Assembly: GCF_030268045.1 (NCBI RefSeq)
Contig: NZ_BSDC01000002.1
Coordinates: 62,001 to 126,000, forward strand
Origin: Geothrix edaphica
GTDB lineage: Bacteria > Acidobacteriota > Holophagae > Holophagales > Holophagaceae
Direction of reading: 5' to 3'
Length of the DNA stretch: 64,000 nt
In this document: positions 1 to 64,000 of the stretch, piece by piece
Position numbering within the stretch: the first letter of the stretch is position 1
How the letters are laid out: every line of letters starts with the position of its first letter
Notes under the pieces: generated by a model
Seen by the model: only the letters and a program-made list of their open reading frames with translations
The model's database searches: none
Told to the model about the DNA's origin: nothing
Made by a program: the position numbers and the translations under genes

Positions 1-1772
1 CGGACAGCACCGGGGAGAACGCTTCCTACGACTGCCTCTGGGACTCCACCGGCGTGCTGACGCCGGACGGCTACGTCGTGAAGATGCGCATCCCCTACAG
101 CAGCCTGCGCCGGCGGCCCGGCGACTGGGCCTTCCGCATCCTGCGCATCATCCCCCGGGAGCGGCGCTACGGCATCTCCTGGCCCCGTATGAGCAAGGAC
201 GTGCAGTGCGACATCTGCCAGATGGCCCGGGTCTCCGGCGCCCCGGTGGACAAGCCGGGCTCGCCCTTCCTGGTGATCCCCTTCGCCACCTACAGCCGCA
301 CCCAGTCGCTGGAGACGGACCCGGTCGCACCGGTGGAATCCAAGGCCCGCCTGGGCATGGATGTCCGCTACGCCACCACGGCCCTGACCTTCGAGGGCAC
401 CTACCGCCCCGACTTCGCCACGGCGGACGCTGACGTGGACCCGCTCCAGATCAACAGCCGCTTCAGGGTGTTCTACCCCGAGCGCCGGCCCTTCTTCCTG
501 GAGGGCATGGACCTGCTCTCCCCGCCTTCCGCCCAGCGGCAGTTCTTCAGCCGCTCCATCCAGAGCCCCCTCTACGGCCTCAAGGCCTCGGGCCAGGGCT
601 CCCTCGCCAGCTGGACCGTGCTCCACGCCAAGGACGACGACGGTGGCCTGATGCTGAGCGCCAATGGCGCCCGGGGCGTCGAGGGGCTGCCCACCCGCGA
701 CACGGCGGCGGCCCTGCGCTTCCAGCTGGATGGCCGGGGCTCGGGCCTGTCCTTCCTCGGCACGGACAAGCGCCTGCAGGGGGGGCCGGACGCCGCCGGT
801 GGGCTCATCGGCGGCCAGAGCGGAGGCCTCTACCTGGATCAGTATCTGGGCTCCGAGTTCCACTTCATCGGCAGCGCCATGACCGCCACCTCGCATCTCC
901 CCCAGGCCGACGGCAGCCTCCTCTCCCAGCGCGGCACCTCCACCTCCGCCGAGCTGGACTGGAACACCCGCCACTGGTTCGCCTACGCCATCAACCAGAC
1001 CACCAGCCCCGGCCTCGTCCTGGTGTCGGGCTTCACGGACCTCCGGGGCTACCGCCAGCAGACCGCCGCCATCGGGTGGCAGGGCAACTGGAACGGCGGC
1101 CGGTTCTCCCAGGCGAACGCCAGCCTGCGCGGGCGGCGCCTCTCCTGGTGGGACGGCAACCCCTTCGACCGCGCCGTGGGCCTGAGCGCCTATGTGGAAA
1201 CCGCCGACCGCTGGGCCTGGAGCGTGGACTGGGACATCGCGGGGCGCACCTGGGCCAACGATGAGGTGACCTCCAACGCCACCCGCAACATCAACATGGC
1301 CCTGAGCTGGAAGAAGTTCAGCTGGGCCCAGATGCTGGCGCGGGTCGTCCAGGGGCGCACCATCGACCTCGCCACCGGCGCCCCGGCCCGCCTCCACACC
1401 ACCAGCTTCAGCTCCCACGGGGCCCTCGGGGACGTGTGCTATGACCTGACGGCGCAGAAGACGGAGCTGAACCGCGAGTCCGACGACCTCCTGCTCGTGC
1501 GGGCCCGGAAGCTGACCACCACGGCCACCTACCAGATGCCGCGCTTCTTCTACCTGAAGGCCCAGGCCTTCGTGGTGCGGTACGACGGCTCGGAGATCGA
1601 CGGCGTGGACAAGTTCCTCAAGGCCTTCCTGGGCTGGCAGCCCAATGCCTTCACCAACGCCTATGTGGGCTGGTCCGGCCAGCGGCGGCGGGATCCCCTC
1701 GCCATCGCCCCCGCCGAGCGGATGGTGGAGCGGGGGCTCTTCGCCAAGCTGGCCTGGGCCATGCAGTTCTGA
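1..1772 (+). CDS. DUF5916 / CBM9-like outer-membrane-type protein, 5' truncated
   Basis: The reading frame is open from base 3, so the gene enters from the left and its true start lies outside the window; the GTG at 54 is internal. The visible N-terminal part (TPDGYVVKMRIPYSSLR) looks like the end of a family-9 carbohydrate-binding-like beta-sandwich. It is followed by the DUF5916 hallmark FYPERRPFFLEG near residue 145 of the visible part. The rest alternates short amphipathic strands with aromatic residues, as in a beta-barrel, and ends in a C-terminal Phe (AMQF), typical of outer-membrane proteins. Function is unknown in the family; barrel topology and outer-membrane location are inference. 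Confidence 0.8.
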   Translation, partial: DSTGENASYDCLWDSTGVLTPDGYVVKMRIPYSSLRRRPGDWAFRILRIIPRERRYGISWPRMSKDVQCDICQMARVSGAPVDKPGSPFLVIPFATYSRTQSLETDPVAPVESKARLGMDVRYATTALTFEGTYRPDFATADADVDPLQINSRFRVFYPERRPFFLEGMDLLSPPSAQRQFFSRSIQSPLYGLKASGQGSLASWTVLHAKDDDGGLMLSANGARGVEGLPTRDTAAALRFQLDGRGSGLSFLGTDKRLQGGPDAAGGLIGGQSGGLYLDQYLGSEFHFIGSAMTATSHLPQADGSLLSQRGTSTSAELDWNTRHWFAYAINQTTSPGLVLVSGFTDLRGYRQQTAAIGWQGNWNGGRFSQANASLRGRRLSWWDGNPFDRAVGLSAYVETADRWAWSVDWDIAGRTWANDEVTSNATRNINMALSWKKFSWAQMLARVVQGRTIDLATGAPARLHTTSFSSHGALGDVCYDLTAQKTELNRESDDLLLVRARKLTTTATYQMPRFFYLKAQAFVVRYDGSEIDGVDKFLKAFLGWQPNAFTNAYVGWSGQRRRDPLAIAPAERMVERGLFAKLAWAMQF

Positions 1773-1797
1773 AGCGGGGGAAGGCTACACTGGTGGG

Positions 1798-2472
1798 ATG
1801 CTGCAGTTCCGCAACCTGACCCGCGCCTATGAACTCGGCGGCGAGCGCGCCGGCGTGTTCGGCGTATCGCTGGCGGTGCCGAAGGGCTGCCTCGCCGTCC
1901 TGGCGGGGCCCAGCGGCAGCGGCAAGACCACCCTGCTCCAGCTGGCGGGCCTGCTGGATCAGCCCGACGAGGGCGCCGTCCTTCTGAATGGACAGGAAGT
2001 GTCCAGCCTTTCCGAGCGGGAGCGCTGCGATCTGCGCCTGCGGCACCTGGGTTTCGTGTTCCAGGCCTTCAACCTTGTGCCCGTGCTGTCCGCGCTGGAG
2101 AACGTGATGCTGCCCCTGCACCTCCAGGGCATCGCCGAAGCCGAAGCCCGCCGCCGCGCCGAGCGGGCCCTTGACCGCGTGGGCCTCGCAGACCGCCTGC
2201 ACCACCGCCCGGGCCAGCTCAGCGGCGGCCAGCAGCAGCGCGCCGCCATTGCCCGTGCGCTGGCCCCGGATCCCCTGCTGGTGCTCGCCGACGAACCCAC
2301 CGCCAGCCTCGACCATGCCCACGGCGGGCCGCTCATGGACCTCATGGCCGAGCTGGCCGCCGAGCGCGGCGCCACCTTCCTCGTGGCCAGCCACGATCCC
2401 GCCGTCATCGCGCGGGCCAACCACGTCTTCCGCCTCGCCGACGGCAGGCTCATCGAGGAGGAGCACCTGTGA
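1798..2472 (+). CDS. ABC transporter ATP-binding protein (LolD/MacB type)
   Basis: A 224-residue ABC ATPase. Walker A is GPSGSGKTT at residues 37-45, the signature is LSGGQQQR, and Walker B is VLADEPTASLD, which is typical of the LolD/MacB/FtsE branch that pairs with FtsX-type permeases. An in-frame start 150 bases upstream would overlap the previous gene; the ATG at 1798 begins the conserved first strand (MLQFRNLTRAY) and is preferred. The stop overlaps the GTG of the next gene by 4 bases, so the two are almost certainly co-translated. The substrate cannot be told from sequence; lipoprotein or drug export are the usual roles. Confidence 0.9.
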   Translation: MLQFRNLTRAYELGGERAGVFGVSLAVPKGCLAVLAGPSGSGKTTLLQLAGLLDQPDEGAVLLNGQEVSSLSERERCDLRLRHLGFVFQAFNLVPVLSALENVMLPLHLQGIAEAEARRRAERALDRVGLADRLHHRPGQLSGGQQQRAAIARALAPDPLLVLADEPTASLDHAHGGPLMDLMAELAAERGATFLVASHDPAVIARANHVFRLADGRLIEEEHL

Positions 2473-3713
2473 TCCTCCCGCGCCTGGCCCTCCGCAACCT
2501 GCTGCGCCAGCGGCGCCGCACGGCGCTCACCCTGATGGTGGTGGTGGCGGGCTTCCTGGCCCTGGCCCTGGCCGGGGGCTTCATGGCCCAGACCTTCCAG
2601 GGCCTGTCCGATTCGGCCATCCGCGGCGGCCTGGGCCACCTCCAGGTGATGCCGCCGGGGGCCATGGAGGGTGACGAGGCCCAGAGCCTGGAGAAGGCCC
2701 TGCCCGATGGCGAAGCCCTGGCGGCCCGGCTCCGCCGGGATCCCGCCGTGGCGGAGGTCCTGCCCCGCACCCAGTTCATGGGGCTGCTGTCCAGCGGCGC
2801 GAAGAGCGTGGCCTTCCTGGGCACGGCCGTGGACCCCGTGCTCGAGCCGCAGCACATGGCCTGCCTCGGGGCGCTGAAGGATGGCGCCAAGGCGCCGGGC
2901 GGCGCAGGCTCCCGCTGGCTCTCCGTGGACCCGTCGGCCCGGGAGGTGGTCCTCGGCGCGGGCCTGGCCCGCAGCCTGGGCGCCTCCGTGGGCAGCGCGC
3001 TCACCCTCATGTCCACCACCCGCGATGGCGCCTTGAACGCCGTGGACGTCGAGGTGGTCGGCCTCCAGGACCTGGGCCTGAGGGAGCTGAACGACCGTCT
3101 CCTCACCGTGAGCCTGGCCACCGCGGGCCAGCTGGTGGATGCCGGCCCCGCCCGGTCGCGGCTGTCCGTCGTGCTGAAGCGGCCCCAGGACACCGCCGCC
3201 GAGCTGGCGCGGATCCAGGCCCTCCTGCCGGAAACGTCCGTGAAGCCCTGGTTCGAGCTGGCCTCCTTCTATCGCCAGGTGAAGCTGCTCTACTACGCGA
3301 TCTTCGGGTTCATGGGCCTGGTGCTCTTTCTGGTGGTGCTGCTGGCCACGGCCAATACGCTGCTCATGTCCGTCATGGAGCGCGTCCGCGAGTTCGGTGT
3401 CCTGCGGGCCATGGGCCTCCAGCCGGGCCAGCTGGTGGCCCTGCTCCAGTGGGAGGGCGCCTTCCTGGGCCTGCTGGGCAGCGCCCTGGGCCTGGCGGCG
3501 ACGCTGCTGCTCCGCGCGGGCCTCAATGCCCTGCACATCCAGATGCCCGCCCCGCCCGGCACCAGCCACGGCTATGAGCTGGACATCCACTTCGTCCCGA
3601 TGGTCTATGCCATCGTGGCCCTCGGTCTCCAGGCCACGCTCCAGCTGAGCGCCCTGTTCCCGGGCCTGAAGGCCGCGCGGCTGCGCATCGTGGAGGCGCT
3701 TCGACATGTTTAA
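2469..3713 (+). CDS. ABC transporter permease, FtsX/MacB-like
   Basis: A 414-residue permease starting at GTG (overlap GTGA with the ATPase stop; GAGGAG just upstream). An N-terminal membrane helix (about residues 17-40) is followed by a large extracytoplasmic MacB-type domain (about 41-270). Three more helices follow (about 275-300, 320-350, 380-400), the FtsX layout. The motif MERVREFGVLRAMGLQPGQ is the usual FtsX coupling region. It forms the membrane part of the exporter with the preceding ATPase. No membrane fusion protein or outer-membrane channel gene is next to it, so this is more like a LolCDE or stand-alone MacB-family exporter than a tripartite efflux pump. Confidence 0.88.
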   Translation: MILPRLALRNLLRQRRRTALTLMVVVAGFLALALAGGFMAQTFQGLSDSAIRGGLGHLQVMPPGAMEGDEAQSLEKALPDGEALAARLRRDPAVAEVLPRTQFMGLLSSGAKSVAFLGTAVDPVLEPQHMACLGALKDGAKAPGGAGSRWLSVDPSAREVVLGAGLARSLGASVGSALTLMSTTRDGALNAVDVEVVGLQDLGLRELNDRLLTVSLATAGQLVDAGPARSRLSVVLKRPQDTAAELARIQALLPETSVKPWFELASFYRQVKLLYYAIFGFMGLVLFLVVLLATANTLLMSVMERVREFGVLRAMGLQPGQLVALLQWEGAFLGLLGSALGLAATLLLRAGLNALHIQMPAPPGTSHGYELDIHFVPMVYAIVALGLQATLQLSALFPGLKAARLRIVEALRHV

Positions 3714-4248
3714 GGCCCCTCGTTCCGCCTGGTGGCTGGCCACCGGCTTCGGCAGCGGCTACCTGAAGCCGGCGCCAGGTACCTGGGGCAGTCTGGCCGG
3801 AGTGGCGGCCTGGCTCGGCTTGGTCTGGATCATCCGGGGCTGGGCCCTCCCGGCCTGGGTCTTCTTCGCGGCCCCGCTGGCCCTCACCCTGATGGCCGTC
3901 TGGGCGGCGGATGGCGTGGTGCAGGAGACCGGCCAGAAGGATCCCCCGTTTGTCGTCGCCGATGAGTGGGCCGGCGTCTGGATCGCCCTCACCCCCCTGC
4001 TCTTCACCAGCACGCTGCAGCCGCAGCCGTGGAGCCTCTGGGCCGCGCGCCTGGTGGCCCCCTTCCTGCTGTTCCGGCTCTTCGACATCTGGAAGCCGGG
4101 TGTGGTGGATCGCTCCCAGCACCTGCCCGGGGGCTGGGGCGTGGTGATGGACGATGTGCTGGCGGGCCTTCTGGCCGCCCTGCTCGTCTGGCCCCTGGAC
4201 CGCTGGCTGGGCGCCCAGTCGCTCCTGCACCCGGAGCTGTGGCGCTAG
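3706..4248 (+). CDS. pgpA: Phosphatidylglycerophosphatase A
   Basis: A 180-residue membrane enzyme of the PgpA family, which removes the phosphate of phosphatidylglycerophosphate to give phosphatidylglycerol. Recognisable features are the N-terminal GSGYLKPAPGTWGSLAG, the PFVVADEWAG segment with acidic metal/phosphate-site residues, and DIWKPG...LPGGWGVVMDDVLAG near the C-terminus. Length and order match the family. The ATG at 3706 overlaps the permease gene by 8 bases and has TGGAGG upstream, so it is the third gene of the operon. Its stop TAG shares the palindrome CTAG (4245-4248) with the stop of the converging helicase gene. Confidence 0.93.
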   Translation: MFKAPRSAWWLATGFGSGYLKPAPGTWGSLAGVAAWLGLVWIIRGWALPAWVFFAAPLALTLMAVWAADGVVQETGQKDPPFVVADEWAGVWIALTPLLFTSTLQPQPWSLWAARLVAPFLLFRLFDIWKPGVVDRSQHLPGGWGVVMDDVLAGLLAALLVWPLDRWLGAQSLLHPELWR

Positions 4249-5990
4249 CCTGCGGTTTCCGACAGCAGCTTCCGCCACACGGCGGGCTCGCTGAGGCGGC
4301 CGGTCTCGTCGAAGTGCCTGCTCTCGATGAGGTAGCGGTAGCCCTGCTCGGTGAGGAAGAGCTGGCGGTTCCGCGCGAACTCCTGCTCGGTGGTGTCGCG
4401 GCTGATGAGCGAGTAGAAGTAGCTCACGTTGCGCTCGCCCTTGGGGCGCAGGATGCGGCCCAGGCGCTGGGCCTCCTCCTGCCGCGAGCCGAAGGTGCCG
4501 CTCACCTGGATGGCCACCGAGGCGTCCGGCAGGTCGATGGCGAAGTTGGCCACCTTGCTCACGATGAGCACTCTCAGCTGGCCCTCGCGGAACTGCCGGA
4601 AGAGCGACTCGCGCTCCTTCTCCGGGGTCTGCCCCGTGAGCACCGGGGCGCCGAGCCGTTCGCCGATGATGCGGAGCTGCTCTAGGTACTGGCCTATGAT
4701 GAGGATGTTGTCAGTGGGATGGCCCGCCAGCAGCTCGTCCATCACGACCATCTTCAGGCTGTTCTCGCTGGCGATGCGGAAGCGCTGGCGCTGGTCGGCC
4801 ACCGCGTACTCCATGCGCTCGTCCGTGGGCAGGGGGACGCGGATCTCCAGGCAGTGGGCCGTGGCGATGAAGCCGTCCTTCTCCAGCATCTTCCAGGGTA
4901 CGTCCACGCGCTTGGGGCCGATGAGACTGAAGACATCCTCCTCCTTGCCGTCCTCGCGCACGAGCGTGGCCGTGAGGCCCAGGCGCCGCTTGGCTTGCAG
5001 CTCGGCCACCGCCCGGAACACCGGGGCGGGCAGCATGTGCACCTCGTCGTAGATCACCAGGCCCCAGTTGGCCGCCTCGAAGAGCTTGAAGTGCTCGAAG
5101 GGGCCCGTCTTGCTGCGGCGGTAGGTGAGGATCTGGTAGGTGGCGATGGTGACCGGCTTGATCTCCTTGGTGTCGCCCGTGTAGAGGCCCACCTGGTCCT
5201 CGGTCAGCGAGGTCTTGTCCAGCAGCTCCTGCTTCCACTGCTTCACGGCGGTGCCGTTGGTGGTCAGCACCAGCGTGTGCGTCTGCAGGCTGCCCATGCA
5301 GCCGATGCCGATGACGGTCTTGCCGGCCCCGCAGGGCAGCACCAGCACGCCGGCGCCGCCGTCGGGCCCGCCACCCGCGTGGAAGACATCCACGGCGGCC
5401 TGCTGGTAGTGGCGCAGGCCGAAGGGCTTGCCGTTCTGCTTGGTGGTGGGGGACAGCTCGAAGGGCAGCGGATCGCCGGGCTTGTAGCCGGCCATGTCCT
5501 GGACGGGATGGCCCAGGCGGATGAGCTGCAGCTTGGCCTCGCCGCGCATGCCGGTCTGGAGGAAGATGCCCTTCTCGTCCGGGTAGGGCTCCGCCAGCAG
5601 GCCCTGCAGGGACTTCTGGTTCTCCAGCTCCCAGAAGAGCCCGCGGTCATCCATCTCCAGGGCCAGGCGGTCCCCCTTGGCCACCAGGCGCAGCTTGCCG
5701 TAGCGGGTGCCGTGGTCCTCGATCTCCTGCAGCAGGTTCTGCGGCACGGGGTACTTGGACCAGGTATTCAAGGTCTCGATCATGTCCCCGCAGGCCACCC
5801 CGGAGGCCGAGGCGTTCCACAGGCTGAGGGGCGTGATGCGGTAGGTGTGGATGTGCTCGGGGCTCTTCACCAGCTCCGCGAAGCGGGCCAGCTCATCCCG
5901 CACCTGCTCGAACGCCGGGTGCGCCACCTCGAGCAGCAGCGTGCGGTCGCTCTGGACGATCAGCGGATTGTCGGGACGGAGGGCGATCAC
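4245..5990 (-). CDS. XPB/ERCC3-type DNA repair helicase
   Basis: A 581-residue SF2 helicase of the bacterial XPB family, a 3'-5' ATP-dependent DNA translocase. Residues 1-120 form the helicase-associated domain also called Helicase_C_3. Walker A is PCGAGKT at 219-225, the DEAH-type box is DEVH at 315-318, and the XPB-specific RED motif (R345-E346-D347) follows LGLTATLV. The C-terminal RecA lobe ends with QEEAQRLGRILRPKG. No nuclease partner (Bax1) is adjacent. A second protein with the same accessory domain lies at 12888-14798. The stop overlaps that of pgpA by 4 bases. The role in nucleotide excision repair is inferred from archaeal and eukaryotic homologues. Confidence 0.93.
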   Translation of the reverse strand: MIALRPDNPLIVQSDRTLLLEVAHPAFEQVRDELARFAELVKSPEHIHTYRITPLSLWNASASGVACGDMIETLNTWSKYPVPQNLLQEIEDHGTRYGKLRLVAKGDRLALEMDDRGLFWELENQKSLQGLLAEPYPDEKGIFLQTGMRGEAKLQLIRLGHPVQDMAGYKPGDPLPFELSPTTKQNGKPFGLRHYQQAAVDVFHAGGGPDGGAGVLVLPCGAGKTVIGIGCMGSLQTHTLVLTTNGTAVKQWKQELLDKTSLTEDQVGLYTGDTKEIKPVTIATYQILTYRRSKTGPFEHFKLFEAANWGLVIYDEVHMLPAPVFRAVAELQAKRRLGLTATLVREDGKEEDVFSLIGPKRVDVPWKMLEKDGFIATAHCLEIRVPLPTDERMEYAVADQRQRFRIASENSLKMVVMDELLAGHPTDNILIIGQYLEQLRIIGERLGAPVLTGQTPEKERESLFRQFREGQLRVLIVSKVANFAIDLPDASVAIQVSGTFGSRQEEAQRLGRILRPKGERNVSYFYSLISRDTTEQEFARNRQLFLTEQGYRYLIESRHFDETGRLSEPAVWRKLLSETAG

Positions 5991-6110
5991 GGTGGCGGCA
6001 GACCCAAACCTCCAGCCTAGGGGTCCCCGGCGGCAGGGTCAACGTGCGGCTCCGGCCGAAGACCCGGCCCAGGGCAGGAAAAGCCAACTGGCGCGGGGGT
6101 TTTGCTGTCG

Positions 6111-6116
6111 TATAGT
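6111..6116 (+). promoter_or_regulatory. Possible -10 box upstream of the dockerin-protein gene
   Basis: TATAGT stands out in otherwise GC-rich sequence, 67 bases before the ATG at 6183. I see no convincing -35 hexamer at the usual spacing, so this is a weak call. The rest of the 5991-6182 gap holds nothing recognisable besides the divergent start regions of two genes. Confidence 0.25.
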
Positions 6117-6182
6117 TTGAGATCCCCCCGGCCCATGCTCCTGCTTCCACCCTGGCCACCGGGGATCCCTCCAGGAGACGCC

Positions 6183-8846
6183 ATGCACGGCCGGGCGACC
6201 AAGTTCCTCTCCCTCCTCATCTTGTCTGCGGCCCTGTCCGGCCTGGCGGCCCAGGAGGGGAACCCGGGCGAGCGCCGCCGGGACCTGCCCTACCGCAAGA
6301 GCCCCCATGCCCTCAGCGGCCACGACCGGGCGGATCTGCGTCGGGACTGGAATCTCTTCTGGTTCAACGGCAAGGCCAGCCCCGACTACCTGGACTACAA
6401 GAACCAGGTGGCCGTGCGGGAGGCCGGGGCCTGGGCTCCCCGCCGCCTCCAGTTCACCGCCGGGTCCACCCTGGCCGCCCCCCTGGCCACCGGCCCGGCG
6501 GGCGTGGGCGGCACCTGGACCAACCTGGGGCCCTTCTCGCAGCTCACCAACACTACCCCCGACATCGACAGCGGCCGCCCGGTGGCCATCGTGCCCCACC
6601 CCACCGCGCCCACCCTCTACCTGGCCACCAGCGGCGGCGGCGTGTTCCGATGCGACAACGCGGACCCCGCCCTGGCCGGCGCCTGGACCTGGTACTCGGT
6701 CACGGATTCGCTACCCACCAGCAGCAGTGGCGGCAACGTCGCCGTGGGCGCCCTGGCCATGAGCCCGGTGAATCCCAGCGTCCTCTACCTGGGCGCCGGC
6801 GATTTCTTCGATGCCGAGGGCCGCGGCTTCTTCAAGACCACCGACGGCGGCACCACCTGGACCGCCGCCCCCACCTCGAGTCTCGGCACCGCCACCCGCT
6901 CCTACGCCATCCTCCCCCTGGATGCCAGCCGCGTCCTGTGGGCCACGAACGCCGGCCTCAGGATCTCCACCGATGGCGGCGCCACCTTCACCGGCGCCAC
7001 GGGCGGGCCCGCCACGGGCCAGGTCTGGTCCCTGCAGAAGCTCACCGCCACCGACCTGGTCTGCTCCGTGGAGGCCACCAGCGGCTCCGCGAGCGCCGGG
7101 TCCATCTACTACTCCAGCAACGCCGGCGCCACCTGGACCCAGGCCGCCCTGCCCACCTTCAGCTTCACGCCGGGCCGCATCACCACCGCCGCGGCCCATG
7201 ACGGCGCCACGGTCTACGCCATCCTCGAGGACACCACCAGCAGCAGCACCAAGGTCGCGCGGGGCGTCCTCAAGAGCACCGACAAGGGTGCCACCTGGAC
7301 CTGGCTGGCGGCCCCCACGGCGCCCGGAGGCCTCTTCCAGGGCACGGGCCCCCAGATGACCGGCGATGGCGGCCAGGGCTGGTACAACCACGGGCTCGCG
7401 GTGGATCCCAACAACGCGTCGCGGATCTTCGTCGGGGCGAACCTGGCCCTCTACCGGTCCATGGACGGCGGCGCGACCTGGGCCCAGCTCACCCACTGGT
7501 ACGGCAGCGGCCATGTCTATGCCCATGCCGACTTCCATGCCACGGCCTGGTCGCCGGACGGCGCCACCCTCTACGTGGCCAATGATGGCGGCTTGGCCGT
7601 GGTGCGGGATCCCTTCCAGCCCACCATCCCCACATCCTCCTTCGACCTGACCTTCCTCGACAACCGGCGGAACCTGGGCCTGGCCTCCCACATGGCCTAC
7701 AACGTGGGCTCCACCACGGCGGCCAGCCCCGCCGATTCCAAGTGGCGGATCTCCCTGGGCCTCCAGGACAACGGCACCCGCCTGCGCCAGCCCGCCACGG
7801 CAGGGGGATCGCTCACGGGCACCGAGGGGGTCTTCGAGGACCTGATCGGCGGCGACGGGTTCGCCACCATCTTCCATCCCACCGACGGGAACCAAGTCCT
7901 CGGCAGCCTCTATTACACCGACATTTACAAGGCCACGGACGGCGGAGCCACTCCCAAAAGCTTCGTGGAGTCCATTTCCGGAATCACCGAGGCAAACAAC
8001 AAGGACCTCGCGCCCTTTGCCCCCTATCTCGCGCCTGGCGACAAGGCGCGGCCCTCGGTGGTGTACACCTCCACCAACGGTAAGGTCTACCAAAGCACCA
8101 ATTTCGGCGGAGCCTGGGCGGCCCTGGGCACCGCGGGCCTGCCGGCGCCCCTGGACATGTCCTCTACCACTACGACCAATGAGCTGTTCATCCGCAGCCT
8201 GGCGGCCTCCCCCAGCGACCCGAACACCCTGGGCATCGCCGCCAACCAGTCGCGGGTCTACCTCACTTCCAACGGGGGCTCCTCCTGGACCAAGGCCGGG
8301 AGCCTGCCGGGAACCGGGGCCTCCCTAAGCTGCATCGCGTTCGATCCCGCCTCCGTCACCACAGTGTACGTGGGCTCCGTGGCCACCAGCGCCACGGCCA
8401 ACCACCTATGGAAGAGCACCAACGGCGGCGCCACCTGGTCCGCCATCGACACGGGCACCGGTTTCCCTTTCGGCATTCCGGTGCATGTGGTGAAACCGGA
8501 TCCCGTCACGGCCCGAAAGGTCTATGCGGGCACGGACTTCGGCGTCTACGTGAGCAGCGACGGCGGCACCACCTGGGCCCGCTTCGGCAGCAACATGCCC
8601 CTGGTGGCCGTGCGCGACCTCTACCTGGCCCCGGACGGCACCTTCGTCCGAGCGGCGACCTATGGGCGGGGCGTGTGGGAGATCCGCACGGCCCTGAACT
8701 TCGATCTGAACGGTGACGGCACGGTGGACCTGCGCGACCTCCTCTTCTTCGCCAAGTATTACGGCACCGCCAACACCACTTGCGACCTGAACGGCGACGG
8801 CACGGTGGATGACAAGGACCTCACCCTTCTGCTTGCCGGCCTGTGA
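6183..8846 (+). CDS. Exported BNR/sortilin-type beta-propeller protein with C-terminal dockerin-like module
   Basis: An 887-residue exported protein. The ATG at 6183 has GGAG upstream and opens a signal peptide (KFLSLLILSAALSGLAAQ); a longer in-frame reading to 6102 is less likely. The body contains many Asp-box/BNR repeats of the form S-TDGGTTW, S-DGGATF and S-NGGATW, as in sortilin-like and GH74-type propellers. The last 47 residues hold two EF-hand-like loops, DLNGDGTVDLRDL and DLNGDGTVDDKDL, about 31 residues apart, which is the layout of a type I dockerin. Enzymatic activity is not shown; a structural or adhesive propeller is equally possible. The stop overlaps an in-frame upstream codon of the next gene, and the lipoprotein start at 8858 is only 11 bases downstream. 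Confidence 0.85.
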   Translation: MHGRATKFLSLLILSAALSGLAAQEGNPGERRRDLPYRKSPHALSGHDRADLRRDWNLFWFNGKASPDYLDYKNQVAVREAGAWAPRRLQFTAGSTLAAPLATGPAGVGGTWTNLGPFSQLTNTTPDIDSGRPVAIVPHPTAPTLYLATSGGGVFRCDNADPALAGAWTWYSVTDSLPTSSSGGNVAVGALAMSPVNPSVLYLGAGDFFDAEGRGFFKTTDGGTTWTAAPTSSLGTATRSYAILPLDASRVLWATNAGLRISTDGGATFTGATGGPATGQVWSLQKLTATDLVCSVEATSGSASAGSIYYSSNAGATWTQAALPTFSFTPGRITTAAAHDGATVYAILEDTTSSSTKVARGVLKSTDKGATWTWLAAPTAPGGLFQGTGPQMTGDGGQGWYNHGLAVDPNNASRIFVGANLALYRSMDGGATWAQLTHWYGSGHVYAHADFHATAWSPDGATLYVANDGGLAVVRDPFQPTIPTSSFDLTFLDNRRNLGLASHMAYNVGSTTAASPADSKWRISLGLQDNGTRLRQPATAGGSLTGTEGVFEDLIGGDGFATIFHPTDGNQVLGSLYYTDIYKATDGGATPKSFVESISGITEANNKDLAPFAPYLAPGDKARPSVVYTSTNGKVYQSTNFGGAWAALGTAGLPAPLDMSSTTTTNELFIRSLAASPSDPNTLGIAANQSRVYLTSNGGSSWTKAGSLPGTGASLSCIAFDPASVTTVYVGSVATSATANHLWKSTNGGATWSAIDTGTGFPFGIPVHVVKPDPVTARKVYAGTDFGVYVSSDGGTTWARFGSNMPLVAVRDLYLAPDGTFVRAATYGRGVWEIRTALNFDLNGDGTVDLRDLLFFAKYYGTANTTCDLNGDGTVDDKDLTLLLAGL

Positions 8847-8857
8847 GGAGAACGATC

Positions 8858-9451
8858 ATGACCCACCTGAAGACCTTCCTCACCGGTTCCACCGCGCTGG
8901 CGCTGGGGGCTATGCTGGCCTGCGGCGGGGGGGGTGGGGGCTCATCAGCGCCCGCACCGGCGCCCACGGCCACGAGCCTGGGCTACACGGACCCCACCTC
9001 CGGCACCTACCTGCTGAAGAAGAACACCGCCCTCTCCACCGCCACCCACCTGGTCATGGATCTCGTGGGACCTTCCTCCGCCACGGGCAGCGGCGTCACC
9101 GCCACCTTCAGCGCCGATGCCACCAGGGTGACCTGGGCCAACGTCTCCGCCGCGGATCCCACCGGCACCTTCGTACAGAACGGTACAGCCTTCAACTTGG
9201 GCAGTGACCCCAAGATCCTCAAGGGCAAGGTCACCGCCGGCATCCTGCAGGTCACGGCGGCGCAGAAAGGCGCTGGTAGCCCCGTCTCCCTGGGTGCCCC
9301 CCTACTCCGGGTGGCCCTGGACCTTAGGGCGTCCCAGCTTCCGGGCGCCATCAGCCTCAGCGCCGACGCCACCCGTTGTCAGGTACTCGACGGTACCGGG
9401 ACCATCGCCTCCCCCATCACCGTGGCCGTGGGAGCCCTCGCTGCCCAGTGA
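8858..9451 (+). CDS. Small lipoprotein, possibly cohesin-like
   Basis: A 197-residue predicted lipoprotein. The ATG at 8858 has AGGAG 7 bases upstream, so it is preferred to the GTG at 8843. The lipobox is GAMLAC, followed by a run of Gly and Ser (CGGGGGGSSAP) that acts as a flexible tether. The mature part (about residues 50-197) is a single all-beta domain with the order seen in cohesins: an ATFSADATRVTW strand, a middle ILKGKVTAGILQVT strand pair, LLRVALDLRA, a G-ISLS turn, and a final ITVAVGAL strand. The gene follows the dockerin-bearing gene by 11 bases. The cohesin reading is a suggestion; by primary sequence it is a hypothetical lipoprotein. Confidence 0.7.
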   Translation: MTHLKTFLTGSTALALGAMLACGGGGGGSSAPAPAPTATSLGYTDPTSGTYLLKKNTALSTATHLVMDLVGPSSATGSGVTATFSADATRVTWANVSAADPTGTFVQNGTAFNLGSDPKILKGKVTAGILQVTAAQKGAGSPVSLGAPLLRVALDLRASQLPGAISLSADATRCQVLDGTGTIASPITVAVGALAAQ

Positions 9452-9566
9452 CCGGAACTGGGCTAGGCGCCATGGACGCTTCGTGCATCAATAGGCGAAG
9501 CAATCGCCAGTCGCCGGGCCGCCTGGATCCCGTGGACGGATCCGGGACCCCAGCCCAGGAGCCGCC

Positions 9567-12500
9567 ATGAACGCCTTTACGACCCGACGTCTCCCGCTCC
9601 TGGCCCTGATGACCACGTTCATGGCCTGCGGCGGCGGAGGCGGCGGCTCATCTGCCCCGCCAGCTCCGGTGACCCCGGCCATCAGTGCCGTTAATCCCGG
9701 CCATGGGAGCCCTGGCACCGCGGTGGTCCTCACGGGAACGAACCTCCTCGGGGCCACGGCCGTCACCTTCAATGGGAATCCGGCCTTCGCATTCACAGCC
9801 ACCAGCGCCACGGAAATCGATGCCGTAGTGCCCGGCGGGGCGACCACGGGCCCTATTCGGATCACCACTCCCGGGGGCTCGGCCGCCTCGCCAGCCTTCA
9901 CCGTGGATCCAGCCCTACCACCCACAATCACGTCCTTCACGCCCGCCAACCTTCGGGTCGGGACCCAGGTCACCCTCACGGGCACGCACTTCGTGGGGGC
10001 CACCCAGGTGCAGTTCAACGGCCTTAACGCCGCATCTTTCACAGTCGCCAGCGACACGGAGATCCGGGCTACGGCCCCCACGGGCCTGACAGCCGGCAGC
10101 ATCTCAGTGGCAACGCCCGGGGGCACCGCGACCTCCGGCCAGATCTACACCCTATTCACTACGGTCCAGGTGTTGATGAACACCGGTTTCGAGCAGCCCT
10201 CCCCCGTCATCTGGAAGGGGGACACGGGCATCATCCAGGGGGCATCCACCAGCCAACCTGGCATTGGTCCCCACGGTGGAAGCAAGTTCTCTTGGCTGGG
10301 GGGATACGGGTCCGCGATCTCGGACCAAATCACCCAGGATTTCTATATCCCCGCTTCCGCCCAATCCGCCACGGCCACGTTCTACATGAAGATCGTCACC
10401 GCTGAACCGGCCTCGGGCGGGGCCAGAGATTCCGTTCTCATCGAAGTGCTGGACACCTCCGGCGCCCACCTGGGGACCCTGCTCACCCTGACCAACCTAG
10501 ACGTCTCGGGCTACACGGCACGATCCGTGGACCTGTTGGCGTACCGGGGTCGCGTGGTTCGCCTCTCCTTCAAGAGCCAGGAAGACGCCCAGAACGCAAC
10601 CAGCTTCCTTCTGGACGACGTAACGGCCGACATCCAAGCACCCCTGGGCGATTTGGCGCCCATCATTTCCAGCTTCTCGCCCACCTCCGGGGTCGCAGGG
10701 GAAACCACGGTCCAAATCACCGGCATGAACTTCTTTGGACTGACGAGCTTGACCATCGGAGGGGCCGAGGCTGGCATCACGCTCACAGACGGGACGGCTG
10801 TGTCTGCATCCGTCGCGGGCAACGCCATCGGGAGCGCTCCCATCCAGATTTCCAATGCCCAGGGCACTGGCGTCTCCGCCCAGCCCTTCTCGGTGATCTA
10901 TGGCGCGCCGGTCGTTACCAGCGTGTATCCAACCCAGGGCCCGGTGGGCACACCCGTGTTCGTCATGGGGACCTACCTGGGCTATTCCGGAACGACCTTG
11001 ACCTTGAATGGCCAGGCGATCCAAGCGAACCTCAGCGCCAACCGGATCTACTTCACCGTGCCCGTCGGCGCGACGTCCGGCGATCTGATCGTCCGGACTC
11101 CAGGTGGGACCGTCACCCGGACTTTCATCGTTAACTCCGCCGCCACCACCCTGGATCTCCACATCGAGAAAGTAGTGTTCACCCAGAGCATCCAGACCCT
11201 AGACAACGCAGTGCCCATCGTGGCCGGAAAGGACGGGCTCATCCGGGTCTTCGTCCTGGCCAACCAGCCGAATTCCGTATTCCCGGTGGTCCAAGTCACC
11301 CTCCTGAACAATGGCGTGCCGGTGGTCGGCTATCCGAAGACCGTCGCATCCGCTGGGTACACCACTGCCATTTATCTTGACGAAAGTCTGCTTTACAACA
11401 GCTTGAATCTTCCGGTTCCGGGCACCGACCTTGTGACACCCACGGGCACTGGATACAGCATCCAAGCTGTGGTGGATCCTGCGAATGCAGTGGTTGAAGC
11501 CGATGAAACGAACAATTTCTTCACCGCAGCATTAAGTGGCGCCACGGTCCCCATCTTCCGGACCACCATCTTCCCCGTGGCCCTGGCTAGCGGCACCGGG
11601 AATATCACTGAGGCCAACAAGGCCGCATGGGTCGCCAGGCTGGCGAAGATGTACCCGGTGGCATCGATCGACGTCATGGTGGGGGCCACCTTCACGCCCT
11701 CGAGATCCACTCTCACTTCCGACTCCACCCAATGGAGCACGCTCCTGAACGAACTCGCGACCAAGCACCAGATAGATGGCGCCTCGGATCGTTACTATTA
11801 CGGGGCGGTCAATGTCACCTACAGCTCTGGAATCGCGGGAATGGGGTATGTCCCCAACGCTCCATCAGGCCCCTTCCAATTCCGAACGGCCCTCGGCTGG
11901 GACAAGAACGGTTATCAAGACGGGGGGAACTTCCCCGAGGTCTTTTCCCACGAAACCGGACACAACATGGGCCGTTCTCACAGCCCCTGCGGCGCCGCTG
12001 CCGATCCAGATCCCGCCTACCCCTACGCCGACGGAGGCATCGGCGCCTGGGGCTACGACACGACCACGGGCCAGCTGAAATCACCGTCCATCTACAAGGA
12101 CATCATGGGCTACTGCTCGCCCGACTGGGTCAGCGACTACGTCTACAAGAAGATCCTTGATTTCCGCGGCGCCACCGGCGGCTTCCTCAGCGTGGGGGCC
12201 GAGGATGCGCCCCTGCCCAAGGCCCAGGCCAGCGCCCAGGAGTGCCTCCTGGTCCGGGGGATCGTCCACGAGGATGGCCGGGTGGAGTTCCTTCCATCCT
12301 TCCGCACCCGGGCGCTCCCGTCCGCTCCCGCAGCGACCGGGGAATACATCCTCGAGTGCCTCGACCAGAAGGGCCTGCCCGTCTTCACCACGCCCATCGA
12401 GCTGATGGAGCTGGGCTGCGGGCCCAGGGAGCACGAGCGCCACTTCGTCATGGCCCTCCCTCTCGGCGCGGCGGTGCTTGACGCCGTGGCCGGCCTGGAC

Positions 12501-12773
12501 GTCCGCCGGGACGGCAAGGTCCTCGGCAGCCTCCGCGCCACCTCCGGGACCGCCGCGGCGCCCGAGCTGCAGCGCATCTCCGGGGAGAAGGTCCAGCTCA
12601 CCTGGGATGCCACGGTCCATCCAGCCGCCCTCGTCCGCGACGCGGATACGGGCGAGGTCATCGCCATCCTCACCGGGGGGCGCCAGACCTTCGCCACCCG
12701 GGCACAGCGGTTCGATCTGGCGCTCAGCGACGGTGCGGCCGGGCGGGTCCTCCAGGTCAAGGTTCCCGACTAG
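9567..12773 (+). CDS. TIG-repeat lipoprotein with metzincin-type peptidase domain
   Basis: A 1068-residue predicted lipoprotein (lipobox TTFMAC, then CGGGGGGSSAPP, the same tether as the preceding lipoprotein). Order of domains: TIG/IPT repeats at about 35-115 and 116-200, a beta-sandwich with a jelly-roll look at about 205-355, TIG repeats at about 360-445 and 446-525, a CARDB-like domain at about 530-650, then a metallopeptidase region. Its zinc site is HETGHNMGRSH (His795, Glu796, His799, His805), the long HExxHxxGxxH motif of metzincins. A C-terminal beta domain (about 860-1068) follows. It is probably surface-anchored and secreted-protein-degrading; the substrate is unknown. The 115-base gap before it holds only a 7-bp hairpin (9443-9463). 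Confidence 0.82.
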   Translation: MNAFTTRRLPLLALMTTFMACGGGGGGSSAPPAPVTPAISAVNPGHGSPGTAVVLTGTNLLGATAVTFNGNPAFAFTATSATEIDAVVPGGATTGPIRITTPGGSAASPAFTVDPALPPTITSFTPANLRVGTQVTLTGTHFVGATQVQFNGLNAASFTVASDTEIRATAPTGLTAGSISVATPGGTATSGQIYTLFTTVQVLMNTGFEQPSPVIWKGDTGIIQGASTSQPGIGPHGGSKFSWLGGYGSAISDQITQDFYIPASAQSATATFYMKIVTAEPASGGARDSVLIEVLDTSGAHLGTLLTLTNLDVSGYTARSVDLLAYRGRVVRLSFKSQEDAQNATSFLLDDVTADIQAPLGDLAPIISSFSPTSGVAGETTVQITGMNFFGLTSLTIGGAEAGITLTDGTAVSASVAGNAIGSAPIQISNAQGTGVSAQPFSVIYGAPVVTSVYPTQGPVGTPVFVMGTYLGYSGTTLTLNGQAIQANLSANRIYFTVPVGATSGDLIVRTPGGTVTRTFIVNSAATTLDLHIEKVVFTQSIQTLDNAVPIVAGKDGLIRVFVLANQPNSVFPVVQVTLLNNGVPVVGYPKTVASAGYTTAIYLDESLLYNSLNLPVPGTDLVTPTGTGYSIQAVVDPANAVVEADETNNFFTAALSGATVPIFRTTIFPVALASGTGNITEANKAAWVARLAKMYPVASIDVMVGATFTPSRSTLTSDSTQWSTLLNELATKHQIDGASDRYYYGAVNVTYSSGIAGMGYVPNAPSGPFQFRTALGWDKNGYQDGGNFPEVFSHETGHNMGRSHSPCGAAADPDPAYPYADGGIGAWGYDTTTGQLKSPSIYKDIMGYCSPDWVSDYVYKKILDFRGATGGFLSVGAEDAPLPKAQASAQECLLVRGIVHEDGRVEFLPSFRTRALPSAPAATGEYILECLDQKGLPVFTTPIELMELGCGPREHERHFVMALPLGAAVLDAVAGLDVRRDGKVLGSLRATSGTAAAPELQRISGEKVQLTWDATVHPAALVRDADTGEVIAILTGGRQTFATRAQRFDLALSDGAAGRVLQVKVPD

Positions 12774-12803
12774 CAGCGCCACCTTTGCATCCGGAAACGG
12801 AAG

Positions 12804-12829
12804 GCGCCCGGCATGCCGGGCGCTTTTTT
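12804..12829 (+). terminator. Rho-independent terminator
   Basis: A 9-bp perfect GC stem (GCGCCCGGC / GCCGGGCGC) with a 2-base loop is followed directly by six T residues. It lies 30 bases after the stop of the metzincin lipoprotein gene and ends that transcript before the next gene. Confidence 0.88.
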
Positions 12830-12887
12830 CGCGTGAGCGTTCCGGGGTTCCGTGGGACACTGGAGGATCATCTGTACCCAGGTGTCC

Positions 12888-14798
12888 ATGGCGTTCACCC
12901 ACTACCAGCTCCTCGCGAACTGCTCGGATGAGCAGCTCAGGACCATCTGCGAGCGCCGCCGCCTGCCCATCCCGCTCCGCTGGGAGGATGAGGCCGAGGG
13001 CCGCGTACGCCTGCTCAAGACCATGGTCTTCCACCTGGAGGACCACAAGCGCCTCTCGGACACCCTGGCGGACCTGGACAGCGGTTCCCTGGTGGCCCTG
13101 AAACACCTGGCGAACGAGGGCACCCTGCCCGACGCGCCGGTGCTCGAGACCCTCCGCGGACTGGGGCTCATCCTGCCCGATGGCGAGGGCTGGGCCGTGG
13201 CCGAGCGCGTCGCCGACGCCCTCGATGACTTCGACGACGGCGCCCTCAACTTCCAGGCGCCAGAAGGCGTGAAGCTGCGGGCCGCCGAACCGTTCCGGTT
13301 CTCCCTGGCCCTCACGAGCGTGCTGCTGCGCTGCGTGGCGGGCTTGCGCGTGCTGAAGGGCGGCCTGCCCGCCAAGAAGGAGCTGGGCCAGCTCATGCAG
13401 CGCAACGCCATGCTCCAGGAGGAGCAAGACGCCACCCTGCTCTTCACCCTGCTGCACCGCCTGGGCCTGCTCTGGAGCCGCGAGGGCCGCGTGGAGACGC
13501 TGCTGCCCGCCGTCACCAGCCATCCCCCCCGCTGGGTGGCCGAACGCGCCTTCGCCAGCCTGCTGGAGCACGACCTCAAGGCCTGGGGCATGCCGCCCGC
13601 CGAAGACCGCCACTTCCTCATGCAGCACCTGCTGGAGCGCCGGGGCCAGGCCCTGGCCGTCCAGCCCTTCCTGGCCTTCCTCAAGACCCTCCATCCCCTG
13701 GACGAGGAGCGCACCCGCATGGTGTTCCTCCCCTTCCTGGGGCGCATGGGCATCATCCAGGGCGACGAGGGCTACACGCACCTCCGGCTCACCGAGCACG
13801 GCGAGGCCCTGGCCCACGAATACCTGCTGCGCGACCTGAAGGGCACCGCCGCCCACTGGCAGCCGCTGGAACTCGACCAGCCCATGGTCCTGCAGCCCAC
13901 GCTGGAGTTGCTGACGCCCCTGCTCCAGAACCCCCATCGCCTGCTCCAGTTGGCCCAGCTGGCGGATGTGGAGGCCCTGGACGCCATGGGCACCTTCCGC
14001 GTGAGCCACGCCACGCTGGTGCGCGCACTGGACGCCGGCGTGCTCCTGGAGGAGCTGGGCCAGCGCCTGGGCGCCTCCACGCAGACCCTGCCCCAGCCCC
14101 TGCTCCAGCTGCTGGAGGACCTCTCCCGCCGGGTGGGCGAGGTCGAAGTGCACCAGGGCGTGCGGCTCGTGCGGGCCCGCACGGCCCACCTGGCGGACGA
14201 GCTGAAGCTGCGCCCCGAGCTGGCGCCCCTGAAGCTCGCCACCCTGTCCGACACCGTCCTGGAAGTGCGGGGGGACGGCAACGCCCACGCCCTGCTCAAG
14301 CAGGCGGGCTTCATGCCCAAGCCCGGGCGCTTCCTGGCCCTGAGCGTGGATTCGGACGAGAAGTTCTACCTGTGGGCCCTGGCGGCTCTGGCCTTCGTGG
14401 ACGAGAAGGGCATGAACCACCACCTGGAGCCGGTGCAGCAGATGGTGCGCTCGGCCCTCCAGAAGCTCCACGACGAGGACCCGGCCCTCTACCAGGAGGT
14501 GCAGCGCCGCATCCCCATGCTGCACCTGGGCGGCGAGGACCAGCTGGCCGAAGAAGTGCAGCGCATCCTCGAGTACGCCGCGGGGCATACGCTCATGGTC
14601 GAGCTCACCTACCTGCCCCCGGCCGCCCATCGCACGCAACTCCGGCGGGTGTCCCCGCGCACCATCCAGGAGGACCACCTGCTGGCCTTCTGCCACCTCC
14701 ACCAGGAAGAAATGGCCTTCCGCCTCACCCGCATCCAGGGCGTGAAGCTCCTGAACGAGCGCGGCTGGACCCCGGCCAATCACAGCCAAGCAGGATGA
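12888..14798 (+). CDS. Helicase-associated (Helicase_C_3) protein with WYL-like C-terminus
   Basis: A 636-residue protein without a helicase motor. The segment at about 330-490 (MVLQPTLELLTPLL ... FRVSHATLVRALDAGV ... LPQPLLQLLEDLSRRVG) is the Helicase_C_3 domain also found at the N-terminus of XPB. Its final 75 residues (GHTLMVELTY ... RRVSPRTI ... LAFCHLHQEEMAFRLTRIQGV) resemble a WYL ligand-binding domain. Actinobacterial homologues are encoded next to the XPB gene; here XPB is about 7 kb upstream on the other strand. The ATG at 12888 has CAGGTG upstream; an in-frame GTG at 12852 is possible. A regulatory or loading role for XPB is inference. Confidence 0.75.
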   Translation: MAFTHYQLLANCSDEQLRTICERRRLPIPLRWEDEAEGRVRLLKTMVFHLEDHKRLSDTLADLDSGSLVALKHLANEGTLPDAPVLETLRGLGLILPDGEGWAVAERVADALDDFDDGALNFQAPEGVKLRAAEPFRFSLALTSVLLRCVAGLRVLKGGLPAKKELGQLMQRNAMLQEEQDATLLFTLLHRLGLLWSREGRVETLLPAVTSHPPRWVAERAFASLLEHDLKAWGMPPAEDRHFLMQHLLERRGQALAVQPFLAFLKTLHPLDEERTRMVFLPFLGRMGIIQGDEGYTHLRLTEHGEALAHEYLLRDLKGTAAHWQPLELDQPMVLQPTLELLTPLLQNPHRLLQLAQLADVEALDAMGTFRVSHATLVRALDAGVLLEELGQRLGASTQTLPQPLLQLLEDLSRRVGEVEVHQGVRLVRARTAHLADELKLRPELAPLKLATLSDTVLEVRGDGNAHALLKQAGFMPKPGRFLALSVDSDEKFYLWALAALAFVDEKGMNHHLEPVQQMVRSALQKLHDEDPALYQEVQRRIPMLHLGGEDQLAEEVQRILEYAAGHTLMVELTYLPPAAHRTQLRRVSPRTIQEDHLLAFCHLHQEEMAFRLTRIQGVKLLNERGWTPANHSQAG

Positions 14799-14800
14799 GA

Positions 14801-14835
14801 CAAGCGAAGAGCCGGCTTGGCCGGCTCTTCGCTTG
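14801..14835. terminator. Convergent hairpin terminator
   Basis: A perfect 16-bp stem with a 3-base loop lies between two converging genes, 2 bases after the stop of the helicase-associated gene and 29 bases from the stop of the minus-strand gene. No T-run follows on either strand, so it may be a processing or stability hairpin, or a weak bidirectional terminator. Confidence 0.6.
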
Positions 14836-14864
14836 CCCATCCCCCCGGACGCGCAGTGCCGAAG

Positions 14865-15386
14865 CTACTGCTGCGGCTTGGCCTTGACCCGCTGGTAGTC
14901 GTCACCTTGGAATTTCAGGGGCTTCTCCACGGGAATGACCAGGTAGGGTTCGGCTTTCCGCCCCCCCTGCTTCGATGCCAACTGAAGCTGCTGCTGCACT
15001 TCCTCCTTCGCCTGGCGCTCCCTGGCCACCTCGGCGGCGTGGGAGGCCGCCATGCGCGTGAGTTCCTGCTCCTGGCGCTGGGCCTGGAGGGCCAGGCCAT
15101 CCGCGCGGTGCTTCTGCTGGAAGCCCCAGGTCCCCAGGCCGGCCAGGACGGCCAGCAGAGGCAGGGCCGCGGCGGCCAGCAGGCCCCAGGTGGGCCGCTT
15201 GCGCTCCGTGCGGCGGCGGCGCTGGGCCTCCCGGCGCAGGTCGTCGGCCAGGGCGGCCAATTCGGGACTGGGCGCAGCAGGGGCGCTGGCGGCCACGGAC
15301 CCGAGGCCCAGGAGGTCGCGGAGTTCGGCCCGCAACTGGACATCCTCGGCGGGTTCGAAACGCCGAGCGGGATCAGACCAGGACAT
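14865..15386 (-). CDS. Single-pass membrane protein, candidate anti-sigma factor
   Basis: A 173-residue protein of unknown family. About 70 N-terminal residues are cytoplasmic and charged, then a basic stretch (RRRRTERKR) precedes one membrane helix (LLAAAALPLLAVLAGLGTW, about 75-95). A coiled-coil-prone, Gln/Glu/Ala-rich segment (about 100-140) and a Pro/Lys tail follow. Its start lies 14 bases inside the end of the sigma-factor gene, so the two are translationally coupled. Position, topology and coupling fit an anti-sigma factor that holds the sigma factor at the membrane, but I see no zinc-binding HxxxCxxC anti-sigma motif. Function is therefore inferred from context. Confidence 0.65.
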   Translation of the reverse strand: MSWSDPARRFEPAEDVQLRAELRDLLGLGSVAASAPAAPSPELAALADDLRREAQRRRRTERKRPTWGLLAAAALPLLAVLAGLGTWGFQQKHRADGLALQAQRQEQELTRMAASHAAEVARERQAKEEVQQQLQLASKQGGRKAEPYLVIPVEKPLKFQGDDYQRVKAKPQQ

Positions 15387-15888
15387 GCACGCCTCCAGTG
15401 GGATTGAGCTGATCTTTGAGTTGGGCCTTGGCCCGGTGGATGCGGGTTTTCACGGTGGCCTCGGGGATGCCGAGGATATCCGCGATCTCCCGGATGGAGA
15501 GGCCCTCGACCACGAAGAGCCACAGGGCCTCGCGGAAGGTGGGCGACAGCAGGCGCATGCGCTCCCGGACCTCCTGGTTCAGCACCTGGTCATCGGCGCC
15601 ACCGGCCAGGCCGGGCTCGGACACGGCTTCCAGGCTGAGGTTCTGGTTCTTCATGGGGCGGCGCTCGGTCAGGGAGAGGGTGCGGACGGTGCCATACAGG
15701 AAGGCGGTGGGGTGCTCGACCCGCACCTCCCGCTGCATGAGGATGACGAAGGCCTCCTGGGCAATGTCTTCCGGGAAGGTGGCCCCATAGCGGCGGGCAT
15801 AGCTCACCAGCCGGGGATAGAGCTCGGCGAAGGCGCCGTGGAAGGCCTCCTGGCTGCCGAACGGGGTTTCCTGGTGGGACTGCTCCAT
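15373..15888 (-). CDS. ECF-type RNA polymerase sigma factor
   Basis: A 171-residue sigma-70-family factor. Region 2 is visible as FAELYPRLVSYARRYG...PEDIAQEAFVILMQ, and region 4 as LSPTFREALWLFVVEGLSIREIADILGIPEATVKTRIHRAKAQLK, the normal two-domain ECF layout. The frame stays open upstream to 16101, but that stretch runs through an inverted-repeat element and has no sigma-like features; the ATG at 15888 (MEQSHQET) gives the usual ECF length. It overlaps the putative membrane partner gene by 14 bases. The target regulon is unknown. Confidence 0.88.
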   Translation of the reverse strand: MEQSHQETPFGSQEAFHGAFAELYPRLVSYARRYGATFPEDIAQEAFVILMQREVRVEHPTAFLYGTVRTLSLTERRPMKNQNLSLEAVSEPGLAGGADDQVLNQEVRERMRLLSPTFREALWLFVVEGLSIREIADILGIPEATVKTRIHRAKAQLKDQLNPTGGVHVLV

Positions 15889-15939
15889 GCACGGACTCCA
15901 ACGCTCTAGGATGCCCCATCCGGAGGGGAAGTTCCGGGT

Positions 15940-16213
15940 TAGGAGCCCGTCCAAGTAAAGGGTGGGGGCTGCACTGGGGCGCCAGCCGAGGGAGGCGAGG
16001 AAGGCGACGAAGGCCTTGGTGGGTCCAAGGTCGAGGAGCCTGACAGGGCCTCCCGACGGCTGCCACCCCAGCCCGAAGGGTTGATGGCAAAGGGCCTCCA
16101 TGCTGCGTTACCGGGCTTGAACGGTGAACCCACACCGCCCTGCGCCCGCTTCCTTGCCTGGAAGCCCTTTGCCATCAATGCAGCCCCTATCCATTACTTG
16201 GACGGGCTCCTAG
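15940..16213. repeat. Nested inverted-repeat element
   Basis: This fills most of the 335-base gap between the sigma-factor and uracil-glycosylase genes. Outer arms at 15940-15973 and 16180-16213 begin with the same 20 bases (TAGGAGCCCGTCCAAGTAA plus flanking match) in inverse orientation, then diverge for about 7 bases and match again over GGGCTGCA. Inner arms at 16081-16107 and 16152-16178 share TTGATGGCAAAGGGC exactly and more imperfectly. On the right side inner and outer arms abut; on the left 107 bases separate them. No transposase gene and no clear target-site duplication. It could be a MITE-like or extragenic palindromic element that carries the promoters of both divergent genes. Confidence 0.75.
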
Positions 16214-16223
16214 GCTGGAAGCC

Positions 16224-17036
16224 ATGGACGAGCCTCTCCGAGCCTGGCGCGACACCCTGGAGGACCTGGGGGTGATGGGTCTCGTCCGTGAACCGGTGGC
16301 CGCCGCTCCGGAGCCGACCCTCCCGGCCGCCGCCCGCCCCGCCCCGCGGCCAACCCCGGCGCCCCGGCCCGGTCCAGCCCCCGCGCCTGCGCCTGCCGCG
16401 GCCTATGCCAAGCCCACGGATGCCATCGGTTGCCCGCCACCGGGGGCCGTGGCGGCCGCAGCCACCCTCGCGGACCTGGAGCGGGCCATCCAGGGCTGCC
16501 TGGCCTGCCCCCTGGGGCCCGGCCGCCTGAAGTTCGTCTTCGGCGAAGGCGACCCGGGGGCCCGGCTCATGTTCGTGGGCGAGGGCCCCGGCCGGGACGA
16601 GGACCTCCAGGGCCGGCCCTTCGTCGGCAAGGCCGGCGACCTGCTGGACAAGATGATCGTCGCCATCGGCATGAAGCGCGAAGAGACCTACATCGCCAAC
16701 GTGGTGAAGTGCCGCCCCCCCGACAACCGCACCCCCAGCCCCGACGAGGCCCGCGCCTGCCTCGGCTACCTCCACCGCCAGATCGAGCTGATCCGGCCCG
16801 CCGTCATCGTCACCCTGGGCGCCACCCCCCTGCGTGAACTGGTGGGCATCAGCGACGGCATCACCAAGGTCCGGGGCCAGTGGAAGCGCGTGCAGGTCGG
16901 CGGCCGGGAGATCCCCGTCATGCCCACCTTCCACCCCGCCTACGTCCTGCGCCAGTACACCCAGGACGTCCGCCGCGCCGTGTGGGAGGACCTGAAAGCC
17001 GCGAAGGAGTGGGTGGATAAGGCCGCCGAAGCCTGA
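16224..17036 (+). CDS. Uracil-DNA glycosylase, family 4 (Fe-S)
   Basis: A 270-residue base-excision-repair enzyme that removes uracil from DNA. After a short N-terminal helix and a Pro/Ala-rich linker (about residues 28-65) comes the family-4 core. The first iron-sulfur cysteines are in GCLACPLG, the catalytic-site motif is FVGEGPGRDED (equivalent to GEAPG), and more cysteines occur in VVKCRPPDNRTPSPDEARAC. The late motif MPTFHPAYVLRQ supplies the conserved His. The N-terminal extension with linker resembles the phage SPO1 DNA-polymerase-related group of this family. The ATG at 16224 sits directly at the edge of the inverted-repeat element. Confidence 0.92.
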   Translation: MDEPLRAWRDTLEDLGVMGLVREPVAAAPEPTLPAAARPAPRPTPAPRPGPAPAPAPAAAYAKPTDAIGCPPPGAVAAAATLADLERAIQGCLACPLGPGRLKFVFGEGDPGARLMFVGEGPGRDEDLQGRPFVGKAGDLLDKMIVAIGMKREETYIANVVKCRPPDNRTPSPDEARACLGYLHRQIELIRPAVIVTLGATPLRELVGISDGITKVRGQWKRVQVGGREIPVMPTFHPAYVLRQYTQDVRRAVWEDLKAAKEWVDKAAEA

Positions 17037-17062
17037 CAGCCGAGAGCTGACAGCTGAGAGCC
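17033..17062 (+). repeat. Heptamer repeat tract A (AGCTGAC/AGCTGAG type)
   Basis: A run of 7-base units of the form GCTGACA / GCTGAGA / GCCGAGA, starting inside the stop region of the uracil-glycosylase gene. Related tracts lie at 18618 (inverse orientation) and 18688. Confidence 0.7.
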
Positions 17063-17107
17063 AGTCGCCACCTGTGTCATGCTAGGCGCAGCTTTCGAGG
17101 TCGGCCC

Positions 17108-18475
17108 ATGCGTCTTGTGAACGTGTTCTTCTTCGTGCTCCTGGCCTTCGTGCTGTTCGTACTGGGCAACCTGTACCTCACCAACCACGACCTGCTGGTG
17201 CGCGAAGTCGTCATCTTCGGCGAGGACATCAAGATCCAGAGCGTCATCCTCCTGGCCTTCCTGCTGGGGTTCCTGCTGAACATCCTCTACACCGGCATCA
17301 TGGAGCTGGTGCGGCTGGTGCGCGGGCTGAACGCCTCCGCCGACACGCGGCTGGTGAAGCGGATCTCCGAGCGCATGCAGGATGCCCGCGACCTCGTGGC
17401 CCACGGCCTCCCGCGGGAGGCCAAGGAGATCCTGGAGAGCATCCTCGACCAGCGCAAGGAGCACGTGCCCGCCCGCATGCTCATGGGCGAGATCCTCATG
17501 AAGACCGGCAGCCCCGACGAGGCCGTGAAGCTGTTCCAGGCCCTCTGCGAGGATGAGCCCGACTTGGTCGAGGCGGCCTATCAGCTGGCCGAGGCCCACC
17601 TGGCCACGCGGAACCCCGACGCCTCCGTCACCGTGCTGACCAAGCTGGCCTCCAGCCATCCCAAGAAGGCCCTCCGGGCCTGGCGGCGGCTGCGCGTCCT
17701 CCACATGGACGCCCAGCGCTGGGACGAGGCCATGGAGGCCCACAAGAAGCTGCAGACCTACTTCGCCAGCGAGCTCAGTCAGGGCGAGAAGGCCCAGGGC
17801 GCCGCCCTGGCCTACCAGGTGGGCCTCGCCAAGGTGGAGGCGGACCAGTTCAAGGATGCCGCCCAGATCTTCCAGCAGGTCATCAAGGACGAGGCGGACT
17901 TCGTGCCCGCCTACCTCAGCCTGGGCCGCTGCATGATCCTCCAGGACCAGGAGGCCCAGGGCCTGGAGATCTGGCTGGAGGGCTTCCGCAAAACCGGCGA
18001 AGGCACCTTCCTCCAGGAGATCGAGGACTACTTCATCCAGCTGGGCCGGCCCGAGGATGGGCTCGCCGTCATGCGGCGGGTGGCCGCCACCTCCAAGCAC
18101 GCCACCACCACCAAGTTCTTCCTGGGCAAGATGCTCTACCGCCTGGAGATCCTGGACGAGGCCCTGGATCTCTTCCAGGAGGTTCGCAGCCAGGTGGTCT
18201 ACAGCCCCATCCTGTTCTTCTTCATGGCCAAGATCCACAGCCGGCGCGGCCGCCTGGACGCGGCCCTGAACGAGTACCGCCAGCTGCTCCGCAACCTGGG
18301 CGTCCTCAAGCTCCGCTTCGAGTGCGCCGTCTGCGGCCACAAGACTCAGGACTACGTGGACCGCTGCGACAGCTGCGGCAGCTGGAACAGCAGCCACTTC
18401 CTCTTCAAGGAGAGTGATCTGCCGGAGGGCCCCATCCGCGGGGGGGAGAGCGGCAGCTGGATGGCGATGCTCTGA
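17108..18475 (+). CDS. LapA-LapB-like fusion: membrane-anchored TPR protein with zinc-ribbon
   Basis: A 455-residue protein. Residues 1-75 contain two membrane helices separated by a short segment with FGEDIKIQSVILLAFLLGF, the layout of a LapA/DUF1049 domain. From about 80 to 400 there are TPR-like helical pairs. The C-terminus has CAVCGHK...CDSCGSW, the rubredoxin-like metal site seen in LapB (YciM). In enterobacteria LapA and LapB are separate proteins that control LpxC and lipopolysaccharide synthesis; here both parts are in one chain. It is flanked by heptamer repeat tracts on both sides. The LPS role is inferred from the families. Confidence 0.82.
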   Translation: MRLVNVFFFVLLAFVLFVLGNLYLTNHDLLVREVVIFGEDIKIQSVILLAFLLGFLLNILYTGIMELVRLVRGLNASADTRLVKRISERMQDARDLVAHGLPREAKEILESILDQRKEHVPARMLMGEILMKTGSPDEAVKLFQALCEDEPDLVEAAYQLAEAHLATRNPDASVTVLTKLASSHPKKALRAWRRLRVLHMDAQRWDEAMEAHKKLQTYFASELSQGEKAQGAALAYQVGLAKVEADQFKDAAQIFQQVIKDEADFVPAYLSLGRCMILQDQEAQGLEIWLEGFRKTGEGTFLQEIEDYFIQLGRPEDGLAVMRRVAATSKHATTTKFFLGKMLYRLEILDEALDLFQEVRSQVVYSPILFFFMAKIHSRRGRLDAALNEYRQLLRNLGVLKLRFECAVCGHKTQDYVDRCDSCGSWNSSHFLFKESDLPEGPIRGGESGSWMAML

Positions 18476-18480
18476 CGGGT

Positions 18481-18513
18481 GGTATTTGGCGCTGCAGCGC
18501 AGCGTCAAATACC
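18481..18513 (+). repeat. Hairpin after the LapA-LapB-like gene
   Basis: A 14-bp stem with one mismatch (GGTATTTGGCGCTG / CAGCGTCAAATACC) and a 5-base loop, 5 bases after the stop. There is no T-run. It may protect or process the 3' end of the mRNA. Confidence 0.55.
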
Positions 18514-18515
18514 GG

Positions 18516-18607
18516 GACCCGTCGAGCAGAGCATAACGTCCACAGTTGGCCCCTGGCCCCAACGAAGTCCGGGCCCCGCCGAGCAGAGCATCACACTCAG
18601 GTTGGCC
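18516..18607 (+). repeat. Pair of direct repeats
   Basis: Two 36-base copies (18516-18551 and 18572-18607) share GCAGAGCAT and a GTTGGCC end, with several substitutions. They occupy the spacer between two genes. Nothing coding is seen here. Confidence 0.6.
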
Positions 18608-18617
18608 GCTTACTTAC

Positions 18618-18649
18618 GGCTGTCAGCTCTCAGCTCTCGGCTGTCAGCC
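18618..18649 (-). repeat. Heptamer repeat tract B, inverse orientation
   Basis: GGCTGTCAGCTCTCAGCTC and following bases; read on the minus strand it gives the same GCTGACA/GCTGAGA/GCCGAGA units as tract A near 17033. Confidence 0.7.
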
Positions 18650-18657
18650 AAAGAAGC

Positions 18658-18677
18658 GGGGCGCCATCCGGCGCCCC
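18658..18677. terminator. GC hairpin, possible weak terminator
   Basis: An 8-bp stem GGGGCGCC / GGCGCCCC with a 4-base loop between converging genes. No T-run follows, so termination is uncertain. Confidence 0.35.
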
Positions 18678-18687
18678 GTGATCTGTT

Positions 18688-18718
18688 ACTGAAAGCTGAT
18701 AGCTGACGGCAGATAGCC
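18688..18718 (+). repeat. Heptamer repeat tract C
   Basis: Degenerate units ACTGAAA, GCTGATA, GCTGACG, GCAGATA ending 2 bases before the stop of the minus-strand gene. It is related to tracts A and B. Confidence 0.6.
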
Positions 18719-18720
18719 AA

Positions 18721-19206
18721 TCAGGCAATCGCCTGTCGAATATCGAACAGGAGGCGCTTGAGCTCCAGCTCGGTGAGGTTGAGGGGCACCTGCTGCTTGA
18801 CCTCCTCCTTGCGGTAGAAGGCGATGCGCTTCACCACCACCTTGTTCTTGCCCAGGCTGATCTCGTTGAACTGGATCTGGGTGTCGTCCTTGTAGGGCGG
18901 CAGGCTGCGCAGCTGGATGTACATCCCGCGGCGGTCGTGGTCCACGATCTCCAGGCGCTCCTTGAGGTAGTTCACGTTCTCGGACAGCATCTCGGCCTTG
19001 GTCTTCAGCTTGGCGAAGCTGAGCCGCTTGGGGGCATGGCACTCCAGGACCATCTCCCCCAGCTGCACCCCGTCCTTGCCGCGCCGGAGGAAACCCTCCA
19101 GGGTGCCGTCCAGCTCCGCATCGGCGCGGTGGAAGGCTTCGAAGCCCTGGAACTCGCCGGGGAGCACGGAGTCGTCGTAGCGCTTGGCCTTGCGGGAGAG
19201 CTTCAT
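18721..19206 (-). CDS. Conserved-looking protein of unknown function
   Basis: A 161-residue soluble protein that I do not recognise. It starts with a basic segment (MKLSRKAKRYDD), has a mixed alpha/beta middle with FAKLKTKAEMLSENVNYLKERLEIVDHDRRGMY, and ends with an amphipathic Leu/Glu-rich helix (LNLTELELKRLLFDI). There is no signal peptide and no membrane helix. The coding character (GC-rich third positions, good ATG, stop followed by a repeat tract) supports a real gene. The 191-base gap upstream to the next gene (19207-19397) contains a lower-GC stretch (about 19275-19395) likely to carry its promoter, but no clear hexamers. Confidence 0.6.
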   Translation of the reverse strand: MKLSRKAKRYDDSVLPGEFQGFEAFHRADAELDGTLEGFLRRGKDGVQLGEMVLECHAPKRLSFAKLKTKAEMLSENVNYLKERLEIVDHDRRGMYIQLRSLPPYKDDTQIQFNEISLGKNKVVVKRIAFYRKEEVKQQVPLNLTELELKRLLFDIRQAIA

Positions 19207-19397
19207 GGCATGCCTCGGAAAGGTGGGGACCTTCCCTCAGGGCCAGAGCCGTGCCAGAGCGCCACCCTCACGGCAGGTTTGGCACATCATCTGAATTATC
19301 TGGACTTCCTCTCACCTTCTGCCGAGCCGGACCTGCCCAGAGGCCGTGAAATCACCGTGAACGTGTTCGAAATTGGTCAATCATGATAGGCAATTGA

Positions 19398-20387
19398 TCA
19401 CTTTTCGACAGACTCCACCTTTGGCCAGCGCCTCCGGTAGATCATCCGGTCCAGGGCCCGGCTGTAGGGGCTCCAGGAGCCGCTGTCCGACGCATCCTCC
19501 GCCGCCCGGAACATCACCTCGAGCTTGCCATCCAGGTCGTCCAGGTGGTGGACCAGCAGGGCCTCGGGGGTCTTGGGCAGCACGGGCGAGCCGAACTCCA
19601 GGCGCCCGTGGTGGCTGAGGACGATATGCAGGATCTGCAGGCGCAGATCCTCCGGGAACCCGGGGATCTTGCCCACTGCCCTGCTGATCCAGTCGGCCTC
19701 CAGGGCGATGTGGCCCAGCAGGTTGCCCGCGTCCGTGTAGCCGAAGCTGCGCTCGTAGCTCAGCTCGGCGGTCTTGCCCACATCGTGCAGGAAGACGCCG
19801 GCCAGCACCAGATCGCGGTTCAGATCCTGGTAGTGCGCGCAGGCCCGCTCCGCCATGCCCGCCACGGACAGGGTGTGCTCCAGCAGCCCGCCCAAGTGGG
19901 CGTGGTGCATGGACTTGGCGGCCGGGGCCTGGGCGAAGGCGGCGCGGAGCTCCGCGTCGGCCACGAACAGCGCCTCCAGCAGGCGGCGGATCCAGGGATC
20001 CTCCACGGAAGCGACGAGAGCGTCCAGCTCCGCGAGCATCTCGGGCACCGGCCGGGCGCTGACGGGGAAGAAGCGGGAGAAATCGCCCACCTCCGCGTCC
20101 GGGGCGAAGCGCACCTTGTCGAGCTTCATCTGGAGGCGCCCGTTGTAGCTGGTCACCGAGCCCTTCACCCAGAGGAAGGCATCGGCCCGCACGGCCTCCA
20201 TGTCGCCCTCGATGGCCCGCACGTCCCACAGGAAGGCCTTGAGGTCGCCGGAGGCGTCCGAAAGCTTCAGCTCCAGGTACTCGCTGCCCTTGGCGCTGAT
20301 CTTGAAAGCGGCCTCCTGGGCGAGGAGGAAACCCTGGAAGGACGCCCCTTCCTTCAGGTTCCGGAGGAGGATCGGCTGGTCGGACAT
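19398..20387 (-). CDS. YhaM-like 3'-5' exoribonuclease (OB-fold + HD domain)
   Basis: A 329-residue protein with an N-terminal OB-fold nucleic-acid-binding domain (about 10-105, with FLLAQEAAFKISAKGSEYLELKLSDASG) and a C-terminal HD phosphohydrolase domain. Metal ligands are seen in HHAHLGGLLEHTLSV, then LAGVFLHDVGKTAEL, and ILSHHG-like ILHIVLSHHGRLEFGSP, followed by the late Asp of HHLDDLDGK. This is the order of B. subtilis YhaM, a 3'-5' exonuclease acting on RNA and single-stranded DNA. It lies 51 bases upstream-adjacent to the RqcP gene in the same orientation, so it may be the last gene of the RqcP/foldase operon. Confidence 0.87.
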   Translation of the reverse strand: MSDQPILLRNLKEGASFQGFLLAQEAAFKISAKGSEYLELKLSDASGDLKAFLWDVRAIEGDMEAVRADAFLWVKGSVTSYNGRLQMKLDKVRFAPDAEVGDFSRFFPVSARPVPEMLAELDALVASVEDPWIRRLLEALFVADAELRAAFAQAPAAKSMHHAHLGGLLEHTLSVAGMAERACAHYQDLNRDLVLAGVFLHDVGKTAELSYERSFGYTDAGNLLGHIALEADWISRAVGKIPGFPEDLRLQILHIVLSHHGRLEFGSPVLPKTPEALLVHHLDDLDGKLEVMFRAAEDASDSGSWSPYSRALDRMIYRRRWPKVESVEK

Positions 20388-20438
20388 GGGCGCTCCCTTT
20401 GTCCCATCAAGCTCAGACAGCTGATGCGACAGCGGCTG

Positions 20439-20762
20439 TCAATGACTGCGGGGGACCTTGGGCGGCGGGCCGAAAGGATCCTCGTCGCCGTACCCCAGGT
20501 CCAGGGGCAGGCGCTTGTCCTCCAGCACCTCGAAGAGCGACCACTGGTCGGCCTTCTTCACGTTGCCTTCGGGCAGGTTCAGCACCCGCACCTTCAGCAC
20601 CCGGTTGTACAGCGGGAACTCGAGCTCATCCTGGACCTTCAGGTCGTGGCTGGCCTTCCGTGGCACGCCGTTCACGCGCACCATGCCCTCGTCGCAGAGC
20701 TGGTTGGCCAGCTCGCGCCGCTTGATGAGCAGGCTCTTCTTGAGGAAGGCGTCGAGACGCAC
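20439..20762 (-). CDS. rqcP: S4-domain RNA-binding protein, RqcP (YabO) type
   Basis: A 107-residue protein consisting of an S4 RNA-binding domain (MRLDAFLKKSLLIKRRELANQL...GMVRVNG) plus a short tail. The match in length and order to B. subtilis RqcP/YabO is good; Hsp15 (HslR) is the alternative. RqcP binds the large ribosomal subunit and helps C-terminal alanine tailing on stalled nascent chains. The start is GTG at 20762 with AAGG upstream, 4 bases after the stop of the SurA-like gene, so it is in the same operon as two periplasmic foldases. Confidence 0.8.
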   Translation of the reverse strand: MRLDAFLKKSLLIKRRELANQLCDEGMVRVNGVPRKASHDLKVQDELEFPLYNRVLKVRVLNLPEGNVKKADQWSLFEVLEDKRLPLDLGYGDEDPFGPPPKVPRSH

Positions 20763-20766
20763 GGCA

Positions 20767-21756
20767 TCAGCCTTTCAGGATCTGTTCCCGGGGCACCAGG
20801 TAGCGGATGTTGGCGCGCATCCGCAGGTTCGAGAGGTACTGCTCGATGGCGTTCTGGGCCTTGGGCTCCTGGAGCTTCTCGAGGATCTTGGGCTTCACCT
20901 CGGCGAAGTCCTTCACCGGCGCATCCTCCAGGGCGATGAGCTGGACCAGGTAGAGGTCCTTGTCGGTCTCGATCGGGGCGGAGACCTGCTCGGGCTTGAG
21001 CTTCACCGCGGCGTCCTCGATGCTGGCGCGGAGGAAGCCCTTGTTCATCCAGCCCAGGTCGCCGCCCGTGGCCTTGCTGGGGCTGACGGAGTGCTGCCGG
21101 GCCAGTTCGTCGAAGGACTTGCCGGCCTTGAGCTCGGCCTGGATGGCCTCCAGCTTCTTCCGGGCCTCGGCCTGATCCTCGGCGGTGGCGCCCTTGGCGA
21201 GCACCAGCTCGCGGATGCGGAAGCGGCTGGGGAGGCGGTACTCCTCCTTGTGGTCCTCGTAGTAGGCCCGCAGCTCGTTGTCCTCCACCGCCACCTTGGA
21301 GAACACCTCGCGCTGGAGCACGTACTGCTGGGTGGCCTGCTGCTTCTGGCGCTTCATGAACTCGGGGAGGCCGATGCCAAGGCTGCTGCGCAGAGCCCGC
21401 TCCAGGTCCGCGTCCGTGGCGAAGTTGTTCTCCTTCTTGATGCTGTCGATGCTGGCGCGGACGTAGTCATCCGTGACCGGCGAGCCCAGCTCGGCGCCCT
21501 TGTCCTCCAGCAGATAGGCGTCCAGCATGCCCTGCAGCGTCTTCTCCCGGGCATCCTTCAGCTTCTCGTCCAGCTCCTTGCCGGCGAACTGGCGGTAGAG
21601 GGCCGCGTGCTGCTGCTCCACGGCCTGGTTGAGGTCGCGGCGGGTGATGATGTGGCTGTTCACGATGACCAGGATCTCCTCGCGCACTTCGGCGGAGGCG
21701 ATCAGCCCCGCGGGCGCCAGGAACGCCAGGGCCAGGATGGAATTCAGCGCCTTCAA
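20767..21756 (-). CDS. Periplasmic peptidyl-prolyl isomerase, SurA-like
   Basis: A 329-residue exported chaperone. A signal peptide (LNSILALAFLAPAGLIASA) precedes a SurA N-terminal domain (about 25-175, with VNSHIITRRDLNQAV). A parvulin domain follows (about 175-275, with LPSRFRIRELVLAKG and SPSKATGGDLGWMNKGFL), then a C-terminal helix. It assists folding of outer-membrane proteins. The start codon is TTG at 21756 with GGAGGTG upstream, and TTGA overlaps the stop of the upstream foldase gene by 4 bases. Only one parvulin domain is present instead of the two of E. coli SurA. Confidence 0.88.
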   Translation of the reverse strand: MKALNSILALAFLAPAGLIASAEVREEILVIVNSHIITRRDLNQAVEQQHAALYRQFAGKELDEKLKDAREKTLQGMLDAYLLEDKGAELGSPVTDDYVRASIDSIKKENNFATDADLERALRSSLGIGLPEFMKRQKQQATQQYVLQREVFSKVAVEDNELRAYYEDHKEEYRLPSRFRIRELVLAKGATAEDQAEARKKLEAIQAELKAGKSFDELARQHSVSPSKATGGDLGWMNKGFLRASIEDAAVKLKPEQVSAPIETDKDLYLVQLIALEDAPVKDFAEVKPKILEKLQEPKAQNAIEQYLSNLRMRANIRYLVPREQILKG

Positions 21757-22790
21757 CGGGCACCTCCCTTGGGGGTCGCGTCAGGCTTCGGTTCGGTCTT
21801 GGGTTCGGTCTTGGGAGCCGCGGGAGCCTTCGGCGCGGGCGCATCCGTCGGGGCGGGCTTGGTGAGCTCGAAGGGAATCTCCTTGCGGAGCCCCTGCATC
21901 AGGTCGTCCCAGACCGTGGCCTGCCGCTCGCGCTGGGCCCCCTGCTCAGCCACGGACTTGGCCTCCTCGAAGGGCACCTGCCGCGCGGCCTTGCGGCTCT
22001 CCACCTTGATGAGGTGGTAGCCGAACTGGGTCTTCACCGGAGCCCCCACCTTCCCGATGGGCTGGGTGCGGGCGGCGGTGCCGAACTCGGGCACCCAGGA
22101 GGAGGGGTCGGCATCCTCGTAGAGCCCGCCGTTCTCCTTGCTGCCGGGATCATCGCTGTACTTCTTCGCCAGATCCTCGAACTTGGCGCCCTTCTTCAGC
22201 TCGGCCTGGATCTTCGCCACCCTGGCCTTGGCCTCGGCCTCGGTCATCCCCTCGGCCTTGCCCTCCTGTTTCACGGACACCAGGATGTGGCGGACGCTGG
22301 CGAGCTCGGGCTGCTTGAAACGGTCCTTGTTCTTCTCGTAGAAGGCCTGCACATCCGCCTCGGAGACCACGAGCTTCTTCTGGAGGGACTCGCCCTCCTT
22401 GGCCAGGAACTCGCGGGCCAGCAGGTCGTCCTTGGTGCGGTCCAGGGCCCGCTGGAAGGCGGGCGTCTTGTCCAGGTCCATGCGCTTGGCCTTCACGGCC
22501 AGCAGCTTGCTCTCGGCCATGCGCTTGACGAACTCCTCCTTGCCCCCCTGGAGCATGAGGATCTGCATCTGCTCTTGCTGGGGCAGCAGGCGGAACGCGG
22601 CCTGGAAGTCGGCCTCGGTGATGGGCTCGCCGCCCACCTTGGCCAGCACCACCTCTTCGGGCTTGGGCCCGGGGGCCTGGGCAGGAGCGGGAACCGGGGC
22701 GGCCGCCTGGGCCGGGGCCGCAGGCGCCTTGGCGGGCTCCTGGGCGACGACACCAAGGGCGATCAGGGAGATCAGGGAGGCACGGAGCAT
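21753..22790 (-). CDS. Peptidyl-prolyl cis-trans isomerase, PrsA/PpiD-like
   Basis: A 345-residue exported parvulin. The signal peptide is followed by an Ala/Pro-rich linker (about 20-45), a SurA-N-like helical segment (about 48-165), and a parvulin domain (about 165-275) with ASVRHILVSV, FEDLAKKYSDDPGSKENGG and GKVGAPVKTQFGYHLIKVE, all diagnostic. A second Pro/Lys/Ala-rich tail (about 310-345) ends the protein. It probably acts in the periplasm, tethered or soluble, together with the SurA-like protein encoded immediately downstream. Confidence 0.9.
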   Translation of the reverse strand: MLRASLISLIALGVVAQEPAKAPAAPAQAAAPVPAPAQAPGPKPEEVVLAKVGGEPITEADFQAAFRLLPQQEQMQILMLQGGKEEFVKRMAESKLLAVKAKRMDLDKTPAFQRALDRTKDDLLAREFLAKEGESLQKKLVVSEADVQAFYEKNKDRFKQPELASVRHILVSVKQEGKAEGMTEAEAKARVAKIQAELKKGAKFEDLAKKYSDDPGSKENGGLYEDADPSSWVPEFGTAARTQPIGKVGAPVKTQFGYHLIKVESRKAARQVPFEEAKSVAEQGAQRERQATVWDDLMQGLRKEIPFELTKPAPTDAPAPKAPAAPKTEPKTEPKPDATPKGGAR

Positions 22791-22817
22791 GGGTTTCCTT
22801 GAGTGCTGGGACGGCCG

Positions 22818-23498
22818 CTAGCGGCGCCGTCCGCCGAGGAGGTTCATCAGGGAGATGAGGATGTTGTAGAGGCTCACGAACAGGGCCAGGGCGAAGCCGG
22901 CGGGATCGCCGAAGTCGTCCGTGCGGAGCATGGCGGACGTGTCCCAGAGCAGCTTGGCCGAGCAGGCGATGACCGCCACGCCGGAGATGATCAGGCTGAA
23001 AGTCTCCAGGTGGAAGATGGCCGCCGCCAGGCTGCCGAAGAACATCACGGCGATGCCGACGATGACGAAGTTCCGCAGGAAGCTGAAGTCCTTCTTGGAC
23101 ACGAAGGCCGTCACCGTCAGGGTCATGAACACCACGCCCGTGAGGCCGAAGGCCATGAAGACGGGCTTGAATCCGGCGCCCTGCGCCAGCGCCAGCGCCA
23201 CGATGCCGGCGATGACGCCCGAGATGAAGGTGAAGAGCACATAGGCGACCCGGTTGAGGGGCTTCCGCCGGCTCACCCGGGAGGCGAACATCAGCGTCCC
23301 GAACTGGACACCGAAGAGGACCCAGAACCAGAAGCGGCCCGCCACCGAGACCAGGGCGCTCCCCACCAGGGGCGCGCTGAGGGCCCCCAGGGTCGCCACG
23401 GCGAAGCCGCCCATGAGCCACAGGTACACGCTTCGGACAAAATCGACGCGGGACTGCGCTCCGGTGGAAGCTCCCTGCCACGACTGCTGATAATCCAT
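22818..23498 (-). CDS. Bax inhibitor-1 / YccA-family membrane protein
   Basis: A 226-residue integral membrane protein with about seven hydrophobic helices and the BI-1 family features VDFVRSVYLWLMGGFAVATLGAL near the N-terminus and ALALFVSLYNILISLMNLLGG at the C-terminus. Family members are calcium-leak-type channels or FtsH-interacting proteins (YccA). It lies 27 bases upstream of the foldase gene in the same direction, so membrane-protein quality control is a plausible common theme with the foldases and RqcP; that link is inference. Confidence 0.92.
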   Translation of the reverse strand: MDYQQSWQGASTGAQSRVDFVRSVYLWLMGGFAVATLGALSAPLVGSALVSVAGRFWFWVLFGVQFGTLMFASRVSRRKPLNRVAYVLFTFISGVIAGIVALALAQGAGFKPVFMAFGLTGVVFMTLTVTAFVSKKDFSFLRNFVIVGIAVMFFGSLAAAIFHLETFSLIISGVAVIACSAKLLWDTSAMLRTDDFGDPAGFALALFVSLYNILISLMNLLGGRRR

Positions 23499-23588
23499 GC
23501 CACGCTCCAGGGGAGATCCGCGTTGGATCCCCCTCAGATCCTAACATTCCCCCCACCCTTACCCTGCCTCCAAGGACCCCGAGGTTCC

Positions 23589-24728
23589 ATGATCCCCCCC
23601 CCCTGGCGGCAACGCCTCCAGCAGCAGGCCGAACAGCGCCGGACCCTGGGCCGGGACCGGGCCATCCTGCCGCCCGCGGGGGTGGATTTCTGCTCCAACG
23701 ACTACCTGGGCCTGCGCCGGGACCCCCGCCTGGCCGAGGCCGCGGCGAGGGCCGCCCGGGACCATGGCTCCGGCACGGGGGGCGCGCGACTGCTGCGGGG
23801 CACCACGCCCCTCCATGATGAGCTGGAGGCCGCCGTCGCCGCCTGGAAGGGCACCGGGGCCTGCCTCCTCTTCAGCACCGGCTTCCAGGCCAACGCCACC
23901 CTCCTCCCCGCCCTGGCGGGCCCGGGCGACGCCGTCTTCTCCGATGCCCTGAACCACGCCTCCCTGGTGGACGGCTGCCGCCTGGCCCGCGCGGGGGGCG
24001 CCCACCTGGGCATCTACCGGCACCTGGACCTGGCGGACCTGGCGGAGCGGCTGGCGGCCTGGCGGGCCTCAGCGCCCGCGGAGGGCCTGGCCCTGGTGGC
24101 CACGGACGCCGTGTTCAGCATGGACGGCGATGGGGCGGACCTGCCGGCCCTGCTGGAGCTCTGCGAGCGCCACGGCGCCCTGCTCCTCATCGACGAAGCC
24201 CACGCCACGGGCCTGCTGGGATCGGATGGCGCCGGCCTGGCCCAGCTCCAGGGCGTCCACGGCCGGGTGCCCCTGGTCATGGGCACGCTCGGGAAGGCCC
24301 TGGGCGCCTTCGGGGCCTTCGTCTGCTGCGACGCCCTGCTGCGGGAGCACCTGCTGAACACAGCCCGCGGCTTCATCTTCTCCACGGCCCTGCCCCCGCC
24401 GGTGGTGGGTGCAGCCCTGGAGGGCGCGCGCCTCGCCCGGGCCGAACCCTGGCGGCGAGAGCGGGCCCTGGCCTTCGCCCGCGGGCTGCGGGACGCCCTG
24501 GGCCAGCCCGACCTGCCCTCGGCCATCATCCCAGTGCCCGTGGGGCCGGACGCCGAAGCGGTGCGCCTGGCCTCCCGCCTGCAGACCATGGGCTTCGACG
24601 TGCGCGCAGTGCGTCCCCCCACCGTGCCCGAAGGCTCGGCGCGCCTGCGGATCACCACCGGAGCCCATCTGGAGGAGGCCCAGGTGCAGGCCCTGGCCAA
24701 GGCGTTGCAGGGGCTGCGGCCGGCTTGA
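23589..24728 (+). CDS. bioF: 8-amino-7-oxononanoate synthase
   Basis: A 379-residue PLP enzyme that condenses pimeloyl-ACP (or -CoA) with L-alanine in biotin synthesis. Visible features: VDFCSNDYLGLR at the N-terminus, GTGGARLLRGTTPLHDELE, LLIDEAHATGLLG with the cofactor-binding Asp, and the PLP-binding Lys236 in GTLGKALGAFG. The reading frame is open far upstream, but the ATG at 23589 with GAGG 5 bases before it starts the normal length. It converges on the hybrid kinase gene with one base between stops. bioD and bioA follow at 28150 and 30797, each separated by signalling genes. Confidence 0.94.
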   Translation: MIPPPWRQRLQQQAEQRRTLGRDRAILPPAGVDFCSNDYLGLRRDPRLAEAAARAARDHGSGTGGARLLRGTTPLHDELEAAVAAWKGTGACLLFSTGFQANATLLPALAGPGDAVFSDALNHASLVDGCRLARAGGAHLGIYRHLDLADLAERLAAWRASAPAEGLALVATDAVFSMDGDGADLPALLELCERHGALLLIDEAHATGLLGSDGAGLAQLQGVHGRVPLVMGTLGKALGAFGAFVCCDALLREHLLNTARGFIFSTALPPPVVGAALEGARLARAEPWRRERALAFARGLRDALGQPDLPSAIIPVPVGPDAEAVRLASRLQTMGFDVRAVRPPTVPEGSARLRITTGAHLEEAQVQALAKALQGLRPA

Positions 24729-24729
24729 T

Positions 24730-27330
<2,601 letters not shown>

Positions 27331-27487
27331 GGGAACCTCGGTCGGGGGCTGGGTGTCGGTGCAGGAATAATCCTGGCACGGACCAGTCCCATCCGGGAAT
27401 CCAGCACCTTTTTTCGCAGGCAGACTGGTCCCCGACAGGACCTGTGGGAGAATTCCAGGTGACCGATAGGTCCTCAGGAGGTGGCTT

Positions 27488-28132
27488 TTGAACCGGAACA
27501 TCATGTTCGCCCTGGCTGGAGGCCTCGTCGCCGGTTTCCTGGCGGGCTACTTCGTCGGCGCCGGTAGCGCCAAAGAGACCACCGTCACCACGGCCGCCCC
27601 CACGGCCGGTGTGGTCCTGCCCGCCCCCTCCCTGGGCGGCGGCATGGGAGCCGGCGTCGCCGCTCCCGGCCAGCTCCCGCCGGGGATGGGCCTTCCGAAC
27701 GCCGAGGTGCAGGCCCGCATCATCCGCATGGAAGGCATCGTGAAGGCCGAGCCCAAGAACCACGACGCCTGGGTGGGTCTCGGCAACGACTACTTCGACA
27801 GCCACCAGCCCCAGAAGGCCGTGGACGCCTACGCCAAGGCCCTGGCCCTGAAGCCCGATGACCCGGACATCCTCACGGACCAGGGCGTGATGTACCGCCA
27901 GCTCAACCAGTTCGACAAGGCCATCGCCAACTTCCAGAAGGCCGGCAAGATCAATCCGGCCCATGTGCCCAGCCTCTTCAACCTCGGCATCGTGTACGCC
28001 GGCGACCTCCACAAGCCTGACGAGGCCGCCAAGGCCTGGAACAAGGTCCTGGTCATCGCCCCGAACAGCGAGCAGGCCACCCAGGCCCGCCAGCTGCTGG
28101 CCCAGCTCAACAAGGGCGGCGCCCCCCGCTGA
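27488..28132 (+). CDS. Membrane-anchored TPR protein
   Basis: A 214-residue protein. The start is probably TTG at 27488, which has AGGAGG 6 bases upstream; the ATG at 27503 is the alternative. A hydrophobic N-terminus (FALAGGLVAGFLAGYFVG) acts as an anchor or uncleaved signal. A Gly/Pro/Ala-rich linker (about 35-70) precedes three to four TPR units (about 80-205, with AWVGLGNDYFDSHQPQKAVDAY and VPSLFNLGIVYAGDLHKPDEAAKAW). It is divergent from the hybrid kinase and 17 bases before bioD. TPR proteins of this kind usually act in protein assembly; the partner is unknown. Confidence 0.82.
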   Translation: MNRNIMFALAGGLVAGFLAGYFVGAGSAKETTVTTAAPTAGVVLPAPSLGGGMGAGVAAPGQLPPGMGLPNAEVQARIIRMEGIVKAEPKNHDAWVGLGNDYFDSHQPQKAVDAYAKALALKPDDPDILTDQGVMYRQLNQFDKAIANFQKAGKINPAHVPSLFNLGIVYAGDLHKPDEAAKAWNKVLVIAPNSEQATQARQLLAQLNKGGAPR

Positions 28133-28149
28133 TCTGCCCCCCAGACCCC

Positions 28150-28758
28150 ATGCTGAACCTCGACGCCCTCCCCAGCCCGCTCTGGGTCCTCGGAACCGGA
28201 ACGGGCGTGGGGAAGACCTTCGTGGCCTCGCGCATCGCGCGCAGCTGGGCGGAGTGCGGCCCGGTCGCCTACCGCAAGCCCTTCCAGACCGGTGTGGACC
28301 GGGCGGATCACCCCGAGGCGGACGCCAGCGCCGTGGCGGGTCCGGGCATCACCGCCGAAAGCCATGTCCTGCTGCGGGCGCCGCTCTCGCCCCTGGCCGC
28401 GGCCCTGCGGGAAGGCCGTGTGCTGGACCTGGAAGCCACCGCCGCCTGGTGCCGCCGCCCCGCCGAGGGCCGGGTCCTGCTGGAAGGCGTGGGCGGCCTC
28501 ATGGTGCCCCTGGCGCCGAAGGTCCACTTCCTGGCCTGGGCCACGGAGCTGCAGATCCCCTGCGTGCTGGTGGCCCTGGGCGGCCTGGGCACCCTCAACC
28601 ACACCCTGCTCAGCGCCGAGGCCCTCATGCTCCGCGGCTGGCGCATCGAGTCCGTGCTGCTCAACCCAGGCGCTGATGGCGTGCCGCGGGAGGCAGCAAG
28701 AGAGAATGCGACCCTCTTACAAGGATTTCTTCCCATTCCCGTTCATGTCCTGAAATAA
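28150..28758 (+). CDS. bioD: Dethiobiotin synthetase
   Basis: A 202-residue ATP-dependent enzyme that closes the ureido ring of dethiobiotin from 7,8-diaminopelargonic acid and CO2. P-loop GTGTGVGKT at residues 15-23, YRKPFQTG, and VLLEGVGGLMVPLAPK are the BioD signatures. The gene starts 17 bases after the TPR gene and probably shares its transcript. bioF lies upstream (23589) and bioA downstream (30797), so the cluster covers the middle and late steps except bioB, which is not in the window. Confidence 0.92.
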   Translation: MLNLDALPSPLWVLGTGTGVGKTFVASRIARSWAECGPVAYRKPFQTGVDRADHPEADASAVAGPGITAESHVLLRAPLSPLAAALREGRVLDLEATAAWCRRPAEGRVLLEGVGGLMVPLAPKVHFLAWATELQIPCVLVALGGLGTLNHTLLSAEALMLRGWRIESVLLNPGADGVPREAARENATLLQGFLPIPVHVLK

Positions 28759-28903
28759 CTTCCAGAGCGCCACGAACCGATCCATACACTATCTTCAGGC
28801 AACCCACATCACCAGGGGTCATCACCTTGGCATCCTGCGCTTCGGCCGAGCAGGCCCAATGGCGCCCCCTTCAGCCGTTCCCTTTCCCCTCGGAAAGGAC
28901 CCC

Positions 28904-30772
28904 ATGCCGGCCCCCCTGCCCCCGCTGCGCAGCCAGTTGCTCCTGGCGCTCCTGTTCGGAGTCGCCGGGCTGCTGCTCAATGCCCTGCGCTTAGAGATCT
29001 TCTTCAGCGTCGACGTCATTTTCGGATCGGTCTTCGTGATGCTCGTGATCCTCCGCGCCGGGGTCGGCCCCGCGGTGGCGGCGGCCCTGATCGCGGGCAG
29101 CACGACCGTCGTGCTCTGGAACCACCCCTGGGCCCTGGTGGTCTTCGCGTGCGAGGCCTTCATGGTGGGTTGGCTCGTCCGGCGCCGGGCCTGGGACCTC
29201 CTGGTGGCGGACATCGCCTTCTGGGCCGTGCTCGGGGCACCCCTGGTCTGGCTCTTCTACCACCAAGCGCTGCATATCGATGCCCAGGGCACCGTGCTCA
29301 TCATCCTGAAGCAGGCCGTCAACGGGATCATCAACACCCTGCTGGCCTACCTCATCCATCTGGCCTGGCGCGCCTGGCGCAATCCGAAAGGAGTGGCCCG
29401 CCCGGCCTTCCGCTCCGTGGTCTTCGTCACCATGGTGTCGCTGGTGACCTTCCCGGCCCTCATCTACCTGACGGCCTTCGTCCGCCACGAGGCCCGCCAG
29501 GGCGAGCAGGACCTGGTCCGCCGGAGTGCCGGACTGGACCTGGTGGCCCGCCAGGCCCTCCAGACCTGGATCGGGGACCGCCATCAGAGCGTCGCCGCGC
29601 TGGCGAGCCTGGCCGCCCGGCCCGACCCGCGGCGGGAGGATCTGCAGCGCGCCGTGGAGGCCATCCGGACGGCCATGCCGGCCTTCAAGCGGGTGGGCGT
29701 GCTGGATGTCCACGCGGACATCATCGCGTTCAGCCCCCTGGTCGATGACCTGGGGCATCCCTCCCTCGGGCGGAACCTCGCCGATCGGCCCTACATCCCG
29801 GTCCTGCGGGAATCCCTGAGCCCCCAAGTGTCCGACGTGGTCATGGACCGCGTGGGCAGGCCGGAGCCGATCGTGCTCCTCCTTGTCCCCGTGGTCCGGA
29901 ATGGGCGGTACGACGGCTGCTGCGTCGGCGCCGTGGATGCCAAGCAGATCCAGGAGGTCCTCGCCATCGTCGCCGGCTCCGTCGATGCCTGGCTGACCCT
30001 CCTCGACCGCTCCGGGCATGTGATCTCGAGCACCCGGAAGGACCTGGCCAGGATGTCGGCCTTCACGCCCTCGCCCGGCGAGCGCCGCCCGCTCGCCGAG
30101 AGGGTCTGGCACGTCATCCCCCCGGCCCGGCCTGGGCGCAGCACCATGCAGCGGTGGGGCGAGTCCATCATCCTCCGGGAGGGCATCCTGAGCCCGCAGC
30201 TCCCCTGGACGGTGGTGCTGGAGTCGCCCCTGGCCCCGCTGAACGGGGACCTGGCCCGGATCACCATCCAGGGCCTCAGCACCCTCCTGCTCCTCATCCT
30301 CCTGACCATCGCCCTGGCCTACCTGTTGAGCCGGAGGTTCACCCGGGCCATTGCGCGCCTGGAGGAAGCCACCCGCGCCTTCCCCGAGCACCTCGGCGAA
30401 ACGCCAGGCACCGACCTGGTCCTCGCCCCCAGCCGCATCGCGGAGATCCAGCACCTCAATGACCGCTTCCAGCAGATGACGCACGCGCTCCGGGTCTCCT
30501 TCCGCGAGCTGAACAACCTGAAAGACACGCTGGAACTGCGCGTCGCCACGCGCACCGGGGAACTCCAGACCGCCCTGGACACCATCAAGACGCTCCACGG
30601 AATCATCCCCATCTGCGCCTCCTGCAAGAAGATCCGCGATGACCAGGGCTCCTGGAACCAGCTTGAGACCTACATCTCCCAGCACACAGAGGCCGACTTC
30701 TCCCACGGCATCTGCCCGGACTGCGCGAAGCGGCTCCATCCGGAGCTCCGCCGCCGCGAACCCGACGGGTGA
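28904..30772 (+). CDS. Membrane sensor with cache-type domain and C-terminal Cys motif, no output domain
   Basis: About 622 residues. The N-terminal third has a multi-helix membrane segment (about 10-190, MASE-like). A periplasmic or extracytoplasmic dCache-like domain (about 200-440, with RRSAGLDLVARQAL, GRNLADRPYIPVLRES and VLLLVPVVRNGRYDG) comes next, then a last helix and a HAMP-like/coiled-coil stretch. The C-terminus is LHGIIPICASCKKIRDD...FSHGICPDCAKR, a four-Cys motif often attached to PAS or kinase proteins. No kinase, GGDEF, EAL or methyl-accepting domain is present. The ATG at 28904 follows GGAAAGGA; ATG at 28859 is an alternative. The signal and output are unknown. Confidence 0.8.
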   Translation: MPAPLPPLRSQLLLALLFGVAGLLLNALRLEIFFSVDVIFGSVFVMLVILRAGVGPAVAAALIAGSTTVVLWNHPWALVVFACEAFMVGWLVRRRAWDLLVADIAFWAVLGAPLVWLFYHQALHIDAQGTVLIILKQAVNGIINTLLAYLIHLAWRAWRNPKGVARPAFRSVVFVTMVSLVTFPALIYLTAFVRHEARQGEQDLVRRSAGLDLVARQALQTWIGDRHQSVAALASLAARPDPRREDLQRAVEAIRTAMPAFKRVGVLDVHADIIAFSPLVDDLGHPSLGRNLADRPYIPVLRESLSPQVSDVVMDRVGRPEPIVLLLVPVVRNGRYDGCCVGAVDAKQIQEVLAIVAGSVDAWLTLLDRSGHVISSTRKDLARMSAFTPSPGERRPLAERVWHVIPPARPGRSTMQRWGESIILREGILSPQLPWTVVLESPLAPLNGDLARITIQGLSTLLLLILLTIALAYLLSRRFTRAIARLEEATRAFPEHLGETPGTDLVLAPSRIAEIQHLNDRFQQMTHALRVSFRELNNLKDTLELRVATRTGELQTALDTIKTLHGIIPICASCKKIRDDQGSWNQLETYISQHTEADFSHGICPDCAKRLHPELRRREPDG

Positions 30773-30796
30773 ACCGGGCTCATCTAGACTGGGGGC

Positions 30797-32155
30797 ATGC
30801 CCACGCCCCTGCCCCCCGACTGGACCGACCGCCTCGCCCTGGATCGCGCCCATGTGTGGCACCCCTTCACCCAGATGCAGGTGCACGAGGCGGACCCGCC
30901 GGTGCCGGTGGTCGGCGGTGAGGGCTGCGACCTCCTGCTGGCCAACGGCGAGCGGGTACTGGACGGCGTCTCCAGCTGGTGGACCTGCCTGCATGGCCAT
31001 GGCCATCCGAGGCTGGTGAGCGCCCTGGAGCGTCAGGCCGCGAAGCTCGATCACGTGATGTTCGCGGGCTTCACCCACGAGCCCGCCCTGGAGCTGGTGG
31101 TGCGGCTGCGGCCGAAGCTCCCGCCGAACCTCACCCGGGCCTTCTTTTCCGACGACGGCAGCACGGCCGTGGAGGTGGCCCTCAAGATGGCCTTCCAGGC
31201 CCAGCTGCAGCGGGGCGAGACGGGCCGCGACCGCTTCGGCGCGCTGCGGGGCGGCTATCACGGCGACACGCTCGGCGCCGTGGGCGTGGGGGAGTTGGAC
31301 AACTTCATGACGGGCCTCTTCCGGCCCCTGCTGCTGGCCTGCGAGCGGCTGGAGGTGCCCGAGGATCCGCGGCGCGAGGTGTCACCTGATCTTGCCGGCT
31401 GGCCCGAGCGCCTGGAGGCGGCCCGCCAGTCCATGGCCGCCTTCTTCGCCACCCACGGGGAGCGCCTCGCGGCCTTCATCGCCGAGCCGCTCATCCAGTG
31501 TGCGGGCGGCATGCGCATGTGGCCGCCGGAACTCCTGCAGGAGCTGCGGGCCCAGTGCGATGCCTTCGGCGTCTACCTGATCCTCGACGAGGTGGCCACG
31601 GGCTTCGGCCGCACGGGCACCTTCCTCGCGAGCGAACAGGCGGCCGTCGCGCCGGACCTGCTCTGCCTCTCCAAGGGCCTCACGGGCGGCACCCTGCCCC
31701 TGTCCATGACCTGGGCCACGGAGGAGCTCTACGGCCACTTCTGGGGCACGCCCGCCTCGGGCCGCGCCTTCCTCCACGGCCACAGCTACACCGGCAACCC
31801 CATCGCCTGCGCCGTGGCCTGCGCCAGCCTCGCCCTCTTCGATGACGAGCCCGTGCTGGCGAATGCCGCCGCCCTGAACGAAGCGATGACGGCGGCCTTC
31901 ACGGCCCTGACCGCCCATCCCGCCGTGCGCCAGGCCCGGGTGCTGGGCACCATCGGCGCCTGCCGGCTGGTGGATCCCGCCACCGGCGCGGCCCACGACA
32001 CCGAGGATCGCTTCGGCTGGCGCCTCCACCGCCGGGCCCTGGACCATGGCCTGCTGGTGCGGCCCATGGGCGACTGCCTCTACCTGCTGCCCCCCCTCAG
32101 CACGCCCCCCGCGCGGATCCACGAGGCCGCGGAGACGCTGCTGGGCCTGCTCTGA
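30797..32155 (+). CDS. bioA: Adenosylmethionine-8-amino-7-oxononanoate aminotransferase
   Basis: A 452-residue class III PLP aminotransferase that forms 7,8-diaminopelargonic acid using S-adenosylmethionine as amino donor. Diagnostic features: HVWHPFTQM near the start, WWTCLHGHGHP, FFSDDGSTAVEVALKMA, GGYHGDTLGAV, YLILDEVATGFGRTG, and the PLP Lys in LCLSKGLTGG. The normal BioA length is kept. It starts 24 bases after the sensor gene. With bioF and bioD it forms an interrupted biotin cluster; BioH/C-type and BioB functions are missing from the window. Confidence 0.94.
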   Translation: MPTPLPPDWTDRLALDRAHVWHPFTQMQVHEADPPVPVVGGEGCDLLLANGERVLDGVSSWWTCLHGHGHPRLVSALERQAAKLDHVMFAGFTHEPALELVVRLRPKLPPNLTRAFFSDDGSTAVEVALKMAFQAQLQRGETGRDRFGALRGGYHGDTLGAVGVGELDNFMTGLFRPLLLACERLEVPEDPRREVSPDLAGWPERLEAARQSMAAFFATHGERLAAFIAEPLIQCAGGMRMWPPELLQELRAQCDAFGVYLILDEVATGFGRTGTFLASEQAAVAPDLLCLSKGLTGGTLPLSMTWATEELYGHFWGTPASGRAFLHGHSYTGNPIACAVACASLALFDDEPVLANAAALNEAMTAAFTALTAHPAVRQARVLGTIGACRLVDPATGAAHDTEDRFGWRLHRRALDHGLLVRPMGDCLYLLPPLSTPPARIHEAAETLLGLL

Positions 32156-32159
32156 GGCC

Positions 32160-33056
32160 TCAGCGTACCGGCACCGCCTCGTAGCCCGCCCCCTTCGGCG
32201 CGATCCGCACGATCTGCGGCAGGTGAGCGCCCGCCAGCACCACCTTCCGGTGTACGGCCTCGCGGAACAGGTCCTGGCGGACCTTCACGGCACGGTCCCC
32301 ATCCAGGTCGAAGGCGACGCCCACCTCGGGCCGCTGGAACTGCACCGCCCCGAAGTGGATGAGGTCGCCGATGCACCAGAGCTCATGGCCTCCGGAGGTG
32401 AAGGCGTAGACCGTGTGGCCGCCGGTGTGGCCGTGGGCCGGGAGGGCCCGGAGGCCCAGAGCGAGTTCCTCGCCGTCCTCAAAGGGGCGGAAGGCGCCGG
32501 CTTTTCCGTAGACCTCGAAGAGGGCCTTCAGCTTCGGCGCCCGGTCCCGCAGGCGCTCGGGCAGGCGTGAGGGATCCTCCGTCCAGAAGGCGTGCTCGCG
32601 GCGGGCCACCCGCAGGACCGCCCTGGGGAAGGCCCGCGTTCCGTCTGCCTTCAGCAGGCCGCCGATGTGGTCGAAGTGTTCGTGGGTGATGAGGATGAGG
32701 TCAACGTCCGAGGGTGCCACGCCCGCCGCTGCGAGCTGCTCGGTCAGGTGGCCCGAGTCCTCCTCAGGATCCTTCCCAGTGCCGGTGTCCACCAGGACGG
32801 TGTGGCCTGGCATCCGCACGAGGTAGGCGTTCACCGGTGTGTCCGCAGCGTCCCGGTCGCCCAGCAGCCGCCGCGCCTCCGCCGCATCGAGGCCCTTGAG
32901 GAGCGAGGCGGCGAGAGAGAGCCGCCCGTCCTGCAGCTTCCACACCTGCAGCTGGCCCAGGCGCAGGGGTTCGAGGCGGGCAGCGATCGTCGGGACGGAG
33001 GGCGTCATGGCGGTTCCCGGCAGCAGGAGGGTCGTGGCGAGGAGGAGGGCGCGCAT
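32160..33056 (-). CDS. Exported MBL-fold metallohydrolase
   Basis: About 298 residues. The start is placed at ATG 33056 (MRALLLATTLLLPGTAM), which opens a signal peptide; a longer in-frame start 27 bases upstream exists. The metallo-beta-lactamase fold is clear: VLVDTGTG, then the zinc-site motif THEHFDHIGG, and PAHGHTGGHTVYAF with further His ligands. It is likely to be a periplasmic hydrolase. Lactonase-type members (AiiA-like) share this layout, but nothing here fixes the substrate, so no specific function is claimed. It converges with bioA with 4 bases between stops. Confidence 0.85.
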   Translation of the reverse strand: MRALLLATTLLLPGTAMTPSVPTIAARLEPLRLGQLQVWKLQDGRLSLAASLLKGLDAAEARRLLGDRDAADTPVNAYLVRMPGHTVLVDTGTGKDPEEDSGHLTEQLAAAGVAPSDVDLILITHEHFDHIGGLLKADGTRAFPRAVLRVARREHAFWTEDPSRLPERLRDRAPKLKALFEVYGKAGAFRPFEDGEELALGLRALPAHGHTGGHTVYAFTSGGHELWCIGDLIHFGAVQFQRPEVGVAFDLDGDRAVKVRQDLFREAVHRKVVLAGAHLPQIVRIAPKGAGYEAVPVR

Positions 33057-33146
33057 GGCCCAAGTGTACCTCGCCAGATCCACCGTGAATGACGATGCTG
33101 GAGTCGTGTTTTTCCGGCATTACACTGAGGTTTTGCGGAGCCTCCG

Positions 33147-34166
33147 ATGAAGCTGGTGACGTTCCTGAAGGCCGACGCCGAGAAGACCGGCGCCGTGATG
33201 GCGGACGGCCGCATCCTCGACTTCGCCGCCGCCGAGCCCCGCCTGGCCGTGGACATGCTGACCCTCATCCGCCGCCAGGACGAGCTGCTGCCCCTGGCCC
33301 GGGCCCTGGCCGCCGCGCCGCCGGCCCAGGCCCTCGTCGATCCCGGCACCGTGCGCCTGCTGGCCCCCGTGCCCCGACCTGTGTCCATGCGCGACGGCTA
33401 CGCCTTCCGCCAGCACGTGGCCACGGCGCGCCGCAACCGCGGGCTCGAGATGATCCCCGAGTTCGACCTCTTCCCCGTCACCTACTTCACCAACCACCTG
33501 GCCGTCACGGGCCCCGGCAAAGTGCTGGTGCAGGACCACCACCTCGTGCGCCTGGACTTCGAGCTGGAGGTGGCCATCGTCACGGGCCGCCCCCTGAGGA
33601 ACGCCACACTGGAGGAGGCGGACGCGGCCATCTTCGGCTACATGGTGATGAACGACTGGAGCGCCCGCATGCTCCAGATGGAGGAGATGAAGCTCTCCCT
33701 GGGCCCCTGCAAGGGCAAGGACTTCGCCACCAGCCTGGGCCCGTGGCTCGTCACCAAGGATGAGCTGAACCTGGAACGGACCGCCGCCGGCGAGCTGCTC
33801 CACGCCCGCATGACCTGCGACGTGAACGGCCACCGCCTGTCCGACGGCAACGCCGACAGCATGAACTGGACCTTCGCCCAGATCCTCCAGCGCAGCAGCT
33901 ACGGCATCCAGATGCAGGCCGGTGAGGTCGTCGGCAGCGGCACCGTGGGGACGGGCTGCCTGCTGGAGCTGAACGGGTCGAAGGTCACCGACAACCTCTG
34001 GCTCAAGGCCGGTGACGAGGTGGTGCTGGAGGTCGAGGGCCTGGGCCGCCTGGTGAACACCGTCACCCACGCGCCGGAGCGGCTGGTGGACGTGCCCGCG
34101 TCCCTCGTGGGTGGCACGCTCCCGGACCTCTACGCCGGCACGCCCAGCGGCGAGGCCGGAGACTGA
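33147..34166 (+). CDS. Fumarylacetoacetate hydrolase family protein
   Basis: A 339-residue FAH-family enzyme. The catalytic domain (about 70-310) has VSMRDGYAFRQHV, the metal-binding LDFELEVAIVTG, MVMNDWSARMLQ, and a GSGTVGTGCLLEL motif. Together with the homogentisate dioxygenase at 37473-38615 it fits the last step of tyrosine degradation, in which fumarylacetoacetate is split into fumarate and acetoacetate. Other FAH-family members act on different beta-diketones or oxaloacetate, so the assignment rests on context. The start has GGAG 6 bases upstream. Confidence 0.88.
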   Translation: MKLVTFLKADAEKTGAVMADGRILDFAAAEPRLAVDMLTLIRRQDELLPLARALAAAPPAQALVDPGTVRLLAPVPRPVSMRDGYAFRQHVATARRNRGLEMIPEFDLFPVTYFTNHLAVTGPGKVLVQDHHLVRLDFELEVAIVTGRPLRNATLEEADAAIFGYMVMNDWSARMLQMEEMKLSLGPCKGKDFATSLGPWLVTKDELNLERTAAGELLHARMTCDVNGHRLSDGNADSMNWTFAQILQRSSYGIQMQAGEVVGSGTVGTGCLLELNGSKVTDNLWLKAGDEVVLEVEGLGRLVNTVTHAPERLVDVPASLVGGTLPDLYAGTPSGEAGD

Positions 34167-34200
34167 CTTGACTGGGGCATCCCCCCTGCCTGGAGCCTCC

Positions 34201-35238
34201 ATGCGACGCCTCTTCGTCCTTCTCCTCGCGCTGCTGCTCGGATCGGCGGGAGCCTCCGCCCAGAAGGCTCCCAGCCTGCACTCCTATTTCGCAGACGCTT
34301 CAGCGGTCCGCGAGGGCGGTGTGAAGCTCATCCCCGTCCAGACGCCCAAGGGCACCTTCAAGGTCTGGACCAAGCGCTTCGGGAACAACCCGCGCATCAA
34401 GGTGCTGCTGCTCCACGGCGGGCCCGGCGCCACCCATGAGTACTTCGAGTCGCTGGAGGGCTACCTTCCCGCCGAAGGCATCGAGTTCATCTACTACGAC
34501 CAGCTGGGGAGCGCCTACTCGGACCAGCCCAAAGACACCGACCTCTGGACCACGGAGCGGTTCGTCGAGGAAGTCGAGCAGGTCCGGAAGGCCCTGGGGC
34601 TCGACCGCTCCAACTTCTACCTGCTGGGCCACTCCTGGGGCGGCATCCTCGCCACGGAATACGCCCTGAAATACGGCGCGAACCTCAAGGGTCTGATCAT
34701 CTCCAACATGATGATGAGCATCCCCGACTACAACCGGTACGCCGAGGAGGTGCTGGCCAAGGGCATGGACCCCGCTGTGGTGAAAGAGGTGAAGGAGCTG
34801 GAGGCCAAGGGGCAGTACGAGAGCCCGCGGTACATGGAGCTGCTGCTGCCGAATTTCTACACAAAGCACCTGTGCCGCCTCCCGGAGTGGCCGGACGCCG
34901 CGAACCGGGGCTTCGGGAAGATCAACAAGCAGATCTACGTGCTCATGCAGGGCCCCAGCGAGTTCGGCGCCTCCGGCCGCCTGGAGAAGTGGGACCGCAA
35001 GGCCGACCTGCCGAAGCTGGCCATGCCCACGCTGGTCATCGGCGGCACCTACGACACCATGGACCCCGCCCACATGAAGTGGGTCTCCACCCAGGTGCAG
35101 CACGGCAGCTTCCTGCTCTGCCCCAACGGCAGCCACATGGCCATGTGGGACGACCAGCGCACCTACTGCGAAGGCCTCATCCGCTTCCTCAAGGCGACGG
35201 ACGCCGGCGGGAAGACCGTCGCCTTCGGGAAGCCATGA
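34201..35238 (+). CDS. Exported alpha/beta hydrolase, proline-iminopeptidase-like
   Basis: A 345-residue exported hydrolase. The signal peptide is RLFVLLLALLLGSAGASAQ. The hydrolase core has VLLLHGGPGATHEYF (oxyanion hole HGGPG, typical of proline iminopeptidases), YYDQLGSAYSDQP and the nucleophile elbow GHSWGGILA. A likely acid is in GTYDTMDP and the catalytic His in PNGSHMAMWD. It probably acts on small peptides or amides in the periplasm. The stop overlaps the next gene by ATGA, so the two are co-translated. A longer start (34111) would overlap the FAH-family gene. Confidence 0.87.
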   Translation: MRRLFVLLLALLLGSAGASAQKAPSLHSYFADASAVREGGVKLIPVQTPKGTFKVWTKRFGNNPRIKVLLLHGGPGATHEYFESLEGYLPAEGIEFIYYDQLGSAYSDQPKDTDLWTTERFVEEVEQVRKALGLDRSNFYLLGHSWGGILATEYALKYGANLKGLIISNMMMSIPDYNRYAEEVLAKGMDPAVVKEVKELEAKGQYESPRYMELLLPNFYTKHLCRLPEWPDAANRGFGKINKQIYVLMQGPSEFGASGRLEKWDRKADLPKLAMPTLVIGGTYDTMDPAHMKWVSTQVQHGSFLLCPNGSHMAMWDDQRTYCEGLIRFLKATDAGGKTVAFGKP

Positions 35239-36092
35239 GCTTTCGAACCATCCTCCCAGGTGACCTCTCGCCCATCGAGACCAACGCCCTCCTCTGCGGC
35301 GGCGTGGCCCCGCGCCCCATCGCCCTGGCCAGCACCATCTCGAAGGACGGCATCCGGAACCTGTCGCCCTTCAGCTTCTTCAACGCCTTCGGCTCGAACC
35401 CGCCCACGGTGGCCTTCGCGCCCAACCGCCGGGGCCGCGACGGCACCGTGAAGCACACCTACCTGAACGCCGTGGCCACGGGCGAGTTCGTCATCGCCGC
35501 CGTGAGCCACGCCATGCTGCACCCCATGAACGTGGCCAGCGCCGAGTGGCCTGACGGCGTGGACGAATTCCCCAAGAGCGGCCTCACGCCGCTGCCCGCG
35601 CGGCTCGTGCGGCCCGCCCTGGTGGCGGAGAGCCCCTTCCAGATGGAGTGCCGCCTCCAGCAGGTGGTGGAGCTGGGCAGCGGTCCGGGGTCTGGCCTCA
35701 TGCTCCTCGGCGAGGTGCTGGCCTTCCACGTGCGGGAGGACTGCTTCGTGGACGGCCTCCTCCACCCCGATGCCCTGGACCTCATCGGCCGCAACGGCGG
35801 CGCCTTCTACACCCGGGCCAGCGGCGCGGCAGTGTTCCAGGTGCCCAAGCCCGCCGGGAAGCCCCTGGGCTACGACGCCCTGCCCGAACCCCTGAAGCAA
35901 AGCCGCATCCTCACCGCCAACGACCTGGGTCAGCTGGCCAACAGCCCCGGCCTGCCGGACCTGGAGGCCATGCTCGGGGTTCCCGGCGACCCCATCGGTG
36001 CGGAGGGGCTCGACCACGCCATCCATGAGGCCCTGGAGCGGGGAGCGCTCGACGAAGCGTGGCGGCTGGCGGGTCTGCGGCTGAGGGCCTAG
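35235..36092 (+). CDS. Flavin reductase-like FMN-binding protein
   Basis: A 285-residue protein with the flavin-reductase-like split-barrel FMN domain. The conserved start GVAPRPIALASTISKDGIRNLSPFSFFNAFGSNPP and the later HTYLNAVATGEFVI are diagnostic of this family. A C-terminal helical extension (about 215-285) is present. It could reduce flavin for a partner monooxygenase or act directly on an aromatic substrate. It is coupled to the preceding hydrolase by a 4-base overlap. Its stop TAG shares the palindrome CTAG (36089-36092) with the stop of the converging MscS gene. Confidence 0.88.
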   Translation: MSFRTILPGDLSPIETNALLCGGVAPRPIALASTISKDGIRNLSPFSFFNAFGSNPPTVAFAPNRRGRDGTVKHTYLNAVATGEFVIAAVSHAMLHPMNVASAEWPDGVDEFPKSGLTPLPARLVRPALVAESPFQMECRLQQVVELGSGPGSGLMLLGEVLAFHVREDCFVDGLLHPDALDLIGRNGGAFYTRASGAAVFQVPKPAGKPLGYDALPEPLKQSRILTANDLGQLANSPGLPDLEAMLGVPGDPIGAEGLDHAIHEALERGALDEAWRLAGLRLRA

Positions 36093-37018
36093 CCCTCGGC
36101 ATCCACCTCGAGCCCAGGGGCTCCCCGGTGGTGCACCACCCGCTGGGGATAGGGGATCTCGATGCCGGCCTCGCGGAAGGCCAGGAGGATGCGCCGGCGC
36201 AGTTCCCGCGCCACTTCCCACTGGGCTCCCGGCGCGGTCTTGGTGAAGGTCCGGATGGTGAACCCGCTGGCCCCGAGGGCCTCCACGCCCTTCACCTCCA
36301 GCGGCTCCAGCACCTGGTCGGGGCGGTCCGCATGCAGCTTCCGCCCCAGTTCCCTCAGCACCTCGAAAACCCGGTCGGGGTCCGCGTCGTAGTCCACTTC
36401 CACGTCCACCAGGGCCCGGGCGAAGTCCTTGGACAGCACCACCACCCGCACGATGGAGCCGTTGGGCACGAAGTGGGCGCGGCCCTCCGAGTCCCGGAGC
36501 TGGGTCACGCGCAGCGTCATGCGCTCCACGGTGCCGATGTGCTTGTCGTCCACGTTCACGATGTCCCCCACGCCGAACTGGTTCTCCAGCAGGAGGAAGA
36601 AGCCGCTGATGACGTCCTTCACCAGGCTCTGGGCGCCAAAGCCCAGGGCCACGCCCGCAATCCCGGCGCCGGCCACCAGGGGCCCGATGTTCACCCCGAA
36701 TTCCGAGAGCACCATCAGCAGGAGAAACGCGACCACGGCCACGCGGGCGGTATTGGTGAGCACACTGCCGAGGGTCTCCGCCCGGCGCTCGGCGTCGGTG
36801 GTCACATCCTCGTTGCCATCATCCACGGCCCGCCGCACGGCCCGGGTGACCAGCTTCACGGCCAGCAGCAGCGCCAGCCCCGCCAGGGCCACCAGGAGCA
36901 GGTGCTGGAGCTTCTCCCAGCCGGTCCGCTCCATCCAGCCCAGGAACCGGCCCGCATGCTGCGTGGCCCCTCCCGGCACGGGCTGGAGGAAAGTGAACAT
37001 CCCATCGGACAGGACCAT
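36089..37018 (-). CDS. Small-conductance mechanosensitive channel (MscS family)
   Basis: A 309-residue membrane protein. An N-terminal segment with a soluble start is followed by three membrane helices (about 30-60, 85-110, 115-145). The pore helix is GAGIAGVALGFGAQSLVKDVISGFFLLLENQFGVGD, the MscS hallmark. A cytoplasmic beta domain (VNVDDKHIGTVERMTLRVTQL and LVDVEVDYDADPDRV) follows. It releases solutes on hypo-osmotic shock. The C-terminal IEIPYPQRVVHH motif is the usual family end. Confidence 0.92.
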   Translation of the reverse strand: MVLSDGMFTFLQPVPGGATQHAGRFLGWMERTGWEKLQHLLLVALAGLALLLAVKLVTRAVRRAVDDGNEDVTTDAERRAETLGSVLTNTARVAVVAFLLLMVLSEFGVNIGPLVAGAGIAGVALGFGAQSLVKDVISGFFLLLENQFGVGDIVNVDDKHIGTVERMTLRVTQLRDSEGRAHFVPNGSIVRVVVLSKDFARALVDVEVDYDADPDRVFEVLRELGRKLHADRPDQVLEPLEVKGVEALGASGFTIRTFTKTAPGAQWEVARELRRRILLAFREAGIEIPYPQRVVHHRGAPGLEVDAEG

Positions 37019-37078
37019 GCGGCGATCTCCCGGCCCCAGGCTACCAAAAGCAGGCCCCCCCGATGGTGGCGATGCCCA

Positions 37079-37453
37079 CTACATCTTGAACAGGGGCCTG
37101 TAGCTCTCCCGGTGGTGGTAGGCCAGGAAGCCGTTGGCCAGCACTAGGAAGATGGCCAGGGGCAGCCCTTCCGGGGCCAGGAAGGCGTGGACGAGGACGA
37201 TGTTCACGATGATGGGCGCGATCAGCACCGTGGCCAGGGGCACGAAGCGTCCCGACAGGAAGGCCAGGCCGCAGGCCAGCTCGATGACCTTCACGGTGGG
37301 CATGAGGTAGCGGGAGGCCATCAGGCCGTCGCTGAAGGTCTTCATGGCACCCGTGGGCGGTGGCGGCGTGATGAGCTTGAACAGGAACGTGATGGACGCG
37401 AAGAGGAACAGCAGCCCCATCAGGCTGCGCACGACGATGACGGCCCATTTCAT
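37079..37453 (-). CDS. DoxX-like membrane protein
   Basis: A 124-residue protein with four membrane helices: an N-terminal WAVIVVRSLMGLLFLFASITFLF, then segments ending KVIELACGLAFLSGRFVPLA and LIAPIIVNIVLVHAF, then a short tail. Length and pattern fit the DoxX family, whose members are associated with oxidative-stress or redox membrane functions. It lies 19 bases downstream of hmgA in the same orientation and is probably cotranscribed with it. Confidence 0.8.
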   Translation of the reverse strand: MKWAVIVVRSLMGLLFLFASITFLFKLITPPPPTGAMKTFSDGLMASRYLMPTVKVIELACGLAFLSGRFVPLATVLIAPIIVNIVLVHAFLAPEGLPLAIFLVLANGFLAYHHRESYRPLFKM

Positions 37454-37472
37454 GACATTGCCTCCTCAGGCG

Positions 37473-38615
37473 CTACTTCCAAGAAGCCCAATAGTTCACG
37501 TTCTCCATCAGCTCCGCCGCCGGCGTGGCCTTCAGCGGCCGGAAGGCGTCCACCATGACGGCCACTTCGTCCGTGCGGTCCTTGGTGCGGCTGAGGGGGA
37601 TCGCCTTGGGGTGGGGCCCGTGGTGGATGCCCTGGGGATGCCAGGTCATCATCCCGGCGCCGATGCCGTCCCGCGAGAAGAAGTGGCCCGCGCTGTAGAA
37701 CAGCACCTCGTCGTAGTCGATGTTGGAGTGGAAGAAGGGGACGCGCATGGCGCCTTCCTCCTCCTCGAAGGGCCGGGGCAGGAAGGAGCAGATGACGAAG
37801 TTGTGGGCAATGAAGGTGGAGTGCGCGCTGGGCGGCAGGTGGTAGCGGGCGCTGACGACGGGCCGGATGTCCTTCACGTTGATGCGCCAGACCGTCAGGT
37901 CGCCCTTCCAGCCCACCACGTCCAGGGGATTGAAGGGGTAGAACACCTTCGTGATCTGGCTTTCACGCTTGATGTGGACGGCCCATTCCCGTGGTGTCGC
38001 GTCGTAGGGCTCCAGCTCCGGGGTGTCCACCATGGCCGGATCGAAGATGGCGTTGGGGCCCAGCTGGTTGCGGTCGGGGATGGTGACTTCGCTGAAGCTT
38101 TCGATGAGCAGATAGCGCTGCGGGGTTGAATCCGGAAGGAAGCGGTAGGTGGTACCGCGCGGAATCACCAGGTAGTCGCCCGTGACGTAGTGGATCGCGC
38201 CGAAGGTGGTCTCCAATTTGCCGCCCCCCGCGTGGATGTAATAGACGTCGTCGCCATCGGCGTTGCGGTAGAAGAAGTCCATGGCAACGGGCGCCACCCA
38301 GTGCAGGGCCACGTCGGCATTGTGCAGGATGCAGATGGGCGCGAAGGCGGGATCCTGCGAACCGAACATGGAGGCCCGGATGGCCGCATCGGCGGAGGGT
38401 TCCAATCCGTTCAGGTCGTAGCTGTGGGGTCGCAGGGGCCCCTCGATGCGGGTCCAGTCCGTCACTGGGTGCAGGCGGTAGAGGTGCGTGGTTCGCCCGA
38501 AGAATCCGTTGCGCGCGTGCTCCTCCTCGAAGGTGCCCGCGGGCAGGTCCACATGCGCCTGCCGCGTGTGCAGGCCCTTGCGCAGGGGGAAGAGCGGCGT
38601 TTCCTTTTTGGACAT
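37473..38615 (-). CDS. hmgA: Homogentisate 1,2-dioxygenase
   Basis: A 380-residue cupin dioxygenase that opens the ring of homogentisate to maleylacetoacetate. The C-terminal half has FFHSNIDYDEVLFY and MMTWHPQGIHHGPHP, which supply the iron ligands, and the N-terminal half has the cupin FGAIHYVTGDYLVIPRGTTYRF. It is shorter than the human enzyme (about 445) and belongs to the compact bacterial group. The ATG at 38615 has GAGG 5 bases before it. The FAH-family gene at 33147 could supply the last pathway step. No maleylacetoacetate isomerase or HPD gene is in the window. Confidence 0.9.
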   Translation of the reverse strand: MSKKETPLFPLRKGLHTRQAHVDLPAGTFEEEHARNGFFGRTTHLYRLHPVTDWTRIEGPLRPHSYDLNGLEPSADAAIRASMFGSQDPAFAPICILHNADVALHWVAPVAMDFFYRNADGDDVYYIHAGGGKLETTFGAIHYVTGDYLVIPRGTTYRFLPDSTPQRYLLIESFSEVTIPDRNQLGPNAIFDPAMVDTPELEPYDATPREWAVHIKRESQITKVFYPFNPLDVVGWKGDLTVWRINVKDIRPVVSARYHLPPSAHSTFIAHNFVICSFLPRPFEEEEGAMRVPFFHSNIDYDEVLFYSAGHFFSRDGIGAGMMTWHPQGIHHGPHPKAIPLSRTKDRTDEVAVMVDAFRPLKATPAAELMENVNYWASWK

Positions 38616-38637
38616 GGGAGCCTCGGAGCGAGGATCC

Positions 38638-38643
38638 ATTATC
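38638..38643 (-). promoter_or_regulatory. Possible -10 box for hmgA
   Basis: Read on the minus strand this is GATAAT, 23 bases before the hmgA ATG, inside a short AT-rich island (about 38635-38662). No strong -35 match is seen. Confidence 0.35.
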
Positions 38644-38661
38644 ACTCAAAATGAATTTAAT

Positions 38662-38752
38662 AAGCGGAGGAGAGCAGAGGGGCAGAGGAGAACGGAGAAA
38701 AGACCGGCCGATCTTTCTCCGCTTTCCTCTCTGTCTCCGCTCTCCTCCGCTT
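38662..38752. repeat. Long imperfect purine/pyrimidine hairpin
   Basis: Arms at 38662-38703 (GGAGGAGAGCAGAGG-like, purine-only) and 38712-38752 (its pyrimidine complement) with an 8-base centre CCGGCCGA. About 41 positions pair with several mismatches. It fills the gap between the stop of the POT transporter gene and the hmgA promoter on the same strand. It could terminate or protect the transporter mRNA, or be an extragenic repeat. Confidence 0.75.
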
Positions 38753-38770
38753 CTTCAGATCTTTGTTCTT

Positions 38771-40135
38771 TCAGCTCTGCTTCTGCAGCCACCGGTTGTA
38801 GAACCACAGGCTGAGCGCGCTGCCCAGACCGAAGAGCGTGAGAATGATCCAGCCGGTGGCGGCGGCCCTGGGATCCAGCTTCAGGAGGCCGTCCGCCTGC
38901 TTCACGGCGCCGGCGCACATGACCTTGTTGAAGAGCCAGGCGCCCGCGGGGCCGCCCACCAGGCTGCCGATGGCCATGGGCAGGTTGGAATAGCCCAGGA
39001 AGAGGCCTTCCTGGCCCTTGGGCGCCAGGGAGCCGATGTACTCGTAGAGACGGGCCGACGCGAACAGTTCGCCGAAGGCGATGAGGGCCACGGTCATCAC
39101 GATGAAGAGGCTGCCCAAGGGGAGCCACAGCTTTATGGTCACGCCGCCCGCCAAGTAGAGCGGCGCCACGTTGATGAGCATGGCGAGGCCGATGATCACC
39201 GTGCCCACGATGATGGACTTGATGGGCGGCAGCTTGCCGAACAGCTTGGTGATGAGCAGCTGGAACAGCACGATGGTGATGGGGTTCGCCATGGTGTAGA
39301 GGTCCATGGCCGGGCTCAGCTCCACGGTCTTCTTCACGTAGAGCGGCAGCACGTTGTAGACCTGGTTGTAGATGAAGTAGAAGCCGCTGCTCACCAGCAG
39401 GAACAGCGCGAAACGCCCGCTGCCCAGCACCTTGAACATGCCGAAGAATATCTCAGGGATGGTGCGTCTGGGCTTGCTTGGATCCACCGTGGATTCAGGA
39501 TCCCGGTAGCGCAGCGCCACCACCAGGAAGGCCAGCACCGAGGCGGCCATGGACACGAGGAAGATGGTGTCCAGCTTGCCCAGCTTGGTGCGGACGAAGA
39601 AGGCCGTGAGGCGCCCGAACACGCTGCCGATGTTGATCACCATGTAGAAGATGGCGAAGGCCAGGGTGGCCTTGCCCAGGTGCGTGCGCTGCACGGTGCC
39701 CGCGATGCAGGGCTTCACGAAGGAGCCGCCGATGCCGACCAGCACGATGGCCGCCGCCACGGGCACCATCACGCCCAGTCCCGCCGTGACCTCCTTGCCC
39801 GCCTGCAGGGCCAGGGTCTGCCCGCCGAACCAGACGGGATAGCCCATGAGGAAGTAGCCCCCTACCAGCAGCACGCAGGCCAGGAGCAGGCTGCGGCGGA
39901 AGCCGATCTGATCGGCGATGGTGCCGCTGAGGATGGGCAGGAAGTAGACCAGGAACCAGAGCACGCCGTTCAGGGTGCTGGGCCAGTAGTCGCCCAGGCC
40001 GAGCCGCCCCAGGTAGATGACGATGAAGCTGGCCATGGAGTAGTAGGCCGCCCGCTCGAACAGCTCCGTGAGGTTCGCGTTCCAGTAGCTGGCAGGGAAG
40101 GAGTACTTCTCGCGGAAGGAGGGCTCGGCGGTCAT
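38771..40135 (-). CDS. POT/PTR-family MFS peptide transporter
   Basis: A 454-residue transporter with about twelve membrane helices. Near the N-terminus it has YWNANLTELFERAAYYSM, the POT-family N-terminal motif (usual form: ELFERFSYYG), followed by GTIADQIGFRRSLLL, matching the MFS A-motif region. POT carriers import di- or tripeptides with protons. The ATG at 40135 with GAGG 5 bases upstream is preferred to a start at 40279. The neighbouring peptidase-like hydrolase fits peptide use, but this is only context. Confidence 0.84.
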   Translation of the reverse strand: MTAEPSFREKYSFPASYWNANLTELFERAAYYSMASFIVIYLGRLGLGDYWPSTLNGVLWFLVYFLPILSGTIADQIGFRRSLLLACVLLVGGYFLMGYPVWFGGQTLALQAGKEVTAGLGVMVPVAAAIVLVGIGGSFVKPCIAGTVQRTHLGKATLAFAIFYMVINIGSVFGRLTAFFVRTKLGKLDTIFLVSMAASVLAFLVVALRYRDPESTVDPSKPRRTIPEIFFGMFKVLGSGRFALFLLVSSGFYFIYNQVYNVLPLYVKKTVELSPAMDLYTMANPITIVLFQLLITKLFGKLPPIKSIIVGTVIIGLAMLINVAPLYLAGGVTIKLWLPLGSLFIVMTVALIAFGELFASARLYEYIGSLAPKGQEGLFLGYSNLPMAIGSLVGGPAGAWLFNKVMCAGAVKQADGLLKLDPRAAATGWIILTLFGLGSALSLWFYNRWLQKQS

Positions 40136-40206
40136 GGATACCTCAAGGTCGCCATAGTGTGGCATGGGGCGTGTTCCCGGCCGGCGGATTCTGGTATTCC
40201 TGGCGG

Positions 40207-41397
40207 ATGCTCCCCCTGCCGCTCCGATTCCTCCTGGTGACGCTGGGCCTCGCTGTGCCCGCCGCGGCCTCGGCGCCACGGCCCTTCTCCCCCGCCGCCC
40301 AGGCCCTCATCGACCGCGCCTTCTCGGATCTGGATCCGGCCCGGCCCGTGGTGGATGTCCACGTCCACGCCATCGGCCTGGGCCAGGACGGCGATGGGAC
40401 CTCCGTCCATCCCGAGAAGCTCAGCCCCCGGCACCCTGTGAAGCGCCTGGGGACGAACCTCTACCTGAAGGCCACGGGCGTGAAGGGATTCGCCCACTTC
40501 GACCGGGACTACTTGGACATCCTCGCCGCCCGGGCCCGGGCCTTCCCGAGGCCCGTGAGGATCCACCTCCTGGCCATGGACCGGGCCTACCATCCCGACG
40601 GCACGCCGGATCCCTCCCGCACGGAGTTCCACGTGCCGAACGATTACGTGCTGGAGGCGGCGGCCCGGTACCCGGATGTATTCGTCCCCGTGGCCTCCAT
40701 CCACCCGGCCCGGCAGGACGCCGTCGTGGAGCTGGAACGCTGCGCGGCGAAGGGGGTCCGGCTGCTCAAGTGGCTCCCCAACGCCCAGGCCATCGATCCC
40801 GCCGATCCGCGCTACGACGCCTTCTACCGCCGCATGAAGGAACTGGGCGTGGTCCTGCTCACCCATGCGGGCGAGGAGAAGGCCGTGGCCGTCAAGGGCG
40901 CCCAGGCCCTCGGGAACCCGCTGCGCCTGCGGCGCCCGCTGGACCTCGGCGTCACCGTGATCGTGGCCCACTGCGCCAGCCTGGGCCGGAACGCGGATCT
41001 GGACCACCCCGGGAAGACGGCCGCCAACTTCGACCTCTTCCTGCGGCTCCTGGACGATCCGAAGTACCAGGGTCGCCTGTTCGGCGACCTCTCCGCCATC
41101 ACCCAGATCAACCGCCTGCCCCGACCCCTGCAGACCCTGCTGGCCCGGGACCTGGAAGCCCGGCTGCTCAACGGGAGCGATTACCCCCTGCCCGGCGTGG
41201 ATCTCGTCGTCTGGACCCGCGGCCTCGTGCAGCTGAAGCTGATCACGCCGACCGAGCGGAAGGCCCTCAACGAGATCTGGCGGGCCAACCCGCTCCTGTT
41301 CGACTTCGTACTCAAGCGCACCCTGAGGGATCCCCGCACCGGACGGCGCTTCGCGGCCACCGTGTTCCTGCGGGATCCCGCGGCCCTCAGCGGATGA
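40207..41397 (+). CDS. Exported metal-dependent amidohydrolase (TIM-barrel)
   Basis: A 396-residue exported protein. The ATG at 40207 opens a signal peptide (PLRFLLVTLGLAVPAAASA); an in-frame ATG at 40159 is less likely. The amidohydrolase-related pattern includes VVDVHVHAIG near residue 50 (HxH metal motif), LLTHAGEE, VIVAHCASLGR and a late LLNGSDYPLPG with the conserved Asp. Family members cleave C-N, C-C or P-O bonds; the substrate is unknown. The stop overlaps the end of the DUF488 gene on the other strand by 11 bases. Confidence 0.85.
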   Translation: MLPLPLRFLLVTLGLAVPAAASAPRPFSPAAQALIDRAFSDLDPARPVVDVHVHAIGLGQDGDGTSVHPEKLSPRHPVKRLGTNLYLKATGVKGFAHFDRDYLDILAARARAFPRPVRIHLLAMDRAYHPDGTPDPSRTEFHVPNDYVLEAAARYPDVFVPVASIHPARQDAVVELERCAAKGVRLLKWLPNAQAIDPADPRYDAFYRRMKELGVVLLTHAGEEKAVAVKGAQALGNPLRLRRPLDLGVTVIVAHCASLGRNADLDHPGKTAANFDLFLRLLDDPKYQGRLFGDLSAITQINRLPRPLQTLLARDLEARLLNGSDYPLPGVDLVVWTRGLVQLKLITPTERKALNEIWRANPLLFDFVLKRTLRDPRTGRRFAATVFLRDPAALSG

Positions 41398-41773
41398 GCG
41401 CGCCCCGCTCCGCCAGCAGCTCCCGCAGCACGGAGCGGTGGCAGTGCGCTTCGTCCTCGCAGTAGCAGCCCACGGCCAGATCCGTCCGGTGTGACAGGGC
41501 CGCCAGCAGGTCCAGGAGCCGCGCCTTCTCGGGAGGGCCCATCTCCGCCCGGTATTTCTTCTTGAAGGCCGCCCAGTCCTTGTCGCTGGTGGCGGCCTGG
41601 GCCTGCTTCACCAGCTCCTCGCTGGGCGCCGCCTCCGGCAGCCACACGTCGTAGAAATCGCGAGCGGCGAATTCCGCCTTGGGCACGCCTCGGGGCGGCC
41701 GGCGCACCGTGCCGATCCGCAAGCCCTCGCCGGGCTTTCTCGGCGCTCCCAGTCGCACCACGCGGATGGCCAT
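41387..41773 (-). CDS. DUF488-family protein
   Basis: A 128-residue protein. It has RIGTVRRPPRGVPKAEF, FYDVWLPEAAPS, and the family motif CYCEDEAHCHRSVLRELL. The ATG at 41773 has GGGAGGTGA at good spacing, so it is preferred to the start two codons upstream. The family function is unknown. It lies 11 bases downstream of moeA in the same direction. Confidence 0.82.
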   Translation of the reverse strand: MAIRVVRLGAPRKPGEGLRIGTVRRPPRGVPKAEFAARDFYDVWLPEAAPSEELVKQAQAATSDKDWAAFKKKYRAEMGPPEKARLLDLLAALSHRTDLAVGCYCEDEAHCHRSVLRELLAERGALIR

Positions 41774-41784
41774 GGTCACCTCCC

Positions 41785-43014
41785 TCAGTGATCTTCCGCC
41801 TCTTCCGTGAGGTGGAGCGGAACCATCCCGCCCGGCTCCACCCGATCCATCCCCGCGGGAACCACGGCCAGGGCGTTGGTGTGGAGCATCGAGGAGAGGA
41901 TGGCGGAACCCTGGGGGCCTGTGAGCCGCGCCCGAAGCTGGCCGCCCTCGCGCCGGGCCACCACCCGCAGGAAGGTGGTGCGGTGGTCGCCGGCCTTGCC
42001 GGTCCAGCCGCCCTCCAGCCGCGCTTCGGCCACGGGGCGATGGAGCTTCGCGAAGCCCATCAGCCGGCGGAGCGCCGGGCGCACGTATTCCTCCACCATC
42101 AGCATGGCGGCCACGGGGTTGCCCGGGATGCCGAAGACCGGCTTGTCCCCCAGCATCCAGAAGCCCAGCGGCCCGCCCGGCTTCTGGGCCACCTTCCAGA
42201 AGACGCGCTGCGCGCCCAGCTCCTCCAGGATGGCCTTCACGAAGTCGTAGTCGCCCACGGAGATGCCGCCGGTGGTGAGGATGGCGTCGGCCTCCCCCAT
42301 CGCCTCCCGCAGCACGCCCGCGAGTGTGGCCCGGTCGTCCCGAACCCGCGCGAAGGGGATCGGGACAGCCCCGCAGGCGGCCACCTGGGCGCAGATGGCG
42401 TGGATGTTCGCGTCGCGGATCTGACCGGGGCCGGGCCGTTCCGAGGCCTCCACCAGCTCGTCCCCGGTGGTGAGCACGGCCACCCGGGCCCGCGGATGCA
42501 CCGTCACGGCGGGGTGCCCCACCGCCGCCAATACACCCAGGTCGCCGGGGCGCAGGCCCCGTCCGGCCTCCACCAGCGCCAGGCCCGCCTGGATGTCCTC
42601 GCCCGCCAGGCGGATGTGGATGCCCTCCCGGAGAGGCTTCCGGACCTCCACCCAGTCCGCGCCGCGCACGGTGTCCTCCACGGGCACCACGGAATCGGCG
42701 CCCTCGGGCAGCGGCGCGCCGGTCATGATGCGCCAGGCCGTCCCCGCTGCCACGGCCCGGTCCGGCGTGGCCCCGGCGGCGAGATCCCCCAGCACCCGCA
42801 GGCGGACGGGATGTTCCGCCGAGGCCGCTGCGAGGTCCCCGGCCCGCACGGCATAGCCGTCCATGGCGGAGTTGGTGAAGGGTGGCACCTGCTCGGCGGA
42901 CCGGATGGCCCCGGCCGCGGCCAGGCCCAGGGCCTCCGCCAGCGGCAGGGTGCGCGGCGGCAGGGGCGCCACGCGGGCGAGGATCGACTGGAGGGCTTCG
43001 GCGGGAGTGGTCAT
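41785..43014 (-). CDS. moeA: Molybdopterin molybdenumtransferase (metal insertion)
   Basis: A 409-residue enzyme that inserts the metal (Mo or W) into molybdopterin. The order of domains is normal: FTNSAMDGYAVRAGD (MoeA N), GTAWRIMTGAPLPEGADSVVPVED, LTTGDELVEASERPGPGQIRD, LTTGGISVGDYDFVKAIL, GFWMLGDKPVFGIPGNPVAAMLMVEEYV, and a C-terminal domain with HTNALAVVPAG. It is placed beside the tungstate transporter and tungsten enzyme genes, so it may serve tungstopterin synthesis; a tungsten preference cannot be read from sequence. Confidence 0.93.
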   Translation of the reverse strand: MTTPAEALQSILARVAPLPPRTLPLAEALGLAAAGAIRSAEQVPPFTNSAMDGYAVRAGDLAAASAEHPVRLRVLGDLAAGATPDRAVAAGTAWRIMTGAPLPEGADSVVPVEDTVRGADWVEVRKPLREGIHIRLAGEDIQAGLALVEAGRGLRPGDLGVLAAVGHPAVTVHPRARVAVLTTGDELVEASERPGPGQIRDANIHAICAQVAACGAVPIPFARVRDDRATLAGVLREAMGEADAILTTGGISVGDYDFVKAILEELGAQRVFWKVAQKPGGPLGFWMLGDKPVFGIPGNPVAAMLMVEEYVRPALRRLMGFAKLHRPVAEARLEGGWTGKAGDHRTTFLRVVARREGGQLRARLTGPQGSAILSSMLHTNALAVVPAGMDRVEPGGMVPLHLTEEAEDH

Positions 43015-43018
43015 GGCC

Positions 43019-43462
43019 TCAATCCGGATGCTTGATCACCCTCCACTGGAGGAAGGAGAAATGCCGCCAGGCCCCGGGCATGTGGGAGCCGACGGAGGCC
43101 ACCAGGGTGGCGGCCAGGTACCAGGGCAGGCGCGAGGCGGGCTGGACGGCGCCCAGGCCCAGCAGGGCCAGCTTCAGCAGGACGGCCACCCCGCTGCCCT
43201 GGGTGAGGATGGCGGCGTCCCGGGCCAGGTCGATGGCGAACAGCAGCACGCCACTGCCCACCGTGAGGAGGATCGGGGCCCGGAGGGTGTGGAAGTCCGC
43301 CCCGAAGGGGATGGCGCCCAGCACCAGGGCCATGGCCGCGATGTGGAGGCTGCGGAGGACCAGCTGGGCCGGCCGGGCCCAGGGGAAGTGCCGGGGCGAT
43401 TCCGGGCAGAGCACCCGGAGGAGGGGGCGCCGCATCGGCCGGTCCGGAGTCGTGGAGTCCAT
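43019..43462 (-). CDS. Small membrane protein of unknown function
   Basis: A 147-residue protein with about four hydrophobic helices (SLHIAAMALVLGAIPFG, PILLTVGSGVLLFAIDL, VAVLLKLALLGLGA, LPWYLAATLVASVGSHM) and a basic N-terminus. I recognise no family. It ends 5 bases before the start of moeA on the same strand and diverges from the ModE-like regulator gene, which suggests a link to the metal-cofactor block. Helices 1 and 4 contain His and could bind a cofactor; this is only a remark. Confidence 0.6.
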   Translation of the reverse strand: MDSTTPDRPMRRPLLRVLCPESPRHFPWARPAQLVLRSLHIAAMALVLGAIPFGADFHTLRAPILLTVGSGVLLFAIDLARDAAILTQGSGVAVLLKLALLGLGAVQPASRLPWYLAATLVASVGSHMPGAWRHFSFLQWRVIKHPD

Positions 43463-43526
43463 GCTTCCCTTCTAGCAGAGTCCGAAGGCCGGGCTTCGTG
43501 CTGAAATGGCCCCGTCGGAGATCCCC

Positions 43527-43886
43527 ATGGCCAAACCCGCCTCTCCCGCGGCCTCCATCCGCATCCGCATCGCCTACGGCACGGACATCGCCATCGGCCA
43601 GGGGAAGGCCGACCTCCTAGAGGCCATCGGGCAGACCGGCTCCATCTCCGCGGCGGCCCGGCTGCTGGAGATGAGCTACCGGAAAGCCTGGCTGCTGGTG
43701 GACGAGATGAACCAGTGCTTCCGGTCCCCGGTGGTGCTGGCGGCCAAGGGGGGCCCCCAGGGGGGCGGCGCCCGCCTGACGCCCCTCGGCGAAGAGGCCC
43801 TGAAGCGCTTCCGGGAGATCCAGGCCAAGGCCGCCACCGCCATCGAGGCCGATGTCCGGGCCTTCCGGAAGCGGCTGCTGGACTGA
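43527..43886 (+). CDS. ModE-like molybdate/tungstate regulator, DNA-binding domain only
   Basis: A 119-residue winged-helix protein of the ModE N-terminal type: DLLEAIGQTGSISAAARLLEMSYRKAWLLVDEMNQCF followed by the GGGARLTPLGEEALKRF wing and helix. The usual C-terminal TOBE/Mop metal-binding part of ModE is missing; the protein simply ends after a helix. Such short forms exist and regulate Mo/W genes in other bacteria. The ATG at 43527 has GGAG 7 bases upstream, so the earlier in-frame ATG at 43506 is less likely. It sits 79 bases upstream of tupA, which it probably controls. Confidence 0.86.
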   Translation: MAKPASPAASIRIRIAYGTDIAIGQGKADLLEAIGQTGSISAAARLLEMSYRKAWLLVDEMNQCFRSPVVLAAKGGPQGGGARLTPLGEEALKRFREIQAKAATAIEADVRAFRKRLLD

Positions 43887-43896
43887 GGTCACAACC

Positions 43897-43912
43897 CGGA
43901 CCGGCGGACCGG
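43897..43912 (+). promoter_or_regulatory. Tandem 8-base repeat in the tupA leader
   Basis: CGGACCGG occurs twice directly in tandem between the ModE-like gene and tupA. It is a candidate operator by position, but no known ModE consensus is recognised here. Confidence 0.3.
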
Positions 43913-43965
43913 TCGAGCAGGCTCCTTCGTTGTATCTTGTCGAAACCATCGCCGAGGAGGCGACC

Positions 43966-44802
43966 ATGCGGATCCCGAGATTCCCCGGATGGACCTGGCT
44001 GGTTGTGGCCTCCCTGGCCTGCGCGGGCCTCCAGGCCGGCCCGCCGGCCCCGCAGTCGCTCATCCTCGCCACCACCACCAGCACCCAGGACTCGGGCCTG
44101 CTGGATGAGCTCATCCCCCGCTTCGAGAAGGCGACGGGCTACCGGGTGAAGACCATCGCCGTGGGTTCCGGCCAGGCCCTCGCCATGGGCCGGCGGGGCG
44201 AGGCGGACGTGCTGCTGGTGCACTCCCCTGAGGCCGAGCAGGCGCTCATGAAGGAGGGCTCCGGCGTGAACCGCCGCCTCGTCATGCACAACGACTTCAT
44301 CCTGCTGGGACCGGCCACGGACCCCGCCCACGTGCGCGGGAAGGCCGCCGCCGCGGCCCTCCAGGCCGTGGCCGCGGGCCACGCCGTCTTCATCTCCCGG
44401 GGCGACAACTCGGGCACCCACGCGCAGGAGAAGAAGCTCTGGGCCGCCGCGGGCGTCAAGGCCGAGGGGCAGGCCTGGTACCAGCAGACGGGCCTCGGCA
44501 TGGGGCAGACCCTGGCCGTGGCCGCCGAGAAGCGGGCTTACACTCTGTCAGATCGGGGCACCTACCTGGCCATGCGCAAGAAACTCGGCTTGCAGATCCT
44601 CAGCGAAGGCGATGCGGCCCTCCTGAATGTCTACCACGTCATCGAGGTGAACCCCACCCGGCATCCCCGGGTGAATGCCCGCGGAGCCCGCGCATTTGCT
44701 GACTTCCTGGTGTCGAAAGATGTGCAGACCACCATCAAAGAATTCGGAATCGGTACTTTTGGCTCGCCGTTATTCTTTCCTGATGCCGGCAAGCCGGAAT
44801 AG
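43966..44802 (+). CDS. tupA: Tungstate ABC transporter substrate-binding protein
   Basis: A 278-residue exported binding protein. Signal peptide (WLVVASLACAGLQA), then the TupA signature TTTSTQDSGL at residues 36-45, which binds the oxyanion. Further matches are HSPEAEQALMKEG, MHNDFILLGPATDP, FISRGDNSGTHAQEKKLW and YTLSDRGTYLAM. TupA binds tungstate with much greater selectivity than ModA. Start: GAGGAGG 5 bases before the ATG. Its permease and ATPase follow after an inserted pruA gene. Confidence 0.92.
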   Translation: MRIPRFPGWTWLVVASLACAGLQAGPPAPQSLILATTTSTQDSGLLDELIPRFEKATGYRVKTIAVGSGQALAMGRRGEADVLLVHSPEAEQALMKEGSGVNRRLVMHNDFILLGPATDPAHVRGKAAAAALQAVAAGHAVFISRGDNSGTHAQEKKLWAAAGVKAEGQAWYQQTGLGMGQTLAVAAEKRAYTLSDRGTYLAMRKKLGLQILSEGDAALLNVYHVIEVNPTRHPRVNARGARAFADFLVSKDVQTTIKEFGIGTFGSPLFFPDAGKPE

Positions 44803-44825
44803 GCCCGCCGGACGGAGGAAGCCCC

Positions 44826-46457
44826 ATGTCCAACGCCATCTTCAGCCTGCCCGAATCCCACAATGAGCCCATCCTGCCCTACGCCCCCGGCTCGCGGGAG
44901 CGGGCCCTCCTGAAGGCCGAGCTGGAGCGCCAGTACGCCCTCGAACTCGACATCCCGCTCATCATCGGCGGGAAGGAAGTGCGCACCGGGAAGACCCAGA
45001 AGGCCACCTGCCCCCACGACCACCAGCATGTGCTGGCCCGGTTCCACGAGGCCGGCGAGGCCGAGGTCCGCCTGGCCATCGACGCGGCCCTGGCCGCCAA
45101 GAAGGACTGGGAGGCCACGCCCTGGGAGGACCGCGCCGCCATCTTCCACAAGGTGGCCAGCCTGATTTCCGGGAAGTACCGCTACATCCTGAACGCCGCC
45201 ACCATGCTGGGCCAGTCGAAGAGCGCGTACCAGGCGGAGATCGACAGCACCTGCGAGACGGCGGACTTCTTCCGCTACAACGCGAAGTTCATGGAGGAGA
45301 TCTACAAGCAGCAGCCGATCTCAGATCCCCACGTGTGGAACCGCGTGCACTACCGCGCCCTCGAGGGCTTCGTCTTCGCCGTGACGCCCTTCAACTTCAC
45401 GGCCATCGCCGCCAACCTGCCCACGGCCCCGGCGGTCATGGGCAATACGGTCGTTTGGAAGCCCGCTTCCACGTCCGTGGTGTCGAACTACTACCTCATG
45501 CAGCTCTACAAGGAGGCCGGCCTGCCGGACGGCGTCATCAACTTCATCCCCGGCCGCGGCTCCATGATCGGGAAGATCGCGCTGGAGGATCCCAACTTCG
45601 CGGGCCTCCACTTCACGGGCTCCACCGGCGTCTTCAACAGCATGTGGAAGACCATCAGCGGCAACCTGGAGCGCTACAAGGGCTACCCCCGCATCGTGGG
45701 CGAGACCGGCGGCAAGGACTACGTGTTCATGCACGCCTCCGGTGACGTGGACGAGACCGCCGCGGGCATCGTGCGCGCCAGCTTCGAGTACCAGGGCCAG
45801 AAGTGCTCCGCCTGCTCCCGCGTCTACGCCCCCGCCTCCCACTGGCCCGAGCTGAAGGCGCGCCTGCTGGAGCTGATGGGGGAGATCCGCATGGGCGATG
45901 TGCGCGACTTCCGCAACTTCTTCAATGCGGTCATCGACGAGGCTTCCTTCGACAACGCCATGAAGTACATCGAGCTGGCGAAGGCCTCGAAGGAGGCTGA
46001 GATCCTCGTGGGCGGCAAGGGCGACAAGTCGAAGGGCTGGTTCGTGGAGCCGACGATCATCCTCACCACGAATCCCAAGTTCGTGACCATGCAGGAGGAG
46101 ATCTTCGCGCCGGTGCTCACCATCTATGTCTATGACGACGCCAAGCTGGACGAGACGTTGAAGGTTCTGGACGAGACATCTCCCTACGCCCTGACCGGCG
46201 CCATCTTCGCCCGCGACCGCTACGTCATCAACCAGCTGACCGAGGCCCTGGCCAACACCGCCGGGAACTTCTACATCAACGACAAGCCCACGGGCGCCGT
46301 GGTGGGCCACCAGCCCTTCGGCGGAGCCCGCGCCTCGGGCACCAACGACAAGGCCGGGAGCTTCCTGAACCTGATCCGCTGGACCTCTCCGCGCACCATC
46401 AAGGAGAGCTTCACCCCGCCCCGGGACCTCAAGTTTCCGTTCCTCGAAGCAGAGTAG
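44826..46457 (+). CDS. pruA: L-glutamate gamma-semialdehyde dehydrogenase (P5C dehydrogenase)
   Basis: A 543-residue aldehyde dehydrogenase of the PruA family that oxidises glutamate-5-semialdehyde to glutamate with NAD. The matches include FFRYNAKFMEE, FVFAVTPFNFTAIAANLPTAPA, FTGSTGVFNSMW, IVGETGGKDYVF, the catalytic Cys in SFEYQGQKCSACSR, and EEIFAPVLTIYVYDD. It is located between tupA and tupB, 23 bases after tupA and 6 before tupB, all in one direction. No PutA-type proline dehydrogenase domain is fused. Its presence inside the tungstate-transport operon is unusual. Confidence 0.93.
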   Translation: MSNAIFSLPESHNEPILPYAPGSRERALLKAELERQYALELDIPLIIGGKEVRTGKTQKATCPHDHQHVLARFHEAGEAEVRLAIDAALAAKKDWEATPWEDRAAIFHKVASLISGKYRYILNAATMLGQSKSAYQAEIDSTCETADFFRYNAKFMEEIYKQQPISDPHVWNRVHYRALEGFVFAVTPFNFTAIAANLPTAPAVMGNTVVWKPASTSVVSNYYLMQLYKEAGLPDGVINFIPGRGSMIGKIALEDPNFAGLHFTGSTGVFNSMWKTISGNLERYKGYPRIVGETGGKDYVFMHASGDVDETAAGIVRASFEYQGQKCSACSRVYAPASHWPELKARLLELMGEIRMGDVRDFRNFFNAVIDEASFDNAMKYIELAKASKEAEILVGGKGDKSKGWFVEPTIILTTNPKFVTMQEEIFAPVLTIYVYDDAKLDETLKVLDETSPYALTGAIFARDRYVINQLTEALANTAGNFYINDKPTGAVVGHQPFGGARASGTNDKAGSFLNLIRWTSPRTIKESFTPPRDLKFPFLEAE

Positions 46458-46463
46458 GAGCCC

Positions 46464-47162
46464 ATGGACCTGATCTGGGAGGGACTGCGGAAGGCGCTGG
46501 AGCTGCTGCTCACGCTGGATCCCGAGGTCCTCCGGATCACCCTGCTCTCTCTCGAGGTCTCGGGCCTGGCCACCCTCATCAGCCTGGTGATCGGCCTGGG
46601 CGTGGCCATCCCCGTGGCCCTCAACGATTTCCCCGGCAAGCGGCTGGTCATCGCCCTGCTCAACACGGGCATGGGGCTGCCGCCTGTGGTGGTGGGCCTC
46701 TTCGTCACCGTGCTGCTCTGGCGGAACGGGCCCTTCGGGTTCCTGGAGATCCTGTACACGCCCTGGGCCATGATCCTGGCCCAGGCCGCCATCGCCTCGC
46801 CCATCATCGCCGGCATCAGCCTCTCGGCCCTCCAGCACCTGCCGCCGGGCCTGCGGCTGCAGATCCTGGCCCTGGGCGCCTCGCGGCCCCAGATGGTGTG
46901 GCTGCTGCTGAAGGAGGCGCGGCTGCCCCTGCTGGCCGCCGTCATGGCGGGCTTCGGCGGCGTCATCTCCGAGGTGGGCGCGTCCATCATGGTGGGCGGC
47001 AACATCAAGGGGCAGACCCGGGTGCTCACCACGGCCACGGTCATGGAGACGGGTCGGGGCAACTTCGAGGTGGCCTTCGCCCTCAGCATCCTGCTGCTGG
47101 TCCTGGCCTTCACCGTGAACGCCGTGCTCACGCACCTCCAGCAGCGGAACCGGCCCCGATGA
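46464..47162 (+). CDS. tupB: Tungstate ABC transporter permease
   Basis: A 232-residue integral membrane protein with about five to six helices and the ABC-permease coupling loop (QILALGASRPQMVWLLLKEARLPLLAAVMAGFG). The following GGVISEVGASIMVGGNIKGQTRVLTTATV segment is a close match to TupB. AGGAG lies 7 bases before the ATG. The stop overlaps the start of the ATPase gene (ATGA), which indicates translational coupling. Confidence 0.92.
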   Translation: MDLIWEGLRKALELLLTLDPEVLRITLLSLEVSGLATLISLVIGLGVAIPVALNDFPGKRLVIALLNTGMGLPPVVVGLFVTVLLWRNGPFGFLEILYTPWAMILAQAAIASPIIAGISLSALQHLPPGLRLQILALGASRPQMVWLLLKEARLPLLAAVMAGFGGVISEVGASIMVGGNIKGQTRVLTTATVMETGRGNFEVAFALSILLLVLAFTVNAVLTHLQQRNRPR

Positions 47163-48277
47163 GCCGCGCGACCGTCCTGGAGGCGCGGGGCCTGAAGGTC
47201 CTTCGGGGCGGGACCCAGGTCCTCGATGTGCCCGCGCTGGGCCTGCGGGCGGGCGAGGTCCTGGCCCTCATGGGGCCCAACGGCGCCGGCAAGAGCACCC
47301 TGATGCTGGCTCTGGCAGGCCTCCTGCCCCTGTCCGGGGGAACCCTCCTGTATCAAGGGGTGGAGCTCCGGTCCCGCTCGGAGCGCGAGGCCTTCCGCCG
47401 CCGCATGACCATGGTCTTCCAGGACCCGCTGCTCTTCGACGCCACCGTGGCCCAGAACATCGCCACCGGGCTCAAGCTCCGGGGCGTTCCCGCCGCCCTG
47501 CGCGAGCCGGCCGTGCGCGCCTGGGCCGGGCGCCTGGGCATCGGGCACCTGCTGGACCGCTCGGCCCGCCACCTGTCCGGGGGCGAGGCCCAGCGCACCG
47601 CCCTGGCCCGGGCCTTCGTCTTGGGGCCCGAGATCCTCTTCCTGGACGAGCCCTTCGCCGCCCTGGACGCCCCCGCCCGGGAGGGCCTGCTCGACGACCT
47701 GGGCCACATCCTCGCCGAGACCGGCAGCACCGCAGTGATCTCCACCCACGACCAGGGCGAGGCGGCACGCCTCGCCCACCGGCTGGCCGTGATGCAGGGC
47801 GGAACCCTCCTCCAGACCGGCGGCCTCCGGGAGGTCATGAACCACCCGCAGGATCCGATCGTGGCGGCCTTCGTGGGCATGGAGACCCTGCTCAGGGGCC
47901 AGGTGGCCACCTGCGGGGAGGGCCTGCTGACCCTGCGACTCGGCAAGGGCTCGGGCGGCCAGGAAGTGCTGGCCATCGGCGAGGCCCAGCCCGGCCAGAC
48001 CGTCCTGGTAGGCATCCGCCCCGAGAACGTGACCCTCTCTTTACAAACCGACAAATCCAGCAGCGCCCGGAACGCCTTCCCCGGCACCGTCACCAAGATC
48101 CTCCCCCGGGGCCCCTTCTTCAAGGTGGAGCTGGATTGCGGGTTCTTCCTGGCGGCCTACGTGACGGCGCAATCCCTGGCAGAACTGGACCTCAGGCCCG
48201 GGGGCGCCGTGGTGGCCTCCTTCAAGGCCACGGCCGCCCACCTCATCCGCCGGGAGGGCCTCGACGCCGAAGTGTGA
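47159..48277 (+). CDS. tupC: Tungstate ABC transporter ATP-binding protein with TOBE-like domain
   Basis: A 372-residue ATPase. Walker A is GPNGAGKST at residues 39-47, the signature is LSGGEAQRTALARA, and Walker B is ILFLDEPFAALD. The C-terminal part (about 245-372, with VLVGIRPENVTL and AVVASFKATAAHLIRR) is a TOBE-like domain that may bind oxyanion. The start ATG at 47159 overlaps the permease stop. It completes the importer for tungstate, and the enzyme genes follow after a 111-base gap with a palindrome. Confidence 0.91.
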   Translation: MSRATVLEARGLKVLRGGTQVLDVPALGLRAGEVLALMGPNGAGKSTLMLALAGLLPLSGGTLLYQGVELRSRSEREAFRRRMTMVFQDPLLFDATVAQNIATGLKLRGVPAALREPAVRAWAGRLGIGHLLDRSARHLSGGEAQRTALARAFVLGPEILFLDEPFAALDAPAREGLLDDLGHILAETGSTAVISTHDQGEAARLAHRLAVMQGGTLLQTGGLREVMNHPQDPIVAAFVGMETLLRGQVATCGEGLLTLRLGKGSGGQEVLAIGEAQPGQTVLVGIRPENVTLSLQTDKSSSARNAFPGTVTKILPRGPFFKVELDCGFFLAAYVTAQSLAELDLRPGGAVVASFKATAAHLIRREGLDAEV

Positions 48278-48345
48278 CCCGCGTCCATTGCCCGAGGTCG
48301 GAGCCCGGACTAGCCTCACATCTGGGGTGGCATGGCCATCCCTGA

Positions 48346-48360
48346 TTGACGTGTAGTCAA
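48346..48360 (+). promoter_or_regulatory. TTGAC-N5-GTCAA palindrome upstream of the aldehyde oxidoreductase genes
   Basis: A perfect 5-5-5 inverted repeat (TTGAC GTGTA GTCAA) 28 bases before the ferredoxin ATG. It is a candidate operator for a dimeric regulator; its TTGAC half could also serve as a -35 element. Confidence 0.4.
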
Positions 48361-48388
48361 CGGGTCCGAGTCCGGAGGCCTTCGAGCC

Positions 48389-48811
48389 ATGAAACAGCTG
48401 GTGATCGATTTCCAGAAGTGCGACGCAGGGCGCAACTGCAACCATGAGTGTGAGATGGAGTGCGCCATCAAGGTCTTCAAGGTGGACGACCCTGCCCAGG
48501 CGGCCCTCCAGATCAAGGCCTACGAGGACGGCGGCGGCAAGGCCGTCCTCTGCGACCAGTGCGGCGACTGCGTGGTGGTCTGCCCGACGGAGGCCCTCAA
48601 GCGCAACAAGCTGGGCGTCGTGATGATCGACAAGCAGCTCTGCGTGGGCTGCTACATGTGCATCGGCTTCTGTGAGAAGGACGCCTTCATGCGGAACCCC
48701 GACTGGATCGTCCCCCACAAGTGCACCTCCTGCGGCATCTGCGTGAAGGTCTGCCCCCACGGGGCCCTCTCCATCGTGGACGTCCCCGAGCCGGCCATCC
48801 GGATCATCTGA
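48389..48811 (+). CDS. Four-cluster polyferredoxin, AOR electron-transfer subunit
   Basis: A 140-residue iron-sulfur protein with sixteen cysteines in four groups of four: C11-C17-C21-C25 (spaced x5, x3, x3), CDQCGDCVVVC, CVGCYMCIGFC and CTSCGICVKVC. This could bind four [4Fe-4S] clusters. Such proteins act as the small electron-transfer subunit (AorA-like) of tungsten aldehyde oxidoreductases. The gene is 16 bases before the AOR gene, in the same operon. The first group has an atypical spacing, so its cluster type is less certain. Confidence 0.9.
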   Translation: MKQLVIDFQKCDAGRNCNHECEMECAIKVFKVDDPAQAALQIKAYEDGGGKAVLCDQCGDCVVVCPTEALKRNKLGVVMIDKQLCVGCYMCIGFCEKDAFMRNPDWIVPHKCTSCGICVKVCPHGALSIVDVPEPAIRII

Positions 48812-48827
48812 GCCTTAGGAGCGACCC

Positions 48828-51053
48828 ATGAGCCAGCTTGTGTTTGACCCCTCCAAGGTGATGGACATCGACTACACGAAGCGCACCGAGTACCTGGAGG
48901 GCCTCGAGGCCATCCAGGCGGCGCACAAGGTGTTGAAGGAGATCACCTACACGCCCAGCCTGCCGGACAAGGGCTACACGAACCGCACACTCTACGTGAA
49001 CGTGGGCACCCTGGAGATCACGGAGAAGCCCGTCACCCAGCAGATGAAGGATGTCTTCATCGGCGGCCGCGGGTTCGGCCTCTTCCACCTGTGGAACGCC
49101 GTGAAGCCCACCACCCGCTGGAATGATCCCGAGAACGAGATCGTCATCAGCCCCGGGCCCGTGGCCGGCATGACCCAGTACGCGGGCACCGGCAAGTCGC
49201 TGGTGGTGAGCCTCTCGCCCCAGACGGACATCCCCATCGACTCCAACGTGGGCGGCTTCTACGGCCCCCTGCTCAAGTTCTCGGGCTTCGACGCGCTGGA
49301 GCTCCAGGGCAAGTCCGACAAGGACATCATCCTCTTCATCGACGGGCAGAAAGGCATCATCCGCATCGAGGACGCCCCCACCGATCCGGTGGATAGCCAT
49401 GTCCTCGCGGAAGTCCTCACCCACATGTACGCCGAGAACGAGAAGGACCTGCCCAACATCTCCGTGGTGTCCACGGGCGCGGCGGCCGAACACAGCCTCA
49501 TCGGCATGCTGAACTTCTCCTTCTACGACCGCCGCCGCAAGTGCGTGCGCTTCAAGCAGGCGGGCCGGGGCGGCATCGGCACCGTGTTCCGGGACAAGCG
49601 CATCCGCGCGCTCGTGGTGCGTGGGCCCAAGGTGGCTGGCGACCTCAACCACCCGGCGGATCCCGAGACCATCGCCAAGACCGGCATCAAGTACCACAAG
49701 GAGATCCGCGAGAACGACGGCAGCCAGTGCATGATGCGGCGCAACGGCACGGCCCACATCGTGGAGATCATGGACGCCTACGACCTGCTGCCCGTCCACA
49801 ACTTCCAGTACGGCTCGCACCCGGACGTCCACAAGATCGACTCCAGCTACTGGCAGCAGCGTTGCACCCAGCACACGGTGGATGGCTGCTGGTACGGCTG
49901 CTCCATGGCCTGCGCCAAGGGCGCCGACGGCCTCGTGCTGAAGACCGGCCCCTACAAGGGCGACATGGTCACCGTGGACGGCCCCGAGTACGAGAACGCG
50001 GCGGGCCTGGGCTCCAACTGCGGCGTCTTCGATCCCGACTACCTGCTGGAGCTGAACTTCTACTGCGACACCTACGGCATCTGCACCATCACCTACGGCA
50101 CGCTCACGGCCTTCGTGATGGAGTGCTACCAGCGCGGCATCCTCAACAAGGAGCGCACGGGCGGCCTGGAGATGACCTGGGGCAACGCCGAGGCCGACCT
50201 CGAGATGATGCACCAGATGGCCCGCGGCGAAGGCTTCGGCAAGATCGCCGGCCTGGGCGTGAAGAAGATGAAGGAGCACTTCATCAAGAACGGCTGGGGC
50301 GATCCGCAGCTCATCAACGACATCGGCATGGAGAACAAGGGCCTCGAATACTCCCAGTACATGTCGAAGGAATCCCTGGCCCAGCAGGGCGGCTACGCAC
50401 TCACCAACAAGGGGCCGCAGCACGACGAGGCCTGGCTGATCTTCATGGACATGGTGAACAAGCAGCTGCCCACCTTCGAGGACAAGGCCGAGGCGCTCTA
50501 CTACTTCCCCCTGTTCCGCACCTGGTTCGGCCTCAACGGCTTCTGCAAGCTGCCCTGGAACGACGTGGTGCCCGCCAACAACTCCGAGCAGCCCGAGGCC
50601 CACAAGGTGCCCGAGCACGTGCAGAACTACGTGGACCTCTTCAGCGCCACCACGGGCATCCAGATCGACAAGGAAGAGCTGATCGTCCAGTCCGCCAAGG
50701 TCTACAACTTCCAGCGCGTGTTCAACATCCGCATGGGCAAGGGGCTCCGCCTGCACGATGCGGCGCCCTACCGTTCCCTCGGCCCCGTCACGAGGGAGGA
50801 GTACGAGTCCCGCGCCGAGCGCTACGACCAGCAGATCATCACCGAGATGGGCCTCGACCCCGCCGGGAAGAGCACCGAGGAGAAGATGGCCCTGCACCGG
50901 AAGTGGCGCACGGAGCGCTTCTCCAAGCTCATGGACAGCGTCTACACCCGCCGCGGCTGGACCCTCGATGGCGTGCCCACCCTGGCGCGCCTCAAGGAGC
51001 TGGGCCTCGACGCGTTCCCGGAAGTGGTCGAAGTCGTGAAGCAGCACCTCTGA
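48828..51053 (+). CDS. Tungsten-containing aldehyde ferredoxin oxidoreductase
   Basis: A 741-residue enzyme of the AOR family, which oxidises aldehydes to carboxylates, or reduces acids, with a tungstopterin and one [4Fe-4S] cluster. The N-terminal domain has YVNVGTLEITEKP, the pterin-binding FIGGRGFGLFHLWNAV and GTGKSLVVSLSPQTDIPI. The cluster ligands are Cys354, Cys358, Cys362 (CWYGCSMAC, spacing x3/x3, slightly longer than the usual CxxCxxxC) and a distal Cys573 in NGFCKLPW. It is longer than the Pyrococcus enzyme (about 605), with extensions at both ends. RBS TAGGAG precedes the ATG. Confidence 0.93.
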   Translation: MSQLVFDPSKVMDIDYTKRTEYLEGLEAIQAAHKVLKEITYTPSLPDKGYTNRTLYVNVGTLEITEKPVTQQMKDVFIGGRGFGLFHLWNAVKPTTRWNDPENEIVISPGPVAGMTQYAGTGKSLVVSLSPQTDIPIDSNVGGFYGPLLKFSGFDALELQGKSDKDIILFIDGQKGIIRIEDAPTDPVDSHVLAEVLTHMYAENEKDLPNISVVSTGAAAEHSLIGMLNFSFYDRRRKCVRFKQAGRGGIGTVFRDKRIRALVVRGPKVAGDLNHPADPETIAKTGIKYHKEIRENDGSQCMMRRNGTAHIVEIMDAYDLLPVHNFQYGSHPDVHKIDSSYWQQRCTQHTVDGCWYGCSMACAKGADGLVLKTGPYKGDMVTVDGPEYENAAGLGSNCGVFDPDYLLELNFYCDTYGICTITYGTLTAFVMECYQRGILNKERTGGLEMTWGNAEADLEMMHQMARGEGFGKIAGLGVKKMKEHFIKNGWGDPQLINDIGMENKGLEYSQYMSKESLAQQGGYALTNKGPQHDEAWLIFMDMVNKQLPTFEDKAEALYYFPLFRTWFGLNGFCKLPWNDVVPANNSEQPEAHKVPEHVQNYVDLFSATTGIQIDKEELIVQSAKVYNFQRVFNIRMGKGLRLHDAAPYRSLGPVTREEYESRAERYDQQIITEMGLDPAGKSTEEKMALHRKWRTERFSKLMDSVYTRRGWTLDGVPTLARLKELGLDAFPEVVEVVKQHL

Positions 51054-51084
51054 GAGAATCGGCCGCGAACGCGGCCGATTCTCT
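51053..51084 (+). other. Hairpin between AOR and MoaD-like genes
   Basis: A perfect 14-bp stem (AGAGAATCGGCCGC and complement) with a GAAC loop begins at the last base of the AOR stop codon. There is no T-run, and the next gene starts 28 bases later. It may set the ratio of the two products by partial termination or mRNA processing. Confidence 0.55.
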
Positions 51085-51112
51085 TCGTGAAAAGCATAGG
51101 CGGAAAACGCGC

Positions 51113-51310
51113 ATGATCCTGGTGAATGAAGAGGCGCTCGACTGGCACGCGGGCATGACGGTCCGGGACGTGCTGAAGGCGAAGAACTACCGGTTCCCCC
51201 TGCTGGTCATCCACGTGAACGATGCGCTGGTGCCGAAGAAGGACTACGACACCACCCGCATCCCCGACGGCGCGGTGGTGAAGGTCATCCACCTCATCAG
51301 CGGAGGCTGA
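51113..51310 (+). CDS. MoaD/ThiS-like sulfur-carrier protein
   Basis: A 65-residue ubiquitin-fold protein starting MILVNEEALDWHAG and ending in the diagnostic ...HLISGG. The C-terminal Gly-Gly is the point of thiocarboxylate formation. It could deliver sulfur to form the dithiolene of a tungstopterin cofactor, and its position next to an AOR gene fits this. It does not need a long frame; the larger open frame over it is antisense-type shadow of the AOR gene. The start at 51113 is ATG with a weak AAACGC leader. The stop overlaps the end of the histidine kinase gene on the other strand by 14 bases. Confidence 0.85.
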   Translation: MILVNEEALDWHAGMTVRDVLKAKNYRFPLLVIHVNDALVPKKDYDTTRIPDGAVVKVIHLISGG

Positions 51311-53051
51311 CGCCCGCCACCGGCAGCAGGGGCAGGAGGATCCGGAACCGGGAGCCCTGGTCCGGCCCGCTCAGGACCTCCAGCCGGCCGCCGCTCTCCT
51401 CCACCATGGCCTTCAGCGAGGGCAGGCCCAGGCCCGTCCCCTGGCCCGGGGCCTTGGTGGTGAAGAAGGGATCGAAGATCCGCGCCTGGATCTCGGGGCT
51501 CATGCCGATGCCGGTATCCACCACTTCCAGCAGGGCCATGGGCCGCTCCGAGTCCCCCACCCCGGTCCGCACCGTGAGGAGGCCCCCGTCGGGCATGGCG
51601 TCGCGGGCGTTGGCCACCAGGTTCACCACCATCTGCTCCACCCGGAGCCGGGAGCTCTGGACGATCAGCCCCCCTCCCACCGCGGCCTCGATGCGGAGGT
51701 CCACGGACCGCGGCAGCAGAAGCCTCAGGGTCGCCTCCATCTCCTTCACCGCCGTGCCCAGATCCAGGAAGGATAGGTACTCCTCCTCCCGCCGCGCGAA
51801 CCCCATCAGGCGCCCGGTCAGGTGCGCGGCGCGGTCCGCCGCCACGGCGATACGGCCAAGCTCCTCCCGGCCCGGGGCCTGGCCCTCGTCGAGCCGCAGG
51901 GTCGCCAGCTCGGCCGAGCTCTTCATGGCGCAGAGCAGGTTGTTGAGGTCATGGGCCAGGCCCGCTCCCATGAGCGCGACCGTGTTCATCCGCTCCGTCC
52001 TCAGCAGCGTGTCCTGGGCCTGCTCCAGGGCCCGGGTCCGCTGCCGGACCCGATCCTCCAGGGTCCGCCGGGCCGCCAGGAGATCCTGGATGGACTGGAA
52101 CTGCCGCAGCAGGAGGAGCGCCACCATGACGAGGAAGATGGAGAACGCGCTCCGGGTCACGCTTCCGGGCGTGAAGACCAGCAGCACCGCCAGGACCCCG
52201 ATGGCGATGGCCACGGGAAGGTAGGGCAGCAGCACCACGGCCCTCCGCTCGGAGCCCGGGCCGGCCAGGGCCTCCTCCACCGGACGGGGGGACCAGGCCG
52301 CCAGCCCCTGGAAGAGCGGGATGGCCCCGGCCAGGACGATCCAACCCTGAGTGGCCACCACCGGGGGCAGGCCCGCCAGGGCCCAGGCGGAGAGGGCCGC
52401 CAGCCAGGCCAGGGCCGAGGCTCCCAGCCAGCCGAGCGGCCCCCGGATCCGGCCCGGATCGTACGACGTCATGAAGACCACGCCGCCGCCCAGCAGGGCC
52501 GCATTGAGGTAGGCCACGAAGACCCGGAAGCCCATGCCCTGGGCCACGGTGGGGAGGTTGCCCTGGCCCCCCAGCACCCAGAGCAGGAAGAGCACGGCCA
52601 CGGCGAAGATGAGGCCGTCCTGGACCCGCCGCCAGAGCACGGCGCTCGGCTCCTGGGCCCGGGGGAAGCTCAGGACCCCCGCCAGCACCAGGAGGCCAGT
52701 CCCCAGCCCAAGGAGGCTCGGCACACCTGCGGCCCAAGGCGCGGCCCAGCCCCGGCTGAGGAGCAGGCTGACCGCCAGGTTCGGAACTTCCAGGGCGGCC
52801 GAGAGCGCCAGCAGCCACCAGGCCACGCGGCTGGCGCCGGGGGTCCTCCAGGCGCGACAACCCAGGCTGGCCGCGGCGAGGAGCTCCAGCCCCATGTAGC
52901 TCAGCGGCCACACCGCGAGGCGCTGATCCAGGGATAGGCCGCCGTGGACCAGGCCCGCGACGATCCAGACCCCCACCAGCAGCGCCCGGGCGACGGCGGG
53001 AAGGGGATGGCCCGGCGGATCGCGCCGGAATGGGAGAATTTGCCCAGCCAA
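51297..53051 (-). CDS. Sensor histidine kinase with polytopic membrane domain
   Basis: A 584-residue kinase. The N-terminal half has about eight hydrophobic helices (about 20-320), without a large periplasmic loop. A coiled coil (LEDRVRQRTRALEQAQ) leads into the kinase core with H-box GAGLAHDLNNLL, N-box NLVANARDAMPDGG and G-boxes DTGIGMSPEIQARIF and GQGTGLGLPSLKAM. The start is TTG at 53051 with GAGG 5 bases upstream. No response regulator is adjacent (orphan kinase). Its coding end reaches into the MoaD-like gene, so the two genes converge at the end of the tungsten block. Confidence 0.88.
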   Translation of the reverse strand: MAGQILPFRRDPPGHPLPAVARALLVGVWIVAGLVHGGLSLDQRLAVWPLSYMGLELLAAASLGCRAWRTPGASRVAWWLLALSAALEVPNLAVSLLLSRGWAAPWAAGVPSLLGLGTGLLVLAGVLSFPRAQEPSAVLWRRVQDGLIFAVAVLFLLWVLGGQGNLPTVAQGMGFRVFVAYLNAALLGGGVVFMTSYDPGRIRGPLGWLGASALAWLAALSAWALAGLPPVVATQGWIVLAGAIPLFQGLAAWSPRPVEEALAGPGSERRAVVLLPYLPVAIAIGVLAVLLVFTPGSVTRSAFSIFLVMVALLLLRQFQSIQDLLAARRTLEDRVRQRTRALEQAQDTLLRTERMNTVALMGAGLAHDLNNLLCAMKSSAELATLRLDEGQAPGREELGRIAVAADRAAHLTGRLMGFARREEEYLSFLDLGTAVKEMEATLRLLLPRSVDLRIEAAVGGGLIVQSSRLRVEQMVVNLVANARDAMPDGGLLTVRTGVGDSERPMALLEVVDTGIGMSPEIQARIFDPFFTTKAPGQGTGLGLPSLKAMVEESGGRLEVLSGPDQGSRFRILLPLLPVAGVSLR

Positions 53052-53111
53052 GGGGGCCTCGCAGAAGGATCCCCAAAGCTTAGCGGAACCCGTGCGGGCG
53101 GTGGGCGCTCC

Positions 53112-54626
53112 TCAGAGCTCCAGCGTGATGCCCTGGGCCAGTTCCACCTTGCCGCTGAAGTTGATGGCGCTGGTCTGCCGGCGCATGTAGGCCTTCCATG
53201 CGTCAGAACCGCTCTCGCGGCCGCCGCCGGTCTCCTTTTCACCACCAAAGGCCCCGCCGATCTCCGCGCCGCTGGTACCGGTGTTCACGTTGGCCAGACC
53301 GCAGTCGCTGCCGGCCGCCGACAGGAACAGCTCGCTCTCGCCCAGGTCGTTGGTGATGATGGCGCTGGAGAGGCCCTGGGGCACACCGTTCTGGAGGGCG
53401 ATGGCCTCCTCGATGGTCCGGTAGGGCATGAGGTAGAGCACCGGGGCGAAGGTCTCCTCCTGCACGATGGGCAGGTTGCCGGACACCTCGGCGATGCAGG
53501 GCGTGATGTAGCAGCCACCGGCCTGGGGCAGCTTCTCCCCGCCGACGAGGATCTTCCCGCCCTGGGCCTTCACCGTCTCGATGGCGGCCAGCATGGTGGC
53601 CACGGCTCCGGCGTCCACCAGGGGTCCCATGAGGATCTCGTCCTGCCGGGGATCGCCGATGGGCGTCTTCTTGTAGAGCTCCAGCAGGCGGTCCCGGAAG
53701 GCGCCGTAGATGGACTCCTGCACGATGACTCGGCGGGTGGAGGTGCAGCGCTGGCCTGAGGTGCCGATGGCGCCGAAGTAGACCGAGCGCAGGGCGATGT
53801 CGAGGTCACCCTTGTCGCTCACGATCACGGCGCCGTTGCCGCCCAGCTCGAGGATGTGGCGGCCGAAGCGCTCCTGCACCAGCTTCCCGACGTGGCGGCC
53901 ACCCGGGACCGAGCCCGTGTACGACACCAGGGCCACCCGCGGGTCGGTGTTGATGAGGTCGCCGATCTCGCTGCCCTTGCCGATGGCCAGACTGCAGATG
54001 GCGGGATCGAAGCCGAAGTCACGCAGCACCTTCTCGGCGATCTTCGTGCAGGCGAGGGCCGTCAGCGGCGTCTTGGAGGACGGCTTCCAGAGCACCGTGT
54101 CGCCGCAGACCAGGGCCAGGGCGGTGTTCCAGCTCCACACGGCCACGGGGAAGTTGAAGGCCGTGATGACGCCCACCACGCCCAGGGGATGCCACTGCTC
54201 CTGGAGCCGGTGCTGGCGCCGCTCGCTGGGCATGGTGAGGCCGTAGAGCTGGCGGGACAGGCCCACCGCGAAGTCGCAGATGTCGATCATCTCCTGGACC
54301 TCGCCCAGGCCCTCGCGCAGGGTCTTGCCCATCTCCAGCGTGACCAGCTCGGCCAGGGCCGCCTTGTTCCGGCGCAGCTCGTCACCCAGCGCCTTCACCA
54401 CCTCGCCGCGCTTGGGGGCGGGCACCAGCTTCCAGGACGCGAAGGCGGCGTGGCTCTTCGCCAGGATGGCCTCGAATTCCTGGGGGGTGACGTTGGTGAC
54501 CGTGGCCAGAGCCTCGCCGTTGATGGGGGAGACGACCTGCTGGGCCTTCCCGCTGCCCGTCCACGCGCCGGCGAACCCGCCCGGGTTCACGTCCGAAATG
54601 CCCAGCGACTTCAGGACCTCCTGCAT
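53112..54626 (-). CDS. ALDH7-family aldehyde dehydrogenase (aminoadipate-semialdehyde type)
   Basis: A 504-residue NAD-dependent aldehyde dehydrogenase of the antiquitin (ALDH7) group. Diagnostic matches are WHPLGVVGVITAFNFPVAVWSWN, LVSYTGSVPGGRHVG, LELGGNGAVIV, the catalytic Cys in GAIGTSGQRCTSTRR, and EETFAPVLYLMPYRT. The usual substrate is alpha-aminoadipate semialdehyde/piperideine-6-carboxylate in lysine catabolism; other aldehydes are possible. The ATG at 54626 with TGGAGGTGG upstream is preferred. It is divergent from a LysR regulator gene. Confidence 0.9.
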   Translation of the reverse strand: MQEVLKSLGISDVNPGGFAGAWTGSGKAQQVVSPINGEALATVTNVTPQEFEAILAKSHAAFASWKLVPAPKRGEVVKALGDELRRNKAALAELVTLEMGKTLREGLGEVQEMIDICDFAVGLSRQLYGLTMPSERRQHRLQEQWHPLGVVGVITAFNFPVAVWSWNTALALVCGDTVLWKPSSKTPLTALACTKIAEKVLRDFGFDPAICSLAIGKGSEIGDLINTDPRVALVSYTGSVPGGRHVGKLVQERFGRHILELGGNGAVIVSDKGDLDIALRSVYFGAIGTSGQRCTSTRRVIVQESIYGAFRDRLLELYKKTPIGDPRQDEILMGPLVDAGAVATMLAAIETVKAQGGKILVGGEKLPQAGGCYITPCIAEVSGNLPIVQEETFAPVLYLMPYRTIEEAIALQNGVPQGLSSAIITNDLGESELFLSAAGSDCGLANVNTGTSGAEIGGAFGGEKETGGGRESGSDAWKAYMRRQTSAINFSGKVELAQGITLEL

Positions 54627-54665
54627 GGCCCACCTCCAGGATCCATTTGTATCTTTTTTTGCGTC

Positions 54666-54711
54666 AATGATGAAACTCATTCGATTCACATGAGGCATGA
54701 ATATGATTCAT
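54666..54711. promoter_or_regulatory. Operator-like palindromes between ALDH and LysR genes
   Basis: The 89-base gap is AT-rich compared with the flanks. It contains AATGA-N6-TCATT (54666-54681) and ATGAAT-N3-ATTCAT (54697-54711), the latter just before the LysR ATG. Divergent LysR genes usually autoregulate and control the neighbour from such sites. Confidence 0.5.
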
Positions 54712-54715
54712 ACCT

Positions 54716-55621
54716 ATGGACGCCCTGCTCGACCTCCCCCAGCTGCGGACCTTCTACACGCTCGCCCAGGTGGGCAGCTTCACCGCCTGCGCCCGGCGCC
54801 TGGGTCGCACCCAGTCCGCTGTCAGCCACGCCATGGCCAAGCTGGAGGACCTGATCGGCCTCCCCCTCCTGGATCGCCGGAGCCGGGGCCTGCGCCTCAC
54901 CGAGGAGGGCCGGCGCCTCTACCAGGCCTGCGAACAGGCCTTCGCCACCCTCGACGCCGCGGCCGAGGACCTGAAGCGCCACCAGACCCAGGCCCGGGGC
55001 CGGCTCCGGGTGGGTGCCACGGTGGAGTTCGGCAGCAGCATCCTCATGCGGCACATGCAGCCCTTCCTGGCCGCGAACCCGGGCATCGAGATCGACTTCA
55101 CCCTCAGCCACGACCTGCTCACCCCCCTGCTGCGGGATGACCTCGACCTGGCCATCGACTGCGTGGAGCATGCCCTCCCGGCCCTGAAGAAGGTCCCTCT
55201 CTTCCGGGAGACCTACGTGGTGGCCTGCACCCCCGCCTTCCGGAAGGTCCACCGCCTGCGGATCCCCGCGGACCTGGCGCGCTGCCCCATCCTGTCCCTG
55301 GACAAGGCGGGCGCCTGGTGGAACCGCTTCCTCGTGGCCGTGCCGGACCGGGACCAACCCCACCTGGACCGCTTCATCGCCGTGAACCACATCCGCGCCA
55401 TGATCCACGCCGCCGTGGAGGGCATGGGCGCCCTGCTGGTGCCCCGCTACAGCGTGCTGGAGGAGCTGGAGCGGGGCGACCTGGTGGCCCTCTTCCCCGC
55501 CATCCGCCCCGCCGAGGACCGCTTCTCCATCTACCAGAAGAAGGTGAAGGCCACCCAGGAGAAGCAGAAGCTGCTCACACGGTACCTGCAGGCGTTGAGC
55601 CCGACTGAATTCGGGTCGTGA
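54716..55621 (+). CDS. LysR-type transcriptional regulator
   Basis: A 301-residue regulator. N-terminal winged HTH (LRTFYTLAQVGSFTACARRLGRTQSAVSHAMAKLE) and a C-terminal substrate-binding fold (about 90-295, with GRLRVGATVEFGSSIL and VNHIRAMIHAAVEGMGALLVPRYSV). It is divergently placed from the ALDH7-type gene with 89 bases between starts, so it likely senses an amino-acid-derived aldehyde or acid and controls that gene. The true inducer is unknown. Confidence 0.92.
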   Translation: MDALLDLPQLRTFYTLAQVGSFTACARRLGRTQSAVSHAMAKLEDLIGLPLLDRRSRGLRLTEEGRRLYQACEQAFATLDAAAEDLKRHQTQARGRLRVGATVEFGSSILMRHMQPFLAANPGIEIDFTLSHDLLTPLLRDDLDLAIDCVEHALPALKKVPLFRETYVVACTPAFRKVHRLRIPADLARCPILSLDKAGAWWNRFLVAVPDRDQPHLDRFIAVNHIRAMIHAAVEGMGALLVPRYSVLEELERGDLVALFPAIRPAEDRFSIYQKKVKATQEKQKLLTRYLQALSPTEFGS

Positions 55622-55622
55622 T

Positions 55623-56252
55623 TCACCGCGCCGCGTCCAGTTCGGCCTCCAAGCGGGCAAGGGAGGCTGGTGCCAGCAGCCCGTGATCATCATCGAGGAT
55701 GTGGAGGATCGCCTCCGGGTTGCGGGCCGCGTAGGCTTCGCTCTCGGCCAGTGGAACGGAATCGTCGGCGCGGCCATGGAGGATCACGGTGGGCACGGCC
55801 AGGCGCCAGGTCTCCTCCCCGAGCCAGTTCGGCAGGTCCCGGAGCAGCTCCGGCCCCAGCCGCAGCAGCCGCCCCGCGCCATGGTGGAAGACCTCCATCT
55901 CCCCGCGCTCGCGGTAGGCAGCCCAGGTCGGATGCGTCGTGCGGCGCCCTGCGAAGTGGATGGCTGGGGCCAGCAGGAGCATGGCCTTCACCCGGCTCCC
56001 TCGGTGGGCCACGGCGGTGGCGATGAACCCGCCGAGGGAGCTGCCCACCAGCACCGGCGGTTCAGGCAGGCCGCGCACCAGGGCCTCCACGGCCTCGACC
56101 TGGGCCGTGATCGTGAGGGTCTCGAAGGCCGGCAGGTTCAGGTCCGGCGCGTGGAAGGCGATCTCGCGGGCCTCCACCCATTGGCGCACGAAGCGCCCCT
56201 TGTTCCCGTTGGGGGTGGAGGAGAATCCGTGGAGGTAAACGAACGGGGTCAT
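55623..56252 (-). CDS. YqiA/YcfP-like alpha/beta hydrolase
   Basis: A 209-residue serine esterase-like hydrolase. The start is FVYLHGFSSTPNGNKGRF, the nucleophile elbow is VGSSLGGFIAT, and the acid and His are likely in LHGRADDSVPL and LDDDHGLLAP. The compact length fits the YqiA/YcfP family of carboxylesterases. It converges on the LysR gene with 1 base between stops. The 159-base gap towards the HU gene holds a hairpin at 56367-56390. Confidence 0.86.
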   Translation of the reverse strand: MTPFVYLHGFSSTPNGNKGRFVRQWVEAREIAFHAPDLNLPAFETLTITAQVEAVEALVRGLPEPPVLVGSSLGGFIATAVAHRGSRVKAMLLLAPAIHFAGRRTTHPTWAAYRERGEMEVFHHGAGRLLRLGPELLRDLPNWLGEETWRLAVPTVILHGRADDSVPLAESEAYAARNPEAILHILDDDHGLLAPASLARLEAELDAAR

Positions 56253-56366
56253 GGATCAAGGATGCCCGAGAACGCAGAAGGGCACTTTGTCCCGGGGCTG
56301 CGACGCCGGTGGCATAACCTCCTCGCCGGGTCCAGACTCCGCCGAGCATCGCCGTGGCCCAACGAC

Positions 56367-56390
56367 GAAGGCCGCCTTTCGGCGGCCTTC
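56367..56390. terminator. Hairpin terminator near the HU gene end
   Basis: A 10-bp stem (GAAGGCCGCC / GGCGGCCTTC) with loop TTTC, 21 bases after the HU stop on the minus strand. No strong T-run on either side; it resembles a terminator by position. Confidence 0.5.
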
Positions 56391-56411
56391 TGTGTCGTGC
56401 TCTAACAATCC

Positions 56412-56711
56412 TTACATCTGATCCTTGAGACCCTTGGCCGTCTTGAAGACGACTTTCCGGCCGGCGGGGATCTGGATGCTCTCACCGGTCTTGGGGTTGC
56501 GGCCCATCTTCTCCTTGGTGGCGCGCACTTCGAAGGTGCCGAGACCGAAGAGGTTGACGCGCTGGCCGGAGAGCAGGGTCTCCACGATGTGGTCGCGGAC
56601 GCCGTCGAGGATGGACTTGGCACGGGCCTTGGACAGGTCCTGGGCCTCGGCCAGGGTGGCGGCGAGCTCGGCGATGCCGAGGGTTTCAGGCTTGGCAGTG
56701 GTCTTCGCCAT
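56412..56711 (-). CDS. HU-family DNA-binding protein
   Basis: A 99-residue nucleoid protein. It has GIAELAATLAEAQDLSKARAKSILDGV at the N-terminus, then GTFEVRATKEKMGRNPKTGESIQIPAGRKVVFKTAKGLKD, which is the DNA-binding arm region with the conserved RNPKTG. It bends and compacts DNA. A short N-terminal Lys/Thr/Pro extension precedes the domain. It lies 111 bases downstream of rplI on the same strand. Confidence 0.93.
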   Translation of the reverse strand: MAKTTAKPETLGIAELAATLAEAQDLSKARAKSILDGVRDHIVETLLSGQRVNLFGLGTFEVRATKEKMGRNPKTGESIQIPAGRKVVFKTAKGLKDQM

Positions 56712-56822
56712 GGAATGGACTCCTTGGGATGGGGTGGACGGGCTCCGGCTACGCGGAATCCCGGCGGGACCAGCACCTACGCGAGGAGCCGGCCAGGTGG
56801 GGGGAATGGATCCTGGGTGGGT

Positions 56823-57272
56823 CTACTCGGCCGCGGTAGCGGTGACTTCGAGGCTGACCTTGGCGTGCACGCCACTGTAGAGGCGCACATCCACGGTGTA
56901 GGCACCGGCGTCCTTGATGTGGGGCACGGTGATGTCGCGGCGATCCAGGGTGAAGCCCTTGCCCTTGAAGAGCTCAGCCACGTCGGCATTGGTGACGGAA
57001 CCGAAGAGGTGGCCGTTCTCACCGGCCTTCTTGGCCACGGCGAGGCTGATGGCCTCGAGCTTCTCGGCCAGGCTCTTGGCATCGGCCAGTTCCTTGGCGC
57101 GGAGCTTCTCGGCGCGGATCTTCTCGAGCTCGATCTGGCGCTTGTTGCCGGCGGTGACCGGCAGGGCCATCTTGCGCGGCAGGAGGAAGTTGCGGGCGTA
57201 GCCGTCCTTGACGTTCACGACGTCGCCGCGGGCGCCGAGGCTGGGCACGTTCTCGATGAGGAGGATTTCCAT
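56823..57272 (-). CDS. rplI: 50S ribosomal protein L9
   Basis: A 149-residue ribosomal protein. N-terminal domain: EILLIENVPSLGARGDVVNVKDGYARNFLLPRKMA, the L9 signature. A long helix (about 45-75) and a C-terminal domain (FGSVTNADVAELFKGKG) follow. The start is ATG at 57272 with GGAG 5 bases before it. The usual neighbours rpsF and rpsR are absent. The 214-base gap upstream (57273-57486) faces a divergent PilZ gene and contains only plain GC-rich sequence, with no promoter hexamers I can support. Confidence 0.95.
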   Translation of the reverse strand: MEILLIENVPSLGARGDVVNVKDGYARNFLLPRKMALPVTAGNKRQIELEKIRAEKLRAKELADAKSLAEKLEAISLAVAKKAGENGHLFGSVTNADVAELFKGKGFTLDRRDITVPHIKDAGAYTVDVRLYSGVHAKVSLEVTATAAE

Positions 57273-57486
57273 GGGAACTCCAGGGAGGTGAATGGGTTGA
57301 AGGTCCGGCCAGCGCTGTGGGTCTCGCGTTGTCCCCGCTTGGGTGAGACGGCGTCCTGCGCCGTCAGGGCCGGATTCCCAGGAATCCGCCCTGTCCCCCG
57401 GTGGGTTCAGGCCGATCAGAAAATCCAGTTTATCCCCGGACCGGCCGATACCCAAGCAGGGATTTCCGACCTGAGGCACCCAGTCC

Positions 57487-57870
57487 ATGAACGACCACGA
57501 CCATCGACGAGACACCCGGGTCATCACCGGCCCGGAGTTCGCCATCTCCTTCACCCTCAAGGGACACGACTTCCGTGACGTCCGCATCATGAACCTGAGC
57601 GTCGGCGGGTGCCTGGCCCTGCTGGGGGGGCGCACCGCCCGGTTCTTTCTGCCGGGGGCGACGCTGGACAACCTCGTCTTCCTGCATCCGGACCTGCCCA
57701 AGGCCTCCCTCAGCGCCACCGTGACCTATCTGCTGGGCTACTCCTCCACGGAAGCTGCCGCGGACCAGGTGGGCATGGGCCTGCAGTTCCTGTCCCTGGA
57801 CGGCCCCATCCGCCAGGCGCTGGAGGCCTGGGTGGGCGCGGCGACGGCTGCCGGACGCGCGGCGGACTGA
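57487..57870 (+). CDS. PilZ-domain protein
   Basis: A 127-residue protein that is a single PilZ domain: the cyclic-di-GMP-binding motif is approximated by HRRDTR near residue 6 and NLSVGGCLALL near 36. The canonical form is RxxxR and (D/N)xSxxG, both of which are visible. It probably binds cyclic-di-GMP and adjusts motility or surface functions. It has no other domains. It converges on the DegT-family gene. Confidence 0.85.
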   Translation: MNDHDHRRDTRVITGPEFAISFTLKGHDFRDVRIMNLSVGGCLALLGGRTARFFLPGATLDNLVFLHPDLPKASLSATVTYLLGYSSTEAAADQVGMGLQFLSLDGPIRQALEAWVGAATAAGRAAD

Positions 57871-57876
57871 GAACCC

Positions 57877-59004
57877 TCAGGGCTTTCCGAAGAACCCGAG
57901 AATCGCGCTGGCCACTTCCTCGAGCATGGCCGCGGTCATTTCGGGGTAGACCGGCAGGCTGAGCACTTCCTTGGCCGCGAGCTCGGACTCGGGCAGCTGG
58001 CCGGCCTTGTAGCCGAGGAAGGCGAAGCAGGGCTGCTCATGGAGGCAGATGGGGTAGTAGATGGCGCTGCCGATGCCGCGCTCCTTGAGGTGGGCCTGGA
58101 GCGCATCGCGCCGACCGCCCTTCACGCGGATGGTGAACTGGTTGTAGATGTGGCGGCCCTCGGGCACCACCTCGCGGGGCAGCACGACCTCGTCGGCGGC
58201 CAGCCCCTTCATGCGCTCCAGGTACCAGGTGGCGTGCTTCCGCCGGCCCTCGTGCCAGCCGTCGAGCATGGGCAGCTTGGCGCGCAGCACCAGGGCCTGG
58301 AACTCGTCCATGCGCCCGTTCATGCCCACCTCGTGGTGCATGTAGACGGGCTCCATGCCGTGGACGCGGATGCGGCGGACCCGCGCAGCGAGAGCTGCAT
58401 CGCCGCGGATGGCGGTCATGCCGGCATCGCCGAAGGCGCCGAGGTTCTTGGTGGGGTAGAAGCTGTAGGCGGTCAGGTCACCGAACTGCCCCGCGGACTT
58501 GCCCCAGCCCTTGGCGCCCAGGCTCTGGCAGGCGTCCTCCACCACGGGGATGCCATGCTTCGCCGCCACGGCCATGATGCCGGGCATGTCCGCCAGCTGG
58601 CCGAAGAGGTGCACGGGCATGATGGCCTTGGTGCGGGGCGTGATGGCGGCCTCCACCAGGGCGCCGGTGGCGTTGAAGGTGGCCGGGTCGAGGTCGATGA
58701 AGACGGGCTTCGCGCCCAGGCGCGACACCACCCCCGCCGAGGCGAAGAAGGTGAAGCTGGGGACGATCACCTCATCGCCATGGCCGATGCCCAGGCCCAT
58801 CAGGGCCGCCAGCAGGGCGTCCGTGCCGCTGGACATGGCGACGGCATGGGCCGCGCCGGCATAGGCCGAGATCTCTGCCTCCAGGCCCTTCACGTTCTCG
58901 CCCAGGATGAACGCGGAGCGGTCGATGAGGCCCGAGAGCCCCTCCAGCACCTTGGCCTTCACGGCGGCGTTCTGCGGGGCGAGCTCAAGCATCGGGACGG
59001 CCAT
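57877..59004 (-). CDS. DegT/DnrJ/EryC1/StrS-family aminotransferase
   Basis: A 375-residue PLP enzyme for sugar aminotransfer. The PLP-Lys is in FYPTKNLGAFGDAGM, and family motifs include FILGENVKGLEAEISAYAGAAHAVAMSSGTDAL and EVIVPSFTFFASAG. Such enzymes form amino sugars for O-antigen or capsule, e.g. WecE/ArnB-like. The ATG at 59004 is preferred (GGAGG 5 bases upstream), and not the start at 59016. No other polysaccharide gene is near, so its pathway is unknown. Confidence 0.9.
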   Translation of the reverse strand: MAVPMLELAPQNAAVKAKVLEGLSGLIDRSAFILGENVKGLEAEISAYAGAAHAVAMSSGTDALLAALMGLGIGHGDEVIVPSFTFFASAGVVSRLGAKPVFIDLDPATFNATGALVEAAITPRTKAIMPVHLFGQLADMPGIMAVAAKHGIPVVEDACQSLGAKGWGKSAGQFGDLTAYSFYPTKNLGAFGDAGMTAIRGDAALAARVRRIRVHGMEPVYMHHEVGMNGRMDEFQALVLRAKLPMLDGWHEGRRKHATWYLERMKGLAADEVVLPREVVPEGRHIYNQFTIRVKGGRRDALQAHLKERGIGSAIYYPICLHEQPCFAFLGYKAGQLPESELAAKEVLSLPVYPEMTAAMLEEVASAILGFFGKP

Positions 59005-59057
59005 GGGAGCCTCCAATCAGGGTGTTCAAGTATGGCAGCGGGCCGGGCGCGTTTCCG

Positions 59058-60572
<1,515 letters not shown>

Positions 60573-60609
60573 GGGAACTCCGGCACGAACCATCTAGTTT
60601 ACAGGCAGG

Positions 60610-61575
60610 TCACTTCCCGTCGAAGCGGTAGACCAGGTAGGCCGTGATGTCCGGGGCGGTGAAGGTGCCGGCCTCCTCGCTGACCCCGAAGCGCCAGCGG
60701 GGCAGACGGGTGTGGCGGAGGGTCCAGTGCTGCTGCCAGCCCGCCCGGTCCAGGCGCTCGAGGCCGGTGTGGTAGGGACTGCCGGTGTAGGCCAGGCTGA
60801 CCTCGAGGCCGAGTCCGTCCAGGAGGCCCGGCCCCTGGCCCAGCCAGGCCACGGAGCCCCAGGCCCGGTTGAAGGAGGTCCGGTCCATGACCTCCCGCAG
60901 GGGGCTGTTCCGGGGCAGGCCGAGCATCACCCGCTCCACCTGGCCGAAGACCTTGAAGCGCCCGTGCCGCTTCCAGGCCGCGGCGCCCACCAGCCCATCG
61001 GTGTCGCCGCTGCCGGAAAAGTCGGACTGCTTCCCGGTGGGCAGCTGCACCGAGGCGCCGACGCGCCCCCCGGCGTCCGCGGTGCCGAAGGGCCGGACCC
61101 AGGCCACATCGAGATCCATGAGGGACACGCCGGGCCGGGTCAGGTCCCCGATCACCCGCCCGTCCCGCTCGAGGTGGTAGACGAGCCGGTTCTTGGGCGC
61201 ATCCTCCCGTCCCCCCTGGGGCATATTGAACATCGTGTGCCAGTTCCAGATGGCCTGATCCGCGATGCCGCCGGAGCGCGAGGCCACGCGGACCCGGACA
61301 TTGAACCGGGAGGATCCCGCCTTCACCGCCCAGTCCCCCGTCAGCTGCCATTCCTCGCCATCCAGGCGCGCGAAGGTCCGGCCGTCCGCGCTGCGCTCCA
61401 GGTCCGGCCGCAGCATCTGGCTGGTGGCTTCCAGGGCCACCTCGCTGGCGCCTTCCGGCAGGGGCTCCGGAAAGCCCTCGAACCAGGCCAGGCGGTTCGG
61501 CCGTGGCGTCTCCTGGGCCACGAGGCCCGCGGCCACCATTGCGATCAGCAATACCCTCAGATTGACCAAGGTCAC
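60610..61575 (-). CDS. Exported DUF3187-like protein
   Basis: A 321-residue exported protein. A GTG at 61575 with AGGAG 6 bases before it opens a signal peptide (LVNLRVLLIAMVAAGLVAQ). The mature part is rich in short beta strands with aromatic and charged alternation and ends FTAPDITAYLVYRFDGK, resembling an outer-membrane beta-barrel. The overall pattern (RLDGEEWQLTGDW..., MFNMPQGGREDAPKN, VQLPTGKQSDFSGSGDTD) fits the DUF3187 family, whose function is unknown. It lies 37 bases upstream of lysS on the same strand. Confidence 0.72.
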   Translation of the reverse strand: MTLVNLRVLLIAMVAAGLVAQETPRPNRLAWFEGFPEPLPEGASEVALEATSQMLRPDLERSADGRTFARLDGEEWQLTGDWAVKAGSSRFNVRVRVASRSGGIADQAIWNWHTMFNMPQGGREDAPKNRLVYHLERDGRVIGDLTRPGVSLMDLDVAWVRPFGTADAGGRVGASVQLPTGKQSDFSGSGDTDGLVGAAAWKRHGRFKVFGQVERVMLGLPRNSPLREVMDRTSFNRAWGSVAWLGQGPGLLDGLGLEVSLAYTGSPYHTGLERLDRAGWQQHWTLRHTRLPRWRFGVSEEAGTFTAPDITAYLVYRFDGK

Positions 61576-61758
61576 GGCAACTCCTACCAGCTCCATCCAT
61601 ACTCTGGACTATGGGTCATGATCAGATCGATTAATTCCCAGGTGGTCATCAAACAGCACGAAAGACATCGCATCGATAGATGATGCCCGTATGATGATCG
61701 GACCCCCTGCTCCTTCATAGCCACCCCATCCACCCTCCCTCATTTCATGGAGCCAGCC

Positions 61759-63069
61759 ATGACACGCCTCAAAGCCCGTCTTCAAGAGAAGATTGAGGAA
61801 CATCGCCCCCGAACCACCCGGCTCCTGAAAGAGTTCGGCAAGGTGGTCATCGACGAGGTGACCATCGATCAGTGCATCGGCGGTGCCCGGGACATCAAGT
61901 GTCTCGTCACCGACATCTCCTACCTCGACTCCCAGGAGGGCATCCGCTTCAGGGGCAAGCTCATTCCAGAGACCTTCGCCGCCCTGCCCAAGCTGCCCGG
62001 CGCCGAATACCCCACGGTGGAGTCCTTCTGGTACTTCCTGCTCACCGGCGAGATCCCCACGGCCGAGGAGGCCGAGGAGATCCACCAGGACTTCAAGGCC
62101 CGCGCCAAGGTGCCCGCCTACGTCTTCGATGTGCTGCGCGCCCTGCCCAAGGACAGCCACCCGATGGTGATGCTCTCCACCGCGGTGCTCGCGATGCAGA
62201 AGGAGAGCAAGTTCAACAAGGCCTACCACAGCCTGAAGAAGAACGACTACTGGGACACCACCTACGAGGATGCCTGCGACCTGCTGGCCAAGCTGCCCGA
62301 GATCGCCGCCTTCATCTACCGCTACAAATACAAAAACGGCGACATCATCCCCGGCAACTACGAGCTCGACATGGGCGCCAACTTCGCCCACATGATGGGC
62401 ATCGCCAAGCCCTATGACGACGTGGCCCGGATGTACTTCATCCTCCACAGCGACCACGAGAGCGGCAACGTCAGCGCCCACACCACGCACCTCGTGGCCT
62501 CCGCGCTGTCCGATGCCTACTACGCCTTCAGCGCCGGCCTCAACGGCCTGGCGGGCCCCCTCCACGGCCTGGCCAACCAGGAAGTGCTGCAGTGGATCAT
62601 GGAATTCCAGACCAAGATGAACGGCGCCGAGCCCACAGAGGAGAACGTGAAAGCCGCGCTCTGGGACACCCTGAACTCCGGCCACGTCATCCCCGGCTAC
62701 GGGCACGCCGTGCTGCGCAAGACCGACCCGCGCTACACCGCGCAGATGGAGTTCTGCCAGAAGCACCTGCCCAATGACCCGCTCTTCAAGCTGGTCAACA
62801 TGATCTACCACGTGGCCCCCGGCGTGCTCACCGAGCAGGGCAAGACCAAGAACCCCTGGCCCAACGTCGATGCCCAGAGCGGCGTGATCCAGTGGTACTA
62901 CGGTCTCACCGAGTACGACTTCTACACGGTGCTCTTCGGCGTGGGCCGTGCCATCGGCGTGCTGGCCAACATCACCTGGGACCGCGCCCTGGGCTACGCC
63001 CTGGAGCGCCCCAAGTCCGTCACCACCGCCATGCTCGAGGACTGGGCCGCCAAGGGCGGAAGCAAGTAG
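61759..63069 (+). CDS. gltA: Citrate synthase, eukaryotic type
   Basis: A 436-residue citrate (Si)-synthase that looks more like mitochondrial than like typical bacterial enzymes. Catalytic residues: His in GPLHGLANQEVL, His in GHVIPGYGHAVLRKTDPRY, and Asp in PNVDAQSGVI. The flanking TVLFGVGRAIGVLANITWDRALGYALERPKS matches the mitochondrial group. Such enzymes also occur in Geobacteraceae. The ATG at 61759 has GGAG 6 bases upstream, so it is preferred to the ATG at 61747. The 162-base leader is AT-rich (about 61600-61700) and may carry the promoter. The stop is followed by a strong convergent hairpin. Confidence 0.94.
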   Translation: MTRLKARLQEKIEEHRPRTTRLLKEFGKVVIDEVTIDQCIGGARDIKCLVTDISYLDSQEGIRFRGKLIPETFAALPKLPGAEYPTVESFWYFLLTGEIPTAEEAEEIHQDFKARAKVPAYVFDVLRALPKDSHPMVMLSTAVLAMQKESKFNKAYHSLKKNDYWDTTYEDACDLLAKLPEIAAFIYRYKYKNGDIIPGNYELDMGANFAHMMGIAKPYDDVARMYFILHSDHESGNVSAHTTHLVASALSDAYYAFSAGLNGLAGPLHGLANQEVLQWIMEFQTKMNGAEPTEENVKAALWDTLNSGHVIPGYGHAVLRKTDPRYTAQMEFCQKHLPNDPLFKLVNMIYHVAPGVLTEQGKTKNPWPNVDAQSGVIQWYYGLTEYDFYTVLFGVGRAIGVLANITWDRALGYALERPKSVTTAMLEDWAAKGGSK

Positions 63070-63080
63070 GTTCTTCACTC

Positions 63081-63122
63081 CGCAGAGAAGGGGCGGGCCT
63101 GCCGGCCCGCCCCTTCTCTGCG
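63081..63122. terminator. Bidirectional terminator hairpin
   Basis: A perfect 19-bp stem with a TGCC loop between the converging citrate synthase and citryl-CoA-lyase-type genes. No long T-run, but its strength and position suggest shared termination. Confidence 0.7.
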
Positions 63123-63132
63123 TCCGGAAGGA

Positions 63133-64000
63133 CTAAAGAACGTACGAGAGTTCCCGCTCCGGCGTGCGGCAGTCCATGTCCAGGCCCCGGTCGCGGTGAT
63201 CGGCGATGTCGGCGGTGACGCCGACGCTGCGGCCAAAGAGGAAGAGCGTGAAGGCCAGCTCCTGCACCTGGCGCAGCGTGATCCGGCCGGCCTGGAGGTC
63301 CTTCCACACCAGCTTGAGCGGAATCATCGCAAGGACCGCGTCCACGTTCACGCAGAAGACGTTCTTCGTCACCCCTTCGGCGTAGAGCTCCTTGACCAGC
63401 AGGCGGTAGTACTCCCAGAAGACGTTGTAGACCCCCTTCTCCGCCAGCATCTCCGCCACGAACTGCTCCCGGGGATCCACGTTGATCTTGTTGCCGCGGA
63501 AGACCGGATGGTTGATGCAGGGGATGGGCTTGACCGCGCCATCCTCCACCTCCAGCGCATGCTTCTTGTGGGCTCCGAAGGCCCGGGCCGCCTTGTTCGC
63601 CATCTGCTTGAGGTCCAGGCCGTGGGCCGGGTCGCCCGGATCGCGGAGATCCGCCTCCTTGAACTGCTCCACGAGGAAGTCGATGGCCTCGTACCCATTG
63701 CCGCCGTGGGCGCGTCCGGTGTTGGCCAGGAAGCCCACGAAGGCCATGGAGATGTCGTTCCGGGCGCTGACGCTCTCCTTCGCGCCCTTCACGGACAGCG
63801 TGCCCGGCCCATTGGTGATGGTGAGGCCAAGCAGGGTCTGGAATTCCAGCAGCTCCACCGAGTCAGGCACCCGACCGAAGAGCACCTTGAAGGCGTTCTC
63901 CGTGAAGCTGTGATTCAGGTTGGACAGCTTCTGGTCCACCAGCTTCTTCCAGTGCGGGTTGTGCTCCCGGTCCACCACCGAGTAGGCCACGATGCGGGAC
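63133..64000 (-). CDS. Citrate synthase/citryl-CoA lyase superfamily protein, 5' end outside window
   Basis: The frame runs past the right edge (codons for S-R-I precede the GTG at 63990), so the gene continues. The visible 288 residues resemble the C-terminal citryl-CoA lyase part of ATP-citrate lyase: LGLTITNGPGTLSVKGAKESVSARND, GFLANTGRAHGGNGYEAIDFL with the conserved His, and KNVFCVNVDAVLAMI with a late Asp. It could be part of an ATP-citrate-lyase-like protein or a CoA-binding citrate-synthase paralogue; the missing N-terminus would decide. It converges on the citrate synthase gene, giving two citrate-handling enzymes side by side. Confidence 0.75.
   Translation of the reverse strand, partial: SRIVAYSVVDREHNPHWKKLVDQKLSNLNHSFTENAFKVLFGRVPDSVELLEFQTLLGLTITNGPGTLSVKGAKESVSARNDISMAFVGFLANTGRAHGGNGYEAIDFLVEQFKEADLRDPGDPAHGLDLKQMANKAARAFGAHKKHALEVEDGAVKPIPCINHPVFRGNKINVDPREQFVAEMLAEKGVYNVFWEYYRLLVKELYAEGVTKNVFCVNVDAVLAMIPLKLVWKDLQAGRITLRQVQELAFTLFLFGRSVGVTADIADHRDRGLDMDCRTPERELSYVL

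Follow-up and report, generated by a model that had tools for sequence, protein, structure and literature searches.

A dockerin-tagged propeller protein and a one-cohesin lipoprotein as a putative non-cellulosomal surface-anchoring pair in Geothrix

Is a small lipoprotein that is encoded directly behind an exported, dockerin-bearing propeller protein the cell's socket for that protein, and if so, is the arrangement part of a cellulosome? This question is raised by two neighboring genes in the window—the whole 64,000-nucleotide stretch of Geothrix edaphica DNA analyzed here. On the evidence below, the two genes form a cognate cohesin–dockerin surface-anchoring pair outside any cellulosome with a probability of about 0.83.

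The first gene covers positions 6183–8846 of the forward strand and encodes an exported protein of 887 aa: a signal peptide (residues ~1–23), a BNR/Asp-box (sortilin/GH74-like) propeller, and a C-terminal dockerin. The second lies on the same strand at 8858–9451 and encodes a lipoprotein of 197 aa with one cohesin-fold domain, of which 18 relatives were found in genome contigs. The 11-base spacer at 8847–8857 (forward strand) carries a GGAG Shine–Dalgarno sequence at 8847–8850 and, as judged by sequence, probably couples the two genes; relatives keep a spacer of ~10–12 bases before the next ATG. Both the coordinates and the 11-base gap of the initial annotation agree with the open reading frames, and the host it had described as a probable acidobacterium is a soil/aquifer bacterium of the genus Geothrix in the Holophagaceae. 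Geothrix fermentans has an orthologous pair, its lipoprotein being 84% identical. A scan for sigma-70 promoters and terminators around the gene pair returned nothing useful. In a search of the window's own genome, the dockerin scored 36.6 bits, with no other above the Pfam cut-off, and a single lipoprotein domain of this kind was found. Since the sole dockerin above the cut-off adjoins the sole such domain, the pairing is well beyond chance.

The propeller protein matches Sortilin-Vps10 in Pfam with an E value of 8.1e-17, and matches to BNR/Asp-box repeats are weak. The C-terminal module at 8700–8843 (forward strand) is a type I dockerin: Pfam Dockerin_1 (PF00404) matches residues 840–883 with an E value of 2.7e-7 and 31.1 bits against a gathering cut-off of 22.9, and the best PDB matches of the tail are dockerins (2y3n_B, E 1.7e-6; 2jnk, E 7e-6), 2ozn also being matched. 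The two EF-hand-like loops noticed at the outset thus stand as a dockerin arrangement. Calcium loop 1, DLNGDGTVDLRD (8703–8738, forward strand), and calcium loop 2, DLNGDGTVDDKD (8784–8819, forward strand), carry all expected calcium ligands, namely D1, N3, D5, and D12. These positions are conserved among 57 non-redundant relatives, with D1 in 54/57, N3 in 44/57, D5 in 51/57, and D12 in 54/57 for loop 1, and 47/57, 35/57, 47/57, and 56/57, respectively, for loop 2. The type I layout is present as two D-x-N-x-D-(6)-D loops in the window and as two helices in the model of a relative (L029). Residues 10–11 of loop 2 differ from those of loop 1 (DK versus LR), which is consistent with a single binding mode.

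The lipoprotein starts with a signal peptide and lipid-attachment residue Cys22 (8858–8923, forward strand, the Cys codon being 8921–8923), read from the stretch MTHLKTFLTGSTALALGAMLAC-GGGGGGSSAPAPAPT, and continues with a Gly-rich/Pro-rich linker to ~8968. Cys22 comes after a hydrophobic stretch and is followed by poly-Gly, and both the Cys and the poly-Gly are kept in relatives; by reading of the lipobox, residue −3 is a slightly atypical Met. The remainder, residues 38–197 (8969–9448, forward strand), is a cohesin-like jelly-roll domain, modeled by AlphaFold with a pLDDT of 81.5 and a pTM of 0.80. Compared with solved structures, this model has cohesins of several types, without exception, as its top 27 Foldseek and top 47 VIA-align hits; the VIA-align Z scores against cohesins are 8.3–11.3, with an rmsd of 3.1 over 134–139 residues. 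The Foldseek E value of the window model alone is only 2e-3. The model of a relative, with a pLDDT > 95 over most of the domain, again places cohesins on top with a Foldseek E value of 2.9e-6 and a Z of 12.6, in line with the nine-stranded jelly-roll that defines the cohesin fold.

At the sequence level, homology of the lipoprotein domain to known cohesins is detectable only in profile–profile comparison with a broad alignment. Searches of the lipoprotein against Pfam and NCBIfam gave no match, as the initial annotation had anticipated in noting no recognized sequence signature; the Pfam cohesin PF00963 has no hit among 44 members of the lipoprotein family, nor in the window's genome; and PDB hmmsearch with the narrow and the broad lipoprotein profiles found only 6rqg at the chance level (E 0.17). 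The narrow alignment (A1) compared weakly with cohesins in hhalign (9%), and a signal came with the broad alignment (A2) only: the profile of 44 relatives aligned to PF00963 cohesins of other Acidobacteriota at 76.8% with a score of 35.8 over 98 colinear columns. Because hhalign worked only with the broad alignment, controls were run—40 column-shuffles gave a maximum of 17.3, the reversed profile 11.6, and a TIG domain as negative control 12.2. The domain is a separate cohesin-type family, outside PF00963 as drawn in Pfam. The cohesin-like all-beta domain proposed earlier was hence recovered by AlphaFold and by Foldseek/VIA-align, and a fold unrelated to cohesin, named at that time as the outcome that would speak against the pair, did not emerge from structure prediction and fold search.

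The linkage was followed across 77 Holophagaceae genomes, 66 of which contain a total of 100 strong cohesin-like domains. Seventy-seven of these 100 follow a same-strand Pfam dockerin at a distance of 0–1200 nt, against a chance expectation of 0.03, and most of the other copies that were read have a sub-threshold dockerin just upstream. In genomes with exactly one dockerin and one cohesin-like domain, the two are adjacent in 27 of 27 cases, the window's genome included. Some species feature several cohesin–dockerin pairs per genome, with three in one example, and the cohesin family was found in 10 of the 11 Holophagaceae genera, each with one positive genome or more. In a few genomes (L142–L144), the propeller–dockerin gene at the same site lacks an adjacent cohesin, so that pairing is not always 1:1. 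Three further "unpaired" dockerin hits (L141, L146, and L149) look like false or off-frame matches. The initial annotation knew one pair; the unit is family-wide and modular.

What varies is the cargo. The dockerin-bearing bodies are BNR/sortilin propellers or peptidases of the C10, C1, M6, M4, and S8 classes: the window and L005–L022 have a propeller as cargo, and those scanned at paralogous sites are mostly peptidases. At the syntenic site between the helicase and wHTH genes, two relatives (L090 and L091) lack the propeller and keep the dockerin and the cohesin, and in L090, a papain-like protease stands in the propeller's place. Where bodies fall below 40% identity, the mean identity is 72% for the dockerins and 68% for the cohesins. 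No dockerin–cohesin coevolution beyond phylogeny and linkage was seen, the divergence of dockerin and cohesin correlating with r 0.34 versus r 0.51 for cohesin and body.

Folding the window's own pair as one chain requires an artificial frameshift, and therefore, the natural pair of the relative L029 was cofolded instead, as one chain read through its natural in-frame stop. The linked model has a pLDDT of 87.5 and a pTM of 0.82, despite ~30 disordered linker residues; for two domains without a fixed mutual placement, the pTM is estimated at near 0.6. Cohesin–dockerin complexes have already been seen by AlphaFold, and it may place any dockerin against a cohesin in this way. Together, this confident cofold of a relative and the linkage over 66 genomes support the partnership of dockerin protein and lipoprotein that had been suggested from one locus.

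The following mechanism is proposed. The propeller protein, as its signal peptide shows, is exported via the Sec pathway, and it ends in a calcium-folded dockerin. The downstream lipoprotein, probably lipidated at Cys22 as judged by its lipobox, bears one predicted cohesin domain on a flexible Gly/Pro-rich stalk, which would most likely sit on the outer membrane and face outward. By plugging into this cohesin, as linkage and cofold suggest, the dockerin would hold the propeller non-covalently on a lipid-anchored stalk. For an export route across the outer membrane, secretin-like matches only were found, all below the cut-off. In the wider Holophagaceae, the same module would anchor different cargo, mainly peptidases from several unrelated classes, and each cargo gene would have an anchor of its own. 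Somewhat favored is a general "one cargo, one anchor" surface display in this family, built of two-gene units for a dockerin-tagged secreted protein and its cognate cohesin lipoprotein, in which propellers or peptidases of at least five unrelated classes are swapped onto a conserved plug–socket module; where a genome has several units, their specificities may be private, each anchor taking its own cargo only.

Other readings of the lipoprotein differ in what they make of its fold and its position. It could be a different jelly-roll, such as a carbohydrate-binding module of the same fold class, that merely lies beside a dockerin gene, the dockerin binding something else or nothing. The missing Pfam cohesin match and the modest E value of the window model fit this, as does the carbohydrate-binding module 6qfs at Foldseek rank 28 for the relative's model. 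However, the top rows of both structural searches are cohesins only, the profile aligns to PF00963 far above the shuffles, and the genome search found no second cohesin in the window's genome; nor does a carbohydrate-binding module explain a dockerin linkage over 66 genomes in which unrelated cargo classes are the only other variable part. This reading is thus quite improbable. Still less probable is a role as inhibitor, immunity protein, or chaperone dedicated to the upstream enzyme, comparable to the small beta-sandwich inhibitors that some bacterial C1/C10 proteases have as gene neighbors. Many upstream cargoes are indeed peptidases, and inhibitors are usually encoded by a short gene immediately behind that of the enzyme, but the lipoprotein fold is that of a cohesin, the cargoes of the window and of L005–L022 are propellers and no proteases, and one lipoprotein family accompanies five unrelated peptidase classes as well as propellers, with the dockerin as the only common part. 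As the cargoes have no activity in common, this reading was rejected.

The reading given the least weight, and a slight one, accepts the dockerin and assigns it to a small cellulosome, in which a scaffoldin would recruit the propeller as a GH74-type xyloglucanase. Clostridium thermocellum does have a dockerin-bearing GH74 in its cellulosome, and the propeller is distantly similar to GH74 xyloglucanase structures (best 5fkr, E 2e-8), yet this similarity is local and patchy, and the alignments do not let catalytic residues be assigned. The whole genome holds one dockerin above the cut-off and one cohesin domain without a multi-cohesin scaffoldin, relatives bear one to a few dockerins, those scanned being on propellers and peptidases, and most other scanned cargoes at paralogous sites are peptidases. 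For lack of a scaffoldin, the cellulosome was dropped, and non-cellulosomal anchoring by a cognate pair is the preferred reading.

If this anchoring is true, cohesin/dockerin modules outside cellulosomes, most of which have no assigned role, gain a concrete job: via a lipid-anchored socket, a diderm cell would display secreted proteases and propellers non-covalently. Added to this is a cohesin family that Pfam misses. Its natural cohesin–dockerin pairs form a ready set for tests of pair specificity and for Gram-negative surface display. Literature searches on dockerins of Geothrix or of Acidobacteria yielded only one comparative paper, in which dockerins and cohesins are counted as a side category of CAZymes.

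Among known systems, OlpA–Doc918 and OlpC–Doc435 of Clostridium thermocellum feature a single surface cohesin that directly recruits one dockerin enzyme outside the cellulosome in a single binding mode (PMC5429695). The Geothrix unit shares the one-cohesin anchor, and both cohesins (PDB 3ul4 and 4dh2) are among its structural matches. OlpA and OlpC sit on the Gram-positive cell wall, and their genes are not known to follow directly on those of their cargo, whereas the Geothrix anchor is a predicted diderm lipoprotein in a two-gene unit, with a cohesin family missed by Pfam. ScaE of Ruminococcus flavefaciens is likewise a one-cohesin surface protein tethering a dockerin-bearing partner (PMC5429695) and a structural match (PDB 2zf9, Z 8.3–9.9); however, it tethers a whole scaffoldin, and the Geothrix unit has no scaffoldin and a cargo gene of its own per anchor. 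In Clostridium perfringens, the cohesin and dockerin of secreted glycoside hydrolases assemble two proteins outside a cellulosome, again in a single binding mode (PMC5429695). These modules (PDB 2jh2, 2vo8, 2o4e, and 2ozn) are the closest Foldseek matches of the relative's model, and the dockerin tail matches 2ozn and 2jnk, but their cohesin is built into the enzymes and links one enzyme to another, and here, it sits on a lipid anchor. Non-cellulosomal cohesin/dockerin modules without cellulosome or scaffoldin occur in archaea and diverse bacteria (Peer et al. 2009, cited in PMC9012536); their function is generally unassigned. The Archaeoglobus module 2xdh is a structural match (Z 8.9–10.2); unlike those modules, the present ones may be given a concrete anchoring role by their operon pairing and cargo classes. 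Within the phylum, two other Acidobacteriota (L098 and L106) have a cohesin domain as well, recognized by Pfam and forming the C-terminus of a secretin instead of lying on a lipoprotein; the Holophagaceae genomes listed yielded no Pfam cohesin. The Geothrix pair thus appears to be a known cohesin–dockerin type in a new form: a non-cellulosomal one-cohesin lipoprotein that would bind dockerin-tagged exported proteins and anchor them, presumably at the cell surface.

The product of the gene at 6183–8846 (plus strand) is an exported propeller of the BNR/Asp-box (sortilin-like) type; it has 887 residues, a dockerin at its C terminus and a distant likeness to GH74. The C terminus matches Pfam Dockerin_1 at 2.7e-7, above the curated cut-off; the calcium loops DLNGDGTVDLRD and DLNGDGTVDDKD both carry every expected ligand, and among PDB structures the tail is best matched by dockerins. 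This bears out two proposals of the initial annotation: that the protein ends in two EF-hand-like loops in dockerin arrangement, and that the DNA is acidobacterial, the host genome (3.16 Mb) belonging to Geothrix, family Holophagaceae, Acidobacteriota. Residues 10–11 are unequal between the loops (LR versus DK), an asymmetry that is kept in relatives and fits one mode of binding. A single binding mode has been described for modules of C. thermocellum and of C. perfringens (PMC5429695).

The next gene (8858–9451, plus strand) follows after 11 bases, its start preceded by a GGAG ribosome site. Its product, a lipoprotein of 197 residues, features a signal peptide, Cys22, a Gly/Pro-rich linker and one all-β domain, and is matched by neither Pfam nor NCBIfam. 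The AlphaFold model of the domain, built on an alignment of 19 relatives, has a pLDDT of 81.5 and a pTM of 0.80. Against the PDB, the first 27 Foldseek rows are cohesins only, at modest E-values of 2e-3 and above, and the first 47 VIA-align rows are cohesins (Z up to 11.3, rmsd 3.1 over 134–139 residues). The model of a relative, with pLDDT >95 over most of the domain, again retrieves cohesins (Foldseek E 2.9e-6, Z 12.6). At the level of sequence, hhalign matches a broad profile built from 44 relatives to 14 Pfam cohesins of other Acidobacteriota in a colinear alignment (76.8%, score 35.8); the controls score at most 17.3 for 40 column-shuffles, 11.6 for the reversed profile and 12.2 for a TIG-domain alignment. 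The domain is therefore read, by predicted fold and remote homology, as a cohesin of a family missed by the Pfam model. The small neighboring lipoprotein with a single all-β domain, its cohesin-like fold and its lack of a recognised sequence signature thus all stand as first described.

In a relative of the same genus as the window (L029), the dockerin and lipoprotein genes are in frame with one TAG between them. The pair was co-folded with AlphaFold as a single chain read through the TAG, with separate dockerin and cohesin rows deepening the alignment, and reached a pLDDT of 87.5 and a pTM of 0.82, linker residues 61–89 being disordered. As a floating dockerin was estimated by us to give a pTM near 0.6, the model implies confident placement of the modules against each other. 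Judged by pLDDT and pTM, it supports binding rather than proving it, being the pair of a relative and not that of the window, and AlphaFold having been trained on cohesin–dockerin complexes.

The contig search yielded 18 relatives, all Geothrix or Holophagaceae, and the gene directly upstream is dockerin-ended in 18/18. Among 77 Holophagaceae genomes, 60 hold Pfam dockerins and 66 the lipoprotein domain; a Pfam dockerin lies 0–1200 nt upstream on the same strand of 77 of 100 strong lipoprotein domains (0.03 expected by chance), and no opposite-strand dockerin neighbor was seen within 5 kb. The two are adjacent in all 27 genomes holding exactly one of each. Most of the exceptions that were read have a sub-threshold dockerin just upstream, such as LDLDGDGALGLSDLLAFAGQWG...FKGSGTVDDTDLATLL, which has lost calcium ligands from loop 2. 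Three genomes of one genus (L142–L144) carry a propeller–dockerin at the syntenic site, immediately before the wHTH gene, without an adjacent cohesin; they hold cohesins elsewhere, and anchor sharing is possible. Three Holophagaceae genomes of 0.9–1.2 Mb (G001–G003; loci L031, L039, L042) have one dockerin and one cohesin-like gene ∼860 nt apart. Outside the family, clear copies of the lipoprotein domain occur in only 2/396 sampled Acidobacteriota genomes (G177, G312); in L147 from G177, the sole such locus with its upstream gene scanned, a dockerin-tagged propeller precedes the cohesin.

The syntenic order at 18 loci is helicase, dockerin protein, cohesin lipoprotein, M66 lipoprotein (in most) and wHTH protein. 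The propeller bodies range from 85% down to about 34% identity to that of the window, and dockerin and cohesin from 60 to 93%. In L090 and L091, the same genes flank a body without propeller match, in L090 a papain-like C1 protease, and dockerin and cohesin are kept. Bodies at paralogous sites are peptidases of types C10 (L082), M6 (L087), C1 (L093), M4 thermolysin (L095, L096) and S8 subtilisin (L089). The sole features common to all pairs are a dockerin on one protein and a cohesin on the other. An enzyme-specific inhibitor role of the lipoprotein is therefore ruled out as a general explanation, since the unrelated cargoes share the dockerin only.

The dockerin subtype of L082–L088 has the second loop NFKGSGTVDD[TN]D, with most calcium ligands lost and the cohesin lipoprotein partner retained. 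L095 (G008:C7:27000-36000) and L096 (G017:C1:1326000-1336000) are tandem arrays of dockerin-like proteins alternating with cohesin lipoproteins; the two ORFs scanned are M4 thermolysin-type, and the array dockerins are divergent, with calcium ligands partly missing. The gene following the window pair (9567–12773), which most relatives keep at the syntenic site, encodes a lipoprotein of 1068 aa with four TIG domains, an M66-like metallopeptidase domain with an HExxHxxxxxH motif, and no dockerin.

The favored reading is a non-cellulosomal, one-cohesin lipoprotein anchor for a dockerin-tagged exported protein. By sequence or prediction, the cargo has a signal peptide and dockerin, the anchor a lipobox, stalk and cohesin fold, and their genes are tightly paired. 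Once exported, the dockerin would fold with calcium and dock in the cohesin, whose lipid would hold the cargo on the cell, most likely at the outer face of the outer membrane. A search bearing on passage of the cargo across this membrane gave secretin-like matches only, below cut-off.

Many bacteria and archaea possess non-cellulosomal cohesin and dockerin modules, the majority of which have no assigned role (PMC9012536), and in the mucinolysome, dockerin-tagged peptidases belong to cellulosome-like systems with multi-cohesin scaffoldins (PMC12997984). About half of the sampled Acidobacteriota genomes contain Pfam cohesins, which in L098 and L106 lie at the C terminus of a type II/III secretin; the Holophagaceae genomes listed contain none. 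In the open-licence literature, we found no cohesin/dockerin system described for Holophagaceae, nor any account of a lipoprotein cohesin that a diderm bacterium encodes as a two-gene unit with its dockerin cargo. Gram-positive cellulosome producers are known to have single-cohesin surface anchors, whereas here the putative cohesin is carried by a lipoprotein of a diderm bacterium.

Follow-up and report, generated by a model that had tools for sequence, protein, structure and literature searches.

The locus between the sigma-factor gene and the uracil-DNA glycosylase (UDG) gene of Geothrix edaphica raises the question of what kind of DNA separates the two genes, how it arrived there, and why it can fold so extensively upon itself. 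In the window, which is the whole 64,000-nucleotide stretch of DNA that was analysed, the two genes are divergently transcribed. The interval 15889–16223 represents the entire intergenic spacer, while the element covers only 15940–16212, between the two gene starts, and its right end lies approximately 11 bp before the UDG start codon. The spacer would be approximately 65 bp long without the element and is approximately 335 bp long with it. Profile analysis agreed with the names given to both genes in the preliminary description, with PF08281, PF04545, and PF07638 all above their cut-offs in the sigma-factor gene and PF03167 in the UDG gene. The spacer had also been called a shared promoter region, which holds for its position between two divergent starts; a scan of the element for sigma-70 promoter and terminator consensus sequences found nothing. 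The sigma-factor reading frame remains open into the element (window 15373–16101, minus strand, 242-aa ORF), and the start of the sigma protein could be miscalled and lie inside the element; most relatives carry no element at that site.

Layout and predicted fold of the element

The interval 15940–16212 is one complete, gene-less element composed of an outer stem and two long hairpin arms, with a very small CCC-NNN-GGG hairpin separating the arms (Table 1). The nested inverted repeats reported earlier could be confirmed: the outer arms match over 34 nt with 91% identity (45 nt with 84% identity in a longer version, 15932–15976 and 16176–16220), and the inner arms (16081–16103 and 16156–16178) match over 23 nt ungapped with 91% identity and extend further in the predicted fold. 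As had been described, the inner and outer arms meet directly on the right (16178/16179), whereas 107 bases (15974–16080) lie between them on the left. The arm model R1 matched the window at 15967–16080 (+) and 16072–16185 (−), and arms A and B are diverged reverse complements of each other.

Table 1. Coordinates of the element, its parts, and the neighbouring genes in the window, with the interrupted UDG gene of a relative
Feature	Position	Strand	Basis or remark
Sigma-70 type (ECF-like) factor gene, outside the element	15373–15888	−	Pfam
Left target-site duplication copy, TTAG	15939–15942	.	Comparison with empty sites in relatives
Whole two-armed palindromic element	15940–16212	.	273 bp including TA on each side
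Left terminal inverted repeat (outer stem), starting TAGGAGCCCGTCCAAGTAA	15940–15973	+	
Arm A, long imperfect hairpin with the AGGAA...TGAC internal-loop motif of the family	15974–16071	+	Arm model and folds
Central mini-hairpin CCC-GAA-GGG, three pairs	16072–16080	+	Sequence, alignment, and folds
Arm B, long hairpin; its base is the inner arms of the preliminary description	16081–16178	−	Arm model
Right terminal inverted repeat (outer stem)	16179–16212	−	
Right target-site duplication copy, CTAG	16210–16213	.	Comparison with empty sites in relatives
UDG gene, outside the element	16224–17036	+	PF03167
UDG gene of a relative, interrupted by an intein-like insert	L099 (G008:C8:76600-79200), 369–2234		

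RNA folding of the minus strand (273 nt) gave −187.5 kcal/mol, whereas shuffled sequences averaged −120.1 (sd 4.8), corresponding to a z of −14, and the plus strand folded with DNA parameters gave a z of −10.6; in both cases 0 of 200 shuffled sequences folded as well. The Rfam covariance models produced no match at gathering score in the window, the best match at the element being far below gathering, and at ten other element loci they produced nothing except a neighbouring riboswitch. A known RNA (tRNA, riboswitch, or other) was therefore rejected for the element. A fluoride riboswitch (RF01734, 58.4 bits; L255, 262–322, minus strand) lies approximately 80 bases from the element in genome G180.

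Copies and distribution of the family

The spacer used as a query against its own genome revealed dispersed copies, approximately 70% identical in the interior. The 11 copies first extracted were 273–276 bp long and had complementary ends, and every fold contained the outer stem and two arms. The 5' arm is related to the reverse complement of the 3' arm, a common internal loop (GCNAGGAA...TGAC) is present, and internal-loop motifs and loop nucleotides are conserved in both arms of the family alignment. An arm covariance model of 115 positions, with only 18 pairs, gave 36 matches in the genome of the window among 150 candidates scored; these formed 18 abutting plus/minus pairs, and no solo arm was found among the candidates.

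A DNA search with one element as the query detected the family in 24 of 25 genomes of the genus (own genome included) and, weakly, in 1 of 16 others. Arm-model matches were present in 41 of 47 genus genomes (own included), with a highest count per genome of at least 79. The search of the genome and its relatives suggested in the preliminary description thus showed that the arms are not single-copy and that most congeners carry copies; the 18 arm pairs, the 41 genomes, and the empty sites described below bear out the idea of a mobile, amplified extragenic element. A gapped pattern of one arm subtype, run against 84,980 species genomes, recovered 71 stretches; seven contigs of a single Acidobacteria MAG are among them, and the titles of all the others name Geothrix or Holophagaceae. 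In a scan of the phylum, at least 37 of 297 genomes contained arm matches, 20 of them within the genus; 12 of the 17 remaining genomes were searched again, and the stretches of 10 were read. Nine elements from genomes outside the genus were folded, and eight had the outer stem and two arms, including L267, which has no central hairpin; the best fold of L268 (from G282) was a single long hairpin, not two arms. The arm model was passed by only one arm in G282, G297, and G279. A like architecture and length could nevertheless be observed in several Acidobacteriota families. Plasmid and phage collections contained no match to element L005.

The 297 arm matches in the collected loci were resolved into 133 pairs and 31 unpaired arms, several of which lay close to the end of a locus or had a weakly matching partner. 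Removal of duplicates and of copies too close to a locus end left 90 elements. Among these, 88 could be anchored at ends matching in at least 12 of 14 bases, at least four of them at a doubtful position (L003, L104, L160, and L178). The ends of L236, L240, L242, and L249 could not be read.

Insertion and target sites

BLAST comparison of the UDG neighbourhoods of 27 relatives revealed an element in only one, G006. Empty sites, which the preliminary description had proposed to look for, were found at the locus: among 18 sigma/UDG spacers read, 15 were short (62–68 bp), one was 117 bp long, and two were filled (own genome and G006). CTAG was present at the insertion site in 9 of the 15 short spacers, six times as GGG-CTAG-GCTGG, and the other short spacers had CTAC, ATAG, or ATAC. 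In the window, TTAG on the left and CTAG on the right of the element represent the target duplication, and the CTAG of the empty sites indicates an insertion at CTAG with duplication. The G006 element sits at the same spot, and its ends are 80% identical to the window copy over 25 bases, while the cores are only approximately 73% identical in either orientation; the two may represent one old insertion or two separate ones.

IS5-family elements make short target duplications such as TNA. The same TNA was present on both sides in 19 of the 88 anchored elements, the others being decayed or ambiguous, and on the left side in 52 of 88, counts that were read with an anchoring rule favouring TNA flanks where several anchors fitted. 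Elements lay exactly on the stop codon of a called gene in 18 of 88 cases, whereas 194 of 3016 non-genic TNA triplets (6.4%) did so. This preference is weak (p = 0.03 once the rate is doubled to allow for two ends), and gene calling was crude.

The UDG gene of G008, a Geothrix relative, is split in frame by an intein-like insert of approximately 350 aa (Table 1). The UDG profile matches this gene in two stretches, and the insert scored 64 bits with LAGLIDADG_2 and 29 bits with Intein_splicing, the latter below the cut-off of 35.8. This insertion of approximately 1 kb had been considered as a matching IS and was rejected as such, being an intein.

Terminal repeats and candidate transposases

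The terminal sequences vary among copies, with end classes GAGTGCCTAAC, GAGCTCATAAC, GAGGTCGTATC, GGAGCCTGTCC, GGGTCTGTTTTC, and others, and the common end is TNA followed by GAGTGCCTAACAAAACCCC. A search of 13 genomes for a full-length IS bearing exactly the common end AGAGTGCCTAAC recovered pairs of element size, larger variants, remnants, and single ends, but none of the pairs was as long as an IS; the movers were therefore looked for by protein. An isolated AGAGTGCCTAAC without a partner repeat was seen directly after an apparent stop codon in L220 and in L223, and these may be remnants or chance occurrences. The R box of integron attC sites resembles GCCTAAC...GTTAGGC. An attC site was considered, as the common end contains GCCTAAC...GTTAGGC, and was rejected because other end classes do not keep it.

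The ends of four element classes match those of IS5-family IS with TNA or CTAG targets. The Geothrix IS of G043, approximately 870 bp long, has TTA next to GAACGGCTAACAAAACCC at one end and GGTAGTATTGTTAGGCACTC next to TTA at the other, comparable to the common element end. One end of an IS in G011, TTA next to GAGCGCCTCACAA, equals the end of element L100. Seven copies of an 867-bp IS in G019 have CTAG next to GGCCTGTTTTCAAAGTC and a CTAG duplication, and their end equals that of elements L007 and L010 of the genome of the window. In G164, which belongs to another genus, one IS end (TTA next to AGGGCTTATCCCTAAATAA) equals the right end of element L254 over 20 bases, L254 being from G188 of the same genus as G164. 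Both IS ends were seen in G043 and G019 only and one end each in G011, G054, and G164; decayed right ends of the G043 type were present in G048 and G018. Three transposase fragments were tested, and all scored above the NF033580 (IS5 family) cut-off. The match of four end classes to IS5-family ends indicates that the elements are MITEs, probably moved in trans.

Among the IS in hand, none matched the end class of the window copy itself (GGAGCCCGTCCAAG). No IS5-type transposase could be detected in the genome of the window (G000) by PF01609 or by two protein queries, and these queries, fragments included, matched only 5 and 9 of the 47 genus genomes. These results do not support present-day mobilisation in that genome, and its copies seem to stem from a transposase that was active in the past. 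PF01609 matches were found in 2 of 6 genomes in the set including G000 and in 7 of 13 further genomes; most of these loci had other ends, and one (L279) had a matching end. In G018, nine of 14 copies shared one end class, two had another, and the remaining three were unread, a sharing of ends that is as expected from bursts.

Conservation of pairing and structural variants

Pairing was counted in 76 of the 90 elements (266–296 bp), of which 30 were left after an 88% identity filter. In these 30 non-redundant elements, the outer stem was 90% Watson-Crick paired, against 29–37% for slid partners and a mean of 58% for shuffled ones, and the arms were 88% paired, against 24–32% and 74%, respectively; these contrasts are inflated by relatedness and by a structure derived from the same alignment. 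At least two Watson-Crick types occurred in 22 of 28 outer-stem pairs and in 33 of 76 arm pairs. Across nine pairs of same-site elements, the outer stem showed 9 double changes keeping Watson-Crick pairing against 25 single changes. L006/L177 contributed four double and three single changes, and L001/L045, which may be two separate insertions, contributed four double and three single changes plus one double change to G-T; the remaining pairs had at most one double change each.

Mispairs in the outer stem were G-T in 60 cases and A-C in 66, a balance to be expected if selection acts on the RNA of neither strand. For the arms, G-T to A-C mispairs numbered 240 to 25 (arm 1) and 115 to 65 (arm 2), and without four nearly fixed G-T pairs 33 to 25 and 48 to 65. 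As the arms mirror each other, the motif on each strand sits only in its 5' arm.

At one site, which is the only known case, the core is inverted. Element L075 of the genome of the window has ends and flanks similar to those of L022 and L171, with the core in the opposite orientation (96–98% identical when inverted, 69–71% otherwise); a second insertion in the opposite orientation would look similar. Length variants include a 314-bp form with an extra hairpin in one arm and forms of approximately 408 bp (L208–L212) in five genomes (G001, G007, G041, G047, and G017), in which one arm contains a branched insert and the other an additional hairpin. Remnants of approximately 50–82 bp (L216, L217, and L221) keep both ends and have lost the core, and L217 has the same immediate flanks as the 314-bp copy L213 of another genome. 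The family is unlike usual MITEs in that a common fold persists despite differing ends, nested hairpins were gained, and the core was inverted once.

Origin of the element and explanations for the fold

Judged from these sequence comparisons, the element is very probably a copy of a large, approximately 270-bp non-autonomous MITE family moved in trans by IS5-family transposases. It is short, has no transposase of its own, and carries terminal inverted repeats, a target-site duplication, and empty counterparts (CTAG at the window locus). Ends matching an autonomous element are found in four classes of the family, the class of the window copy not among them, and no IS5 transposase was found in the same genome (G000). 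A transposase now absent from this genome would have bound the matching ends of a copy, which would then have been inserted at CTAG between the sigma-factor and UDG genes. Less firmly, the palindrome may pair with itself as DNA during replication or transposition, as a hairpin on a single strand or as a cruciform; such pairing could flip or homogenise the arms and may bring the two element ends together.

For the persistence of the fold we lean towards such a cause at the DNA level, because the outer stem contains about as many G-T as A-C mispairs and the mirror layout places the motif in the 5' arm of each strand; absence of any function is nearly as likely. A functionless fold, which is quite conceivable while falling short of probable, would go back to an inverted duplication, with well-matched founders of bursts and occasional template switching (quasi-palindrome correction) keeping the complementarity. 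Arms that are diverged reverse complements, the single end class of most G018 copies, and the excess of single over paired outer-stem changes would all follow from such a history. It accounts less well for the like architecture and length across several families and for inserted modules that are themselves hairpins, and correction alone would not preserve the conserved internal-loop motifs.

A bolder form of DNA-level selection, which we regard as unlikely, would make the family a phylum-wide structure parasite of IS5-family transposases, with a two-arm DNA core selected for its fold and terminal repeats swapped to follow different transposases. Further hairpin modules would be taken up, and arms would be flipped and homogenised in place through a real cruciform or single-strand hairpin. 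If so, structure more than sequence would be what is inherited.

It is improbable that the element is a structured non-coding RNA or RNA-level regulator dispersed by chance, its fold being selected in a transcript. The strong fold (z of −14) is what such an RNA would display, as are pairing levels higher than in the slid and shuffled controls, the conservation of internal loops and loop nucleotides in the two arms, and the four nearly fixed G-T pairs of the arms. Set against these are the mirror arms, which limit the motif on each strand to the 5' arm, the G-T to A-C balance of the outer stem, and the lack of an Rfam family and of promoter or terminator consensus at the element; its ends, duplications, and empty site are features of transposable elements. 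Less credible still is a REP/REPIN-type palindrome moved by a RAYT (Y1) transposase: the element recalls it in having two inverted hairpins and many extragenic copies, while its 270-bp length, its IS5-type ends with long terminal inverted repeats, and its TNA/CTAG duplications do not fit. The preliminary suggestion that a symmetrical element had received a 107-base insertion on the left, or had lost symmetry, can be dismissed on the evidence of the family alignment, as the asymmetry appears only under strict arm matching, where the less perfect pairing of the left arm makes it look like a gap, and the 107 bases are the second arm in 11 of 11 folds and all 18 abutting arm pairs.

With the family read as MITEs moved by IS5-family transposases, one element family accounts for numerous palindromes scattered over the genomes of Geothrix and related Acidobacteria, and its likely movers can be named. 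The copies also provide a natural, many-copy set of long palindromes that suits testing whether bacterial MITE folds are selected, as DNA or as RNA, because pairing is kept with different letters and one core is inverted.

Comparison with known systems

Among the titles and abstract openings covered by the literature search, no description of the element family was found. REP/REPIN sequences are hairpins of 20–40 bp that carry a tetranucleotide tag and are mobilised by RAYT; the element differs from them in size and ends. Bcr1-type repeats of Bacillus cereus and ERIC-type large palindromes are likewise short dispersed repeats with secondary structure; by their usual descriptions they differ in size, ends, and hosts. 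In the T-shaped terminal repeats of AAV, an outer stem encloses two internal arms that can switch orientation (flip/flop). This comparison concerns only how such a structure works, as the elements here are chromosomal bacterial inserts, and no relationship is claimed.

IS5-family IS (NF033580 group) share the ends and target sites of four element classes but are about three times as long as the elements, which lack a transposase. The closest likeness is to MITEs: these too are small and lack a transposase, their terminal inverted repeats equal IS ends, they are flanked by a short target duplication, and they occur as scattered copies with a stable predicted fold. According to a review, MITEs are thought to come mainly from IS, are typically AT-rich, and have transcripts that form stable stem-loops (PMC10969869). 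The Geothrix core is, in contrast, rich in GC and unlike the interior of the single IS with which it was compared, the element has two mirror arms joined by a mini-hairpin, and one architecture occurs with several IS5-type end sequences across several families of a phylum. The family is thus a new, unusually structured branch of a known kind of mobile DNA, the MITEs.
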